Assembly: GCA_964017065.1 (NCBI GenBank)
Contig: OZ024785.1
Coordinates: forward strand, 8,059,672 to 8,123,671
DNA length: 64,000 nt
Direction: 5' to 3'
Source: Haliclona indistincta
Lineage: Eukaryota > Porifera > Demospongiae > Haplosclerida > Chalinidae
The translations under genes were made by a program, and so were the position numbers. Numbering within the stretch: position 1 is the stretch's first letter; every line of letters begins with the position of its first letter. Shown here one piece after another: positions 1 through 64,000 of the stretch. The notes below the pieces were generated by a model. The model was not told the DNA's origin and did not search any database. It saw only the letters and a program-made list of their open reading frames with translations.

Positions 1-410
1 CCGTACAAGCTATATCAGGGACTAGCTACAGCAGTTGGAGTCCCTCTAGCTCTGTACAAGCTATATCAGGAACTAGCTACAGCAGTTGGAGTCCCTCTAG
101 CTCTGTACAAGCTATATCAGGAACTAGCTACAGCAGTTGGAGTCCCTCTAGCTCTGTACAAGCTATATCAGGGACTAGCTACAGCAGTTGGAGTCTCTCT
201 AGCTCTGTACAAGCTATATCAGGAACTAGCTACAGCAGTTGGAGTCTCTCTAGCTCTGTACAAGCTATATCAGGAACTAGCTACAGCAGTTGGAGTCCCT
301 CTAGCTCTGTACAAGCTATAATCAGAGAACTAGCTACAGCAGTTGGAGTCCCTCTAGCTCTGAGCAACCTATCAGGAACTAGCTACAGCAGTCTAGCTCT
401 GTACAGCATC
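1..410. repeat. 51-bp minisatellite, about eight copies
   Basis: Tandem units begin with gtacaagctatatcagg and recur every 51 bp (for example at 3, 54 and 105). Units differ by single substitutions, and the last one or two are shortened. No reading frame stays open across the array. A single partial unit lies at about 968-1001. Confidence 0.95.
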
Positions 411-1165
411 ATTATGAGTGGATAGTTGTGCTGTATTAAACCCAGCAACAAGTAAAGAATGCGTGCAGTCAGTTAGGAGCAGATGAAGGCTCAGTCCGTT
501 ATACATCAAAGGCAACTGTAGTGACTATTAACTGTAGTTGTTAATTAGTATGCACACATGCGTATTGTATTATTTAACACATGGTGATTTGTATGTCTTC
601 CAATTCGCAGTCAGACTTTAAGTTCTGTAATCACACACATCATTTCAGTTTTATCATTTAGTCCATCTTGTGCTAATCCGAACAATCCTTTTGACTAAAC
701 ATCACAGGCAACCTTGACATTAATTGTATACAGTGCAAAACGAATGCACAAAGCGTGCAAGGGTTCTTGACTTGAAAGAAGAAAAAGAGGACGTGTTGGC
801 GTGTTGGCAGTACTTCGAAAACAAGACTTTCAAAGACACTGAACACAGCACATTGCGAATCCAAATGCTTGTCAAGTGGTGGCTATTCTATGTAAGCTGC
901 TAGCAACAAAGATGTCTGTCATTGAGGGTGCAAATGGCAGCGTTAGATTATACGTCCTCGTAGACAGAGAACTAGCTACAGCAGTTGGAGTCCCTCTAGC
1001 AGCAACTTGATTAAAGAAAAACAAAGTATCATAAATCTTTTAATTTCCATCTCTATACAAAACAGAAGTTTTTTTTTCAACAGAAAATCTAGTAATGTCC
1101 TTAGCATTTTGAGAGCTAATCAACAAATCGCAGGCCTGGACACGCATCCTTTAATAATAGTAGCA
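411..1165. other. Non-coding stretch without recognised gene
   Basis: Only short, AT-rich open frames occur and none resembles a protein family I know. The one recognisable item is the stray 51-bp repeat fragment near 968-1001. Confidence 0.5.
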
Positions 1166-1328
1166 AGAGCATACAGCTGTTACATGTACAACAGTTCCGC
1201 TAGGAATTGATGACATCAGAAGTGCAAAAAAGCGAAAACAATCACAGTAGAGTTCTTCAATTGAGAGAGAAAGCTACTTATTACTAACTCAAACGTGAAA
1301 TTTTATAAATCAATGCCCGAATAAACTT
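1166..1328. repeat. Dispersed repeat, copy 1 of a 160-bp pair
   Basis: This segment recurs in the same orientation at 2124-2285 with small differences, including the shared run gagagaaagctacttatt. The two copies bracket the decayed hAT fragment near 1.9 kb, so they may be parts of one old element. I see no terminal repeats. Confidence 0.75.
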
Positions 1329-1818
1329 GTAACTAGTAACTCTATCATGCAACATGATATCATGAAACAATCTCATGGAATAATCTTCATGCTTTCATAG
1401 TCTATCATGTATCTAGGTTCTCTCTCGTGGGTTGTGTGCCAACCCAAGGTATCTTCTCATGACTATCTTATCGTATTTGAAGCATGTAACAATAGAAGTG
1501 ATTTAACTTGTAATTTATCTCTTAAAAGTAAAGAAGTAGCACCAATTTTAAGACAAGTTCAGATTTGGCTAAACCAAAATCAAGAGGAGTCGGTAGCTTT
1601 TGTGCTCACTAATTCTCTTGACTGGTCTTTTGGAATGGCAAAAAACAGAGATAAGGAATCAGTTAGTCACTATAACATTTCAACTGCTCGAGTTGGTATC
1701 TAATAATGTCTATTGGACATAGTCATGACCAAATAAGTAATATTGGCTCTGGATGTCCCTCACCTCTCCTGTCCACTTACAGCCTTCTCTATGGTGCTGG
1801 CAGCGAACTTTGAAGTAA

Positions 1819-2061
1819 TTGATCTCACGCTGGAAGAATTTATCAAGGTGTGCGTTGGCTAGAACCTCACTCTTGCGACACACTGGGCACTCTTCATCGT
1901 CTTACATCAAGAGGCTAATCACAGAACATGATTTTGATACCAATAAGATGGTTAGTCAAGGGTATGATGGGGCTAGTGTGATGAGTGGTTGCTGCAACAC
2001 TCGTTTGTTCATGGAAAAGCTCCCAAGCAATTGGAGACCTTTGACGTCGGTAGAATTGTAG
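1819..2061 (+). pseudogene. Decayed hAT-type transposase fragment
   Basis: The reading frame contains KMVSQGYDGASVMSG, which matches the QGYDGASxMSG motif around the second catalytic aspartate of TTF-zinc-finger hAT transposases. Nothing else of the protein is recognisable and the frame is short. I read it as a relic. It differs in sequence from the intact transposase at 9671-12016, so it is from another hAT lineage. The start codon of the open frame has no meaning. Confidence 0.6.
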
Positions 2062-2123
2062 AAATTATCATGCAAGACATGGAATTAGGCTCCAAGACTT
2101 TCCTACATTTAGGTGTATCAAGA

Positions 2124-2285
2124 CCATGCAGCTGGTACATGTACAACAGTACCGCTCGGAATTGATGACGTAAGAAGTGCAAAAAAGCGAAAACAGTCGC
2201 AGTAGAGTTTTTCAATTGAGAGAGAAAGCTACTTATTACTAACTCAAACGTGAAATTAATTTTTATAAATCAATGTCCGAATACA
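2124..2285. repeat. Dispersed repeat, copy 2 of a 160-bp pair
   Basis: Second copy of the segment at 1166-1328, same strand, with a few substitutions and a short insertion near the end. Confidence 0.75.
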
Positions 2286-2379
2286 TTTTGCACCTATGAA
2301 GCAACCAGAAATAGTTATTCATAGACAACTCTTAAATTTGAAGTGTGCTTGAATCATAATCAGGACTATAGTTGAGGAC

Positions 2380-2950
2380 TCAAGTGTTTCCAGGTTTTTG
2401 GGTTTTCCAATGTGTACTAAAACTCAGAAAAAAGAAGCTGTACTGAAGATACTACTATAGTTGAAGGCAGAAGAGTATTGACTGTATTCCATTCTTAAGT
2501 GTTTCCCGGTCTTTGGGTGACTACTGGTCTTCACATGCACGACACCTACACTGTTCGCGTGCACGTAGCTTCAGTCAATTGCTAGATTGACGATCCCAAT
2601 CCTTTGCCATATACCCTTGAAAATTTATTGTCTGACGATGGAAATACCCTCGATGGTTTAGATTATTGACCACATTCCATTCCTAAGCGTTTCCCGGTCT
2701 TTGGGAGACTACTGGTCTTTCAACAAGTAACATAATCATCATTGGGTCATTTATCTCCTCGTTGTGAAGACGAATTTCGATGTGTAGACATCAAATGCAA
2801 ACATGGAATGCCCATGACCAATTGTAAAACTAGATGCTGCAATCACAGAACAAAAGATCATCGATCACATTCCATTCTTGAGTGTTTCCCGGTCGTTGGG
2901 TGACTACTGGTCGTCTAACTCAAGAGATAGGTGCGCACAGCTGCTGCATT
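2380..2950 (+). pseudogene. Three to four tandem decayed PP2C (PPM-type phosphatase) exon fragments
   Basis: Three stretches at about 2489, 2673 and 2872 each translate to IPFLSVSRSLGDYWS followed by different downstream codons. This is the PPM/PP2C motif around the metal-binding Gly-Asp (LAVSRALGDxW in the family), closest in feel to PPM1D. A worse copy lies near 2384. The units are about 185-200 bp apart, and stop codons or unrelated sequence follow each motif. They cannot form a phosphatase, and no other PP2C motif is visible nearby. I interpret them as amplified remnants of one exon. Confidence 0.6.
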
Positions 2951-3221
2951 TAGCAAAGTCTTCTCAAAAATCAGGAGAGCTTCAGTATCAACAAGGAACC
3001 ATTAATTTTGAAAGCAAAAATTTGTCAAGCAAACAATTATTAGTTTACACAAGGCATTAAAATTGATCCGCAAAGAATTTTTGAATATTGAAAGGTTGTC
3101 TTAGTTAAAGAGAAATTAATTTGCTTCATTGATTCTTTGTCCGAATCAAAACCAGCGGAAGCAGTCAATCATATATGGTATGCAATCATGCATATAATTA
3201 CAAGTATAAAACATGTAATGG

Positions 3222-3520
3222 CTAGTTTAAGAATAACTGTAACGAAAAAGCGAATTTTTGAGAATGTCAATGTCCTACAAAACTCACTGGATCAATATAC
3301 CATACAACTTCTCAGCAATAACTTTATGTCCTCACCAATAATGTAACAAGTATAAAGAAAAGATTCCTCATCAGCGAAATTTAATTCTTTTTTTTTTTTT
3401 CGCTAAAGCATCTCGCATCAAACCGGATCATAAATACTTCAGGACCAAATCTCTTTCTGAAATAACCTTTTTGTAGTTCCACTACAAGCAAGGAGAGAGA
3501 CTGTAAACTGTCTTAATTTG
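3222..3520. repeat. Flank duplicate left of the 71-bp array
   Basis: The sequence starting tttaagaataactgtaa and ending in ctgtcttaattt recurs in shortened form at 4762-4935, on the other side of the 71-bp array. The array is thus bracketed by a direct duplication. Confidence 0.7.
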
Positions 3521-3937
3521 AAAACGCACTAATCTGTCTAAACATCCATCATTGAGACAGAAGTATTGACTACTCTGTTGCAAAAATGTTGGCAAGAATG
3601 TATATCACAGGCAAGAAAGATGGCAGTAGTACACATGGACGAAACATGCAGACATGGAGAGCTGCGCTAGCAACAGTTGCTAGTAGTGACTTCAGCAGCT
3701 CAAATGAAACCTTTGTTTCTCCAGTTGATATGTGCCTTGTAGAAGAAGTTAGAAAAGAGGGAGAATCAAGGAAAGGATGCAAGTGAGGAACCTGGAGAAT
3801 TGAGGGGGGTGAAACATCACGACCAGGCCTGCGAAAGATTTCGCCTCGTTTGCAGATATCTACATCATTTGAATGATGTGTTCACTTTTCTAACTTTGAA
3901 AAATGTTCGGAAGAATTTTGAATCATTATGCTCCAAC

Positions 3938-4730
3938 TAACAGAATATCTATCTGTCTTAACAAATAAAGAGAATCCGGTAGTCAGTTCGAACGGAAAGA
4001 CTACGACCAACAGAATATCTATCTGTCTTAACAAATAAAGAGAATCCGATAGTCAGTTCGAACGGAAAGACTACGACCAACAGAATATCTATCTGGTCTT
4101 AACAAATAAAGAGAATCCGATAGTCAGTTCGAACGGAAAGACTACGACCAACAGAATATCTATCTGTCTTAACAAATAAAGAGAATCCGGTAGTCAGTTC
4201 GAACAGAAAGACTACGACCAACAGAATATCTATCTGGTCTTAACAAATAAAGAGAATCCGATAGTCAGTTTGAACGGAAAGACTACGACCAACAGAATAT
4301 CTATCTGGTCTTAACAAATAAAGAGAATCCGGTAGTCAGTTCGAACGGAAAGACTACGACCAACAGAATATCTATCTGGTCTTAACAAATAAAGAGAATC
4401 CGGTAGTCAGTTCGAACGGAAAGACTACGACCAACAGAATATCTATCTGGTCTTAACAAATAAAGAGAATCCGGTAGTCAGTTCGAACGGAAAGACTACG
4501 ACCAACAGAATATCTATCTGGTCTTACAAATAAAGAGAATCCGGTAGTCAGTTCGAACGGAAAGACTACGACCAACAGAATATCTATCTGGTCTTAACAA
4601 ATAAAGAGAATCCGGTAGTCAGTTCGAACGGAAAGACTACGACCAACAGAATATCTATCTGGTCTTAACAAATAAAGAGAATCCGGTAGTCAGTTCGAAC
4701 GGAAAGACTACGACCAACAGAATATCTGTC
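3938..4730. repeat. 71-bp minisatellite, about eleven copies
   Basis: Units starting cagaatatctatctggtc recur at 3941, 4011, 4081, 4152, 4222 and so on to 4718, with a period of 70 or 71 bp. The first copies carry ctgtctt and later ones ctggtctt, so the array grew mainly from the one-base-longer variant. No open frame spans it. Confidence 0.95.
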
Positions 4731-4761
4731 ATATCACAAAGGAACGCAAAGAAATAACAGT

Positions 4762-4935
4762 TTAAGAATAACTGTAAAAAAGAGAATGTCACCATGAATG
4801 TCCTACAAAACTCATCGGATCAATATACCAGATAACTTCTCACCAATAACGTAACAAGTATTAAGAAAGATTCCTCATCAGCAATTTTTTTTATTTTCGT
4901 ACAAGCAAGGAGAGGTAATGTAAGCTGTCTTAATT
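4762..4935. repeat. Flank duplicate right of the 71-bp array
   Basis: Shortened direct copy of 3222-3520, sharing the run atgtcctacaaaactca and the tail gctgtcttaattt. Confidence 0.7.
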
Positions 4936-7335
4936 TTTATAATAGTTGTTGCTGCATCTCCTCTTCGGCAATCACCTTCTCCTGTGCCACCTCCTCTTCT
5001 GCTGCAATCACCTTCTCCTCTGCAAACTCGTGAGTCATCAGTTACTATGACAATCTGATTAATTTTTTTATTGCAGCATATGACAGCATAGACCAAAACT
5101 TGCACTAAATGTTGGGTGTCACTTCAGCACATGATAACAAAGATTGAAACGAGATGCTCTCTTTACAAAAGCACTGAATTGGTCCTTTGGTGAAATCTCT
5201 GAAATCACTAGGCGAGGACGGGTGCCTTAACCCCTCGACTTGTACTGTATTATCTGTGGGGTAAACGAACGACTGGTTTTCCATATGCGTCCATATGGAA
5301 AAAATTAAAGTGGCAGTAAGAGTGAGGTCCCTTCGAGCTAGGGACCTATCTCATAAAAACCAGCCAGTGATTATACCATACCATATCATACCTCTATTGG
5401 CTGGTATTCACCTACTTTATTAAATGTAATGTCAGGAAAGCTGCAGAGGTCTCTGAAATATTTGAAATGTGGAGTAATTATATTCCAACACAGGAAATAA
5501 CCAAAAACGTGTTTGCACAACAAATACAAGCAGTATAGGTTCCTAGGTACCTCTATAGTTGAGGTTCTCCGTTACCACATAATGGGTTTCAGTGTGTCTC
5601 CAGAACGAAGCACTGGACAAGTTTACAAAAGAATGAAGTGTTAGATTCACATTTTCTGTGTTTTATTATTTTAGTCATTATTTTTACCGAAAGAAAGTTA
5701 TTAATTCGAGTTTATTTGAGTGTGAAAATTTCAAAAACGTGAAGTGTTAGAAAGAATTTACTCAAGTCTTTACTACCAAGAACTGATATAATGCTTATGT
5801 TAGTGAAACCAGTAAACCAAAGGCGTGCACTATCAAGAATCAACATCCATGTGCACCATTCTTCATGCTTCCGAGTAGCCAATCAAATTCCCTTCATAAC
5901 CCTAAACCATAATTTTGCTCATAATTTTTAGGTCATCCTTACATCATTTCGTCAAAAAAGTCCACAATATTAATATGAACACCATATCTTCAAAAGAACT
6001 CCCTTCTAAACCCTAAACCCACAGAATTAATGACATTTTATCCAGTCGATCCATCTGGTCATCAAGATACAAAAGCACAAGTCGCATGCAAAACACTAAG
6101 GTTTCATAAGTAGTTGCATTGCGCGTGTCATCTCGATGGGCTCCTGGTGCTGCATACTGAAGCTTAATATAATAAGTCTTCAATGTTGAAATATTGTCAA
6201 GAACACAGGTAAGAGAGATGTTCCATTCACTATGGCTGAAAAAACCAGGACGAAGCATGCAGCGAGTGGCTTGAGAGAATGCAGGAGAGTTGTAGAAAGT
6301 AGACAAGGGAGAAGTGAAGTTGCAAGGACTTTTTAGCAAGTAACAATTCAAAATGGACTTGCAGATTTTGCCACAGAAAAGAAAGGAGCTTTCAAGTGCG
6401 AAAATGGTTATAAGAAGGAAATCTAGCCGAATGGGAATACTCTGCCAGAGGATTTAGCATACATGCTCAAGCAATGATGCACAGTGCAATTTGTTTCATT
6501 ATGAAAGACTTCACAATTCTTCTGATTGTACATAGTACGTGTTGCAGTGCCTCGTGACCTACAACACCAGAACGACAAAGCAACGAGGATGAAGACGCTC
6601 ATTAAGCAACAACATCACCAGATGAACTGTAAGGGGACGTGCAGGTTCAAAAAAGATCTTGTCAGATTGCCAGCTTACATACTAGAGTGCAGTCGATGAG
6701 TGTGATTCTTCCAAACGCTAACTAGACCAAGAACAGTTGATGGTTGCCTAGCAACTATTGTTCTGTGACACAGACATTTCTATGCGAGGCGAGGTGGTAG
6801 TTGCACTGTTTTTGTTTTGTCATTAGTTCAACATCAAACTTTGAAAAATGTTCGGAAGAATTTTGAATCATTATACTCCTTATACTTGAACTCCTTATAC
6901 TCCTTATACTTCATTATACTCCTTATCATTATACTCCTTATACTTGTTCGGAAGAATTTTGAATCATTATACCTGAATCATGTGTCAGCCTTTCTCACAG
7001 ATTTAATGGGAATCACAGATGGGACCAAAGAAGGTGTCTTTAGACTGTACACAATCCTTAGACAGACTTCAAGTTGGGATCCATATGCTTCGAGCCACCA
7101 AAAGAAAATTTAGTTTGGCTTCCTCACATCAAGCAGCCAATTCCGGTTAGTCTTAAATAATGGTGTTTATTTTGTTGACAGTACTAGTATTGTTACAATA
7201 GGCTTCAAGGTGTCTCTTTTCTCTCTCTTCAAGTTCTCACTTTTTGACATATACAACAAATGAGAGAGAAGGCAACAGTCTTTTTTCGCTAGCTTAAACC
7301 GAGTCTTAAGTCCTTTGACTCACCGTCAAACAAGG
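4936..7335. other. Non-coding stretch with small hairpins and repeats
   Basis: I see no supported gene. Near 5278-5303 there is a perfect 11-bp inverted repeat (ttttccatatg ... catatggaaaa), and another short hairpin lies near 5327. A 35-bp stretch starting aaaatgttcggaagaatttt occurs at about 3898, 6845 and 6948, embedded in a local tract of ctccttatactt repeats at 6877-6945. A 112-aa minus-strand open frame at 6013-6351 has no recognised motif and no codon-level support. Confidence 0.5.
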
Positions 7336-8185
7336 CAATAACAATCTTGTGTTTGATTTCATCTTTGTTGTGTAGGTCACTTCTCCGAAACATTATTCTA
7401 TCTCTTGAAATGGGGCTTACGTTGCATGCTGCATACGGGAGCGGGTAGCAATAGTGTGTCGTCAATCAAGAGTCATGACCAGATATCCATGGTAACGAAA
7501 CTAGCACACACTGACATTATACACAAGTCAAAGATTCAGAACAGGAAAACTTCATAAATTACTTCTCAGGTCAAAATTGAATCCTACATATTTACCAATA
7601 ATGAAAATTGAGTTAATCAAGATCCAGTGATGATCGTCCTATGAGGTACTGCTCGAGCTACGTTCATAAACTACATCGAGTGTATGTGTCCAAGTCTTTG
7701 AGTGAACGCAAACTAGCACTATTCACCAAACATGGCTACCCTATAACAAAGTGCAGCATGGAGAAAGCTGATAACTTCGGTTCGAAGCACCTTACAATAT
7801 GGTTGTTATAATGGTATGGCAAAGGCCGTAACCTTGTCAATGGTTTCATCATTAAGAACACATGCCCTTTGCGCAAAACATAATCTTCGTCTCAGCTGTC
7901 GCTGGCCACAATCGTCGAGGCGGTTCATCAAGCCTTCAACCCCTCCTCCCAGCCTGGCCCCTCTAATAGTGCAGCGGTTACTCCAAGAACTAAAACTTTC
8001 TGTGGTTGCTCATGGCTTTTTGTATCTATCTGCCTTTACCATCTCACACAAATGTTGAAGGAGTCACATGATTGTGCTACATGAGGTACATATCCTATAC
8101 AGGAAATTGATCGTTCTTAGTTCACCAGAGCAGTCAAATTTTTCAAATGTTATGAAGCATGATGACGCTGTTTGTTGCGTGTCGG
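7336..8185. repeat. Segmental duplication, copy A (uninterrupted)
   Basis: This segment is repeated on the same strand at 9240-9508 plus 12730-13068. Copy A is continuous and has a single TTAA at 7613-7616, exactly where copy B carries a 3.2-kb insertion. It therefore serves as the empty site for the transposon. Short open frames inside it are not convincing as genes. Confidence 0.85.
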
Positions 8186-9239
8186 AACACAATACTGCAC
8201 AGAAACAACCGAGAGAGGTTTTACAAAACTGGCTTGTTTCGTTTGCATTCTCTTTAATTCACTGCAGGAAATGACAAGGAAACATCGGAATTTGAGTAAG
8301 ATAAAATCAGTGCCAGAATTCCCCTGGTCATGAATTTTAACAAGATCTCTGTTCATCCAAATCAATCTCTATAATTGTCACTCTAGACAATCCTTATTGT
8401 TTAGCTGACGCCCTCAAGCACTGTCAGAGAGGCAGGGAGCAGCAGCAAAACCACCGATATACATCACAGACAATCTTGACATACAATGCAAAACACTGTA
8501 TGTCACATCAAAACACAAAAAGCAAGTATCATCAGACGAAATCACCCTCTGGGCTGTCGATCCGTCAGCTAACGGATCAGCCTGTCCTGATCAAAGATGT
8601 CACACTGAACTGCAGTGTGATAAGAACAGTAAACAGCCTACTCATCCAAAAACCGCGAATAAGCTGGATATATAATAATACTTTAAGTGTGAATATTATA
8701 GAACCTTAAAAAAAAACATTAAAGCAGTATTCATCGAAAAAAATTATTCAGTCGCTTCAACTGTAAGAATTAATGTCAGACTGATCGATAAGATAGAAAT
8801 TCGCTGCGAAAGCAGTAAGGAATCACAAAAATTAAGGCTTAGTGCTGCAGGTAAAAATATTGTAAGCTAGATTTTTATAATCAAGTCAAGTGTACTAGTA
8901 TTTTTGTGTTTTATTCTGAGAGCAAATCAACAAATCCCAGGCAGATGCTAACAGACTGTTAACTCATCGCACACTAACTGTTGCTACTATGTGAACCTGT
9001 GCATAGTATTTATGACGAACCTTATCACAGGCCCGAATTCGTCTATTTCAAAATAATTTTTATAAGCATAGACCGAGCAAGACAATTTAAGAATGACTCT
9101 CAAGGGCTAACAGTTTACTACATTAATAGGTTGTACCAGAAAGTTACAAGCAATCAGACACCTTCTCAGGAAAGGTACAGTGGAATGACGTACACAAGCA
9201 GAACCTTATACGTAGAACAATGGAGTGAAGTAACTTAAA
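8186..9239. other. No supported gene; possible decayed Ig-like fragment
   Basis: The frame at 8476-8709 contains VTLNCSV followed about 15 residues later by ISWIYNN, a spacing reminiscent of the Cys and Trp of an immunoglobulin fold. It ends soon after, with no second Cys or flanking exons. I do not call it a gene. Confidence 0.25.
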
Positions 9240-9508
9240 CAATCTTGTGTTTGATTCATCTTTGTTGTGTAGGTCACTTCTCCGAAACATTATAATTCAA
9301 CTTCTATCTCTCGAAACACCGAAATGGGGCTTACGTTGAATGCTGCATGAAGGGAAAGGGTAGCGATAGCTGGTATTGTGTGTCAAGCAAGAGTCACGAC
9401 CAGATATCCATAGTGATGAAACTAGCACACACTGACACAAGTCGATTAACATTATGTTAACAGTCTGAACAGGAAAACTTCAGAAACTATTAACGACAAT
9501 TGAGTTAA
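9240..9508. repeat. Segmental duplication, copy B left part
   Basis: Matches the first part of copy A (from 7336), including the run ggtcacttctccgaaacat, and ends at the TTAA at 9505-9508 where the transposon begins. Confidence 0.85.
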
Positions 9509-9670
9509 CCCTTCACAAGCGACGGGCGACTATAGTCGCCTAGCAAGTCTGACGTCACAGGAAGTGAAATTCGTAGATAGTTTATTTCGCCTATAGACAG
9601 TGCATATTATAACGGCCGGTCATCGGACAAATGTCCGGCCAAATACGAACTGTGACCGGTCAGTCAATGA

Positions 9671-12016
9671 ATGGTCGGACAAATGGCCGGACGCAAACGT
9701 GGGCCAGCTACTCAGTTTGGTGACAGCGATGTACCAGCTAAAAAGCGCCAACTAACGAAGGCCACGTTCAACAAGTGGCAGCATGAGCACGAGAAGGACC
9801 ACCTCACTCGTTCTTGGCTACGATGCGATCTACAACAAGACCAGCGCCACGTGGCGTCTCTTCGTTGCGAGGTATGCACAAAACATAGAAGCCACCTGGA
9901 GAGCATGAAGAACTTTTCGAAGACCTGGGTGACTGGTTCAACAAACCTGAAAGTTAGCAATGTACTTGAGCATGCTACTAGCGAGGTTCATAAAGCAGCA
10001 ATGACTCGTATGCATAGTGAATCAGCGAAAGCGCGAGGCGAGTCAGTTGTACTACAGACGCCAATCGGGCGTAGCCTTTGTACGCTGGACGATGCTACAA
10101 GATTACAAGTGGCAAAAAGGTTTGATGTAGCCTACGTAATGGCCAAGGAAAGCGTACCTTTTGCCAAGTATCCATCGATCGTCGAACTGGAACAGCGCCA
10201 TGGGGTGGATCTAGGTCACGCCTACAACACACAGGAATCTGCAAAAAAATTCACAGCTTATATAGCCAGAAGCCAAAAGCATGCATTCCTATCCAAACTG
10301 TTTAGTGAAAGCCACTTCTATAGCTTGCTAATGGATGGGAGTACAGATGCTGGCAATGTAGAAGATGAGCTGATAGTTCTAGTGTACTGCAATAAAGACG
10401 ATGCCAACCAACAAATGAAGACATGCACACGTTTTCTAACTATTGAAGCTCCCAAAAAAGCTGATGCTAGTGGTTTAGTGAAGTGTGTAGATAAGGCTGT
10501 AGAGATCCTTGGTGTAGAGAATGTTTTGAATAGAGATAGTGTTCTCTCTGTTGAAGGCAAACATGTGTTGGTTGGTATGGGTACAGATGGTGCTAGTGTT
10601 AACATTGGCGATCGAGAAGGTCTAAAAGGACAGCTTCAGCGAGCTTTGCCATGGTTGTTCTGGGGTTGGTGCTATGCTCATAGACTAGAGTTGGCCTGTA
10701 AGGATGCATTTTCAAGTACGCTTTTCTCATCGGTAGATGAAATGCTCCTTCGCATCTACTACTTGTATGAGAAGTCACCAAAGAAATGCCGTGAGCTTGA
10801 AAGCATTGCAAAAGAGCTAAAGGAAGTGTTCGATCTAGTTAAAGGTGGGGATCGGCCTATTCGTAGCTGTGGGACTAGGTGGATTACTCATAAGCGCAAT
10901 GCTTTGCAACGCATAGTAGACCGTTATGGTGTTTACATAGCACATCTTTCTGCACTTGTGGAAGACACTTCTCTGAAATCCACTGACAGAGCTCGCTTGA
11001 AAGGTTACCTGATGAAGTGGAAGAGCTCCAAGATACTAGTTGCGTGCTGTCTGTATATAGAAGCTCTTAAGCCAGTATCTATCCTTAGCCTGACAATGCC
11101 AGAAGATTCTACTGATGTTGTCAGCTGTGTAGAAAGCACTCTAAGATCATCCAGAGCTCTTCAGTCATTGACAGAGAAGAACCCTGGTTTGTGGTCTACT
11201 ATTGAATCTTTAAAAAGATCTGTGAAGGAGGTTGATGGTGAGCTAGAGTACCAGGGTGTTGCTGTGGACAACATTGACAAAGTTGTTGATCAGTGCAAGA
11301 AACATGTACTAGCTGATATTGACAGGTTACAACAGAGACTCAAAGATCGACTTTCTTGGACAGACACAAGCTTGTTGAGGTCTCTGCTTGTTCTGATGGA
11401 AACTCAATCCTGGCAGCCTAGAGATGAAGATGATGGCAGTAAGGCTGTCTCAGATGTTAAGGAAGCAGCTGAGCACATTGTGTCAATATTCCGTAAACCG
11501 CTAGAATCAAGAGGTGTGTGCATTCCTAGCATCCAGGATGAGCTTGAGGAGGCAGTAGAATATGCCCAGCAGTACCTAGCAATAGGAAGAGAGAAATACA
11601 CTCACATCTGGTACAAACTGCATACATCTCCGAATGCACAAAGATGGCCTAACCTCCTACTGCTTTGTGAGCTTCTGTTCAGCCTGCCGTTTACAACTAG
11701 CCGAGTAGAACAGATGTTTTCCATAGTAAAGAATGTCAAGACAAAGCGCAGGAACTGCCTTCACGTAAGCACTCTGTGTGACCTACTTGAATTGAACATT
11801 GAAGGGCCTTCTCTGAGTCAGTTTTCTGCTGATGCAGCTGTGGACTTGTGGTGGACAGATTGCTGTACTACACGCAGAGTAAACCAGAACCCACGTAAAG
11901 AATACACGAGAAGGGGAGGCACCACCAGTCAGAGTGAGAGTGTTGAAGACAATGAAGAGTCACAGCAGCCTTTTGTGCTTGATGACTGGGATAGTTGGAT
12001 GTCTGCTGAAGACTGA
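9671..12016 (+). CDS. hAT-family transposase (ZNF862-like), intact
   Basis: This is a 781-aa intronless frame. An N-terminal TTF-like zinc finger is suggested by the CEVC pair (about residues 67-70) and later histidines. The core has LLMDGSTDAGN and GMGTDGASVN, the two catalytic aspartates of hAT enzymes, with WCYAHRLELACKD between the second aspartate and the helical insertion. The C-terminal dimerisation region carries LPFTTSRVEQMFSIVK, which holds the expected glutamate. The product would bind element ends and cut and paste DNA in the nucleus. The closest family by pattern is the ZNF862/KIAA1586-like group. Complete reading frame plus recognisable ends suggest recent activity. A second ATG at 9686 is an alternative start. 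Confidence 0.9.
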   Translation: MVGQMAGRKRGPATQFGDSDVPAKKRQLTKATFNKWQHEHEKDHLTRSWLRCDLQQDQRHVASLRCEVCTKHRSHLESMKNFSKTWVTGSTNLKVSNVLEHATSEVHKAAMTRMHSESAKARGESVVLQTPIGRSLCTLDDATRLQVAKRFDVAYVMAKESVPFAKYPSIVELEQRHGVDLGHAYNTQESAKKFTAYIARSQKHAFLSKLFSESHFYSLLMDGSTDAGNVEDELIVLVYCNKDDANQQMKTCTRFLTIEAPKKADASGLVKCVDKAVEILGVENVLNRDSVLSVEGKHVLVGMGTDGASVNIGDREGLKGQLQRALPWLFWGWCYAHRLELACKDAFSSTLFSSVDEMLLRIYYLYEKSPKKCRELESIAKELKEVFDLVKGGDRPIRSCGTRWITHKRNALQRIVDRYGVYIAHLSALVEDTSLKSTDRARLKGYLMKWKSSKILVACCLYIEALKPVSILSLTMPEDSTDVVSCVESTLRSSRALQSLTEKNPGLWSTIESLKRSVKEVDGELEYQGVAVDNIDKVVDQCKKHVLADIDRLQQRLKDRLSWTDTSLLRSLLVLMETQSWQPRDEDDGSKAVSDVKEAAEHIVSIFRKPLESRGVCIPSIQDELEEAVEYAQQYLAIGREKYTHIWYKLHTSPNAQRWPNLLLLCELLFSLPFTTSRVEQMFSIVKNVKTKRRNCLHVSTLCDLLELNIEGPSLSQFSADAAVDLWWTDCCTTRRVNQNPRKEYTRRGGTTSQSESVEDNEESQQPFVLDDWDSWMSAED

Positions 12017-12077
12017 CTCATATACTATATTTCAATTCTTTGGGTTATTTTGGGCAGAATATCTCAGTTGTATCTCA

Positions 12078-12200
12078 ACTTATTCACTGTTATAACACTT
12101 ATTCACTGTTATATCACTTATTCACTGTTATATCACTTATTCACTGTTATATCACTTATTCACTGTTATAATCACTTATTCACCGTTAATTCACTTTTAC
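12078..12200. repeat. 20-bp tandem repeat, about six copies
   Basis: Units resembling cttattcactgttatatca follow the transposase stop codon by about 60 bp, inside the hAT element. Probably 3' non-coding sequence of the transposase transcript. Confidence 0.85.
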
Positions 12201-12729
12201 TGTACTTTGCATGTGATCTGATTATAAAATTTAAAAAAAATTATGTCCGATCATTTTGAAAGAATGTCTGACCAAATCATGGGTTGATCTGACATTTGTC
12301 AGGACACGTACAAGATTTTATAATATGTTCTGATAGACCAAATACAGCTAAGTAGGGTGTGATGGCGAGCCAATGGCGGGGCCTGCGGCCCCGCCTAGCA
12401 GAGCTATGGCGGGAATACCTAGCACCACTGGGTCTCCAGGGGCTTCTTGACATAAAAGGCAGCCATACATGCACTAACATTGTCTCACACATGCTGTTTT
12501 GACCAAAGAAGTGGCGTTTTTTGCTCCAGTGGGAGTGATTCTAGCACACGACAGTTGGTAGATCGTCAAGTGGGCGTGGTTAACGGCACTTGTCATTGAC
12601 AACAAGCCCGCGCATTGTGCAAGTTGATTTTGCATATTAACAGTGATCACAGCACTAGTTTATCTGTCTAATGGTTGCAAAGGTTAGTGAAATCCACAGA
12701 AACTAGAATTGCTGTCCGCACTTGAAGGG

Positions 12730-13068
12730 TTAAACAAGATCCGGTGATGATCATCCTATGAGGTACTGCTCGAGCTACGTTCATAAACTACATCGAGTGT
12801 ATGTGTCCAAGTCTTTGAGTGACAGCAAACTAGCACTATTCACCAAAAAATGGCACCCCATATTAAGGTGCAAGCAAGGAGAAAACTTTCTGTGGTTGCT
12901 CATGACTTTTTGTGTCTATCTGCCTTTACCATCTCACACAAATCTTGAAGAGGATGGGTCACACGATTGTGCTACATGAGGAACAGTTGAGCAAATATCC
13001 TATACAGGAAAATTGATTGTTCTTCAAATTTTTCAAATGTTATGAAGCATGATGACGCTGTTTTGTTA
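12730..13068. repeat. Segmental duplication, copy B right part
   Basis: Continues copy A from 7613 on, sharing the run gaggtactgctcgagctac, with a deletion of about 160 bp relative to copy A and several small insertions. 13069-13304 beyond it holds nothing I can identify. Confidence 0.85.
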
Positions 13069-13304
13069 TGTTATAGAGATGAGTTCCGTAAAATACACAC
13101 GTACAGTTGAAGATGCAGTTAATCATTACCCAACGTGTTGAATATGTAACTCCAACGATGGCAATCAAAGTTTCACTTGTACCAATTCAAGAACGCATTG
13201 CAAGCAAATACAGTCACAAAAATTTTTTTCGGTACTTGAACAAGCAAAGTTATTTGATGCTGGAACTTTTCCCTTGGAATTCAAGAGACAGACACTTACA
13301 ATTA

Positions 13305-13950
13305 TTTGTACCATAGGAAGCCTTATTTTCAAAGGCACCGCCAGTGGTGTATTTCAGATATACCATGGAAAGTCACATGATTTCCTGTGGAATAACTGGA
13401 TATTCCACGGGAAATCATGTGATTTCCTGTGGTATATCTGGATATTCCACGGGAAGTCACATGACTCCCACTGGGCAAAAATGATCATAGAAATGATCTT
13501 CCTTCCAAAGAGAAAAATAGGAAGGGGTGAGAGTTGCGAGTCAACCTATAAAGAGTGCGCAAGCCACCCTTATTTATCCTATAGAAACCTAGACATCAGT
13601 GGGCATTGTGGTTGCCATGGTACAAGTTAGTTATACCATGCCTACCTGTGGTGTATCATGAATACACGAAGCAATAACCATTAATCCCTCGGGCTACCGT
13701 GGTGTATCATGCATACACGAAGCAATAACTATTAATCCCTCGGGCTACCGTGGTGTATCATGCATACACGAAGCAATAACCATTAATCCCTCGGGCTACC
13801 ATGGTGTATCATGCATACACGAAGCAACAACTATTAATCCCGAGGACGTAGCCCGAGGGATTAATGGTTATTGCTTCGTGTATTCATGATACACCACAGG
13901 TAGCCCTAGGGATTAATAGTTATTGCTTCGGGTAGGCATGGTATAACATA
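13305..13950. mobile_element. Foldback MITE with internal 51-bp tandem units, copy 1
   Basis: The sequence from tttgtaccataggaagcc to ggcatggtataac recurs at 54139-54603 in shorter form. The right part is a palindrome: units reading tggtgtatcatgcatacacg ... aatccctcgggc are repeated about four times at 13644-13845 and then met by their reverse complement up to 13945. No coding capacity. The extra tandem units in this copy show local amplification of one arm. Confidence 0.8.
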
Positions 13951-14544
13951 GGACATTTTTCGTGTGTACTAAATGACCAACCAGGCTGAGCCTGAGAAAC
14001 TGCCATGTTCAGAAGATCCAGTCGAGCCTGTTGAAGAACAAGATATGCAAGCAGCATTATGCACAAACTGGTTGATGTGTCAACTCCTCCATCGACCTGG
14101 AAATTATTGAGAATTTCCGTGTCAACTTGACCAAACCAAACACCAAACACCTGCCAATCATGGGACATCCAGCGCACCCGCTTTACAAACCAGAATTTGC
14201 AGCTGGTCGTGACTTACAATGAGCTCTTTTTGGAGCAGCATGCTATTACTGGTCGTGACTTACAATGAGCTCTTTTTGGAGCAGCATGCTATTACTGTTG
14301 CCTAATATACAAACCGATTTCAAAGCTCATAAACAGCAAAGTAAATCACATGTACCATAACCATGTAGTCATGTACCTACTTATGCACACCAAGCATTAG
14401 ATTCATCATGCAGATTTTGAAAACAAAAGGACAAATAAAGCACACTTCATATACGAAAGCTTTATGCAAAAACTGTGATATTAGAGCACGCGTTTTCCAA
14501 ACGTGACAACATGGAAAACAATCACACACAGGTAGTATGCTTAC
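13951..14544. other. Region downstream of the last ASPSCR1 exon found
   Basis: Contains a 46-bp direct duplication (gtcgtgacttacaatgagct) at about 14204-14296. An 85-aa minus-strand frame at 13920-14177 has no family resemblance. The missing end of the ASPSCR1 UBX domain should be here if the gene is intact, but I could not find it. Confidence 0.45.
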
Positions 14545-16202
14545 AGCTTTCTCCAGGTTTGAAGCATCCTTGCAGCACCCACTGATTAGGAAGATGAACA
14601 CGTATCACTGTCATGGAGTAGTGCTCTAGCCTTCTTCTGTCCCTCTCTTGTCTCATAGCGTCCGTCATCAACTGACCTTCAGACAGATCCTTACTGCATA
14701 AAAGAACAAAATTGACATACAAGCTGCTATGTATCGTGACAGTATGATCCCGTGTGCTTTGTCTTACACTTGTCTTCTCAGGTCAACTTGCATATATTGT
14801 ACGTCGCTTGCAGTTGGCTGGAAGAAATCGTCTGGCAACTGATCTGAGTAAGTAAGAAAATGCATCACTGCGTCTGAGTATAGCAGTTAGTCAGGTACTC
14901 ACCTGAAGACGGTGTAGCTGGGAGAGACTCGTCTGAGCGAAGAAAGATCATTGGTTCACGCTCACAAGGATCCTATAGCAAGTACGTCAATACACAAAAA
15001 TTTTCAAAGCCCTGCAGTCTGTACCTCATAACTACGTGTTTGACCAGCAGATGAAGCAGCCCCCTTACTAACAGGTTCTCTAGTAAATCCTGCTGGCTTG
15101 CTGACTGGTTGAGAGGATATAAAAATAATGTAAACTTTGAGGCAAAAGACAAGCTACTCAGTACTCACCAGGCTCTTCCTGGCTATCAACCACCATGCTG
15201 GCAGCAGATGGGTTATCATGTTCTTGTAGAGCAGTTTCCGCTAAGGACGCTAACAGTGCAGGAGACGACAAAATGTTCATCACTTTCTCCTCCAATGAAG
15301 CGCCTTGGTTTTCCTCTACTTCCATCAGTTCTTCCTCTTTGTCTACAGATGGCTGCTCTAGTTGGGAAGATGATGACAGCTGTTCAGTTATCACTGGTGG
15401 TTCCTTGGTTATTATTTGTGGTTTTTCAGTTTCTGCTGAAGGCTGGTCTATTGTCACTGGCTGTCTTTGTTCAGGTATGCCTGTAGCAACACGATAGCTT
15501 AGCCTCAGAGCAGCTTGTCCTCCTGTTAGCCCTAGGTCTCTTAGAGTAGTCAGGCGAAGTTCTTCGTCACCAATAACCTGAACACAGAGAATCATCACAT
15601 CATATCACATACTTACGACACAAGTCATGCAAACCTTTTGCCTCATGTAGACTAGTTCAGGTACACTCTCAGGACTGGATGGTAGTAAATTCAACTGTTC
15701 CAGAACATTCCATAATGAAGTTGAAGAAAGAAAGGAGCCTGGGATCCTTCTACCATCCTCGACTTGTATCATTAGTGAGTTCTGCTGATCTGAAACGCAA
15801 ACATAACTAGTTGTATACTATTACAGCGATGGTATTTCAACTCACCAGCACTCACTCGTGGTGTTTCAGAGCGAACCATTTCGAGTTTGGCGTTGTTGGC
15901 GAGTCCAGAAAATCGCACAGGGCACGAAAGATCCAACACGGTCCGGCCATGTCTGTAGATGGAATGGAAGAGTGATAAATATCTCTGGATAAAATAATAA
16001 TACGGCAATTTCTCACTTTAGCACGTGATGATCAACTTCAAACCCTTGCTTGCGACAAGCTTCCTCAAGGATCTGTTATAACGTTAAACTAGTAACTTAC
16101 AGATAAGTGGCGGCATACCTGCAGTAAAGGAGTATTGGGGCTTTTCTTCACGGTCACTCGCCTGCCGTTGGGACAGAGCACAATACAGGAAAACGATGCC
16201 AT
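14545..16202 (-). CDS. ASPSCR1: TUG / ASPSCR1, GLUT4-tethering UBX-domain protein, 3' end not found
   Basis: Nine exons can be read on the minus strand: 16202-16119, 16072-16017, 15952-15846, 15789-15635, 15577-15169, 15104-15025, 14972-14903, 14843-14768 and 14693-14545, all joined in frame. The product begins MASFSCIVLCPNGRRVTVKK, then HGRTVLDLSCPVRF and NNAKLEMV, the TUG-type ubiquitin-like N-terminus. A second ubiquitin-like part has LRDLGLTGGQAAL. The DQLPDDFFQPT region and the start of the UBX domain (HLPNQWVLQGCFKPGES) follow. In vertebrates TUG holds GLUT4 vesicles and binds p97. The UBX domain stops after about one third: the last exon either continues past a GT donor into an exon I cannot find, or ends eight codons later. 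I chose ATG 16202 because the in-frame upstream ATG at 16277 lies in a transposon target site. Confidence 0.85.
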
Positions 16203-16280
16203 CACACACGTGAGCGCCGCATGGCGCGACCGACCGACCAAATAAATGCGCATGCACCATGAACCAGTACTACGCATGTG

Positions 16281-16751
16281 CTAGGCTTGCGCCGATTATG
16301 CTTTTAAAATTGCCTATTATGCTTTTTAGCAATGCTTTAATTTTCTCCCTATTATGCTTCAATTTTTTCCTATTATGCTACGTAATGCCAGGTGTCTAAT
16401 TGATTATAATAACACAGTTCAGACGCTGTGGGCGCTCTCGGCCTGTCTAGTATCGATACCGAAGTGCTGGAAGTGCCCGTTCCTTCATTCACCTAAACTG
16501 CCACTTCACCGTCGGCCAGGTAGCCAAGTTCGTCATCATCGCTAATGTCTGGAGAGTCTACTAGATCATTTATCTATGACTAGATCAACACTCGTGCTCG
16601 AGCTTGCCGCCATTTTAGCACAGGCCTGCCACCACACCCATTGAATGACGTCATTTACAGGAAATTGTACCTATTATGCTAGCATTATGCTCAATGCTTT
16701 ATCATGCCGAAAATGCCAAAAATTATGCTAGCATAATCGGCTCAAGCCTAG
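16281..16751. mobile_element. MITE with 23-bp inverted ends just upstream of ASPSCR1
   Basis: Left end CTAGGCTTGCGCCGATTATG, right end (reverse complement) CTAGGCTTGAGCCGATTATG. CATGTG flanks both sides (16275-16280 and 16752-16757) as a 6-bp target duplication. The inside is rich in the word attatgct. It starts only about 75 bp upstream of the ASPSCR1 start codon, so it occupies the promoter region. No coding potential. Confidence 0.8.
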
Positions 16752-16757
16752 CATGTG

Positions 16758-17057
16758 CACTACACTTCGAAACTTATTGTCAAAAAATAATTTTTGTGAA
16801 AATAAAGCATAAACGCAACAGTTGGTCAATTTAACATAATCCATTCTCTAGATAAAATTGTCATCGTCCTATAATAAGAGAGATTGAAGCCGAGAGGGCA
16901 TGATTGGCTGAGAGAGAAGAGAAGAAGAGAGCAAACTAAACCGATATTGTTCTATCATGTTCATAATGACCGTTCATCATTTCCTGTGCATTGGGGAAAG
17001 GGATGAAATGTAAAATCAGTCATAGTTTCACTTCATACCAGGTTGTTAAAAGCAGCA
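16758..17057. other. Intergenic stretch, nothing recognised
   Basis: AT-rich spacer between the MITE and the end of the Vac8-like gene. No open frame or repeat of note. Confidence 0.5.
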
Positions 17058-20000
17058 TCAGCTAGTTGAGCTATTTCTAATGATTCTCGTTTCAACCTCA
17101 AGTCCACTATTTTCTCCATTAGCACAGATCTTCTCAACAAATTCTTTGTTTTTCTGCCTGCAAGGTAGCAAAAATATATACTCAACAATGCAAAAATGAT
17201 AAGTTTTTATCACATACTTCCGTTTGAGAACTGAGCCATAATCCACAGCGCTAGATGTACATAGGAGGCGTCGTCTGATTGCATGAACCGTGAAACGAAG
17301 TCGATGGCTGACGGGTCTCCATCAAGCAAATGGACATGGTACTCCTCTACAGAGAGTTAGAGAGTGAGTCAGTGGGTGGGTGGGTGAGTGTGAGGGAGTG
17401 AGTGTATGAGGGAGTGAGTGAGTGAGTGAGTGTATGAGTGAGTGCATGAGGGAGTGAGTTAGAGAGTGAGTGAGTGGGTGGGTGTGAGGGAGTGAGTGAG
17501 TGAGTGAGGAAGTGAGTGAGTGGATTATTACCATTGATAGCAAGGTGACCTATCACTCCAGCACAGTTATACTGAACTTCCTTGTAGGGCGAGTCTGTTA
17601 ACCGAATCAAAACTTTGTAAAAATTTCCACCAAACAGTTCCATGATTTGTCTTCTAGCAAGAGCTACGAAGCAATCGAAAACATTCTTATACAGTTGCAC
17701 AGGAATTCAATACTCACGATGAGAAGCTAGGACAGCCATAGCTGCACTGGTCTCTGATAGGACCACTTCAGGAACGTGGCGTTGATCACGCAACTGCTCT
17801 GCTAACGTAACTAAGCAGCCAGCTTCTATCACCGCCTGCAGAGACGAAGAATACCAATAAGGAGGAAGTGGAGTTTGACGACAGTGAATAGAAGAAGAAG
17901 GTAGAATAAAGGTGCTTTCTCACCACACACTGATCCTCTGCTGCTAGGTTTCGAATCGTCCCAGCAGCGTGACACTGCACTTCAGGAAACTCCTGTAAAG
18001 ACACCAGTCTACGTAGCTCAGACAAAACTCCACTTCTGACGATAGGAACCTACAACAGCATGGAGTCATCGTCAAGCTAGCACTAGACAATCAATCTCAC
18101 CTCGTTCCCTTTTCTGATCGATAAGTTTCTAAGCGCTGCCACGGCCGCTGTGATTGTGTCCAAGTCCGTGCTCTTCATTAGCGGAATCAGTACGTTCAAG
18201 CCTCCCTCGGCAACTATTCTTCCCTGATTGCTCTCTGAATCAAAAATAGCACGTTTACACAATGTATGAAAAGCATGATTACAGAAATGCCTGACAAAAT
18301 ATGCAAGATTTGTAGTAGGTGGAATCAATAATGTAATAGACGAGCTTAAATGTAGTGATTAGACAAAAATGTGTATATCTTTCAAATAACAATGCACAAG
18401 ACTCACCATCAGATGCTAGGTTTCTGATCGCGAGACAAGCTTGACAGCATACCTGTTGGGGAGTGTAGCATAAAATTATGAAACAATTTGTACTCACTCT
18501 TTCAGTATCTGTGGTCATCAGCGCGATGAGTAATTTCAGGACTTTCCCGTTGCCATATACCATCATGGCTTGTCTGTGGATGGCTACACAATAGTGGTAG
18601 CATAAATATGAGTACACACATAAACTGACAGCCTCGTTACAGACACACCTATACACTCCCACAAAAATAGAACATGGTTTGAATTCCACAAAAACAGTAA
18701 AAAATCAACTTTGAAGTAAAATGTTTGTCAGCACGAAGTCATGTTCATACTTTCTCGAAAATGAAGTCAGAATTATATCTCCTTTCTGGATAGAATTTTT
18801 TCCACAAAGGGGCAAAGCATACATTGGAAAAAATTGGAGTGAGCAATTTCTGGATCTCAACTGGTTAGTAAGATTCAAAAGGGACAAGAATAGCTCAGGG
18901 AGGAGGAGGCAGTGCCCTCCAGACAAAGCCCAAGTCACAACAGCCATACTACACACTCACCATGTACTGCTAAATTGCTGAGGGCTGCTGCGGAATAAAA
19001 CTGAACATCTTTATCCTGCGACTCTAACATTCTGATAAAAACTGGGACAGCACCACCTTGCACCAGCTGCTGTCTATTGGACTCTGTAAAGAGCGTTGTG
19101 AGAAAAATGACAATGAATGGAAAGTTGAAAACATCCAGGAAATGTTCAACATCTATATTTATAAACATACCAAGGTGTGTCAGGTTCAGTAATGCTCCTG
19201 CTGCGTTTCTTTGCACACGTGAGTCCTCGTTGTGAGTGAGTCTAAGCAGGGCAGGGATTCCACCCTGGGCAGCTATCTCGAGTTTGTTGGTCTCTGTGGT
19301 AGCTAGCGTAGTGATGCAGCCACACGCATTGCACTGTACTTCAACATCTCTAGTACTGAGAAGAGAAATGAGAGGACCCAGAGCTCCGCTGTGAACGATG
19401 GTCACTTTGTTTTCGGCTAGTGAGAAGAAAAAAGAAAATGAAATTGTCAACATCGCAGTTTAATAAAGATCTGTTAGCCTAATATCTTTGATTTAGCACG
19501 TATTAGGTGAAGTGTAAATATGGATTCCGTTGGTGTACCTGGACCATGCAGAGCGAGATTACTGAGCGCCAGAGAAGCAGACTTTTGAGTATCCATATCA
19601 GAAGAGAGCAGTAAATGTACAACAGGTGCAAGAAAGCCCTCAGTCACCGGCTCTCTGACTATGAAACAGGAGGATTGAAAGAGAAAGATTTATGAAATGG
19701 TATAGTCGCTATGACTGTTTTCTCAGGAACTTAACATAATTTTTACACATACTAAACGTGAACAAGTTCTAGGTACACTTGTACAAACATCTTTAACTAA
19801 CACTGATTAGCTAATGTAATGAATGAGACCAGTATCAGTTACCACTACTTACGTGTTTCGCTGATTTCTGAGTAGCATATAGCGGCTGATCTTTGCAGGT
19901 CAACGTTATCTGAGTAAGCTAGTGTCTGTAGAGATTGGAGCCTCTTATCACTGAGTCCATGGTTGTCTTCAATGAGAAACGGGAAAAGGTGAAACAATCG

Positions 20001-20244
20001 TGCACACTTTAAAATAATCAGTTTAACAACGAGTAATCAACACCTAAGTACGTTGTGTGTATACAGTACCAACACACTTATGGAGTCGGTATATAAACAT
20101 TCAATCAGTTGCTGGGAATTTACTTTGGTCAAAGTATCGGAGCAGCGTAGATACCGCTTCTCGCTCACTGTCCTTGAGTAGAGGTTCTGTGGTCGCTCCC
20201 AGCCGTTCTCTGTGTGGCTGCTCGGAGCAGCAACAACCGCCCAT
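17058..20244 (-). CDS. Vac8-like armadillo-repeat protein
   Basis: The first exon (20244-20124) begins MGGCCCSEQ: a glycine at position 2 followed by three cysteines, fitting N-myristoylation and palmitoylation as in fungal Vac8. Then SEREAVSTLLRYF resembles the Vac8 N-terminus. Around a dozen further exons encode armadillo repeats, including SGALGPLISLLS, VQCNACGCITTLAT, VQRNAAGALLNLTH, VQFYSAAALSNLAV, VQCHAAGTIRNLAA and VQYNCAGVIGHLAI. The last exon ends ETRIIRNSSTS. Vac8 anchors organelle-contact and autophagy factors at the vacuole membrane in yeast; a membrane-adaptor role here is by homology. Exon boundaries were read from sequence but I did not check every phase. Distinct from beta-catenin and ARMC3/4 by its lipidated N-terminus and overall match to Vac8. 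Confidence 0.85.
17347..17535. repeat. GTGA/GGGA simple repeat in an intron of the Vac8-like gene
   Basis: A run of gtgagtgagtgag with variants fills one intron between two ARM-encoding exons. Antisense open frames rich in His-Ser-Leu here are artefacts of the repeat. Confidence 0.9.
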
Positions 20245-20390
20245 GATCGACGAGGAACAAACTGTGTTGTGCTATCGATATGCCAGCAATTAAGACCAAG
20301 CTCCGCCTAGATCACACCCATGATCTGAACCACCACCACGCGTGACGCCCCCCCCCCGTATTGTACAACCACGTGTGTATTAACGCCGCC
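20245..20390. promoter_or_regulatory. Divergent promoter between the Vac8-like and RS-protein genes
   Basis: Only 146 bp separate the two start codons (20244 on minus, 20391 on plus). It contains a C-run at about 20348-20357. A shared bidirectional promoter is the simple inference; no TATA box or known site stands out. Confidence 0.55.
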
Positions 20391-21525
20391 ATGAGTAGAA
20401 GACGTGACAGTAGACATCGCTCCCGTTCTAGATCGCGCAGTCCAAGACGTCGGATCTCTCCACATAGGTTAGGGAGCTGTCAGTTTTCCGAAAACCGTCT
20501 TGTACAATTTGATATTTTCTTTCAGAAGTGCAGTTGTACGTCACAGAGACTTGGGTGACAAAGATAGGCGGTCAGATGGTAGAGATTCGATGAGAGGAAG
20601 GAGAGATAGAAGAGGAAGGAGTGCAGAAAATGTGAGAGAACATCGACAAAGAGACAGAAGTAGAGAGAGGCCTGTCAGAGACAGAAGTGGAGATAGGCCT
20701 GTCAGAGACAGAAGTAGAGAAAGACTGATCGGGGACAGGAGTAGAGAAAGACCCTTACATCGAGATGATCGTCGAAACCACAGAGACAATGCTGATCTAA
20801 GAACTTTTATCAGTGGTAGAGTGACTTATGACGATCCAGCATCACGGTTGGGATCTTCTCAGAATAATCAGAGTGTTTCTCAGCATCGTGAGGACTCTCG
20901 ATTCTCTCGTTATGACCGTGGTCAGGATTGGTCTAGAGGGAGATCAACGAGAGGAGAGGATCGAAGGGAGAGAATAAGGTCTACCGGGTCACTGAATCTC
21001 AATCCAACAGACGTACCACGATCAGAGCGATACTTTGAGGTATGTTGAAATGTTAGTTTTACACTCACCGTCAGCTTGCTGTAGCATGATAGTCGAGGGG
21101 ATGAACAGGGTGGTGGTGGACGGGAATTAGACAGGAGAAGGAGAAGAAGCAGTTTGCGAGGGGACAGTGCACCTGAAAATACTCCAGCCAAGTGGGGACA
21201 TGACATGTTTGATCGTTACTACGGAGAAGGACAAAGCCCGTCCGCCACTGACGACGAACAAGACAACAACAATGATCAAGCTCCTAAGTGAGGAACCTAT
21301 AATATGATATCCAAGTACTGTTTTCTTTTGCCTGGTGTTTCGTAGGTCGATGGTTTCGAAAGTGAGCAATGATACCAGCATTACTCCGCTGACCATGAAC
21401 TGGGAAGGTGGTATGGACGTGTTTGTTGTGGAAGATGACACAAATCATGATCAGGTAACTATCATTATGTCAAATTCAGCAATTCCTACACTTTATTGCA
21501 GGACATGGACCAAAAGGAAGCATGA
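20391..21525 (+). CDS. Arginine/serine-rich (RS-domain) nuclear protein
   Basis: Five exons join in frame: 20391-20467, 20526-21039, 21085-21287, 21346-21454 and 21502-21525, giving 308 aa. The N-terminus starts MSRRRDSRHRSRSRSRSP, followed by repeats of RDRSRERP, a typical RS/RE region of splicing and mRNP proteins. The C-terminal third is acidic and has AKWGHDMFDRYY and LTMNWEGGMDVFVVEDD. The W-x-H-D-x-F pattern faintly recalls the exon-junction factor CASC3, but that is weak. There is no RRM. A role in nuclear RNA processing is inferred from the RS domain only; I do not recognise the orthologue. Confidence 0.75.
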
Positions 21526-21634
21526 TACAACACAAAGAACTTGAAAACTTGACAGTGCACACACTTTGTAAACACCATGCACACGTACGCGTACGCCCTC
21601 TTTTTAAGCTCCACCTACTACAGCTAAGTTAACC

Positions 21635-22599
21635 ATGCCCAAAGTTGTGAGAAAGAAGCGTTCCCGCGCTGTAGCTGGAAGTACGCGCACGCTACGAAGC
21701 AGGTCTGCGAAAGCACTGGTACCTGAGCAGGGCAATCCACAGACATCGGCTGAAAGCGCAGAAGAGCAGCCAGTTCTGGAAGACTCTATTGGTGCCTCGA
21801 CGATTGACATGACCAATGGGCCGCCAGCAACTATCGCCCGGGAACTCGTCAAGCGATTGAGAGACATTATGGTTGCTGCTACTGCAGCTCACAAGGATGA
21901 TTGTGCGGTAAATGCGCCCGCTATGTCAAAGTACTTGCGAAATCAGTTCACATTCTTTGGATTCAAGGCTCCATTGAGAAGGCAACTGCAGAAACAGTTT
22001 TGGGAAGGCAATGGAAAATTTTTGAAGCAAAGGAACGTCCTCGTAAATTTTCTGCAACTCTTGTGGGAGGAAGACGAGAGAGAAATGCAGGGGATAGGCT
22101 GTGATCTTGCTCACCGGCAAAGAGGAGTGCTGCTTGGAGAGACGAAAGAGGATTTCACTGACGCCATGGCTTGCATGAGGAAGATAATAACCCAGAAGAG
22201 CTGGTGGGATACAGTAGACGCTCTCTCCTATCCAGGTGAGTAGAAATGCTTTTTGAAAAAGTCTATCTTTCTCTCTCAGTTGTCGGCTATATGGTGCAGC
22301 AGCGACCAGATAGTGGTACAAAGATGATGAAAGAATGGATCAGCGAAGAGAACTTGTGGCTTCGTAGAACAGCCATTCTTCATCAACTCATCCGCAAAGA
22401 GAAAACCAACAGTGACCTGTTGTTTAGTTTCTGCTTGCAGAGAGCGCATGAGAAAGAGTTCTTCATTCAGAAGGCTATTGGCTGGGCTCTGAGAGACTAT
22501 GCTAGAGCTAACAGGACAGGTGTGAAGCAGTTTGTAGAGACTAATCGAGCCGCCTTGGCTCCTTTATCAATCAGAGAAGCATTGAAACACATACACTAA
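21635..22599 (+). CDS. AlkD-like DNA alkylation repair glycosylase
   Basis: Two exons, 21635-22235 and 22280-22599, join in frame (YP-VVG) to give 306 aa. After a basic, Ser/Ala-rich N-terminal tail of about 65 residues, which may be a nuclear signal, comes the HEAT-like helical fold of the AlkC/AlkD family. Hallmarks are KSWWDTVDAL, where W and D correspond to catalytic-pocket residues of bacterial AlkD, ENLWLRRTAILHQL, and KAIGWALRDYARAN. The family removes N3- and N7-alkylated purines without flipping the base. The gene is about 110 bp downstream of the RS gene on the same strand. Such proteins are widespread in bacteria and patchy in eukaryotes; the intron and basic tail show it is a resident eukaryotic gene. 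Confidence 0.9.
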
Positions 22600-22672
22600 T
22601 AATAAGACAGATTCTACCAATAATGTGCTCTGTACATGTGTGTGAAGAAAAAATAGTTCAGTTTGTTTAGTG

Positions 22673-24393
22673 TTAGATTCTTTTAGTACCGCATTCACAA
22701 CAGAACTTTGCTTGAGGGACTGGGAACTTGAAGCCGCATTCGTAACAGTACTTGGACTTGGGCATGCCGTACTGGTTCAACTCATGGATGCCCTTCAGTG
22801 GTTTAGCTCCTCTAGAGGTGCTTAGGTCATCATCATGATGGTATACCATGGGGATATCTTCAACCCTTCTTCCTCGAGCTGGCGGCAGCTGTGGTCTCCT
22901 TGTTGTTGTTGTTGAAGTCCTCTGGCTCCCATTGGGGTCAGTGTGTGAGCTATGGGCGAGAAAGAAAGTCTTTATAGTGACAAGCAATGCTGTGTTACTC
23001 ACTCTTGTTCAGCTGCAGGTTGTCTATCATATGTTGCTCGGCGTCTCCTTCCTTCCTTACCAGCTCCAGTGTTGGTGTGATCATTGCTACTCACTTGCTG
23101 CTGCACCCGTTCTTCATTATCAAACGAAGAGCTCTCAGAATACTCCAGCGCTGCCAGCAATCGGCGACTGCTTACAGAGTTTCTCAGATTTCTGTTAGAG
23201 GATGATGGTCGATTTCGCCTAGCTTGAGAGGGGCTAGTGGACGATTGTACAGTAGTGCTTCTGTCACTTGTTGGAGAAGGAAGTTTACTGAAAGCTGTCT
23301 TTTTGTCAGGGCTCAGTGTGGAATCATCACTAAAGCCTAGCTCCTCCTTGTCTTGTGAGGGTGAGTATGCATCTGCTTTGTACTGCTGTGGGCGAGGGAG
23401 TCTCTTTGGTACTGTTGGATTGCGTATAACTGGCACGGGTACTTTAGATCTGGTCTTCCTTGTCGAGGGTGTATTAGAAGAGGCAGGTGAGTGGTCTGGT
23501 GAGACGGTATATGTCTGGCTGAAGTTCCTGTTTCGCATAACTACTGAAGCTCCAGGAGGAGTTGAAAATGCAGAGGGAGAGTCTCTGTTGACTTGTGATG
23601 ATTGTTTTTTAAGTGCAGGGGGCTTGTACTAGAAAGAGAAAGGTCTACAGCAGTAATAACATCAAGTGGTGCTTACAGTAAGTCTCTTTTGTAGGCCCTT
23701 GGCTGCTCTACCACCTGGAGTATTCGCTGCAATCCTGTTGGCTTTCTCCTTGCAGAAGGGAATGTGTCTCTCTGCACTGTTCTCCTCGAACCGACGCTGA
23801 CAGTAGGGGCACATAACATAGTCAGGATTTGGAGCCGATGGAACATGAGGAGGTAGTCTGCCTGAAGACAAAATACAAAGTTTAGCAGTGTGCAGAAAAA
23901 TTATTATGCATTGGTATTACTTGAACAGGTGAACTGCCTGTTAAATTTCCACCACTCACCATCTTTTGCTGGTATTGACACACTTCTTGCTGCTCTGAGA
24001 GACTGGACGAATTCTTCATGCTTTTCTCTCCAGGTTCTCTTGTTCTTCTTGAGCACTTTAGGAGTTGACGGTTTGTGAGTGGATAAAAAGTGTTCCAGTT
24101 CTGTTCCACGATGTCGCTGTTTTGTTGAGTCAAACACTTTTCTCTTTTGAGAGATCTTTGCACAAGCTTGTTCATGACGAGGCTGAAAAGAACAGAATTT
24201 TATCAATTAGTGTTCTTTATATAAAGCTTTGTCTTACCAGTACATCAGGGTTGAAGTTTCTGCCGCAGATACTGCATGGCGCTTGAGACATGCTGCCGCC
24301 TTGAGCTGTAGCGTTTCAAAAAAGCAATTTCCACAAGTAGCCTTAGAATAATTTTCAGTACTTACAGTAAGGCATGCTGTCCATATCCATCAT
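22673..24393 (-). CDS. ZC2HC1: ZC2HC1 (FAM164) family C2HC zinc-finger protein
   Basis: Six exons on the minus strand (24393-24366, 24305-24238, 24182-23960, 23861-23677, 23628-23003, 22949-22673) sum to 468 codons plus stop, in frame. The first C2HC finger is [20 protein letters not shown], and the second is [21 protein letters not shown] long Ser/Pro-rich region follows, and the C-terminus has two CxxC pairs ([10 protein letters not shown] and [10 protein letters not shown]), as in vertebrate ZC2HC1A. The KRKVFDS and WREKHEEF motifs between the fingers also match. The molecular role of the family is poorly known. Assignment to ZC2HC1A versus B or C is not possible from this. Confidence 0.9.
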
Positions 24394-24621
24394 TTTCGCG
24401 ATTACTGGTGAGAGAAGGTGATCGTTAGAAGAACGAAGTTTTCAAAACAAAAGTCACAGCATGCGATCGAAACTGAGCGCGCTTCAAATGGAAGCTGTTT
24501 AGTGCATGTTATTACCATAGTAACAGCTGTTATTAAAATAAATTCATAACTAGCCTTAACCTTTTGCACGGGCGGGCGCGCGGGAACCAGCCGAATAGTC
24601 AAATTCACATAGCTGAAGAAA
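24394..24621. promoter_or_regulatory. Divergent promoter between ZC2HC1 and the coiled-coil gene
   Basis: 228 bp separate the two divergent start codons. It contains a GC-rich stretch, ggcgggcgcgcggg, near 24571. Bidirectional promoter by position; specific factor sites are not evident. Confidence 0.5.
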
Positions 24622-26207
24622 ATGCTGGCTTCATCAAGTGGAACATTGGTCGACAGTGATCAAAAAGGACAGGAAGAAAAAAGGTTAAATTGTACATGTA
24701 AGTAATAAAAATTAATGTTTCCTCTCACTGCAGCAGCAGCAATGTTCCTATAATCAGCTGTAAGACATTTGTCTTTCTCTTCTTGATATCTTCTTTTTTT
24801 AGCTGATGCTAGTGTGAGCAGTAGTAAGGAGAGAGGAGGAGGGCTGTATCCACACCCATCTTTGTCAGCTGCTACTCTCACCAAGCCCTCTGCTACCAGC
24901 ATGATGATGAAGTTTGGAAACAAATTTTTTGAAGTATGTGACATGCAGTTGTAATGATACTGACATTCATTCATTGCGCATTGTAGGTTGTTGAAGAGCT
25001 CAAGATGAGAAGAGTAAGTGTGCAGACCCGTTGCCATGGCGTTGCACAGTAGTGGTTTGTTGTTTTAGCACATGTTGTCATGCTGGTAATAGCATTCATA
25101 CCATGACCTAATCTTTCCAGTCACACTTTGAATGTAATAGTATTTATAGAGTTCATGAATTCCATTTTCTGCTCCCCATTTTGTATGTGCTGAATTTTTT
25201 TCTGAAACACTTTTGTTCTCAAAAATTTTGAATTTGGCATTTGCTGACCATTTCAGGAGTGTGAAGTGGAGAGTGAAGAGAAAATAAAGTCTCTTGTAGC
25301 TGCTCAGCATAAACTAGAGCAAAGCCTGGTGAGTCACATTATGGTTGATGCACACACTCACTCGTGTCTCTTTCTTGTAGGAGGAGGAGAAGACAAAGTA
25401 CAGCAACTTAGTGGAGCTGCAAGCTCAGCAAGAAGAACAGATGAAGAGAACACACGATGAACAGCTGAGGAGACTGGAGGAAGAAAGGGTGCGAGTGATA
25501 GAGTCTTTGTGCTTGATTGTGTTGCTCTGTAGCGTAAGTTGACGCTTACCTTGGCTGCAAAGGAGAAAGAATTTAAAGTGATAAAAGATGAAATCAGAAC
25601 TCTTTATGTGAGTACTAGCGTTTATAAAATGTCTATTTTTTATATCCGATCGTAGATGACGAGATATAGCCACGAGAAGAAGCTGAAAGAACAGGTAAAT
25701 CTTACAAAATTCGAACTTTATGATGGCTCCTCGTGCACACAGGAAAGAATGCTCCAACTATATAACACGTCCAGGGACAGCATCGTGTCCCAGATCACAC
25801 AGCTAGAGCAGAACTGCTCCACTGCTTTCACCAAAGTGTCCGAGATCACAGAACAGATAGAAAAACTCGACTCTAATGGTATGCTGCATTACAGGCTATG
25901 GCTGTCATTGTTTATCTTCTCCACAGTGAAGCAAGCTGTTATATTCAACAAGAAGCTGAAGTATATCAACAGTCACCAGCAGTGTGTCATAGAAGAGACC
26001 AAACGTGTCTTCGAGACCACCAAGAGGCAGTTGCTGGATGCTCGAGTGTCCCGGGCTAGCAAAGAAGAAGACAACATCATGGCAGCAGATGGGCCGTGTA
26101 GACCAGAAGAGATTGCTCGCTTGAGAAACTGTGCACATGAATTAAAAGTGGTATGCTATTTAAACCTCTTGTTTTTATCCCTGGACAAGCTCTCTTCCTA
26201 CCTTCCT

Positions 26208-26240
<33 letters not shown>

Positions 26241-28001
26241 CTTTAGCAAGAGGAGTTTATTAAGCAGTTGCAGAACCAGTTGTCTCGGTCACGAGAGGAG
26301 CATAATTCTCTTCTGCAGCGTCTTCAGGAGGCTCACCAGCTTGTTGACCGCCATGCAAGTTCTAGCAGTAAAGCTGCTGCCAGTGAAGTGAGAGAAGAAG
26401 TGCTATGCTGTGGTTAATTCTTTTTCTGTGCACAGGCTGCCATGAAGAAGGAAGTGGATGAGTTAAAGAAAATAAAAGAGATGATTGAAGTAGAGTCACA
26501 TGAGGCTTACACCATTCAGCAAAAACAACATGAGAGAAGTATACTTGAGACACAGCAACAAGTAAGGAAGTTAAATGTACACTTTTTCTTCACTTCTCTC
26601 TCTCCCTCTCTCTCCCTCTCTCTCTCTCCCTCTCTCTCTCGCTCTCTCCCTCCCTCCCTTCCCACTCTCTCTCCCTCTCTCTCTCTTTGTCTCTCTCTCT
26701 CTCTGTCTTTCTCTCTCACTCTCTTTCCTTCTCTCCTATCTCAGTATGCTGATCTCGCTGAGCAACTAAAGAGCCTACAAGAAGACTACGCTGCTCTTCA
26801 AAAAGCTCACGAATCTCTCGAATCAGTTCATCAACAACTAGTCATTGAAAAACAGACACTGAAGAGTGAACTGGATGTTAGCAAAGAAGATAATGCCCTG
26901 CTTGACCAAAAACTTAAAGAACTTCAGAAAGAATTGAGCCAAAATAAAGCAGCAATGGTAGAATAATGGCTGTTAGCTGTTTGGAGTTATCAAAGGTTTT
27001 GTGTTACAGGAATCAGTCACTGACAACAAGAAGCTGGCTGATCATGGAGAGAATCGTGAAAAGCACAATATTGATGAGTACGAGAGTCTTGCTTATGTGC
27101 TAATGGTTTCAGCTAACCTTTCCCTAGTCCTCCTCAATGCCCTGCTTCCTCTGAAGTCACTCCTGTCTTCTCTCCTAAATCAGTGTCTCCTGTGTCTGAA
27201 TCAAAAAAGGTTTTGTATGATCATGATAGTATGTTTCACTATGTAAGGATGCATACTGTAGGACGAAATAACCAAACTCTCTCCTCGGCTCTGCATTACA
27301 AACATTCCAGGTCAATAGAATTCAATTTCACTGTCAGTAAAAAAACTGCACATTTGTACGTACTCAGGAGTTGTGACAGAGGAGCATGATGAATCGCCTC
27401 ATGCTGGTGCTACAAAGCGGCCCTGCCCTGACCCGTCACTGAGCAAATCTGATAAAGAGCAGCTTGAAACACCTTCATCCTCTCCCGCCAAAAAATCACG
27501 CCTGGTGAGTAACCATGGTATATACAGGAGCAGTAGTGTAAGCATACTGCTCAGTACATGTGTGCATGTAAATGATATACAGTGCATGTGCTAAGTCTTC
27601 TACGGTCTGTTGTAAAGGCACATGTATTTCACTACGGAATTTAATCCTTAAAACGGTAAGCTCATTTATCATGCACACAGGAGTGTGATACTGCAGAGAG
27701 TAGCAGTGGAGCCACATCAGTACCAGTGGACACTGCAGCCTCCTCAACAAGCGAAACAACTCACTCGCTTACTGTCGGAAAAAATTCCGAACAGAGTTCT
27801 GCACAGGCTGAAGAGAGAAAGAGTGATGGAAGACTAGCGGATGAATCAAAGGACTCTTCGCTCTCTGTCGTTTTCTCTGACGACGAAAGTCTTTCAGGAG
27901 ACGAGGATAGACTAATGGATACTCAACTCAGCAAGCAGATCAGTAAGGTGCAGTCATTTCTGAAAATGGACCGACTAAGAAGAACCAAACTGAAAAAATA
28001 A
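24622..28001 (+). CDS. Long coiled-coil protein, family not recognised
   Basis: At least a dozen short exons on the plus strand, starting MLASSSGTLVDSD at 24622 and ending MDRLRRTKLKK at 28001. Early sequence includes MMMKFGNKFFE, then long Glu/Lys/Gln-rich heptad stretches (for example EQLRRLEEER and SLQEDYAALQKAHESLE) that predict extended coiled coil. The tail is Ser-rich and acidic, with basic clusters (ATKRPCP, AKKSRL) that could act as nuclear signals. Introns contain CT-repeat tracts at 26210-26245 and 26592-26745. I did not verify every exon phase. A structural or scaffold role is likely, but I cannot name the orthologue. Confidence 0.75.
26592..26745. repeat. CT-rich simple repeat in an intron of the coiled-coil gene
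   Basis: About 150 bp of tctctccctctct sequence directly before an exon, probably serving as an extended polypyrimidine tract. Open frames rich in Ser-Leu or Arg-Glu across it are artefacts. Confidence 0.9.
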
Positions 28002-28083
28002 TCACTCATCAAAAATAGTGAGCGTGTGCTCACACACAGATATCAAATTAGTCAACACTCTCATAAATAAATAACACAACCAA

Positions 28084-30300
28084 TCACTGACATTGAAATT
28101 GCCATACGTCACCTTTGAAAATATTAATAGTATTAGGCAGAGTATACACTGCATCAATCCTCCACGCGTACTTAACCAGTGGTTTTAGGGGGCCTGGGTC
28201 AAATATATTTGCTGGCGTTCCCATATCAACTTTAAACTCTGGCGAAGATGTGTTAGCGCTAGTGACTGAATCTCTGTCGCTGCCAAAGTACACATGATGT
28301 GAATTGGCTTCATATCCAGAAAGCCACATTAGGTGAGCATTGCACTTTGCAGTGGTAGTATTATTGGGAGGGATAGGCGTTGATGTAATTAATCGTTGTC
28401 GTCCTGGTATCCAGTAGACTCCTCCGTTCTCCTGACTCTCTTTGCCGTAGGGGCCAACATCCAGTTCAGAATCGCCAACTGGTCTGAAATCTAAATTGTC
28501 TGGGTCTCGAAGGAGTTTTCTCACATCTCCCTGCAGATTGTCCTGGGAAATAGCTGTGATAGGAACTCCGCCACGTCGCGATGCACTTGACCCTTTTTGG
28601 AGGAAATTTTTGGATACAACTGTGTGCTTGTTTTCTCCTGGTGCTCCTTGACCAGGAACTCCCAACACGACCAGGTCCACCGTGGTGTTGCTTTCTCCAT
28701 TTTGATTATCAAAGGAGAGGTTATCTTCTACTGTATGGTAGTCTCCTTTCACCATGATTCCGTTACTGTTCCATGCTACGTTACCTTTGACTGTAGCATT
28801 GTAGCCCCATTTGGCATTTTCTTGAATTTCTCGGTCAAAGCGGAAAGCGTTCTTCTTTGTGTCATAGGCCCAATTCTGTGAAATGATTGTACCATTTTGA
28901 ACATTGGTTGTTAACTGTACATGACTACCATCATGTTGCAAATCCTTCAGATCATAGAAATGGTTCAGTTGAATGAGCGATCCAGCATAACTCCCTGATT
29001 CTATATCTCCTTGTCCAGGAGTGTATCCTACGCTGGGGCCATTGCTGTGTACTGTGTTACGTATGAAAGTGTCTCTCATTCCCATTGAGCAGATTGAGCC
29101 ACAAGAGGTATGTAGAGCTACACACGAGAAGTCATTGTGGTGCCAAAGGTTGTTTAAAAACAATCCATCTGATCCCCGGTACACCAGAGCCTGGCCATCG
29201 CCGTATTCAAAAGTGCAATTGAAAAATTGGAAGTTAGTTGGCGGCATCATGTCCAAGTTACCGTGAGCAAAAACGTAGGTACTGTTAGGAATATCCACTA
29301 GTCCCAACATTCTTTGAGAATAGGTCGGATAGCTGAAGTACAGTGACTCAAAACGAATATCATGAACGTTTTTGTCGTGTGTGCTGGCAGCCGATGCACT
29401 CAAGGTAGTGGCAAAGAAACTCATGTCAGAGAACACAAGATGGCTAGAACCACTTGTAATATTGAGAGAGTAGCTTCTCACTTTTCCTCTTATCTTTCGA
29501 ACAGTAGGATTCTCACCATCATCTGGCCATAGGTATAGTTTATATGTGTCCTTGTCAAAGAACCATTCAGTTGGAGCATCCAACAACTCTAGCTTGTCTT
29601 CAAGTATGTATCGGTTTCTAGAAGGTTTAAAACTCATCCCGCCTGGGTTGTCTTGTAGATCAAACATAAATGAATTCTCCCCTGGGCTGTGTTTTACAAC
29701 TTTTCCTGCAAATGTGAGCCAGCTGCCAATGTTAAGAAGTGCCATGGCTCCAGTACAATCAAACCCTGTATCGGCAAGATTCTTCTCTCCATCATCCACC
29801 ATAACACCTGTTGCTGAGCTAGGATCGTATGTAGAATTGCTGGCTGAAGAGGCCCAAAAAGATTCGTTAAACACAGTGAAATTATGCCAGAATGCGTTTG
29901 GCCAGCGCGCATTCACCTGCATCTTGTCGTCGACAAATAGCTGCCAGATTGGCTGCTCCAAAGTGGTGGTGTAAATGGAGCCTTTGTACACACTCCAGTT
30001 TCTCTCGATATCCATCGTGCCGTCAAAGACTACATCTTCACCAGGATACGCTCTGAATACAATGGGTTGATCGGGGGTTCCTTCCAGCGCTACAATAGGT
30101 ACGTACTCGTCGTAGGTTCCGCCTCGTATGCTGCACAGATCACCAGGTTTGAGGACCTCTACTGCCTTCGCTATGTGACGAAAAGGCTCGTCTGCGCTTA
30201 TGCCCGAGTTATTGTCGGAGCCATCCAGCGAAACATAGTACTCATTGGCACAAGACACGGCAAACAAAACGAACAGTGAGCACAGCTTGACGGTCGACAT
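28084..30300 (-). CDS. Secreted right-handed beta-helix protein with a bacterial-type C-terminal domain
   Basis: A single exon of 738 aa with a signal peptide (KLCSLFVLFAVSCA). The N-terminal part, YYVSLDGSDNNSG then EPFRHIAKAVEVLKPGD and IRGGTYDEYV, is the standard opening of pectate-lyase-like parallel beta-helix proteins. The helix continues to about residue 620. The last 90 residues form a separate domain with HHVYFGSDRDSV, VKYAWRID and KGDVWQFQC, a pattern I know from secreted proteins of planctomycetes and related bacteria. Some relatives are polysaccharide lyases or glycoside hydrolases, but I see no catalytic residues that decide this. It is the only large multi-kb gene in the dense region without introns, which together with the C-terminal domain suggests acquisition from bacteria. 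The stop lies 82 bp from the end of the convergent coiled-coil gene. Confidence 0.85.
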   Translation of the reverse strand: MSTVKLCSLFVLFAVSCANEYYVSLDGSDNNSGISADEPFRHIAKAVEVLKPGDLCSIRGGTYDEYVPIVALEGTPDQPIVFRAYPGEDVVFDGTMDIERNWSVYKGSIYTTTLEQPIWQLFVDDKMQVNARWPNAFWHNFTVFNESFWASSASNSTYDPSSATGVMVDDGEKNLADTGFDCTGAMALLNIGSWLTFAGKVVKHSPGENSFMFDLQDNPGGMSFKPSRNRYILEDKLELLDAPTEWFFDKDTYKLYLWPDDGENPTVRKIRGKVRSYSLNITSGSSHLVFSDMSFFATTLSASAASTHDKNVHDIRFESLYFSYPTYSQRMLGLVDIPNSTYVFAHGNLDMMPPTNFQFFNCTFEYGDGQALVYRGSDGLFLNNLWHHNDFSCVALHTSCGSICSMGMRDTFIRNTVHSNGPSVGYTPGQGDIESGSYAGSLIQLNHFYDLKDLQHDGSHVQLTTNVQNGTIISQNWAYDTKKNAFRFDREIQENAKWGYNATVKGNVAWNSNGIMVKGDYHTVEDNLSFDNQNGESNTTVDLVVLGVPGQGAPGENKHTVVSKNFLQKGSSASRRGGVPITAISQDNLQGDVRKLLRDPDNLDFRPVGDSELDVGPYGKESQENGGVYWIPGRQRLITSTPIPPNNTTTAKCNAHLMWLSGYEANSHHVYFGSDRDSVTSANTSSPEFKVDMGTPANIFDPGPLKPLVKYAWRIDAVYTLPNTINIFKGDVWQFQCQ

Positions 30301-30374
30301 AGCTAGCTGTCACGAGATTATGGGCGGGGCTCGTTTTTTGCATTGCTTTATTATTATGATTTTTCATAAAACTG

Positions 30375-32033
30375 CTATATTGCTGTGATTACTACTAGAC
30401 TGCCACGCAGTTGTTGATTGACCTCTTTAATTGTCTTCTCTTGTGTTAGATATTTCTCATAAATGTCTTCTACCACCTGTTGTTGGTTATGCTCCGTTGG
30501 TTCATCTCGCATTCTTCTTTGGTACTTCACTGCAACGATGACAAACATTACTGTGAAAATGAGTGACAGCAAAGCCTTTATACTGGCAATTCCTAAAAAG
30601 CAGTCAATTTGTTCCAAGGCAGCTATGCTAAGGTTAACCATGTAAGCTGAATACCAAATACCAATAAGAAGTCCTTGCATGTTATGTGGAGACTGAGCTA
30701 GAATAAACTCGAAAACTGTCAAGAACACAAGTAGGAAGGTAAGTCCTGTTAGCATTTGTGGTATCATGACCCACTGATAGCTGAACGGCAGTTGAGTACT
30801 GTTGTTACTGACAATGAGTCTTAGAGTAAGGTTATCATAGTATGAGCAAGCGTCAACACTATAGGTTGTCTCTATATGGTGTGCTAAAAATCCTTCAAGC
30901 ACTTGCAAAGTGCAGAGACTCGAAATTTGAAGGACAAATCCAATGAATACTCTTTTGAGCATAGTTGTCAAGTATCGATAAAATAACGGCTTTATTAACA
31001 GCTGGTAAATAGGAATTCCAAAGAATATGACGAACATACTCATTCCAAATATCTGAATTGTGATAAAATTGAAACCGTACTCCTGCATTTGTTCAGGTTG
31101 AGCTAGTGCCCGTATGTGATTGCTTGTGAGGCTTGACTGGTCTTGGAAACGAAATGCAAGCAGAGACACTAGCAAGAGAAAGATCCTGAGAAATGATTTC
31201 ACATCTTCTACCTGCTCGGTAGTGAATGGTCCTCCATAACGTTGCTTGGCTAAGTCCATGCGAGAGGGCAGCTCTCCATAGGTGAATGCACTTCTCAGTT
31301 CAGGGTACTTGTGCTTGGCAGCGTATCTAAGCACATTTTGAACCTGTTTCAGAGGATTTATTTGAGGAAGTTTAATGGACAGAATCCACCTGTACTTCCA
31401 TGCTAGTAGAAATACTACTGGAATGAACACAAGTTGAGCAATGCATGCGTATAGAATAGTGTATCGAGCTGCTGTTGGGAAATCAAAAAAGATTGTCAGA
31501 ATTGTAAGCAGGACGTTTATCCAGCCTTGGCCAAAAAGCAGAGTCCAGAAGAACCAGTGCACGTAGGCGCTCAACTGATCTGATGATGCTGTCGGCATCT
31601 GGATTGAGCCCATTTGCATCGCATTGGGTTCAAACAGTGCTAGTCCAATGCGCACTAATCCAAAGCAGCATATCATCACAGCCCACAAGTACCAGAGCTC
31701 GCGTGCTTCATCAACGTAGTTCATAGTGAACACGAGCGCAGTGATGACGATGGTCGCCACTGTTTGGAAGCAAAGACCAACTACCATAACTCCTAGTCTG
31801 CTCCACGTGTCTGCCAAGATGCCCGCTACCGGATAGAACAAGAACCCGACTAGCTGCGCCAACGGGAATATTATGAACAGGTACCGAATGAAACTCGGCG
31901 GTCCGTACGTACCCAGCACCACATATCCAATACTGTAGTCCGTCAGCTGATGCATTAGAGTGCCCCATATCAGCACGATCACGGCTCCTCGCGAGGTTAC
32001 TGCGTGCCTCCTCCATCGATTCAAGAGACGCAT
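30375..32033 (-). CDS. POT/SLC15-like major facilitator transporter, copy 1
   Basis: Single exon, 552 aa from ATG 32033 (MRLLNRWRRH). About 12 hydrophobic segments are present. The central loop HKYPELRSAFTYGE, then DLAKQRYGGPFTTEQVEDVK, is characteristic of the POT/PTR2 (proton-coupled oligopeptide transporter) family of the MFS, in a subgroup common in invertebrates. The VAGILADTWSR segment corresponds to the conserved loop between helices 2 and 3. The N-glycosylation site NNST lies in a large outer loop. It is a tandem paralogue of the next gene, 225 bp away, same strand. Substrate cannot be read from the sequence; peptides or nitrate-like solutes are the family range. Confidence 0.9.
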   Translation of the reverse strand: MRLLNRWRRHAVTSRGAVIVLIWGTLMHQLTDYSIGYVVLGTYGPPSFIRYLFIIFPLAQLVGFLFYPVAGILADTWSRLGVMVVGLCFQTVATIVITALVFTMNYVDEARELWYLWAVMICCFGLVRIGLALFEPNAMQMGSIQMPTASSDQLSAYVHWFFWTLLFGQGWINVLLTILTIFFDFPTAARYTILYACIAQLVFIPVVFLLAWKYRWILSIKLPQINPLKQVQNVLRYAAKHKYPELRSAFTYGELPSRMDLAKQRYGGPFTTEQVEDVKSFLRIFLLLVSLLAFRFQDQSSLTSNHIRALAQPEQMQEYGFNFITIQIFGMSMFVIFFGIPIYQLLIKPLFYRYLTTMLKRVFIGFVLQISSLCTLQVLEGFLAHHIETTYSVDACSYYDNLTLRLIVSNNSTQLPFSYQWVMIPQMLTGLTFLLVFLTVFEFILAQSPHNMQGLLIGIWYSAYMVNLSIAALEQIDCFLGIASIKALLSLIFTVMFVIVAVKYQRRMRDEPTEHNQQQVVEDIYEKYLTQEKTIKEVNQQLRGSLVVITAI

Positions 32034-32263
32034 CTTCAAAGTGCTTGAGTATTGGTAGGCGGGGCTGGTTGCTGCAGTCCAGACGTGTCGTCTACACCGA
32101 GGTTTACACTACCACCACCACACTACTACACTACCGTTGCTGCTGTTGCTTACTACTACCACTACCACTACTACTACCGCTAAAACCTTTATAGCACACC
32201 TTGAGCTAATACGATAATAAGGGTTGCCGATTGTCCACAAAAATAAAACAGCTACTTGTTGTT

Positions 32264-33925
32264 CTATGTTACTGGTGTGATCACTACCAGACTTCCTTCA
32301 TCACGCGTTTCATTGGCTTTTACTGTCCTTTCCTGTGTTAAGTACTTCTCGAAAATGTCTTCCACGACCTGTTGTTGGTTATGCTCAGTTGGTTCATCTC
32401 GTATTCTTCTTTGGTACTTTACTGCAACTATGACAAAAAATATTGTAGAAATCAGCGAGAGTAAAGCCTTTACACCTGTATTCCCTAAAAAACAGCCAAT
32501 TTGTTCCAAGACAGCAATAGCAAGGTTTGCCGTGTAAGCTGAATACCAAATACCAATCAGAAGTCCTTGCATGTTATATGGAGACTGAGCCAATATGAAC
32601 TCAAATACTGTCAAGAACAGAAGTAGGAAGTTAAGTCCTGTTAGCATTTGTGGTATCATGACCCACTGATAGCTGAACGGCAGTTGAGTACTGTTGTTAC
32701 TGACAATGAGTCTTAGAGTAAGGTTATCATAGTATGAGCAAGCGTCAACACTATAGGTTGTCTCTATATGGTGTGCTAAAAATCCTTCAAGCACTTGCAA
32801 AGTGCAGAGACACAATATCTGAAGGACTAATCCAATGAACATTCTTTTAAGCATTGTTGTCAAGTATCGGTAAAAGAGAGGCTTTACGAACAGCTGATAG
32901 ATAGGAATTCCCACAAATATGACAAAAATACTCATTCCGAAGATTTGGATTGTGATAAAATTAAAACCGTACTCCTCCATTTGTTCGGGTGAAGCAAGTG
33001 CCCGTATGTGATTGCTTGTGATACCTGACTCATCCTGGAAGCGAAATGCAAGCAGAGACACTAGCAAGAGGAATATTCTGAGAAATGATTTCACATCTTC
33101 CACTTGCTCGGTGGTAAATGGTCCTCCATAACGTTGCTTGGCTAGGTCCATGCGAGAGGGCAGCTCTCCATAAGTGAATGCACTTCTCAGTTCAGGGTAC
33201 TTGTGCTTGGCTGTATACTTGAGAACATTTCGAATCTGTTTCAGAGGATTTATTTTAGGAAGTTTAATGGACAGAATCTTCCTGTACCTCCATACTAGCA
33301 GAAATATCACTGGAATAAATATGACTTGAGCAGTACACGTGTAGAGAATAGTGTAGCGAGCTGCTGTTGGGAAATCCAGGAATATTGTGAGGATTATAAG
33401 CAATATGTCTATCACGCCTTGTCCAAACAGCAGAGTCCAGAAGAACCAGTGTACATAAGCACTCAACTGATCCGATGATGCTGTCGGCATCTGGACTGAG
33501 CCCATTTGTATCGCATTAGGTTCAAACAGTGCTAGTCCAATGCGCACTAATCCAAAGCAGATTATCATTACAGCCCACAAGTACCAGAGCTCGCGTGCTT
33601 CATCGACGTAGTTCATAGTGAACACGAGCGCAGTGATGACGATGGTCGCCACTGTTTGGAAACAAAGACCAACTACCATGATTCCTAGTCTGCTCCACGT
33701 GTCTGCCAAGATGCCTGCGACCGGATAGAACAAGAACCCGACTAGCTGCACCAACGGGAATATTATGAACAAGTACCGACTGAAGCTCGGCGGTCCGTAC
33801 GTACCCAGTACGAGGTATCCAATGCTGTAGTCGGTCAACTGGTGGATCAAGGTGCACCAAACCAACACTATCACGGCTCCTCGCGAGGTTATCGCGTGCC
33901 TCTTCCATCGATCCAAGAACGGCAT
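32264..33925 (-). CDS. POT/SLC15-like major facilitator transporter, copy 2
   Basis: Single exon, 553 aa from ATG 33925 (MPFLDRWKRH), chosen because it aligns with the start of copy 1; in-frame ATGs upstream (33937 and 34003) would add a poor leader. The fold and motifs are the same as in copy 1. A 180-nt tract (32632-32811) is identical to 30740-30919 of copy 1 while flanking sequence differs at many positions, pointing to gene conversion. The upstream gap 32040-32263 holds CCA/CTA triplet repeats. The intergenic distance to the kinase gene downstream in coordinates is about 90 bp. Confidence 0.9.
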   Translation of the reverse strand: MPFLDRWKRHAITSRGAVIVLVWCTLIHQLTDYSIGYLVLGTYGPPSFSRYLFIIFPLVQLVGFLFYPVAGILADTWSRLGIMVVGLCFQTVATIVITALVFTMNYVDEARELWYLWAVMIICFGLVRIGLALFEPNAIQMGSVQMPTASSDQLSAYVHWFFWTLLFGQGVIDILLIILTIFLDFPTAARYTILYTCTAQVIFIPVIFLLVWRYRKILSIKLPKINPLKQIRNVLKYTAKHKYPELRSAFTYGELPSRMDLAKQRYGGPFTTEQVEDVKSFLRIFLLLVSLLAFRFQDESGITSNHIRALASPEQMEEYGFNFITIQIFGMSIFVIFVGIPIYQLFVKPLFYRYLTTMLKRMFIGLVLQILCLCTLQVLEGFLAHHIETTYSVDACSYYDNLTLRLIVSNNSTQLPFSYQWVMIPQMLTGLNFLLLFLTVFEFILAQSPYNMQGLLIGIWYSAYTANLAIAVLEQIGCFLGNTGVKALLSLISTIFFVIVAVKYQRRIRDEPTEHNQQQVVEDIFEKYLTQERTVKANETRDEGSLVVITPVT

Positions 33926-34014
33926 CTTTCCGAGCATGCACGCGTAAGTGGGGGCGGGGCTGATTTGCGCAAAAAAAATTATGACAACCACTTGCAAATA
34001 CAATGTAGCTAGCT

Positions 34015-36703
34015 CTACAGCATGCTAGTGAAGGTGCGCTCGAGTTTCCCAAACGTGGGTCGATCAGCTGGATTGTAGTTCCAGCATTTCATCATGACTT
34101 GGTAGACCTCTTGTGGGCAGTTTCTTGGACGTGACATCCTGTAGCCTCGCTCGATCATTGCCAGCAATTCCTTGTTATAGATTCCTGGATAGGGCCTGCG
34201 TCCCTGAGTGAATGTTTCCATGAGGAGTATGCCGAATGACCAGACATCAGACTTAGAAGTAAACTTGTTTTCTTTAGCAGCTTCAGGTGCTGTCCACTTG
34301 ATTGGAAAGAAGGATTCCGTCGAGTGGAGAGTGTCACTGATGTGAATAGCAAGACTGAAGTCAGCTATTTTCACTTTGTTTTCTTCACCAATTTGTATGT
34401 TTCTTGCTGCAAGATCCCTGTGAATATATTGTCGTTCTTCTAGGTACTTCATTCCACTCGCAATCTGTTGTGCAATAATGGTTAGCTGCAACATCTCGAG
34501 ATTCCGTCCCTCCATTTTCTGCAGGTAATCAATCAGCTGTCCTTGAGCCATGTACTCAGTGACCATGAACGCTGGTTGGCGTTGACAGAAGCCATAAACC
34601 TGCAGTAGATTCTCATGGTTGAATTTCCTCATCATCTCTGCTACTGCAACAAAACGACTAACTGTCATGCCCTCTGAGCTGTGTATCTTGATCGCAACTG
34701 TGAATCCCTTCCACATTCCTTCCCAAATCTCACCAAAGTGATCGGCACTAGTACAATGCCTGAAACTAACTTGAGAGCGTTGAATCTCCCAATTCGTTGC
34801 TGAAGGGGTCTCTGACTTAGGGCATGGAGCGGCTAGTCGACAACAAATTCCATGAGAATTTGTCATGTGTTCTTTTACAAACTCTTCTACTGAGTGGAAC
34901 TTGTTCTTTGGAGACACACAGAAGAGGCCCTCTTCAGTGACTTTAATACGATAGTGTTTGACTTCATCATAAAATCGAACTACCAGAGAGTAGTTGTCAA
35001 GATTTGCGTCACTTTCTCTGATAAGAAAAGATCCATTTGGGTCTCCACATAGGACCAATTTCTTGTTGGCATCCGCTTGTTTGATTCTTCCAAAATACCA
35101 TCTTTAGTGACAATAAATAATTATTCATCAATAAAATCGCAGCTTACTTCTCTGGGCACACATGGTTACTGGGTATCCATCCCTCTTTGTTTGTTAGTAA
35201 GGAACGGGCTAGCCACGTGATTCCATCAGGCTTATAGATTATATTCAACTTTTCTCCTGAAGTAGTATAATGAATGACAGGTCAGTAGTTCGGTATTAGT
35301 AGTACCTTTAACAAAGCTGAGATTTTCTGCTAGATATTGAGCTTCAAACGTGTACAGAGCCACTACAATATCATATTTCTTGCTGCTTCTCCCTTTAAAA
35401 TGTGAATAGTTATTCAAATTAGCAGTACATGTACACACAGCAGTTCAACAGTACTTTCACTCTAAGAATATTGTTTTGTAAATGTATTTTTAACAGTATC
35501 GTGTACACATACCTACTGGCTTAGGTGCAACTGGTGGACCTCGTGATGGTCTAGGAGATTGTGGTTTAAAGGAAGTGTATGGTACAATAGGATCTGTTGA
35601 AGAGTGACTCGATGAGAGGAAGCGTCACTAGTTGCCTTACCTTTAGAGTTGGGAGCTGAGGGTATTGAGGAAGTTGATGACTTGGATGAGAATGGTGTAC
35701 TGAAGGGAGATGAATTCTTTGATTCTATACACGAGAGTTGTGTAACAAGTTGTTTAAGGTTAATAGTGGCGCGCTTACGTTTTTGACAGATGAGCTCATG
35801 CCGTGATGGATAGGAGCCAATGGTTTCTGCTATAGACTGCAAACTAGTAAGTACATCTCTAGCACTTGGACGTGATTCGGGATCATTCTGAAGGCATTTG
35901 TGAATTAGGTTTCTGTGTGAATGGTCCTCCTTGAGCTCTGCCAAGTAGTCCTTCCTGCGATCAATCTCTGGTACTCTGCGGTACACATTGCTGCTATTTG
36001 ATGCACTGACAAACTCTTCAGTAGGAACAGGCCATTTGTTGACACACATGTGAAGTGTGAGGACTCCGAATGAGAACACATCCAGTTTAGTGTTGTAGGT
36101 AGGCTTTGCTGAGAGAGCCTCTGGTGGCATGTAGGCTACTGTGCCAGGCTGTTTAGTGAACTGACGTGAGAAATGATTATCAATAATAATCTTAGCCACT
36201 CCAAGATCAGCAATTTTAGCAACAAAGTGGCTGTTGAGCAGGACATTGTTGGAAGTGAGGTCGCGATGAATGATGGGAGGACTCTGATTGTGCAAGTGGA
36301 GCAGTCCCTGAGCTACATCTATCAGCATGTCATTCTTTAGCGTCAGTGCTAAGCTAGGATACCTATCCAGACACTTTGATAGTGTCATTTCCATCATCTC
36401 TAACACCATCAAAGGCAGGCTTGCTTGAGGAGAGGGGAAATATACTCCTAGTAACTGGACTATCTTAGGATGGCGCTGACGACTGTGCTGAAAGCATTCT
36501 TCTACAAACTGTTGGACAATCTGTCCGCATTCCTCACGACTTGTTTCCAGCAGTATCTGATGAAGTTTCTTTCCGGCGCATCGCAGTCCATTAACATCGA
36601 CTTCCACAACCACTCCATATGAGCCACGACCCAGCTCATTGTCCTTCACTGTCACACCAGAGAGCTGCAGAACCTTTAGCTGCTCACGAGCATTCACAGC
36701 CAT
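34015..36703 (-). CDS. Dual-kinase protein: TKL kinase + SH3 + SH2 + Src-like kinase, copy 1
   Basis: Six exons on the minus strand: 36703-35779, 35724-35641, 35593-35513, 35392-35306, 35256-35148 and 35101-34015. They total 2373 nt, in frame, giving 790 aa. Residues 1-300 form a TKL-type kinase: GRGSYGVV loop, HRDLTSNN, DLGVAK. A Ser/Pro-rich linker with GPPVAPKPV (an SH3-ligand type PxxP) follows. SH3 begins YDIVVALYTFEA and ends GWIPSNHVCPEK, and SH2 has SFLIRESD. The last domain is a Src-like tyrosine kinase with VAIKI, HRDLAARN and KWTAPEA. The tyrosine kinase domain has DFS instead of DFG, a poor glycine loop, no activation-loop tyrosine and no inhibitory tail. The last two exons match the paralogue at 37086-40085 in length (109 and 1087 nt). 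No myristoylation site. It is likely a cytoplasmic signalling protein; its partner and substrates are unknown. Confidence 0.88.
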
Positions 36704-37085
36704 AACAGTCTATTTGGAAAAGAAGTCTACAATATCTGATTGTTAACATGCACTTGCCTTGTCTGCCGACGAGAAAAATCACTCAGTTTACTGATGCTGT
36801 GTGTGACACCAAATATGGTTCATGTTATATAGTAGGGTTTTGGTATATGATGACGTCACATGTATTGCTTAAAATAGCCTTCTTATAAATCCTTTATCGA
36901 CCGTTTGTGCATAGAATATTCTGCTACTAACAATTGTTTTGCCTCGCACACTATGGGCTATGTCAACTATTGGCTGTGTAGTTTATAAGGTTTAGCATAA
37001 CTTGTTGTGCTGTTTTTGTTATGAATCGCATTTGGAGTGGTAAAATTTGCATTGCACTTGGTTTCACCATCACAACGCGTGCAGT
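36704..37085. promoter_or_regulatory. Shared divergent promoter of the two dual-kinase genes, with a CRE palindrome
   Basis: 382 bp separate the two start codons. TGACGTCA, the full CREB/ATF site, lies at 36851-36858. The site is short enough to arise by chance, but its position midway between two divergent paralogues makes a shared control region plausible. Confidence 0.5.
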
Positions 37086-40085
37086 ATGGACATCCGAGAA
37101 CAACTGAAAGAGTTGGAACTTACTGATGTTGCCGTAGTTGGTAAAGAGCTTGGTCGCGGCTCTTATGGTGTTGTGATAGAAGTGAAGGTGAATGGATTGC
37201 CGTGTGCAGCCAAGCAACTGCACCAAGTGTTGCAGGAAGCGGGTCAGGAGCTTATTAAATGCCGTTTTGTGGAGGAATGCCTTCAGCACAGTCGTCAGCG
37301 CCATCCTAAGATAGTCCAGCTACTGGGGGTGTATTTCCCCTCTCCTCAAGCAAGCCTGCCTCTGATTGTGCTAGAGATGATGGAGATGACTTTGACTAAG
37401 TGTTTGGAAAAGCATCCAAACTTGCCATCGACACTAAGAAATGACATACTGTTAGATGTAGCTCAAGGCCTGCTCTATCTCCACAATCAGAGCCCTCCCA
37501 TCATTCATCGTGACCTCACTTCCAACAATGTCCTGCTCAACAGAAATTTAGTAGCAAAAATCGCCGACTTGGGTGTTGCGAAATTATTCAACTTCAACCC
37601 AAGTCACTCCAGCCAGCTCACCAAAACGCCTGGTGCAGTGACCTACATGCCTCCAGAGGCTCTAACATCTAGACCTGTATACGACACTAAACTTGACATA
37701 TTCTCATTTGGAGTGCTCATCTTGTACGTTTATACGAACAAGTTGCCCACACCAACCGATGAGTTTGTAATGGAACCAGAGACAGCGCTGTATCGCAGGG
37801 TCACGGAGATCAAGCGCAGAGAGGAGTACCTATTGGAGATGGGAGATGAACACACACACGCTGACCTAGTACGCAATTGCCTCCAAAATCAGCCCAAGTC
37901 TCGTCTGACAGCAGAATTAGTGGTCCGCTGTTTGCAGGCTATATCTTCAAAAATTGGGTGCTTCCCAAGCAGGCTAGACTTGCTTGAAGGCAAGCAATAA
38001 CTTTGCAATAAAGCAACTAAATTTTCTTTTTTTTCAGATCCTGGAAATTTTTCCTTCTTTCCATCTTCTTCTCTCCCTCTAACTACTCCTCCCAGCAACA
38101 CTAAAAGCTCTTCTTCCTCTTCTACTCAATCTGAAGCCTCTCCGCTCCCTGTTTCTCCCTCAACCCCCACGTCTCCCACCACTGATGAAGCAGACAGTGA
38201 TTCTCCACCTGTCAGGGCCTACACATTTTCTAGAAGAAGCGCTGTCATTTATACCAACAAGTTCAGAGCTAGAAAATTGACTGGTCCAAGTTCTGATTCA
38301 GCACTCTCTAAGAAAATATCATCTTCAGGTGTGTGTATAGTAGCATACATTGAGAGATCAACATGCATTTTTGTGAAATGGTTACAGAAAATAATTAGTA
38401 CTGTGCAGAGGATGCATTGCCAGTTATTATTTTGCAAAATCAGCTAGTTAATTGGTTTGTTGTCAATACTTTGGACTAAAAACACTGCCTACGCTCATGA
38501 TAAACTTTCACTACCTGATTGCGTAACAGCAACTTTCACTGCCTGATTGCGTAACAGCAACTTTCATTGCCTGATTGCGTAACAGCATAACTTTCACCAC
38601 CAATAGCTCATTTGGAGCCTAGCATAATTATTGTGAACTAAATCTATAATGATCTTGTTTTGATGAGTGTGTTCTTGTGTACTAGGTATAGGTGATGATG
38701 TTACAGACTTGGGAGGAGATCTTGTTGTTAAAGCCCTTTACAAGTATGACCCACTAGGTCCTAGAGATCTTGCCTTCAACAAAGGTACCTTGTGTCCCTA
38801 GAACCTTTTCTAGAAGTCCATCTTCTTTGTAGATGAAACACTTCAGATACTGAACAAGTCCAGTAGGATGAAGTGGCTAGCTCGCTCTCTCAAGACAGGA
38901 AAGGAAGGGCACTTACCAAGCAGCTATGTGATACCAGCTGAGTGAGTCCCTTTTCCATTTGTAAAGCACATTAATTTGTCTTTTTTCTTGTATCGCAGAT
39001 GGTATTTTGGTAAAATGAAAACCACCACAGCTCAGAAAAAGCTTCTCCAGGATGGTATCGAAACAGGCACCTTTCTGATTAGAGAGAGTGACAGCTATCC
39101 TGACAACTTCTCTCTGTCTGTTCGATTTCATAGAACTGTCCGTCACCACACCATCAGTAAGACACCTAACAACAGTTTCTACATCGTTCCTAAGTCGATG
39201 TGCAATACAATAGAAGGTCTAATCAGGCACTATATGACAGCGTGCAATGGACTGTGTTGCCAATTGACAGTGCCTTGCCCGAAAAATGATCGCCCGTCAG
39301 CTTATCGATGGGAGACAGATCACTCACAGATCAACCTCAAACGTTGTATCGGTACGAGCATGCTTGGTGAGGTGTGGGATGGAGTTTGGAAAGAGACCAT
39401 TCCAGTTGGTATCAAAATCAGAAATGCCGACGTGATGTCATGCTCTCGGTTTCTCTCCATTGCTGAGATCATGAAGAAACTCAATCACGTGCAGTTGATA
39501 CAGCTCTATGGAGTGTGTACTACAGAGCCGATGATGCTCGTGACTGAGTTCATGAAGTACGGCTGCCTTGTTGAATATCTTCAAAGACCAGGAAGGGGTT
39601 GTAACCTCAAGCTACCAGTACTCGTCGACATGGCTAAACAAATAGCCAGCGGAATGTCATATCTGCAATCCCAGTCTTACATTCATCGAGATCTTGCTTC
39701 CAGGAATATGCAAGTAACTGAAGGCAACAGAGTGAAGATAGCTGACTTTAGTCTGACGATACACAGCAGTAGTCCTCCATCTCAATCCACCTTGGTACCT
39801 GTCAAATGGACCGCCCCTGAAGCTGTCAAGGAGAATCGATTCACTAGCAAGTCCGATGTTTGGTCGTTTGGTGTTTTCCTCATGGAACTAGTCACTCGTG
39901 GGTCCATACCATTTCCACAGAAGCCGATCGAAGAGGTGCTGCTCATGGTTGAGCAAGGCTATCGCATGCCTTGCCCGCATCAGTGCCCCGATCCCCTCTA
40001 TCAGATTATGATGGATTGCTGGAAACTAGACCCTAAAGAACGACCGACATTTGATCAACTGTATGCAACTTTGAAGGACTTCTGA
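37086..40085 (+). CDS. Dual-kinase protein: TKL kinase + SH3 + SH2 + Src-like kinase, copy 2
   Basis: Five exons: 37086-37989, 38038-38328, 38686-38784, 38833-38941 and 38999-40085; 2490 nt, in frame, 829 aa. The TKL domain has G23-x-G25-x2-G28, K43, HRD at 141-143, N148 and DLG at 161-163, so it looks catalytically complete. Intron 1 starts GCAAGC, a GC-AG intron. A Ser/Thr/Pro linker (about 302-400) precedes SH3 (VVKALYKYD to GHLPSSYVIPAE). SH2 starts at W469 with phosphotyrosine-binding FLIRES (Arg 496). The C-terminal tyrosine kinase retains the VAIK-type lysine (VGIKI), HRDLASRN and WTAPEA but has D717-F718-S719, no tyrosine between there and WTAPEA, and ends ten residues after RPTF, so it lacks the Src tail. 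The N-terminal domain replaces the usual lipid anchor. An alternative reading as two genes is disfavoured by continuous phases and the matching paralogue. Confidence 0.9.
38506..38590. repeat. 28-bp tandem repeat in an intron of dual-kinase copy 2
   Basis: Three units of actttcactgcctgattgcg type lie within the 357-bp intron between the linker and SH3 exons. Confidence 0.85.
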
Positions 40086-40211
40086 ATTGCACATCAAGTG
40101 AATAGACTAATCGTAGTTATGGTTTTTGAAATACGCGCGTTTTCTATCATGTATCATGAATAATGTTGAAGACAATACGCTCCACCCAATTAATTAAGCA
40201 TAACGAGCAAG

Positions 40212-42588
<2,377 letters not shown>

Positions 42589-42711
42589 CACACGCTATAA
42601 TCTCATCATGTTCTTGTGTTATCAATCTTTGCAAAATTGTACTATATTACACTTGCTACAGTGGTAGTACTAGCGCTACAAGTAATAAAAACATTTTAAC
42701 CGAGACATGTA

Positions 42712-42919
42712 GTATGGAAACAAGATTGTGAAAAGGTAAATAAACAAGATATGAAAGAAAAATTATTGTACATGTAACAATAGCAGTGTAATGCTACCTT
42801 CCGTATCACAGCTATAGAAAGCAGTTAATTTAGGGAGGTAGCAGTACACTGCTATTGTTACAATAATTTTTATTCCATATCTTGTTTACTTACCTATTTC
42901 ACAATCTTGTTTCCATACT
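42712..42919. repeat. Foldback inverted repeat with 85-bp arms
   Basis: The arm gtatggaaacaagattgtga ... gtaatgctacct at 42712-42800 is matched in reverse by aggtagcagtacactgctat ... gtttccatac at 42836-42919. Arms are imperfect. It lies just after the P450 gene and could be a MITE or contribute to 3' ends of the convergent genes. No target duplication found. Confidence 0.85.
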
Positions 42920-43009
42920 TTTTTGATATTTCAACCCTAAATTTTTTGCATTATTAAATAATGTTTCTTCTTAGCAAGCAGTTGATGCGTTGGGATTCTT
43001 AGCAAGCAG

Positions 43010-43834
43010 TTAATACCAGTACCCTCCACCATTAGCTGAGTTTGGCCCATCTTCATCGTCACGTCGTTTTGAATTTGTCCAGCCATGCCAATAAGGTGGG
43101 TCATCATCGTCATCATCAATCTCAGATTCTTTCTCTTCTAAATACGCAATGTGTTCATCCATGAGTAATCTTTGGGTTTCTGTGTCACGATCTGATAAAG
43201 CGTCTATGGTAGAATAATACGTTTTCAATAGTGCTTGTCTTAGCTCATCACTAGGAGCTTGTGTTACTAGGTATTCCAAAACAAAACGTGTATTCCATGG
43301 TTCCAGTTGATAACCTTGCCGATAAAGTTTTCTAATTTCAATAAAACCTACAGATTTCTTCGGGTGCATATAAACCCACGAAAATTGTATATTCGGTCTG
43401 GGGTTATGCAAAGTTTCAAATATTCTGACACACTTGCTACATGGAGAGAAACTAATCCCAATTCTATACAGTTGATGCGTTGGGATGTTATCAATTACTT
43501 TTACTTCAGCGTGTAAGCCACTATCACTAAAAAACACTCCCAGAATTTCCCCTTCGCGGTTCATTCCATATGCAGCTGTAAGACTAGGGAAGTACATATA
43601 GTCAGGGTCTTGTCTGATATTCCTCTCAACATTCCTGTCATAGGTGTTGCTTGCCAAAATGTTCATTATTAGCGGGTGAACGAGCAGTTCTCCATTCTCA
43701 TTTGAAAGTATAGCTCCAGTAAACACAGCACTTAGTAGTTTTTTCCACTCTTCTTCATTAAGCTGATAACGATGAGGAGCAGATGCATTTGTAATCAAAA
43801 ACAGGACAACTAAAACAACTTTTGAAGCTACCAT
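43010..43834 (-). CDS. Secreted AID/APOBEC-like zinc-dependent deaminase
   Basis: Single exon, 274 aa. The N-terminus is a signal peptide (SKVVLVVLFLITNASA). The core holds GLHAEVKVIDN and, 20 residues after the HAE, SFSPCSKCVRIFE: the H-x-E ... P-C-x2-C zinc and proton-shuttle signature of cytidine-deaminase-like enzymes. The HAEVKVID and FSPCSKC wording, with NIQFSWVYMH after it, follows the order of the AID/APOBEC branch. The tail is acidic (DDDDDD) with a WHGW and a C-terminal GYWY. AID/APOBEC-like proteins are known in sponges, cnidarians and other invertebrates, some secreted and proposed to act in immunity. Substrate (DNA, RNA, free base) cannot be deduced. A toxin-type bacterial deaminase origin is the alternative; AID/APOBEC fits better. 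Confidence 0.8.
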   Translation of the reverse strand: MVASKVVLVVLFLITNASAPHRYQLNEEEWKKLLSAVFTGAILSNENGELLVHPLIMNILASNTYDRNVERNIRQDPDYMYFPSLTAAYGMNREGEILGVFFSDSGLHAEVKVIDNIPTHQLYRIGISFSPCSKCVRIFETLHNPRPNIQFSWVYMHPKKSVGFIEIRKLYRQGYQLEPWNTRFVLEYLVTQAPSDELRQALLKTYYSTIDALSDRDTETQRLLMDEHIAYLEEKESEIDDDDDDPPYWHGWTNSKRRDDEDGPNSANGGGYWY

Positions 43835-44465
43835 ACTTTCAGAGAATCAACTGCTGAGACACTAGCTTGTTCAAACTGTAGAGATAGATAATTAACCAAA
43901 ACTTTACCAAATAATACATGTACTTTTAATTATGGAGTTCTTGTGTGTGGTGCACAGTCACCTAGTGGTCTCCTCTTATTATTCCAAGTTTGAGTGCTGT
44001 TGCATAAACAGCATTAGCGGGACGGACGACGCCTGCTGCTGGCGAGTGTTAGGTACACTATGTGCGACAACGGCACAAGACAGATGAGAATAAATACTAT
44101 AGACACACTTGTCTTCTTGTGCTTCACATGCATTTGTATCGTTTTTCCCGAAATAAAGTCTGGTTTCTTGAATATTAGCACTCACGTGTTGATATGCAGC
44201 TATTATACGGAAGATCTTTGTTAATGTCTATGGCCCGATGTCTACTCAATGATGAATCCAGCTAGCAACAGCAGCCTACGTCAAGGAAATTGTCCGCCAT
44301 GATGGTGAGCGCGCGCCGCAAAATTAGTATTACGACTATTGGGCATAGCCGGTTGACAATCGATAACTATGAAAAACGGTGAATATTATTATTTTTCCGC
44401 GGGTGCGCATGATTAGTTTTTGCTAACCGTACAGCGGTTTTCCGAGATCTTGCATGTATACTATA
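43835..44465. other. Intergenic stretch upstream of the deaminase gene
   Basis: Probably holds the deaminase promoter. No other open frame or repeat is convincing. Confidence 0.45.
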
Positions 44466-44738
44466 GGGATAGACTAAGTTCACCCAACCTGAGGTGCGGA
44501 TGTGTGACGTCACGGGAAGGAAGCACGTGACATGCCCGCGCATGTGTATTATAATAGAATATCACTATAAAGCCTAGTTCCAATGTCAAGTCGGCAACAG
44601 GTCTCTGTGGCGCAATGGGTAGGTGTTGTCAGGAGCCCATAACGAGAAGGAGCGTCCAACGTGCAGGACCAACCTATGACCAAAATCCTTAAGTAGGAAG
44701 TCCATATATGGGGACCGCTGTGTAAACTGTTGGGTTAA

Positions 44739-45720
44739 CATAGGGTCTCCAATGAAAAAAATCGACAGTCACAGATTCAGCGGGCTTGCATCTCGGTGTG
44801 TAGAGTGGTTCGACCCGAACATAAAACGGACAAACAGAGAAGCGCCAAGTCCTTCCTTTTCGCAGGAAAAAATAAAAACACTCGATATAACTGGACGGAG
44901 CTAGCCAATCGTAAGTAAATACTTTTTGTTCAAACCACATTCAGCGCCAAAGCTTATTTTTGTTGGTAAGGATGCACAGCATCATGCTGTCAAGATTTCC
45001 AAGCTCTTCGACGACGCAGCGATCTTTATGCGCTGTTTCCAGGCCATACATTGAAAGAGGGCGGGCCCTAAGACGATGACGAAAATAGACTTAGGACTCC
45101 AGCGCTTTTGTAAATTGTGCTGTAGCAACCCTAATGCAGATTTTACTTAGTTAGGTATCAATACATCTGCACAGCAAGTTTTATGAAGTTCATAAACTTC
45201 CTTCCATCTGGCTCAAAATTTTTCTGTTTAATTTTTGGTTTTCTGAGCCAGATGGAAGGAAGTATATGAACTTGATAAAACTTGCTGTGCATATGTATCG
45301 ATACCTAACTAAGTAAAATCTGCATGAGGGTTGCTACAGTACAATTTACAAAAGCGCTGGAGTCATAAGTCTATTTTCGTCATCGTCTTGGGGCCCCGCC
45401 CTCTTTCAATGTATGGCCTGGAAACAGCGCATAAAGATCGCTGCGTCGTCGAAGAGCTTGGAAATCTTGACAGCATGATGCTGTGCATCCTTACCAACAA
45501 AAATAAGCTTTGGCGCTGAATGTGGTTTGAACAAAAAGTGTTTACTTACGATTGGCTAGCTCCGTCCAGTTATTTCGAGTGTTTTTATTTTTTCCTGCAA
45601 AAAAGAAGGACTTGGCGCTTCTCTGTTTGTCCGTTTTATGTTCGGGTCGAACCACTCTACACACCGAGATGCAAGCCCGCTGAATCTGTGACTGTCGATT
45701 TTTTCATTGGAGACCCTAGG
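44739..45720. mobile_element. TTAA-flanked 982-bp palindrome
   Basis: Two 476-bp arms (44739-45214 and 45245-45720) are near-perfect reverse complements around a 30-nt AT-rich spacer. TTAA lies immediately outside both ends (44735-44738, 45721-45724). The ends read CATAGGGTCTCC and, from the right, CCTAGGGTCTCC. The TTAA target site suggests piggyBac-type mobilisation of a foldback element. No coding function. Confidence 0.85.
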
Positions 45721-46072
45721 TTAACATTAATGATATTCATAACTACTTCGTTTTCGTAGTAACATACGTACACAACCACGAGTACGAGTACGATCGAGTG
45801 CTAGTTCAGCGGTACGCGGTGCATGAAGTATGGAACCAGCTGTCAGCGTTGTAGATGTCGAAACAACACCTACTACACCTCTTTCGGGCCAGAAGCGGGC
45901 ACACACGGCTGACCATGACAATCCAACAACGCCCCACGCCACAATTACACGTATAATGTACGTACGTACAGAACGAACAATTGTTTTGACAGTGGCGTGG
46001 CCTTGTTACAAGGGGCTGGACCTGGTCTGCCAAATATGGACTTTCTACTTGAGGATTTTGGTCATAGGTTGG

Positions 46073-47015
46073 TAAGGGAGGGCGGGGTAATTCCGCCCAC
46101 ACTTCCGTGTTTCCAACTTAAGAGCTGCTTTACTCCAGCAGAGAACAATCTTTCCAACCAATAGCAGGATCTTGTAGGTCAATCTAAGTACTCTTAGTGG
46201 TTGCAACTAGAGCAAGTCACTATCACCGTTAATAATAACAGCAGCTTGACTTTCCTAATTACTGAGAAAATTCCAAAATTATTTTTTCGGGGTAATTCCG
46301 CCCACCACGTTTTTTCTATTGTGAAGAGGAATTGCTAGTGGAAACGGTTTTTAGCCGTGAAAGAAAGGTTCTATACTATTTCCCAATAATCTCTGAAAGT
46401 ATTCGTGCGCAATCATGTGAGTCAGCAGCCAATTATTCGTGGAATATGAACATGAAATCAGAATGCTGAATAAACATGGATGAATAAGTGATGAGTCATA
46501 GAAAACCGAGTTCCAGTTGTTGTGAGTAACAATCATGTCGCTGACAGAAGGCACAGAGCCATTCTTCCTCCTCGCTCAGCATACTTTTCATTTCCTGTCG
46601 TCATTTCAGCAAGCCACACCTCTTAAAATTTCCTTCCTCGTGAGTGCGCTCCAAGGCCGCTTGCAGCCAGAGATCTGGAGTGTCTAAGCATCCCAAACTG
46701 TTTTTATAGTATAATTGACTGTTAATAATTCATTCTATGCTTACACGAGGCTTTGAGTATAAAGCATGATTGAGCTAAGTAAGTTTTAGGAAGTTTTTTG
46801 TAGTTTTTCGTCTACCGTGATGAATAGATATTAATTTTTTTATCAAAAGAAAGCAAGCTCATGCGCTTGCTTCAGCAGTTCAGTATAGCTATATAGTGTA
46901 GCTATTTATTCAGCACTTTGCTGCTGCCGTTCGCTTGCTTGTTTGCAGGCATCAGGTGCTCGAACTTGGAATGAGCGGAATTACCCCGTGGGCGAAATTA
47001 CCCCGCCCTCCCTTA
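46073..47015. mobile_element. TA-flanked element with GC-rich inverted ends
   Basis: Ends read TAAGGGAGGGCGGGGTAATT on the left and the same from the right, continuing to cgcccac. An internal partial copy of the end (ggggtaattccgcccacc) lies near 46289. It interrupts the right terminal repeat of the hAT MITE. A TA target duplication as in Tc1/mariner is possible. No transposase. Confidence 0.75.
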
Positions 47016-47063
47016 CCGAGGAAATGTATTAGTGTTGGACGCTCCTTCTCGTTATGGGCTCCT

Positions 47064-47120
47064 GGTGTTGTGCATAGCAGCATGGTGTGCTAGGGTTCAA
47101 TCCCTGGTAAATACTACTTT
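47064..47120 (+). repeat. 3' half of a split tRNA-like (SINE head) sequence
   Basis: gggttcaatccctgg at 47092-47106 is a B-box. The matching A-box half, tctctgtggcgcaatgggta, is at 44602-44621, on the other side of the hAT MITE. Rejoined at GGTGTTGT they give a tRNA-Arg-like head of about 72 nt. The acceptor-stem ends do not pair, so it is a tRNA-derived repeat and not a working tRNA. Confidence 0.55.
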
Positions 47121-47221
47121 TTTGGTTCTTTTTTTTTCACTAAAAATACTGATAGGCAGAGACTAGTGCTCTTACAGCGGGTCAGTAGCGCTGTTAGCCA
47201 CGGGTTTGCGCTGTTAGCTCC

Positions 47222-47362
47222 GTAGGACGACCCTCCCGACGATCCTTAGTTAGTTAGGAAGACACTCCCGACGATCCTTAGTTAGGAAGACACTCCCGAC
47301 GATCCTTAGTTTGGAAGACCCTCCTGACGGTCCTTAGTTAGTTAGGAAGACCCTCCTGGCTT
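47222..47362. repeat. Short tandem repeat, about five units
   Basis: Units of roughly 28-36 bp containing ccctcccgacgatccttag are repeated with small changes, inside the outer element. Confidence 0.85.
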
Positions 47363-47622
47363 TTCGCAGTTAGGCGAAGTGTTTTAAGGTCTTGGGTTTA
47401 GGATTTAGTTTTGTTTAGCACGTGAATACCATAGCAACGAGCGTGACGTAACACATCCGCACTTCAGATTGGGTGAACTTAGTCCATCCCAGTGGTTCAC
47501 CCATACCGAAGGTGAGGTTGGGCTAGGTATGCTCGCTTCTTATACAAAGCTTTCATGCTGATACTAATGGGACCTCATAAACGATTGACCTCATTAATTA
47601 TGTCAATGGTTGCTATGATAAT

Positions 47623-47716
47623 ATTCCATGCCCACCTGGTATGTATACCATTTACACTCGGTATTGTGCTAATAAACCCTCGTGTATATGGTATACACAC
47701 CTGGTAGGCATGGAAT
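47623..47716. repeat. Small foldback MITE at the truncation point of GH5 copy 1
   Basis: attccatgcccacctggtat on the left is matched in reverse by cacctggtaggcatggaat on the right. It ends about 10 bp before the first codon of the truncated cellulase copy, so it may mark the break. The terminal word resembles the end of the MITE at 13305 and 54139. Confidence 0.75.
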
Positions 47717-47725
47717 AACTACTAC

Positions 47726-48304
47726 ATGGACAATGACAAGGTGATTTTCGAGCTATTCAATGAGCCTTTTCCCGATGGTGGACAATGGAACAGCACTGAA
47801 GGATGGAGATGCTTCAGAGAAGGTGGTTCCTGCTCTGGTGTGAACTACCAAGCAGCTGGCATGCAGACCTTGCTCAATGCTGTAAGAGGAACTGGAGCTA
47901 AGAATGTGATTCTAGCTGGGGGCTTGGCTTGGTCTAACTCTCTAGCCCAATGGCTGCAGTACAAACCCACTGATCAGCTCAACAACCTTGGTGCCTCTTG
48001 GCATAGCTACAATTTCAACTACTGCAAGGAAAAGAGTTGCTGGGAGACCTCTGTGGGCAGAGTGAAGGCACAATACCCAGTCGTGGCAACAGAGTTTGGA
48101 GAGAATGACTGTAGTGGAGGATATGTAACTCCTCTCATGCAATGGATGGATTCGGTCGATATGAGCTACCTTGCCTGGACATACAACACATGGGACTGTA
48201 AGTCAGGACCTGCTCTCATTAGCAGCTATGATAATGGGGGCGTACCCACCGGATACGGCACTGCTGTCAAGAACCACTACTCAAAGCTGACTGTGCATGT
48301 CTAA
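47726..48304 (+). pseudogene. 5'-truncated GH5 cellulase copy 1
   Basis: 192 codons almost identical to the second half of the complete gene at 61718-62834. It begins at MDNDKVIFELFNEPF, keeps the acid/base glutamate (NEP) and the nucleophile (ATEFGEND), and ends TVHV with the same stop. It lacks the signal peptide and the first half of the barrel, so it cannot fold as an enzyme. The first ATG is internal methionine of the full protein. It is followed by the same 300-bp spacer and SMB gene as the other copies. Confidence 0.85.
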
Positions 48305-48649
48305 CTACAGCATGGGAATCAAGTTATACTAACAATACTACATAGTGTGAACAGGCGTACATTGTAATTATTGAACATGTACACAATGTGAACAGTTCTT
48401 GGTAACACACACTAAGTATGTTACTTTAACTAAAATTATATTAACAATAGCTATAATTAAACATGCTACCTAACTTGCAACAAGGCTGAACACATGGTGA
48501 TACAGCATGTTGTGGCGTGCAGTGCAAAACATGGTCACATTGCCAGATACATGTATGTAGGAGTCCATATATGGTAAGCCAGACCATTACTGTTCCTGCT
48601 AGTTACGGCACTATCAGTGATCTTCAATAAACTGTCAGTGCTTGCTGCA

Positions 48650-51600
48650 ATGGCTAACACATGTTGCGTTTTAATTGTGCTACTCCTGATAGTGAACTTG
48701 TGCCAGAGTCAAATCTCCTGTGATGAGTCTGAATGTAGAGCTAACTTGACAAGAGTAAACTGCAAGTGTGACAATGATTGTGGACTCTTTAATGACTGCT
48801 GTTCGAACTACACACTAACTAACCAATCACGACCAAGCTATCTGCACCAGCTGTTAGAATGCCAGGGAATGGTAACTATCAACAAGACAGACTTTATTGA
48901 CTTATTATCTCATAGCAGTGTGCTAATGGTGTCAAGATGCCCATCAGAAATGAACAATTCTCAATGCGGCAATCAATCACTCTTCCTACCAGTCACTGAT
49001 CCACGCTCAAACTTCACTTTTCGCAACATCTACTGTGCTCTATGCAACAACATTACCCTGGAACAAGTCGTGCTGTGGGAACCTCAATTCTTTTGTCCTG
49101 ATGTGTCTGTTTTCCACCTACATAATATAACATATGATACTGTTCTAAAGGAATGTGACTTATTGACAATTTCCACTGATCTCCCATTCTCTCGGATTCG
49201 TACATGTGTACCACACATTTCCACGTGCTCTAACACAAGTAGCTCAGAGCTTGAACACAACTGTACCAGCAAATCAGTCAATCTGGTTGTAGATCGGACT
49301 TTTGATGGTGTAAAAGTATACAGGAATCACTACTGTGCACTATGTAATGGAGCTTCTTCCACACAATGCTGGATCAAGTCCCCTCATCCATTTTTTGATT
49401 TCGGTAAGTTACACTTAAAATTCAGGGGCGGTGGCAAGGGGAAGCAATTGTTCCACAGTAGGGAAGCACTGTTCCCCTACTGTACTGTACTCACTCAGCT
49501 GACTACAGATATATAATTGCCTAAACAGCATAGCTACTTAAGTGGAAAGACTTATATGATGTTTTTTATTATTATACAGGACCGTATAAAACAAAATTGA
49601 GTGTATCGTGGAACCACTTCTTGACCATCAATGTAACAGTCTCTGGTTTTCCACCCCCTCCACCCCTTCCACCCCCTCCACCCCCTCCACCCCTTCCACC
49701 CTCTCCACCCCCTCCATCCCTTCCACCCCCTCCACCCCCTCCACCCCCTCCACCCCCTCCACCCCCTCCACCCCCTCCACCCCCTCCACCCCTTCCACCC
49801 CTTCCACCTACTACTAGTCCTAGTCTTCCACCTACTATAGCTACTAGCCCAACACAATTTTGCTCGAGTTTGTATTCTTGCGCAGAAAACAATACAGAAC
49901 GGATATGTAGCTGTGATGAATCATGCTCCTTATATGGAGATTGTTGTCATGACGTACAACAACTGAACAGTACAAGCAATATTAGCAGCGGAAACATTTA
50001 TAATATGGTGTCTTGTGTTCAAACGAGCTTTCCAGACCAACATGGTTATGAGAAGCCAGCTTACTATTACAATGCATACTTCATGGTCACCGCTTGTCCT
50101 CAGCAGTGGGTCTCCTCCCATTCAAACCAACAAACAGCACAGCAAATCCTCCATTCCTGCACTAACTCGTCTCTCTCACCAGTAACTGATCTAACAACCA
50201 ACCTCACCTTTCGCAACACATACTGTGCTCAATGCAACAACATCAATCATACCCAACTAGTGCATTGGAGTGCAAGCTACATCTGTGACACAGACGGCTC
50301 AATCGTTATCAACAGCTTATCAAGTATCAGGAAATATTGCCAAATTTCGGATTTCAGTACCACTGTTAAGACTAGATCTTGCAAAAGACTGGTTTCATCA
50401 TGCCCAAATACTTTTGACAATCAAAGTGTGATATTCCAGTGCAAAAATAATGGATTGGAAATCAACATAGAGGATCAAGTTCTTTTCAAAAACAGGTGGT
50501 GTGCAGAATGCAATGGAGCTATCAATTCTGGATGTTTTGTACTTTGCAGTGAGTGCTTAGCCAATTCTCCTGGACAATTCCCACCACCAAGTAAGTGACA
50601 GTGCTAAATAAAATTGTACTTTCTAGGTAAAAATAAAAATTATGCTGCTGTAATAATAAAGCACCAAAGGTGCAGATGTCTCGGTGGAATGCCACCATTT
50701 CACATACACAGTACTTTAGCTATTATACCTTTCGGTACAGCAAATCAGCAATCACAATGCAGTAATACCCGTACTTATCACCTTGTCTGCTCCTGTAACA
50801 CATGTCATTCCTCTGGTCTTTATATTTATTGTTTAGTGTAGATTAATTTTAATTATCACGATGTTTCTGTTTTATTTCTTGTGCATTTGTTTTGGTTTGT
50901 TGTTGTTCTGGATCTATATAATTATTATCTGTGGAGTCCATCAGCAGTAAACTTGGCTTAATTTTCGGTCTATTGTACTTCCTTTCTGTATGCTGGTGCA
51001 AAGTCTGATAATAATAATAATAAAAATTCAACTCCCACAAAAATATACATATAGTTAGGTTACAGTAGACCCTCACTAATCCGATCAGCCCCGTTCCGGG
51101 GGGTGTTCGGATTAGTGAATTTGTTCGGATTAGAGAAATGGGCGTATTTATTCACTACTGACCACGCCCCTACATGAATTTTCGCGTTTCACGGCAATAA
51201 TGGCGACTACTAGCGCGCAGTTCTCTGTCCACAGCAGGGGCGTAGCTAGGATCTGAACATTGGTCGGGCACTTGGAGCGCACTGCAAAAATGTTGCTCGT
51301 TAATGTTATGGTATACTTGCGTCCTGAAGATCGAAAGTGATGATCAGGGTCCAAGACTGTCGAAGTAGTTAATAAGAGCGCTTGCATGGGCATTATGTAG
51401 GAGTAGCCAGTAGTCTGGGGTTCAGGCAACGTTTGGAATCAAAACAGGAATGGCTGGGCACAGCCTATGATTGGGTGGGCACAGGCCCACCCATAGCTAC
51501 GCCACTGGACTCCAGTGTTGTTCGTGGTCATCTTGTTTACAAGAAGATATGGACACCGCATCTTGGAGAAATTCTGGACCTGCATCCAGAAGTTGGCAAC

Positions 51601-53787
51601 AGGTACGATAGACTTGCTGTCGTAGTCATTGCGCAGCTAGCTCCCTACTGGCGCTCAAATAGTTGGACGCGTACCGATAGAGTTGTCAGAGCGCTTCTGC
51701 AAGTTTTTAAGGGATGGTGGCAGCCTGGCAGGATTGTCTACGCTACGCGCGCAAACACCAATATACTTTTTTTTTTATGGCAATTAAGACAGGTACATGA
51801 TGTAACGAGTAGGTAAAAATAAAAATAAAATTTAAGTAGGACCAATTCAGATTTTGTTAAGAAAAATATTAAAGCAGTTTAACCGGATCCATTGCCCTCT
51901 GCAATGGCTAAAGTTAGAGTATCTGTCTTTAGGTTAAAGGGCTTAGATTTTGTGGATCTGGTTCCTTGCAAGCACATGAGTGTGGAGCGCAGTAGAGCGA
52001 AACTCACTCGACTCCTCAGAAAACCCATTATCTGACCATAGGAAGAATCATGTTTTTCAGCGAGAAGGTTTCCAATTCTTTTCAGAGTCAAAGTAGCGGC
52101 GGGGCCTATTCCTCCAGTACATGCGTATGCCTTATTACACAACAAAAAATTTTTTAATGTAATGATTCATGAATATTAATGAGCCGAATCTTCATTCGGA
52201 TTAGCGAGGGTACGGATTAGGGTTGTTCGGATTAGTGAGGGTCTACTGTATTGACAAAAGCTACTGGTAAAGGGATTGCAAGTTGCTTGACCAGAAATTT
52301 GCTGCTAGCGCATGCGCACAGTACGATTTCTGTACAATTAGTATACAGAAACACGCTATGGGCATGCACTAACAGGAAATAGTTTGTCAAGCAACCTGCA
52401 GTCCCCTGTACAGCAACAGTATATGAATCTTAAACTACAAATTAATTATAATTTTCTTAATCTAGAGTTTGAATTCAGCAGATTTCTTGATGTTACTGGC
52501 ACCGGACAAATAACGCAGAAAGTTCAATACACAATCAGAGTTTACTGCAAACTTGGTGAAGTGTACGATAGAAACACAGGTCAATGCAGGAGTATATTTG
52601 CCCCATTACCCAATATAACTCTCGATTATGAAGACAAGGAATTGAACTATACAGCTGAAGAAACAAACAGTAGCAAGACTACAGACACTATCACACCTAA
52701 TAATGATCCATTCAACTGTACATTAACTCTGATTGCACTAAATTCAAGTGAGTACGTGAGAGTGGATAATCACACAATACTCTACCAAGATCAACCATTC
52801 AAGATTGTCACTCGAGATCATCTTGATAGACCTGTCATCTGCATTAACCTGACTAACAATGGAACACGGTTAGTGAATGCTACTATAGTAGTAACACCAC
52901 TGGCATTCATAGTACTAACATACATTGGTAGTAGCCTCTCCATCCTCGGTAGCATAGCAATTCTACTAACTTATTCTATCTTTCGTGAGCTAAGGTCTCT
53001 GCCCAGTAAGATCCTCATGAACCTAGCCACAGCATTCCTAGTGAGTGATCTACTCATTCTGCTGTATGGTGCATCATCTGTCAGTCCATTCACACTGGAA
53101 GGTACAGCTACAATGGCTATTCTTCTTCACTTCTTTATGCTCAGTCGGTTCAGCTGGATGAGTCTCATGGCATTTGAGTCTTGTAGAGTGTTTGGTCTTG
53201 CTGTCAAACTGCAGTCAGACATTTCAAAGAAATCTAAAACCATACTCCTCATGGCCTATCTGGTCATTGGTTGGGGTCTCCCCCTCACCATCACATTAAT
53301 CACTATTATTATCAACTATGCTACTGATGGTCTAGTGTTGTATGGCGAGACCAGTAATGGTACCGTAGGCCCTCCATGGATCAACCACCCACCCTCTGCT
53401 GCTGTAGCTTTCTTGGCACCTATTGTTCTGGCTCTTCTGTTCAATGCTGCAGCTTTCATAGCATCAAGCGTGCTACTGTGCAAAGCAGCTTTTAGTGAAC
53501 AAAGAAGCGGCAGTAAAAATGGTGCAAACTTGCGTTATTTCCGTGTTATTGTAGCTCTCTTCTCTGTCATGGGTCTGACATGGCTGTTTGGGTTCCTGGC
53601 TCTGATCGGTCAAATGAATTGGGCATGGTACCCATTCATTATTCTGAACAGCTCTCAAGCACTGTGGATCGCTGCCACATTTCTACTGACAAAGAAGATC
53701 ATCAAACTCTACTGTCACAAATTTAAACCAGAAGAAACTAAAACGTTTGAGCTTAAAGACAACAGTAAAAAGAGTCTCAACCATTAA
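48650..53787 (+). CDS. Somatomedin-B adhesion-type 7TM receptor
   Basis: Three exons, 48650-49403, 49580-50590 and 52466-53787, joined in frame: 1028 aa. The signal peptide (MANTCCVLIVLLLIVNLCQS) is followed by a somatomedin-B domain (CKCDNDCGLFNDCC) and a 200-residue Cys-rich module with FRNIYCALCNN and YRNHYCALCNG. A long proline tract and a second SMB domain (CSCDESCSLYGDCC) plus second module follow. Then comes a Cys-poor stalk and seven hydrophobic helices from about AFIVLTYIGSSLSILGSIAI to YPFIILNSSQALWIAATF, including LMNLATAFLVSDLL and MGLTWLFGFLAL, which are class B/adhesion GPCR signatures. Many NxS/T sites. No clear GPS cleavage motif. It is a plasma-membrane receptor with unknown ligand. 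ATG 48650 is preferred; the frame upstream has only GTG. Confidence 0.88.
49649..49818. repeat. Coding minisatellite giving a poly-proline tract
   Basis: Nine-base units ccaccccct/ccacccctt are repeated about 18 times within exon 2 of the SMB receptor and encode nearly uninterrupted proline. The unit length is a multiple of three, so copy changes keep the frame. A long, stiff spacer between the two ectodomain halves is the likely effect. Confidence 0.9.
51061..52250. mobile_element. pogo/Tigger-like element in the last intron of the SMB receptor
   Basis: Ends CAGTAGACCCTCACTAATCC face each other with TA outside (51061-51062 and 52249-52250), the classic pogo/Tigger form. Instead of a transposase it carries foreign pieces: a plus-strand stretch with VRGHLVYKKIWTPHLGEIL and GNRYDRLAVVV near 51517-51640, resembling HIRAN-like proteins, and a minus-strand stretch with GIGPAATLTLKRI and FALLRSTLMCLQGTRS near 51950-52110. 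Both are fragments. Confidence 0.8.
51235..51507. mobile_element. hAT MITE nested in the pogo-like element
   Basis: Starts CAGGGGCGTAGCTAGG and ends ATAGCTACGCCACTG, the common hAT terminal form. Flanks gtccacag and gactccag agree at five of eight bases, an imperfect 8-bp duplication. Confidence 0.75.
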
Positions 53788-53867
53788 AACAACCCACCAA
53801 CTGTGTAACAGTCTTCTAATAGTATAATAAATGTATTTAAACCATAGTATGAATAATTCTCTTTGAT

Positions 53868-54138
53868 GTAACGAGCGTTAATGAGGGCTATAAATCGTGT
53901 ACAGCCCGCACGCGTTTCAAGATGGCCGCCGCGTTCGAGAATCCACAAAGAAACGGCGCTTGGGCTGCTCTGCGGTCTTCCTGCGACGTAAGATAGCCAG
54001 CTAGACGTCAGGCAAGCAGCGCACTATGGTTTAAAGTAGTTATATACCTCACAGTCGGTGTTTAAGCATTTAAAGCCCTTGGGCTACGCCCGCGGGCTTT
54101 AAATCGCTTAAACACCTCCTGATCGGTATATAACTACT
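53868..54138. repeat. Foldback repeat abutting the 54.1-kb MITE
   Basis: The core at 54035-54138 is an inverted repeat: agtagttatatacctcacag ... tttaaagccc against gggctttaaatcgcttaaac ... tatataactact. 53868-54034 holds no gene. Confidence 0.75.
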
Positions 54139-54603
54139 ATTTGTACCATAGGAAGCCTTATTTTCAAAGGCACCACCAGTGGTATATTTCAGATATACCA
54201 TAGAAAGTCACATGATTTCCTGTGGAATAACTAGATATTCCACGGTTTATCATGTGATTTCCTGTGGTATATCTGGATATTCCACGGGAAGTCACATGAC
54301 TCCCACTGGGCAAAAAAGATCATAGAAATGATCTACCTTCCAGAGAGAAAATAGGAAGGGGTGAGAGTTGCGAGTAAACCTCACCAGTAAACTATAAAGA
54401 GTGTGCAAGTCGCCCTTATTTATCCTATAGAAACCTACTGGCATCAGTGGGCCTTGTGGTTGCCATGATACATACCATGCCTACCTGTGGTGTATCATGA
54501 ATACACTCAGCAATAACCATTAATCCCTCTGGCTACGCCCTCGGGATTAATAGTTATTGCTTCGTGTATTCGTGATACACCACGGGTAGGCATGGTATAA
54601 CGT
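54139..54603. mobile_element. Foldback MITE, copy 2 (see 13305-13950)
   Basis: Same family as the element at 13305-13950, with a single pair of palindromic units in place of the tandem array. Both begin tttgtaccataggaagcc and end ggcatggtataac. Confidence 0.85.
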
Positions 54604-54632
54604 ATACTAATCTTGTGCTGTTATCTTTTCAC

Positions 54633-55864
54633 AAGAAAATTAAAAAGATTTCTATCGAAATCAATAGGATGTAGGGTTGTGAAATCTACCACTGGTCCAC
54701 AATGTAAACTAACAAGGAACAAGCATGGAATGGTAACACGATTGACTTGCTAACAGACCATAGATCCCTACATCAGTGGCTACTGTGGTAGACTATAGCT
54801 AATACAGCTATAGTTGCTGTTGACTGACACCAGATGTGCATTCAGCTTGTGACAAAATATTGATCTTATGTACAGCCACTGATGTAGGGATCTATGGTCT
54901 GTTAGCAAGTCAATCGTGTTACCATTTCATGCTTGTTCCTTGTTAGTTTACATTGTGGACCAGTGGTAGATTTCACAACCCTACATCCTATTGATTTCGA
55001 TAGAAATCTTTTTAATTTTCTTGTTTGTGTCTTTTTTTCTTTTTCAGTGAAGTGCAGTTCAATATCATGCACGTACTGAGCTGTCTTTGCTTCCACCATT
55101 GGTTTAGTGTTCCTGTTGCTGATGGCTTTTCTTTATTATTAAGCATTTTAAAATTGTAGCTAAAAATAATCGTTATATCAGCTCGCCTACGCATGCATGC
55201 ATGCATGCAGTGGATACGAGCCCCGCCCACACTTGCTTGTAGAACTGTACGGCGGTTGAAATTATCTGGCAAGCGCAGAATGGTGATCCTATACGAGCTT
55301 ACCGTTCTTCGAAGACTCCAGACAAACTATGTGTTCTCCGTGATCCATACGGCGCGACGATACTCAAGTTAGTGCCTGGTCACGTGCGCTAACCACTGCT
55401 TGGTCACGTGCGTATTGCGCAATCACAATAATGGCGTCTAACACTTAGCCGACAATGGATCACGATCGAGAAATCGCTGAATTTATATCGCCGTTACGCT
55501 AAAAACAAAGTTCAAAAGGCACCTGCCAGGAGAATTTCACGACTGTTCGTGAGTGTTTTGGTCTCAGCACCGCTCGCGTAAAGGCGCTAGGCGCGCTGAA
55601 GAAAGAAGAAGAAAGAAGAAGACGAAGATGACGAAACTCGATTTTCACCGTTTCCAGGTTCGTCACTTTAGCAACAATTTCGAGCAATCTCCTTGCTACT
55701 GTAAGATGGAGCAACGCCAGATAGCAGATCTAAGTGTCTTTGGACGTATAAAATTCATCACCAGGGGAAATATCAGCGTTTGAACGCTAATACATTGTAT
55801 GTAGCCGCCATCTTGTTTTTCCGTTCAACCCTACATAGGGAGTCACTACCGTGCCTCCCTAATA
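54633..55864. repeat. Left arm of a 1.2-kb inverted repeat pair
   Basis: The whole stretch recurs as reverse complement at 57055-58329. Its outer 400 bp (54633-55025) is itself a palindrome with arms starting acaagaaaattaaaaagatt. The inner part contains short frames that are interrupted differently in the two arms, so they are not genes. Confidence 0.85.
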
Positions 55865-55949
55865 TTGTTGTATTAGCTCCAAAAAATGCTCCCTGACTCT
55901 TATGTATTTTTTTAAATCTCCACTGTAAACACCAGTGAATAAATAATAA

Positions 55950-56368
55950 GAGGAACTGGAGCTAAGAATGTGATTCTAGCTGGGGGCTTGGCTTGGTCTA
56001 ACTCTCTAGCCCAATGGCTGCAATATAAACCCACTGATCAGCTCAACAACCTTGGTGCCTATTGGCATAGCTACAATTTCAACTACTGCAAGGAAAAGAG
56101 TTGCTGGGAGACCTCTGTGGGTAGAGTGAAGGCTCAATACCCAGTCGTGGCAACTGAGTTTGGAGAGAATGACTGTAGTGGAGAATATGTAACTCCTCTC
56201 ATGCAATGGATGGATTCGGTCGGTATGAGCTACCTTGCCTGGACATACAACGCATGGGACTGTAAGTCAGGACCTGCTCTCATTAGCAGCTATGATAATG
56301 GGGGCGTACCCACCAGATACGGCACTGCTGTCAAGAACCACTACTCAAAGCTGACTGTGCATGTCTAA
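55950..56368 (+). pseudogene. 5'-truncated GH5 cellulase copy 2
   Basis: Starts abruptly at the codons for RGTGAKNVILAGG and runs to the same TVHV stop. It has lost the NEP acid/base glutamate but keeps the nucleophile (ATEFGEND). A few substitutions set it apart from the other copies. It sits between the two inverted-repeat arms and cannot encode an active enzyme. Confidence 0.85.
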
Positions 56369-56489
56369 CTACAGCATAGGAATGAAACTATACTAACAAT
56401 ACTACGTAGTGTGAACAGGCGTACATTGTATTTATTGAACATGTACACAATGTGAACAGTTCTTGATAACACACACAATGATTGATACT

Positions 56490-58368
56490 TAGCCTCGTAC
56501 CCAGGCGCTAAAAGGGGGTGGAGCGAAGGAAGAAATATGCGCTTGGTATACACTGCATACGCATGCGCGACTAGCGGTGGAATTCCACCGCCGCCGGTTC
56601 CGGTTATCATCGTACACGTTTGTAGTACGTGATGAATATTCATCAGTTTTTTAGCAGTTCGTAAAGCTTTCCTGTTTGCAATCTACTGTCATGACTGTAT
56701 TCTAGCGGCTTTTCTTGAAGCTCTAGCACAAGAGCAGAAGTACAATTTAACAACTGGGTGATCCTGGTAGCGGAAACGAGCGACATCGATTGACAAGAGC
56801 GGCATGAATGACGCGATTACGCCTACTATTGCGTATGCACGCTCACCACAAAGTTATTTGTCGAATCCAGAGCTAGAGCTGACGATCGAGTTGCTACTCA
56901 GTCAGTTGTTTGTAAGCTTAATAATGGAGGCGTGGTCTGAATAACCGCTACCACCTCGGCTACCACGTTTTCATGACATAATCGGAATATTTTACAGTAA
57001 AATAAACGGATATTTAGCGCATGCGTGTGCAGTAGATACAGATACCAGGCGCTTATTAGGGAGGCACGGTAGTGCCTCCCTATGTAGGGTTGAACGAGAA
57101 AACAAGATGGCGGCTACATACAATGTATTAGCGTTCAAACGCTGATATTTCGCCTGGTCATGAATTGTATACGTCAAAAGACACTTAAATCTGCTCTCTG
57201 GCGTTGCCCCATATTACAGTAGCAAGGAGATTGCTCGAAGTTGTTGCTAAAGTGACGAACCTGGAAACGGTGAAAATCGTGTTTCGTCATCTTCGTTTTC
57301 TTCTTTCTTCTTTCTTTCTTTCTTTCTTTCTTTCTTCAGCGCGCCTAGCGCCTTTACGCGAGCAATGCCGAGACCAAAACACCCATGAACAGTCATGAAA
57401 TTCTCCTGGCAGGTGCCTTTTGAACTTAGTTTTTAGCGAAACGTCGATATAAATTCCGCGATTTCTCGATTGTGATCCATTGTCAGCTAAGTGTTAGACG
57501 CCATTGATGCGATTGCGCAATACGCACGTGACCAAGCAGTGGTTAGCGCACGTGACCAAGCACTAGCTTGAGTATCGCCGCGCGCCTTATGGATCACGGA
57601 GAACACATACATGTACATTTATTTGTCTGGAGTCTTCGAAGAACGGTAAGCTCGTATAGGAACACCATTCTACGCGTGTATACGCTTGCCAGATAATTAC
57701 AACCGCCGTACATGTCTACAAACAATTGTGGGCGGGGCTCGTATCCACTGCATGCATGTGTAGGCGAGCTGATATGTACAGCATAACAATTATTATTAGC
57801 TACAAGTTTAAAATTCTTAATAATAAAGAAAATCCACCAACAACAGGAAAACTAAACCAATGGTGGAAACAAAGACAGCTCAGTACGTGCATGATATTGA
57901 ACTGCACTTCACTGAAAAAGAAAAAAAGGACACAAACAAGAAAATTAAAAAGATTTCTATCGAAATCAAAAGGATGTAGGGTTGTGAAATCTACCACTGG
58001 TGCACAATGTAAACTAACAAGGAACAAGCATGGAATGGTAACACGATTGACTTGCTAACAGACCATAGATCCCTACATCAGTGGCTGTACATAAGATCAA
58101 TATTTTGTCATAAGCTGAATGCACGTTAGGTGTCAGTCAACAGCAACTAGCTGAACTAGCTATAACCAACCACAGCAGCCACTGATGTAGGGATCTATGG
58201 TCTGTTAGCAAGTCAATCGTGTTACCATTCCATGCTTGTTCCTTGTTAGTTTACATTGTGGACCAGTGGTAGATTTCACAACCCTACATCCTTTTGATTT
58301 CAATAGAAATCTTTTTAATTTTCTTGTTTCTTCTCTGATCTCCTCACTAGCGCCTGGGTACGAGGCTA
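56490..58368. mobile_element. Insertion with perfect 21-bp inverted ends and 10-bp target duplication
   Basis: Both ends read TAGCCTCGTACCCAGGCGCT (plus one base) and are flanked by GATTGATACT (56480-56489 and 58369-58378). The uninterrupted spacer sequence around it is seen downstream of the other GH5 copies. It contains the right arm of the large inverted repeat and about 560 bp of unique sequence, without a transposase. Confidence 0.85.
57055..58329. repeat. Right arm of a 1.2-kb inverted repeat pair
   Basis: Reverse complement of 54633-55864 with scattered differences and a tttc simple repeat at 57300-57340. The outer 390 bp is again palindromic. Confidence 0.85.
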
Positions 58369-58594
58369 GATTGATACTTTAAACTAAAATTACATGTATA
58401 TTAACAAGAGCTATAATTAAGCATGATACCTAACATCTGAACTCATGGCGATACAGCATGTTGTGGCGTGTAATGCAAAACATGGTCACATTGCCAGATA
58501 CATGTATGTAGGAGTCCATGTACGGTAAGCCAGACCATTACTGTTCGTTACGACACCATCAGTGATCTTCAATCAACTGTCAGTGCTTGCTGCA

Positions 58595-60331
58595 ATGACT
58601 AATACAAGTTGTGTTTTAACTGTACTACTCCTGATAGTGAACTTGAGCCAGAGTCAAAGCTCCTGCGATGAGTCTGAATGTAGAGCTAACTTGAAAAGAT
58701 TAAACTGCAAGTGTGACAATGATTGTGGGCTCTTTAATGACTGCTGTTTGAACTACACACCAACAAACCAAGCAAGCACTGATCCTGCTTGCTCTGCTCC
58801 CTATGCATCTGCTTCTCCTGGCTCTACTTATGTCTATGCAATAGGAGACAACCTGAAGGCCCAAATGTCGCCACAAAGCTTCATTGGTATCCGAGATCTC
58901 GTGACTCTTGGTCCTGCCAGCTCTCCTATTGATTTCTCTTCGGTCGAACTCTCCGAGCCAAACCGTCCTACGAAGAAGATGTTGGTGTCTTCAATTCAAT
59001 CGTCATCTGATTATGAAGAAGCCTTTACTACATCTTCTGAAGTTCAGGGAAGCTATGGAGGATTCTCAAGCTCTGCATCAGCTAAGTACATGCAGAGTAG
59101 GACCTTGACCTCTACCACTTCACTCTACACGATGTCTTACGAACACCAGCTTGGAGACATGTACTTAAACTCTAACGCTAAGTTGATCGAAAGTGCCAAG
59201 AACATGCTTTTGTATAGTCCAGAAAGGTTTGTCGAATTATACGGACGATACTACATCTATGGAATTTCAGTCGGTTGCCAGGCATCTGCTACTGTACAAC
59301 TCACAGCCAAGTCTGAATACCATAAGAAAGAATTGGATTTTGCTGCTAAAGCTTCGTTTCAGGGCATGTTCAGTGCCTCGTCTAGCTTTGAGAGCGATAT
59401 GAAGTCTCAGAGTAGCTTCAATGGTCTCAGTTTGAGTGTGTTTTCAAATGGAGGAAACGTTCCATCCATAGCCTCTTCCATCCAAGAAGTCAGAGATAAA
59501 ATCTTAATGCCTTTGGATACTGGAGGCAAGTGTTCCAAGAAAAATGCAATTGCCTCTCGAGCCATGATTCGAAGTTGGTTGGCATTTCAGTCCATTGCTG
59601 ATCTAGCTCATGAGAACCCAAACATAACCAAGATCCTCTTACCCGAGTACCATGTGGCACCAAATGTGCTTGGTCGTATGAACAACATCATTATGAAAAC
59701 CAAAACACTCGTGCAGCAGTCCGATAAGTGCCACGCTAACGTGTTCTCATGTTCGACTAAACAGTGGAATGAGCCAACAGAAAAAAAAGAAGCCCTCTAC
59801 ACTGCTGCTCTGCATGATCTCACAATTTTCCAAAAAAAAATTCACCAGGTGACTGAGGCCACATTGGCAGATATGGAAGCTGTGTTTCACTTTGAACAAG
59901 AACTAGAAAATATCTATCTCAAGCATCTGAGGCCAGCAGAGAAGGTAACTCCTTTCACCTTTAATTTCGAAATTCGTGTACTGAATGACTATGATAAATA
60001 TCGTGATCCTCCTCGCGTTGGTACAAAAAATGAAACTGGTAGCTTCCCTATCAATCCTAACCGTCAAGACACACTCAACAGTGAAATACAGTGGAACACT
60101 CAGCCACAGCTAGATAATGGACATAGCAACTGTCGTCATTTCTACGGCAAGTTCTATGCCAGTTACAAAGCAAACGTGCTCTATGTGTGGCAGGTGTGGA
60201 ATAGAGTGTGTGGAGGTAAAAACAAGAAAACTAAGAAAGTTAAATACCATCCCGGAGGTAATTCTGACGGTACGTCCGACTATGCTCGTACTGTTCGTAC
60301 AGCCTTCAGTTTTACTGTTGACTACAAATAG
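58595..60331 (+). CDS. Somatomedin-B + MACPF-like secreted protein
   Basis: Single exon, 578 aa from ATG 58595. The signal peptide and SMB domain (about residues 1-65) are close copies of those in the flanking receptor genes. After the SMB domain the sequence changes abruptly to a different protein. Residues about 80-400 resemble the MACPF/perforin fold: FVELYGRYYIYGISVGC fits the family signature (aromatic-G-x-x-Y-I with following glycine), with Ser/Ala-rich amphipathic stretches on both sides. A C-terminal region of about 120 residues, beta-rich with several aromatic residues, may be a binding domain. MACPF proteins can form membrane pores in defence, or act in development without pores. 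Key-residue loss cannot be judged. The absence of introns contrasts with the receptor gene. Confidence 0.7.
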   Translation: MTNTSCVLTVLLLIVNLSQSQSSCDESECRANLKRLNCKCDNDCGLFNDCCLNYTPTNQASTDPACSAPYASASPGSTYVYAIGDNLKAQMSPQSFIGIRDLVTLGPASSPIDFSSVELSEPNRPTKKMLVSSIQSSSDYEEAFTTSSEVQGSYGGFSSSASAKYMQSRTLTSTTSLYTMSYEHQLGDMYLNSNAKLIESAKNMLLYSPERFVELYGRYYIYGISVGCQASATVQLTAKSEYHKKELDFAAKASFQGMFSASSSFESDMKSQSSFNGLSLSVFSNGGNVPSIASSIQEVRDKILMPLDTGGKCSKKNAIASRAMIRSWLAFQSIADLAHENPNITKILLPEYHVAPNVLGRMNNIIMKTKTLVQQSDKCHANVFSCSTKQWNEPTEKKEALYTAALHDLTIFQKKIHQVTEATLADMEAVFHFEQELENIYLKHLRPAEKVTPFTFNFEIRVLNDYDKYRDPPRVGTKNETGSFPINPNRQDTLNSEIQWNTQPQLDNGHSNCRHFYGKFYASYKANVLYVWQVWNRVCGGKNKKTKKVKYHPGGNSDGTSDYARTVRTAFSFTVDYK

Positions 60332-60350
60332 AGACTGAATGCATGGCGAT

Positions 60351-60522
60351 TGCAAAACAGTTAGTAGTTGAACTAGTAGATAGTGATTGCTAAACAGTTA
60401 GTAGTTGAACTAGTAGATAGTGATTGCTAAATAGTTAGTAGTTGAACTAGTAGATAGTGATTGCAAAATAGTTAGTAGTTGAACTAGTAGATAGTGATTG
60501 CAAAATAGTTAGTAGTTGAACT
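60351..60522. repeat. 37-bp tandem repeat, four to five copies
   Basis: Units gttagtagttgaactagtag, period 37 bp, start 20 bp after the MACPF-like stop codon and so lie in its 3' region. Confidence 0.9.
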
Positions 60523-60689
60523 CTGTATGTATAAGTAGTTAGCTGCATAATGCCATGTTATAACAGAATTGTTGTTTTCATCAACTAAAATGTATGAAAC
60601 AGTAAGGGTACAATTCAAAATTATGATATTATGTGCTTTCTCGTCTTTTGATGTTCACTATATTATTATCACTTTCAATGTCTATGATT

Positions 60690-60898
60690 GATCGAATTTG
60701 ATCTCTATACTACCAGTAGATATGTTTCCTAGTGACATCAGTCTATCACGCATTCGCCGAGAACCAAACGATCTGATGCTATCTATTGACTCTCTTCTGG
60801 TACTCTCACTATGTCTAGACCGAAGCTCTGGTAGCCTGCTCACCACTCCAGCAATACCCTTAGGCTTCCGCGCATTATATACAGTGCTTCCAGCTTAG
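60690..60898 (-). other. Possible orphan terminal exon (Ser/Arg-rich tail)
   Basis: On the minus strand a frame reads STVYNARKPKGIAGVV, then RSRHSESTRRESIDSIRSF and ends IKFDQS with a stop at about 60690. Composition looks like a phosphorylatable cytoplasmic tail, and an AG acceptor precedes it. No partner exon is visible upstream. It may be a fragment of a gene copied here. Remaining sequence 60523-61236 shows nothing else. Confidence 0.25.
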
Positions 60899-61236
60899 AG
60901 AGTCCAATTGTGATGTTTTTACATATTATGCTGTAAAAATTTTGTCAAAGGTAATACAATCCTCAAATCAGGTCTGAAGTATGGTATATCATTGTAGATT
61001 ATGTGCATCAAATATGACAGCTCACAACCAACTATTGCAAAAGTTATCAACTATTAATTATAGGTCACTGGCTAAGCTCAGTAGCTGAAGTTTTTAGGCT
61101 GGGAAATGGTCATTTGGCTGAGTTAAGAAAATTCACTCTACAAACAGCTCATAGAATGGCTCAACTTTCACTACAGCAAGTTTGCAAGCTGAAGTTCCTC
61201 GCATAACGTTGTACGGTGCAGAAATGCACCAAAAAC

Positions 61237-61624
61237 GTAGTACTAACACAGAGAACACAATGAGAGACTGCTACAGTGGTAGTACTAACACAGAGCACAC
61301 AATGAGAGACTGCTACAGTGGTAGTACTAACACAGAGCACACAATGCTACAGTGGTAGTACTAACACAGAGCACACAATGCTACAGTGGTAGTACTAACA
61401 CAGAGCACACAATGCTACAGTGGTAGTACTAACACAGAGCACACAATGAGAGACTGCTACAGTGGTAGTACTAACACAGAGCACACAATGAGAGACTGCT
61501 ACAGTGGTGGTACTAACACAGAGAACACAATGAGAGACTGCTACAGTGGTAGTACTAACACAGAGCACGCAATGAGAGACTGCTACAGTGGTAGTACTAA
61601 CACAGAGCACATGATAAGAGACTG
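61237..61624. repeat. 42-bp (and 34-bp) tandem repeat, about ten copies
   Basis: Units agtactaacacagagcaca followed by caatgagagactgctacagtggt; a shorter 34-bp form lacks gagagactg. The array ends about 95 bp upstream of the complete cellulase gene, in its likely promoter. An open frame crosses part of it but is only repeat. Confidence 0.95.
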
Positions 61625-61717
61625 CAATAGCAGTTTACATTAGCACATGTCATGTTCCCTAGTACGGTAGTGTCATGCGTGCATAGCTACATAGCTATCC
61701 AGCATTGTTAGGTAGAC

Positions 61718-62834
61718 ATGGTCAGTAAAGCTGAAGTGTTGTTGCTGCTGTTAGTGGCTGTGACTGCAGGTCACAGCTATGACTTGTCTGGTATTAGAGT
61801 GGATGGAAACAAATTCATGAACAACAAGAATGAAGTTGTAGTGCTGCGAGTGAGTTCATTCATCATGAGTGAATTTATGGTGGTGACTATCATACATTTT
61901 GCAGGGCCTGGACCATTCTGGTACTGAGTATATGTGTGTGCAAGGTTATGGTATATTTGATGGTCCTCATAACAGCACTCTAGTCAATGGTCTGAAAGAA
62001 TGGGGCAGTAATGCAGTACGAGTACCATTGAATGAGGATTGCTGGTTAGGCATCAATGGTGTCAAGCCACAGTATGCAGCTGAGAACTACCAGAATGCTA
62101 TAGGAGAGTATGTCCGTATGTTGACTGATGCTGGCATGGTAGCTATTGTGGAACTGCACTGGACAGCGCCTGGTAGTGATAAAGCTACTGGGCAGAAGCC
62201 TATGCCTGATATGGACCATTCTGTTGAATTCTGGAAATCAGTTGCTAAGTTCTTTATGGACAATGACAAGGTGATTTTCGAGCTATTTAATGAGCCTTTT
62301 CCCGATGGTGGACAGTGGAACAGCACTGAAGGATGGAGATGCTTCAGAGATGGTGGTTCCTGCTCAGGTGTGAACTACCAAGCAGCTGGCATGCAGACCT
62401 TGCTCAATGCTGTAAGAGGAACTGGAGCTAAGAATGTGATTCTAGCTGGGGGCTTGGCTTGGTCTAACTCTCTAGCCCAATGGCTGCAGTACAAACCCAC
62501 TGATCAGCTCAACAACCTTGGTGCCTCTTGGCATAGCTACAATTTCAACTACTGCAAGGAAAAGAGTTGCTGGGAGACCTCTGTGGGCAGAGTGAAGGCA
62601 CAATACCCAGTCGTGGCAACAGAGTTTGGAGAGAATGACTGTAGTGGAGGATATGTAACTCCTCTCATGCAATGGATGGATTCGGTCAGTATGAGCTACC
62701 TTGCCTGGACATACAACACATGGGACTGTAAGTCAGGACCTGCTCTCATTAGCAGCTATGATAATGGGGGCGTACCCACTGGATATGGCGCAGCTGTCAA
62801 GAACCACTACTCAAAGCTGACTGTGCATGTCTAA
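61718..62834 (+). CDS. GH5 endo-beta-1,4-glucanase (cellulase), complete
   Basis: Two exons, 61718-61849 and 61905-62834, in frame: 353 aa. The signal peptide is MVSKAEVLLLLLVAVTAGHS. The TIM-barrel opens with VVLRGLDHSG, has WGSNAVRVPLNEDCWLG, VAIVELHWTAPG (the conserved His), VIFELFNEPF with the acid/base glutamate, NLGASWHSYNF, and ATEFGEND with the nucleophile glutamate. All catalytic residues of family GH5 are present, so a secreted enzyme cleaving cellulose-like glucans is expected. The two truncated copies at 47.7 and 56.0 kb are nearly identical over the shared region, so the duplications are recent. Whether the gene came into animals from microbes is not decidable here. Confidence 0.93.
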
Positions 62835-63158
62835 AGTTATACTAGCAATACTATAAAGTGTGAACAGGCGTAATTATTGAACATGTATACAGTGTGAACA
62901 GTTCTTGATAACACACACAATGTATGTTACTTAAACTAAAATTATATTAACAATAGCTATAATTAAGCATGCTACCTAACAAGCAACAAGGCTGGACTCA
63001 TTGTGATGATACAGCATGTTGTGGCGGGCAGGGCAAAACATGGTCACATTGCCAGATACATGTATGTAGGAGTCCATATATGGCAAGCCAGACCATTACT
63101 GTTCCTGCCAGTTATGACACTATCAGTGATCTTCAATAAACCGTCAGTACTTGCTGCA

Positions 63159-64000
63159 ATGGCTAATACATGTTGTGTTTTAATTGTGCTACTCCTGATA
63201 GTGAAGTCGTGCCAGAGTCAAAGCTCCTGTGATGAGACTGAATGTAGAGCTAACTTGACAAGAGCAAACTGCAAGTGTGACAATGATTGTGGACTCTATA
63301 ATGACTGCTGTTTGAACTACACACTAACAAACCAAGCACGACCAAGCTATCTGCACCAGCTGTTAGAATGCCAGGATATGGTAACTATCAACAAGACAGA
63401 CCAAATTATTAAATTTCATAGCAGTGTGCTAATGGTGTCAAGATGCCCATCTGAAATGAACAATTCTCAATGCAGCAATCAATCACTCTTCCTACCAGTC
63501 ACTGATCCACGCTCAAACTTCACCTTTCGTAACATCTACTGTGCTCTATGCAACAACATTACCCTGGAACAAGTCATGCTGTGGGAACCTCAATTCTATT
63601 GTCCTGATATTACTGTTACCCGCCTACAAAATATAACATATGATACTGTCCTCAAGGAATGTGTCTTATTGACAATTTCCACTGATCTCCCATTATCTCA
63701 GATTCGTACATGTGTACCACACATTTCCACGTGCTCTAACACAAGTAGCTCAGAGCTTGAACACAACTGCACCAGCAAGCCAGTCAATCTGGTCATAGGT
63801 CTGACTTTGGATGGTATAAATGTATACAGGAATCACTACTGTGCACTATGTAGTGGAGCTTCTTCCACACTATGCTGGATAAATTTCTCTCCTAAAACAG
63901 TAGCTTTAGGTAAGTTACATTAAAATTTCAGGGGTGGTAGCAAGGGGAAGCAATTGCTCCCTCAAAATAACAGTAGGGAAACACTGTTCCCCTACTCAAG
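63159..64000 (+). CDS. Somatomedin-B gene, third cassette copy, cut by window end
   Basis: ATG 63159 begins a signal peptide and SMB domain near-identical to those of the 48.65-kb receptor, followed by the same Cys-rich module (FRNIYCALCNN, YRNHYCALCSG). The first exon ends at 63909 with a GTAAGT donor at the equivalent place as in the receptor (49403). The later exons lie outside the window, so I cannot say whether it becomes another 7TM receptor. One upstream in-frame codon in the paralogue is GTG, here too, so ATG 63159 is the likely start. Confidence 0.85.

Follow-up and report, generated by a model that had tools for sequence, protein, structure and literature searches.

Head-to-head sponge genes predicted to place a TKL kinase in front of a degenerate Src-type SH3-SH2-kinase module

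The gene pair and its surroundings

The window, which is the whole stretch of 64,000 nucleotides of Haliclona indistincta DNA that was analysed, harbors two head-to-head genes, copy 1 at 34015-36703 on the minus strand and copy 2 at 37086-40085 on the plus strand. Their start codons lie 382 nt apart, and the region between them (36704-37085) presumably acts as a shared bidirectional promoter of both copies. In both genes the splice models join in one frame a TKL kinase, a Pro/Ser-rich linker, SH3, SH2 and a Src-type kinase domain (TK), in that order. Pfam matches for each copy comprise two kinase domains, SH2 (64 and 67 bits for copies 1 and 2) and SH3 (31.6 and 33.4 bits), all over the cut-off.

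The model of copy 1 consists of five exons of 1063, 81, 87, 109 and 1087 nt, together 2427 nt encoding 808 amino acids. Exon 1 (35641-36703) covers the TKL kinase domain and a Ser/Pro-rich linker, as indicated by the open frame, the splice model and the Pfam kinase match, whereas exon 2 (35513-35593, splice model) encodes a Pro-rich linker in which an RxxPxxP-type stretch is recognized by eye. The first and second halves of SH3 are encoded by exon 3 (35306-35392) and the 109-nt exon 4 (35148-35256), both from splice model and Pfam. The 1087-nt exon 5 (34015-35101, with the stop codon at 34015-34017) encodes SH2 and the degenerate Src-type kinase domain, for which open frame, splice model, Pfam, tree and motif alignment agree. 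Exon 1 contains a further in-frame intron candidate of 54 nt (35778-35725, GT..AG), so the coding length may be either 2427 nt or 2373 nt, both models being equally compatible with the sequence; the 2373 nt given in a preliminary description of this DNA applies if the candidate intron is removed, and otherwise the length is 2427 nt. The database queries were made with a version of copy 1 of 807 amino acids, in which exon 2 ended 3 nt early at a non-GT site and one linker Val was missing.

Copy 2 is likewise modelled with five exons, of 904, 291, 99, 109 and 1087 nt, and its previously proposed length of 2490 nt (829 amino acids) is borne out by the splice model. Exon 1 (37086-37989) encodes the TKL kinase domain with intact motifs (open frame, splice model, Pfam) and ends at a GC donor, exon 2 (38038-38328, splice model) encodes the Ser/Pro-rich linker, exon 3 (38686-38784) and the 109-nt exon 4 (38833-38941) encode the two halves of SH3 (splice model, Pfam), and the 1087-nt exon 5 (38999-40085, stop codon at 40083-40085) encodes SH2 and the degenerate Src-type kinase domain on the same five lines of evidence as in copy 1. 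Inside intron 2, at 38503-38586, a unit of about 28 nt is repeated in tandem, with three near-perfect copies visible by eye. The last two exons are thus of the same length, 109 and 1087 nt, in both copies. Splice models and Pfam matches confirm the preliminary description in its coordinates, head-to-head orientation, domain order and last two exons. Its proposal that one fused order is older than the duplication is supported as well.

Other open frames in the window were recorded as side observations. The copy 1 stop is overlapped by a few nt by an open frame at 32264-34024 on the minus strand, which is adjacent to a similar long open frame at 30375-32108 on the same strand; both look like membrane transporters by eye, and no Pfam match was found for 30375-32108. 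A hAT-type transposase-derived open frame of 781 amino acids is located at 9671-12016 on the plus strand. Two near-identical GH5 cellulase open frames occur on the plus strand of this apparent animal genome, at 47708-48304 (identified by eye) and 61887-62834 (Pfam Cellulase, 112.8 bits). A secretin-type seven-transmembrane domain (87.2 bits) is found at 52342-53787 on the plus strand, preceded at 48578-50598 by Cys-rich open frames that resemble somatomedin-B repeats by eye.

Fused copies in the genome and in other sponges

A search of the genome with the TKL half listed 128 matches, and the best eight (at least 400 bits) are each followed on the same strand by a Src-type match, whereas none of the 13 best Src-type matches (163 bits and above) lies near any of the other 120 listed; since positions were compared by eye and only the best candidates were scored, these totals are to be read as 'at least'. 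The pairing of TKL and Src-type matches is commoner than chance. The eight copies are the two of the window and six (C2a-C2f) that lie in tandem at 14.189-14.225 Mb of contig C2. The full order TKL-SH3-SH2-TK is found in C2c and C2f, and C2a, C2b, C2d and C2e are without SH2; the linkers of these four allow several near-equal models. C2b has a frameshift in its TK, and C2c has an Ile codon at the position of the C2f start Met. Five of the 13 best Src-type matches are unfused, with no TKL, and four of them were examined (C2:14784249 was left out).

Comparison of C2c (C2:14199494-14201300, L010) with the C2e copy (L011/L012) gave about 93% identity from upstream through the TKL exon, followed by 74-81% in short matches of the tail, with dS values of 0.20 for TKL and 1.47 for TK. 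This pattern suggests exchange or conversion of TKL heads between tails that differ. Patatin-like phospholipase open frames recur by eye between the fused kinases of this cluster (L010:1630-2881 and L012:3774-5024); the one piece that was scanned, L010:1630-2211, scored 27.6 bits against a Pfam cut-off of 27.7.

Judged from the gene models, the TKL and SH3-SH2-TK parts very probably belong to one gene. The intron phases 1,1,1,2 are shared by all four fully modelled genes (copies 1 and 2, C2c and C2f), and the open frame of copy 1 passes from TKL into the linker without a stop. In four of the eight genes the open frames immediately preceding the linker exon and the first SH3 exon were inspected for an ATG, which was absent in seven of the eight frames, the one exception coming from C2f; in copy 2 neither exon 2 nor the open frame just upstream of it has an in-frame ATG. 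Frame, intron phases and the recurrence in eight copies also led us to reject an artefact of splicing by eye.

Unspliced exon 1 of copy 2, on the other hand, runs into an in-frame TAA at 37998-38000, 9-11 nt past the GC donor, with an AATAAA at 38007-38012 that is the sole one on the plus strand across 36.9-40.3 kb, and because of this arrangement copy 2 could also give a TKL-only message. A stop follows directly after the donor in C2b and C2e too, and these two and copy 2 are the three of the eight genes with an AATAAA between TKL and SH3. Such features, the possibility that tandem pairs are duplicated jointly and the unequal identities of the C2c and C2e heads (about 93%) and tails (74-81%, short matches) would fit two genes, a TKL kinase and a separate SH3-SH2-TK, that underwent duplication together, or a locus whose main product is a short TKL-only message. 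We regard this as unlikely since seven of the eight frames inspected near the linker and SH3 exons have no in-frame ATG, and in view of the open frame of copy 1, the conserved intron phases and a fused RefSeq model in another sponge (see below). Moreover, AATAAA is a poor guide here because it is absent within 500 nt past the TK stop in all eight copies, and poly(A) hexamers were set aside as uninformative on gene ends.

A single clade (100/99) unites the eight fused domains in the TK tree. Its sister (100/99) is an intact, short-branched, unfused Src at C2:14772844, which has a 127-nt SH3 exon as do C2c and C2f, and together they fall inside the Src clade (99/99). Tree and Pfam content thereby support the earlier proposal of a TKL kinase in front of a Src module. 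The Src assignment of copy 1 was made by tree because similarity to PDB entries was ambiguous and was rejected as an arbiter between Src and Abl: a Src-Abl ancestor design scored 281.7 bits and an entry labelled as EGF receptor 275.2, followed by further scores of 262.3 for ABL1 and 252.8 for Src. The Abl of the genome groups with Amphimedon Abl (93/85), and inspection by eye of the open frames of at least 80 amino acids in the 9 kb upstream of it revealed no TKL. The main splits of the TK tree recur in the TKL tree, but the eight fused copies do not clearly form a single clade there, since a weak grouping (82/58) places the unfused TKL C10:617441 with the window copies; a constraint that joins the eight without C10:617441 was not rejected in the AU test (p 0.347). 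No TK was seen by eye behind C10:617441, and coiled-coil-like open frames follow it.

For the comparison with other organisms three protein searches were run, each with 8000 candidates scored and the best 120 listed; one used the C-terminal part only and returned mostly Abl proteins. Among the matches listed for the two TKL-bearing queries, five proteins have both SH2 and SH3, namely P0001 from Dysidea avara and four of 448-513 amino acids, which were excluded as dual kinases because they are too short for two kinases. The Pfam scan covered 22 of the 290 returned proteins, so that counts of fusions are a lower bound; within this set, the domain search for two kinases with SH3 and SH2 suggested in the preliminary description found P0001. 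Five further candidates for the same order (P0122, P0123, P0125, P0128 and P0133) were rejected with one SH2, three or four kinase stretches and no SH3, and P0126 with eight SH3 stretches, one SH2 and one partial kinase region. A further TKL subfamily consists of P0011, P0014 (domain content from the listed domains only), P0017, P0021 and P0243, in which a TKL kinase is followed by one to three SH3 domains and which groups with C1:4914236 of the Haliclona genome in the TKL tree.

P0001 is annotated in RefSeq as 'tyrosine-protein kinase Abl-like isoform X2' (931 amino acids), so that a public sponge record named Abl-like contains a second kinase. Similar to the window proteins, it has TKL, linker, SH3, SH2 and a degenerate TK in one chain according to Pfam. 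It differs in that its module is of Abl and not Src origin (ABL1 338 bits versus Src 249.6; grouping with sponge Abls at 94/91), its linker is coiled-coil-like by eye, and its TK reads EFG instead of DFG, its Gly loop being broken and the alphaC Glu kept. Joining the P0001 TKL with the window TKL clade was rejected by the AU test (p 3e-7), and a single fusion event common to the window family and Dysidea was rejected on this result and on the Abl nature of the TK. A third arrangement is found in P0240 (1418 amino acids, ENA-derived), a prediction from a source whose longest contig is 10,135 bases, with the order TKL, coiled-coil-like linker, TK, TK, SH3, TK. Here too a TKL with catalytic residues precedes degenerate Src-type domains (3/3 TKs) and SH3, whereas the three TKs, the lack of SH2 and a TKL of a third lineage set it apart; a fusion common to it and the window family was rejected (AU p 2e-60).

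The fusion would thus have arisen at least twice, because the Dysidea TKL joined an Abl module separately, and the sequences point to at least two independent TKL-TK captures, or three with P0240. Degeneration was seen in every one of the 12 fused TK domains, yet these represent only three events. As a generalization, put forward tentatively and with slightly less than even confidence, TKL-pseudoTK proteins may be a recurrent, mainly sponge invention in which Src or Abl modules were captured independently by at least three lineages of TKL, with loss of TK catalysis and an intact TKL in each case. The earlier statement that no such metazoan family was known stands insofar as the searched open-licence literature yielded no named family of TKL with SH3-SH2-TK, although one may have been described elsewhere. 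The gene pair is not alone in having this order, given the six C2 relatives and P0001.

Kinase motifs and selection

All catalytic positions are kept in the TKL halves of the eight copies and in P0001. The TKL of P0240 also keeps them with one exception: its third Gly-loop glycine is replaced by Ala, a feature it shares with P0011, P0014 and P0017. Among solved structures the TKL half matches CTR1 (84.6 bits), IRAK4 (81.8), ITK (77), Roco4 (74.4) and RIPK2 (70.9); ITK is a tyrosine kinase standing among these matches. With intact motifs and nearest similarity to TKL kinases, the N-terminal half belongs to the TKL group.

The TK motifs were compared at 14 positions in an alignment of 25 kinase domains. 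All eight fused TKs have lost the alphaC Glu (V, I, M or T instead) and the DFG Gly (Ser instead). Six of the eight, i.e. all C2 copies, have also lost both the HRD Asp and the DFG Asp, with HRN and NFS in their place, and in C2d the ATP-site Lys is replaced by Gln. Among the C2 copies the Gly loop was read in five (all but C2b), of which C2c-f have it intact and C2a has it altered. Since HRN/NFS are accompanied by loss of the alphaC Glu and the DFG Gly, the six C2 TKs are predicted to be pseudokinases. The window TKs retain the ATP-site Lys, the HRD Asp, the Asn and the DFG Asp, but both lack the activation-loop Tyr as well as one or two glycines of the Gly loop. These TKs are probably pseudokinases as well, in which weak activity is possible because of the four retained residues. 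In the same genome, the four unfused Srcs examined and Abl keep all 14 positions, as do six of the eight reference kinases, the exceptions being the Csk-like P0076, where the activation-loop Tyr position is Phe, and P0258 (HCD for HRD). An AlphaFold2 model of copy 1 exon 5 from a 12-row alignment has a pLDDT of 83.8 and a pTM of 0.69, although residues 99-102 and 257-264 are modelled with low confidence; that this model is confident carries no information on activity.

Two working kinases in series are unlikely because the Src-type kinase is degenerate in all eight copies, a degeneracy that the preliminary description had overlooked. Some known kinases remain active without the DFG Gly or the alphaC Glu. 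This tolerance, combined with the retained ATP-site Lys, HRD Asp, Asn and DFG Asp, is the argument for both kinase domains of copies 1 and 2 being active, which would make each a dual Ser/Thr and Tyr kinase in one chain. We consider such a dual kinase distinctly unlikely, given that both copies lack the alphaC Glu, the DFG Gly, the activation-loop Tyr and one or two Gly-loop glycines, that six sister copies are without the catalytic Asp, and that the four unfused Srcs examined are unchanged.

Simple Nei-Gojobori counts, with several pairs near saturation, gave dN/dS values of 0.17-0.39 for TKL in nine of ten pairs (the remaining pair was saturated and gave no value) and of 0.08-0.61 for TK in nine of ten pairs (no value for the remaining one). 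Purifying selection is observed in most pairs compared. TK values of 0.37-0.61 among C2a, C2b, C2d and C2e indicate weaker constraint, whereas the value is 0.08 for C2c/C2f and 0.16-0.22 for distant pairs, the latter near saturation. Decay of the family, with the tail a functionless relic drifting since fusion, would account for the C2b frameshift and for the absent SH2 and raised TK dN/dS of C2a, C2b, C2d and C2e, but is very unlikely, as frames are open across all five exons of both window copies and the low TK values of C2c/C2f and of the near-saturated distant pairs reflect past constraint.

Proposed function and comparison with known kinases

We favour, as the probable arrangement, an active TKL kinase that is controlled or positioned in a single chain by a Src-derived SH3-SH2-pseudokinase tail. 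The single mRNA in vivo, the loss of TK activity, the activity of the TKL, the SH2 and SH3 ligands and the control in cis are all inferred from sequence, with residue roles taken from general knowledge of kinases and SH2 domains. Each gene would produce one cytoplasmic protein in which a TKL kinase whose catalytic residues are all present is followed by a flexible linker and an SH3-SH2-pseudokinase module. This C-terminal module would have been captured from a Src gene, and its kinase domain, with catalysis probably lost, would have become a regulatory and docking tail. The SH2 could recruit the protein to phosphotyrosines that the intact Src and Abl kinases of the genome produce, and the SH3 could bind proline-rich partners or the protein's own linker. 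Binding might then release or position the TKL kinase, by which a phosphotyrosine signal would become Ser/Thr phosphorylation, with the pseudokinase as a scaffold or allosteric partner. The two directions of control considered earlier are not equal in this respect: a Ser/Thr-type kinase under SH3, SH2 and pseudokinase is favoured, and the reverse is not.

Several sequence features bear on this proposal. The FLIRES-type phosphotyrosine pocket is kept in the window SH2 domains, whereas replacement of the alphaA2 Arg by Gln or Thr (by eye) counts against it. The SH3 of copy 1 could bind the RxxPxxP-type stretch noted by eye in its own linker; no such stretch was seen in the linker of copy 2. Further points against the proposal are that copy 2 depends on the GC donor with the in-frame stop and AATAAA right after it, that SH2 is present in only two of the six C2 relatives, that the C2b frame is shifted and that an Ile codon takes the place of the start Met in C2c.

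If the favoured arrangement is correct, TKL-pseudoTK proteins would be a reversed-order counterpart of JAK that leads from phosphotyrosine to Ser/Thr phosphorylation within one molecule, and would link phosphotyrosine to TKL signalling in early animals; to our knowledge, such wiring is not known from bilaterians. A TK module that was repeatedly made into a regulatory tail would also show how pseudokinases originate after gene fusion, for which the intact unfused sisters in the same genome serve as controls.

JAK kinases combine a kinase, a pseudokinase and SH2 in one cytoplasmic protein, and the window proteins resemble them in this. However, JAK has FERM and places the pseudokinase first, with both domains of TK type, whereas here the active-type TKL comes first and the pseudokinase last; by order and Pfam content (FERM-SH2-pseudokinase-kinase in JAK) the window proteins are not JAKs.

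The window TKs, being inside the Src clade, share the SH3-SH2-kinase core with Src-type kinases, among them Src-Aque1, which is described as a sponge-specific Src family of the order SH3-SH2-kinase (PMC8662651). That order is present in the window copies, and SH2 is missing from four of the six C2 relatives. Unlike Src-type kinases, the window proteins carry a TKL in front, and the fused copies do not have intact catalytic residues. The window copies end right after the kinase fold, with no C-terminal regulatory tail or its Tyr. Residue 2 is Ala or Asp, and with the TKL kinase at the N-terminus there is no Src-type Gly2 myristoylation or SH4 region.

Dual-domain kinases of Dictyostelium, some with an active and an inactive domain, are reported to have arisen repeatedly (PMC1420674). 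They resemble the proteins described here in that different kinase groups are fused and active domains are joined with inactive ones, and the Shk kinases of that organism are TKL kinases with SH2. By sequence and splice model, the window proteins likewise pair an active-type with an inactive domain, the inactivity of their TK being probable. The Dictyostelium dual-domain kinases described differ in that they join STE, TKL and other groups and not a Src-type SH3-SH2-TK cassette (PMC1420674). Additionally, GPCR-TKL/K and GPCR-TK fusions are reported from choanoflagellates and sponges, as kinase domains captured repeatedly and independently in this part of the tree (PMC12716839); these are seven-transmembrane receptors with the kinase domain at the C-terminus, whereas the window proteins begin with their TKL kinase.
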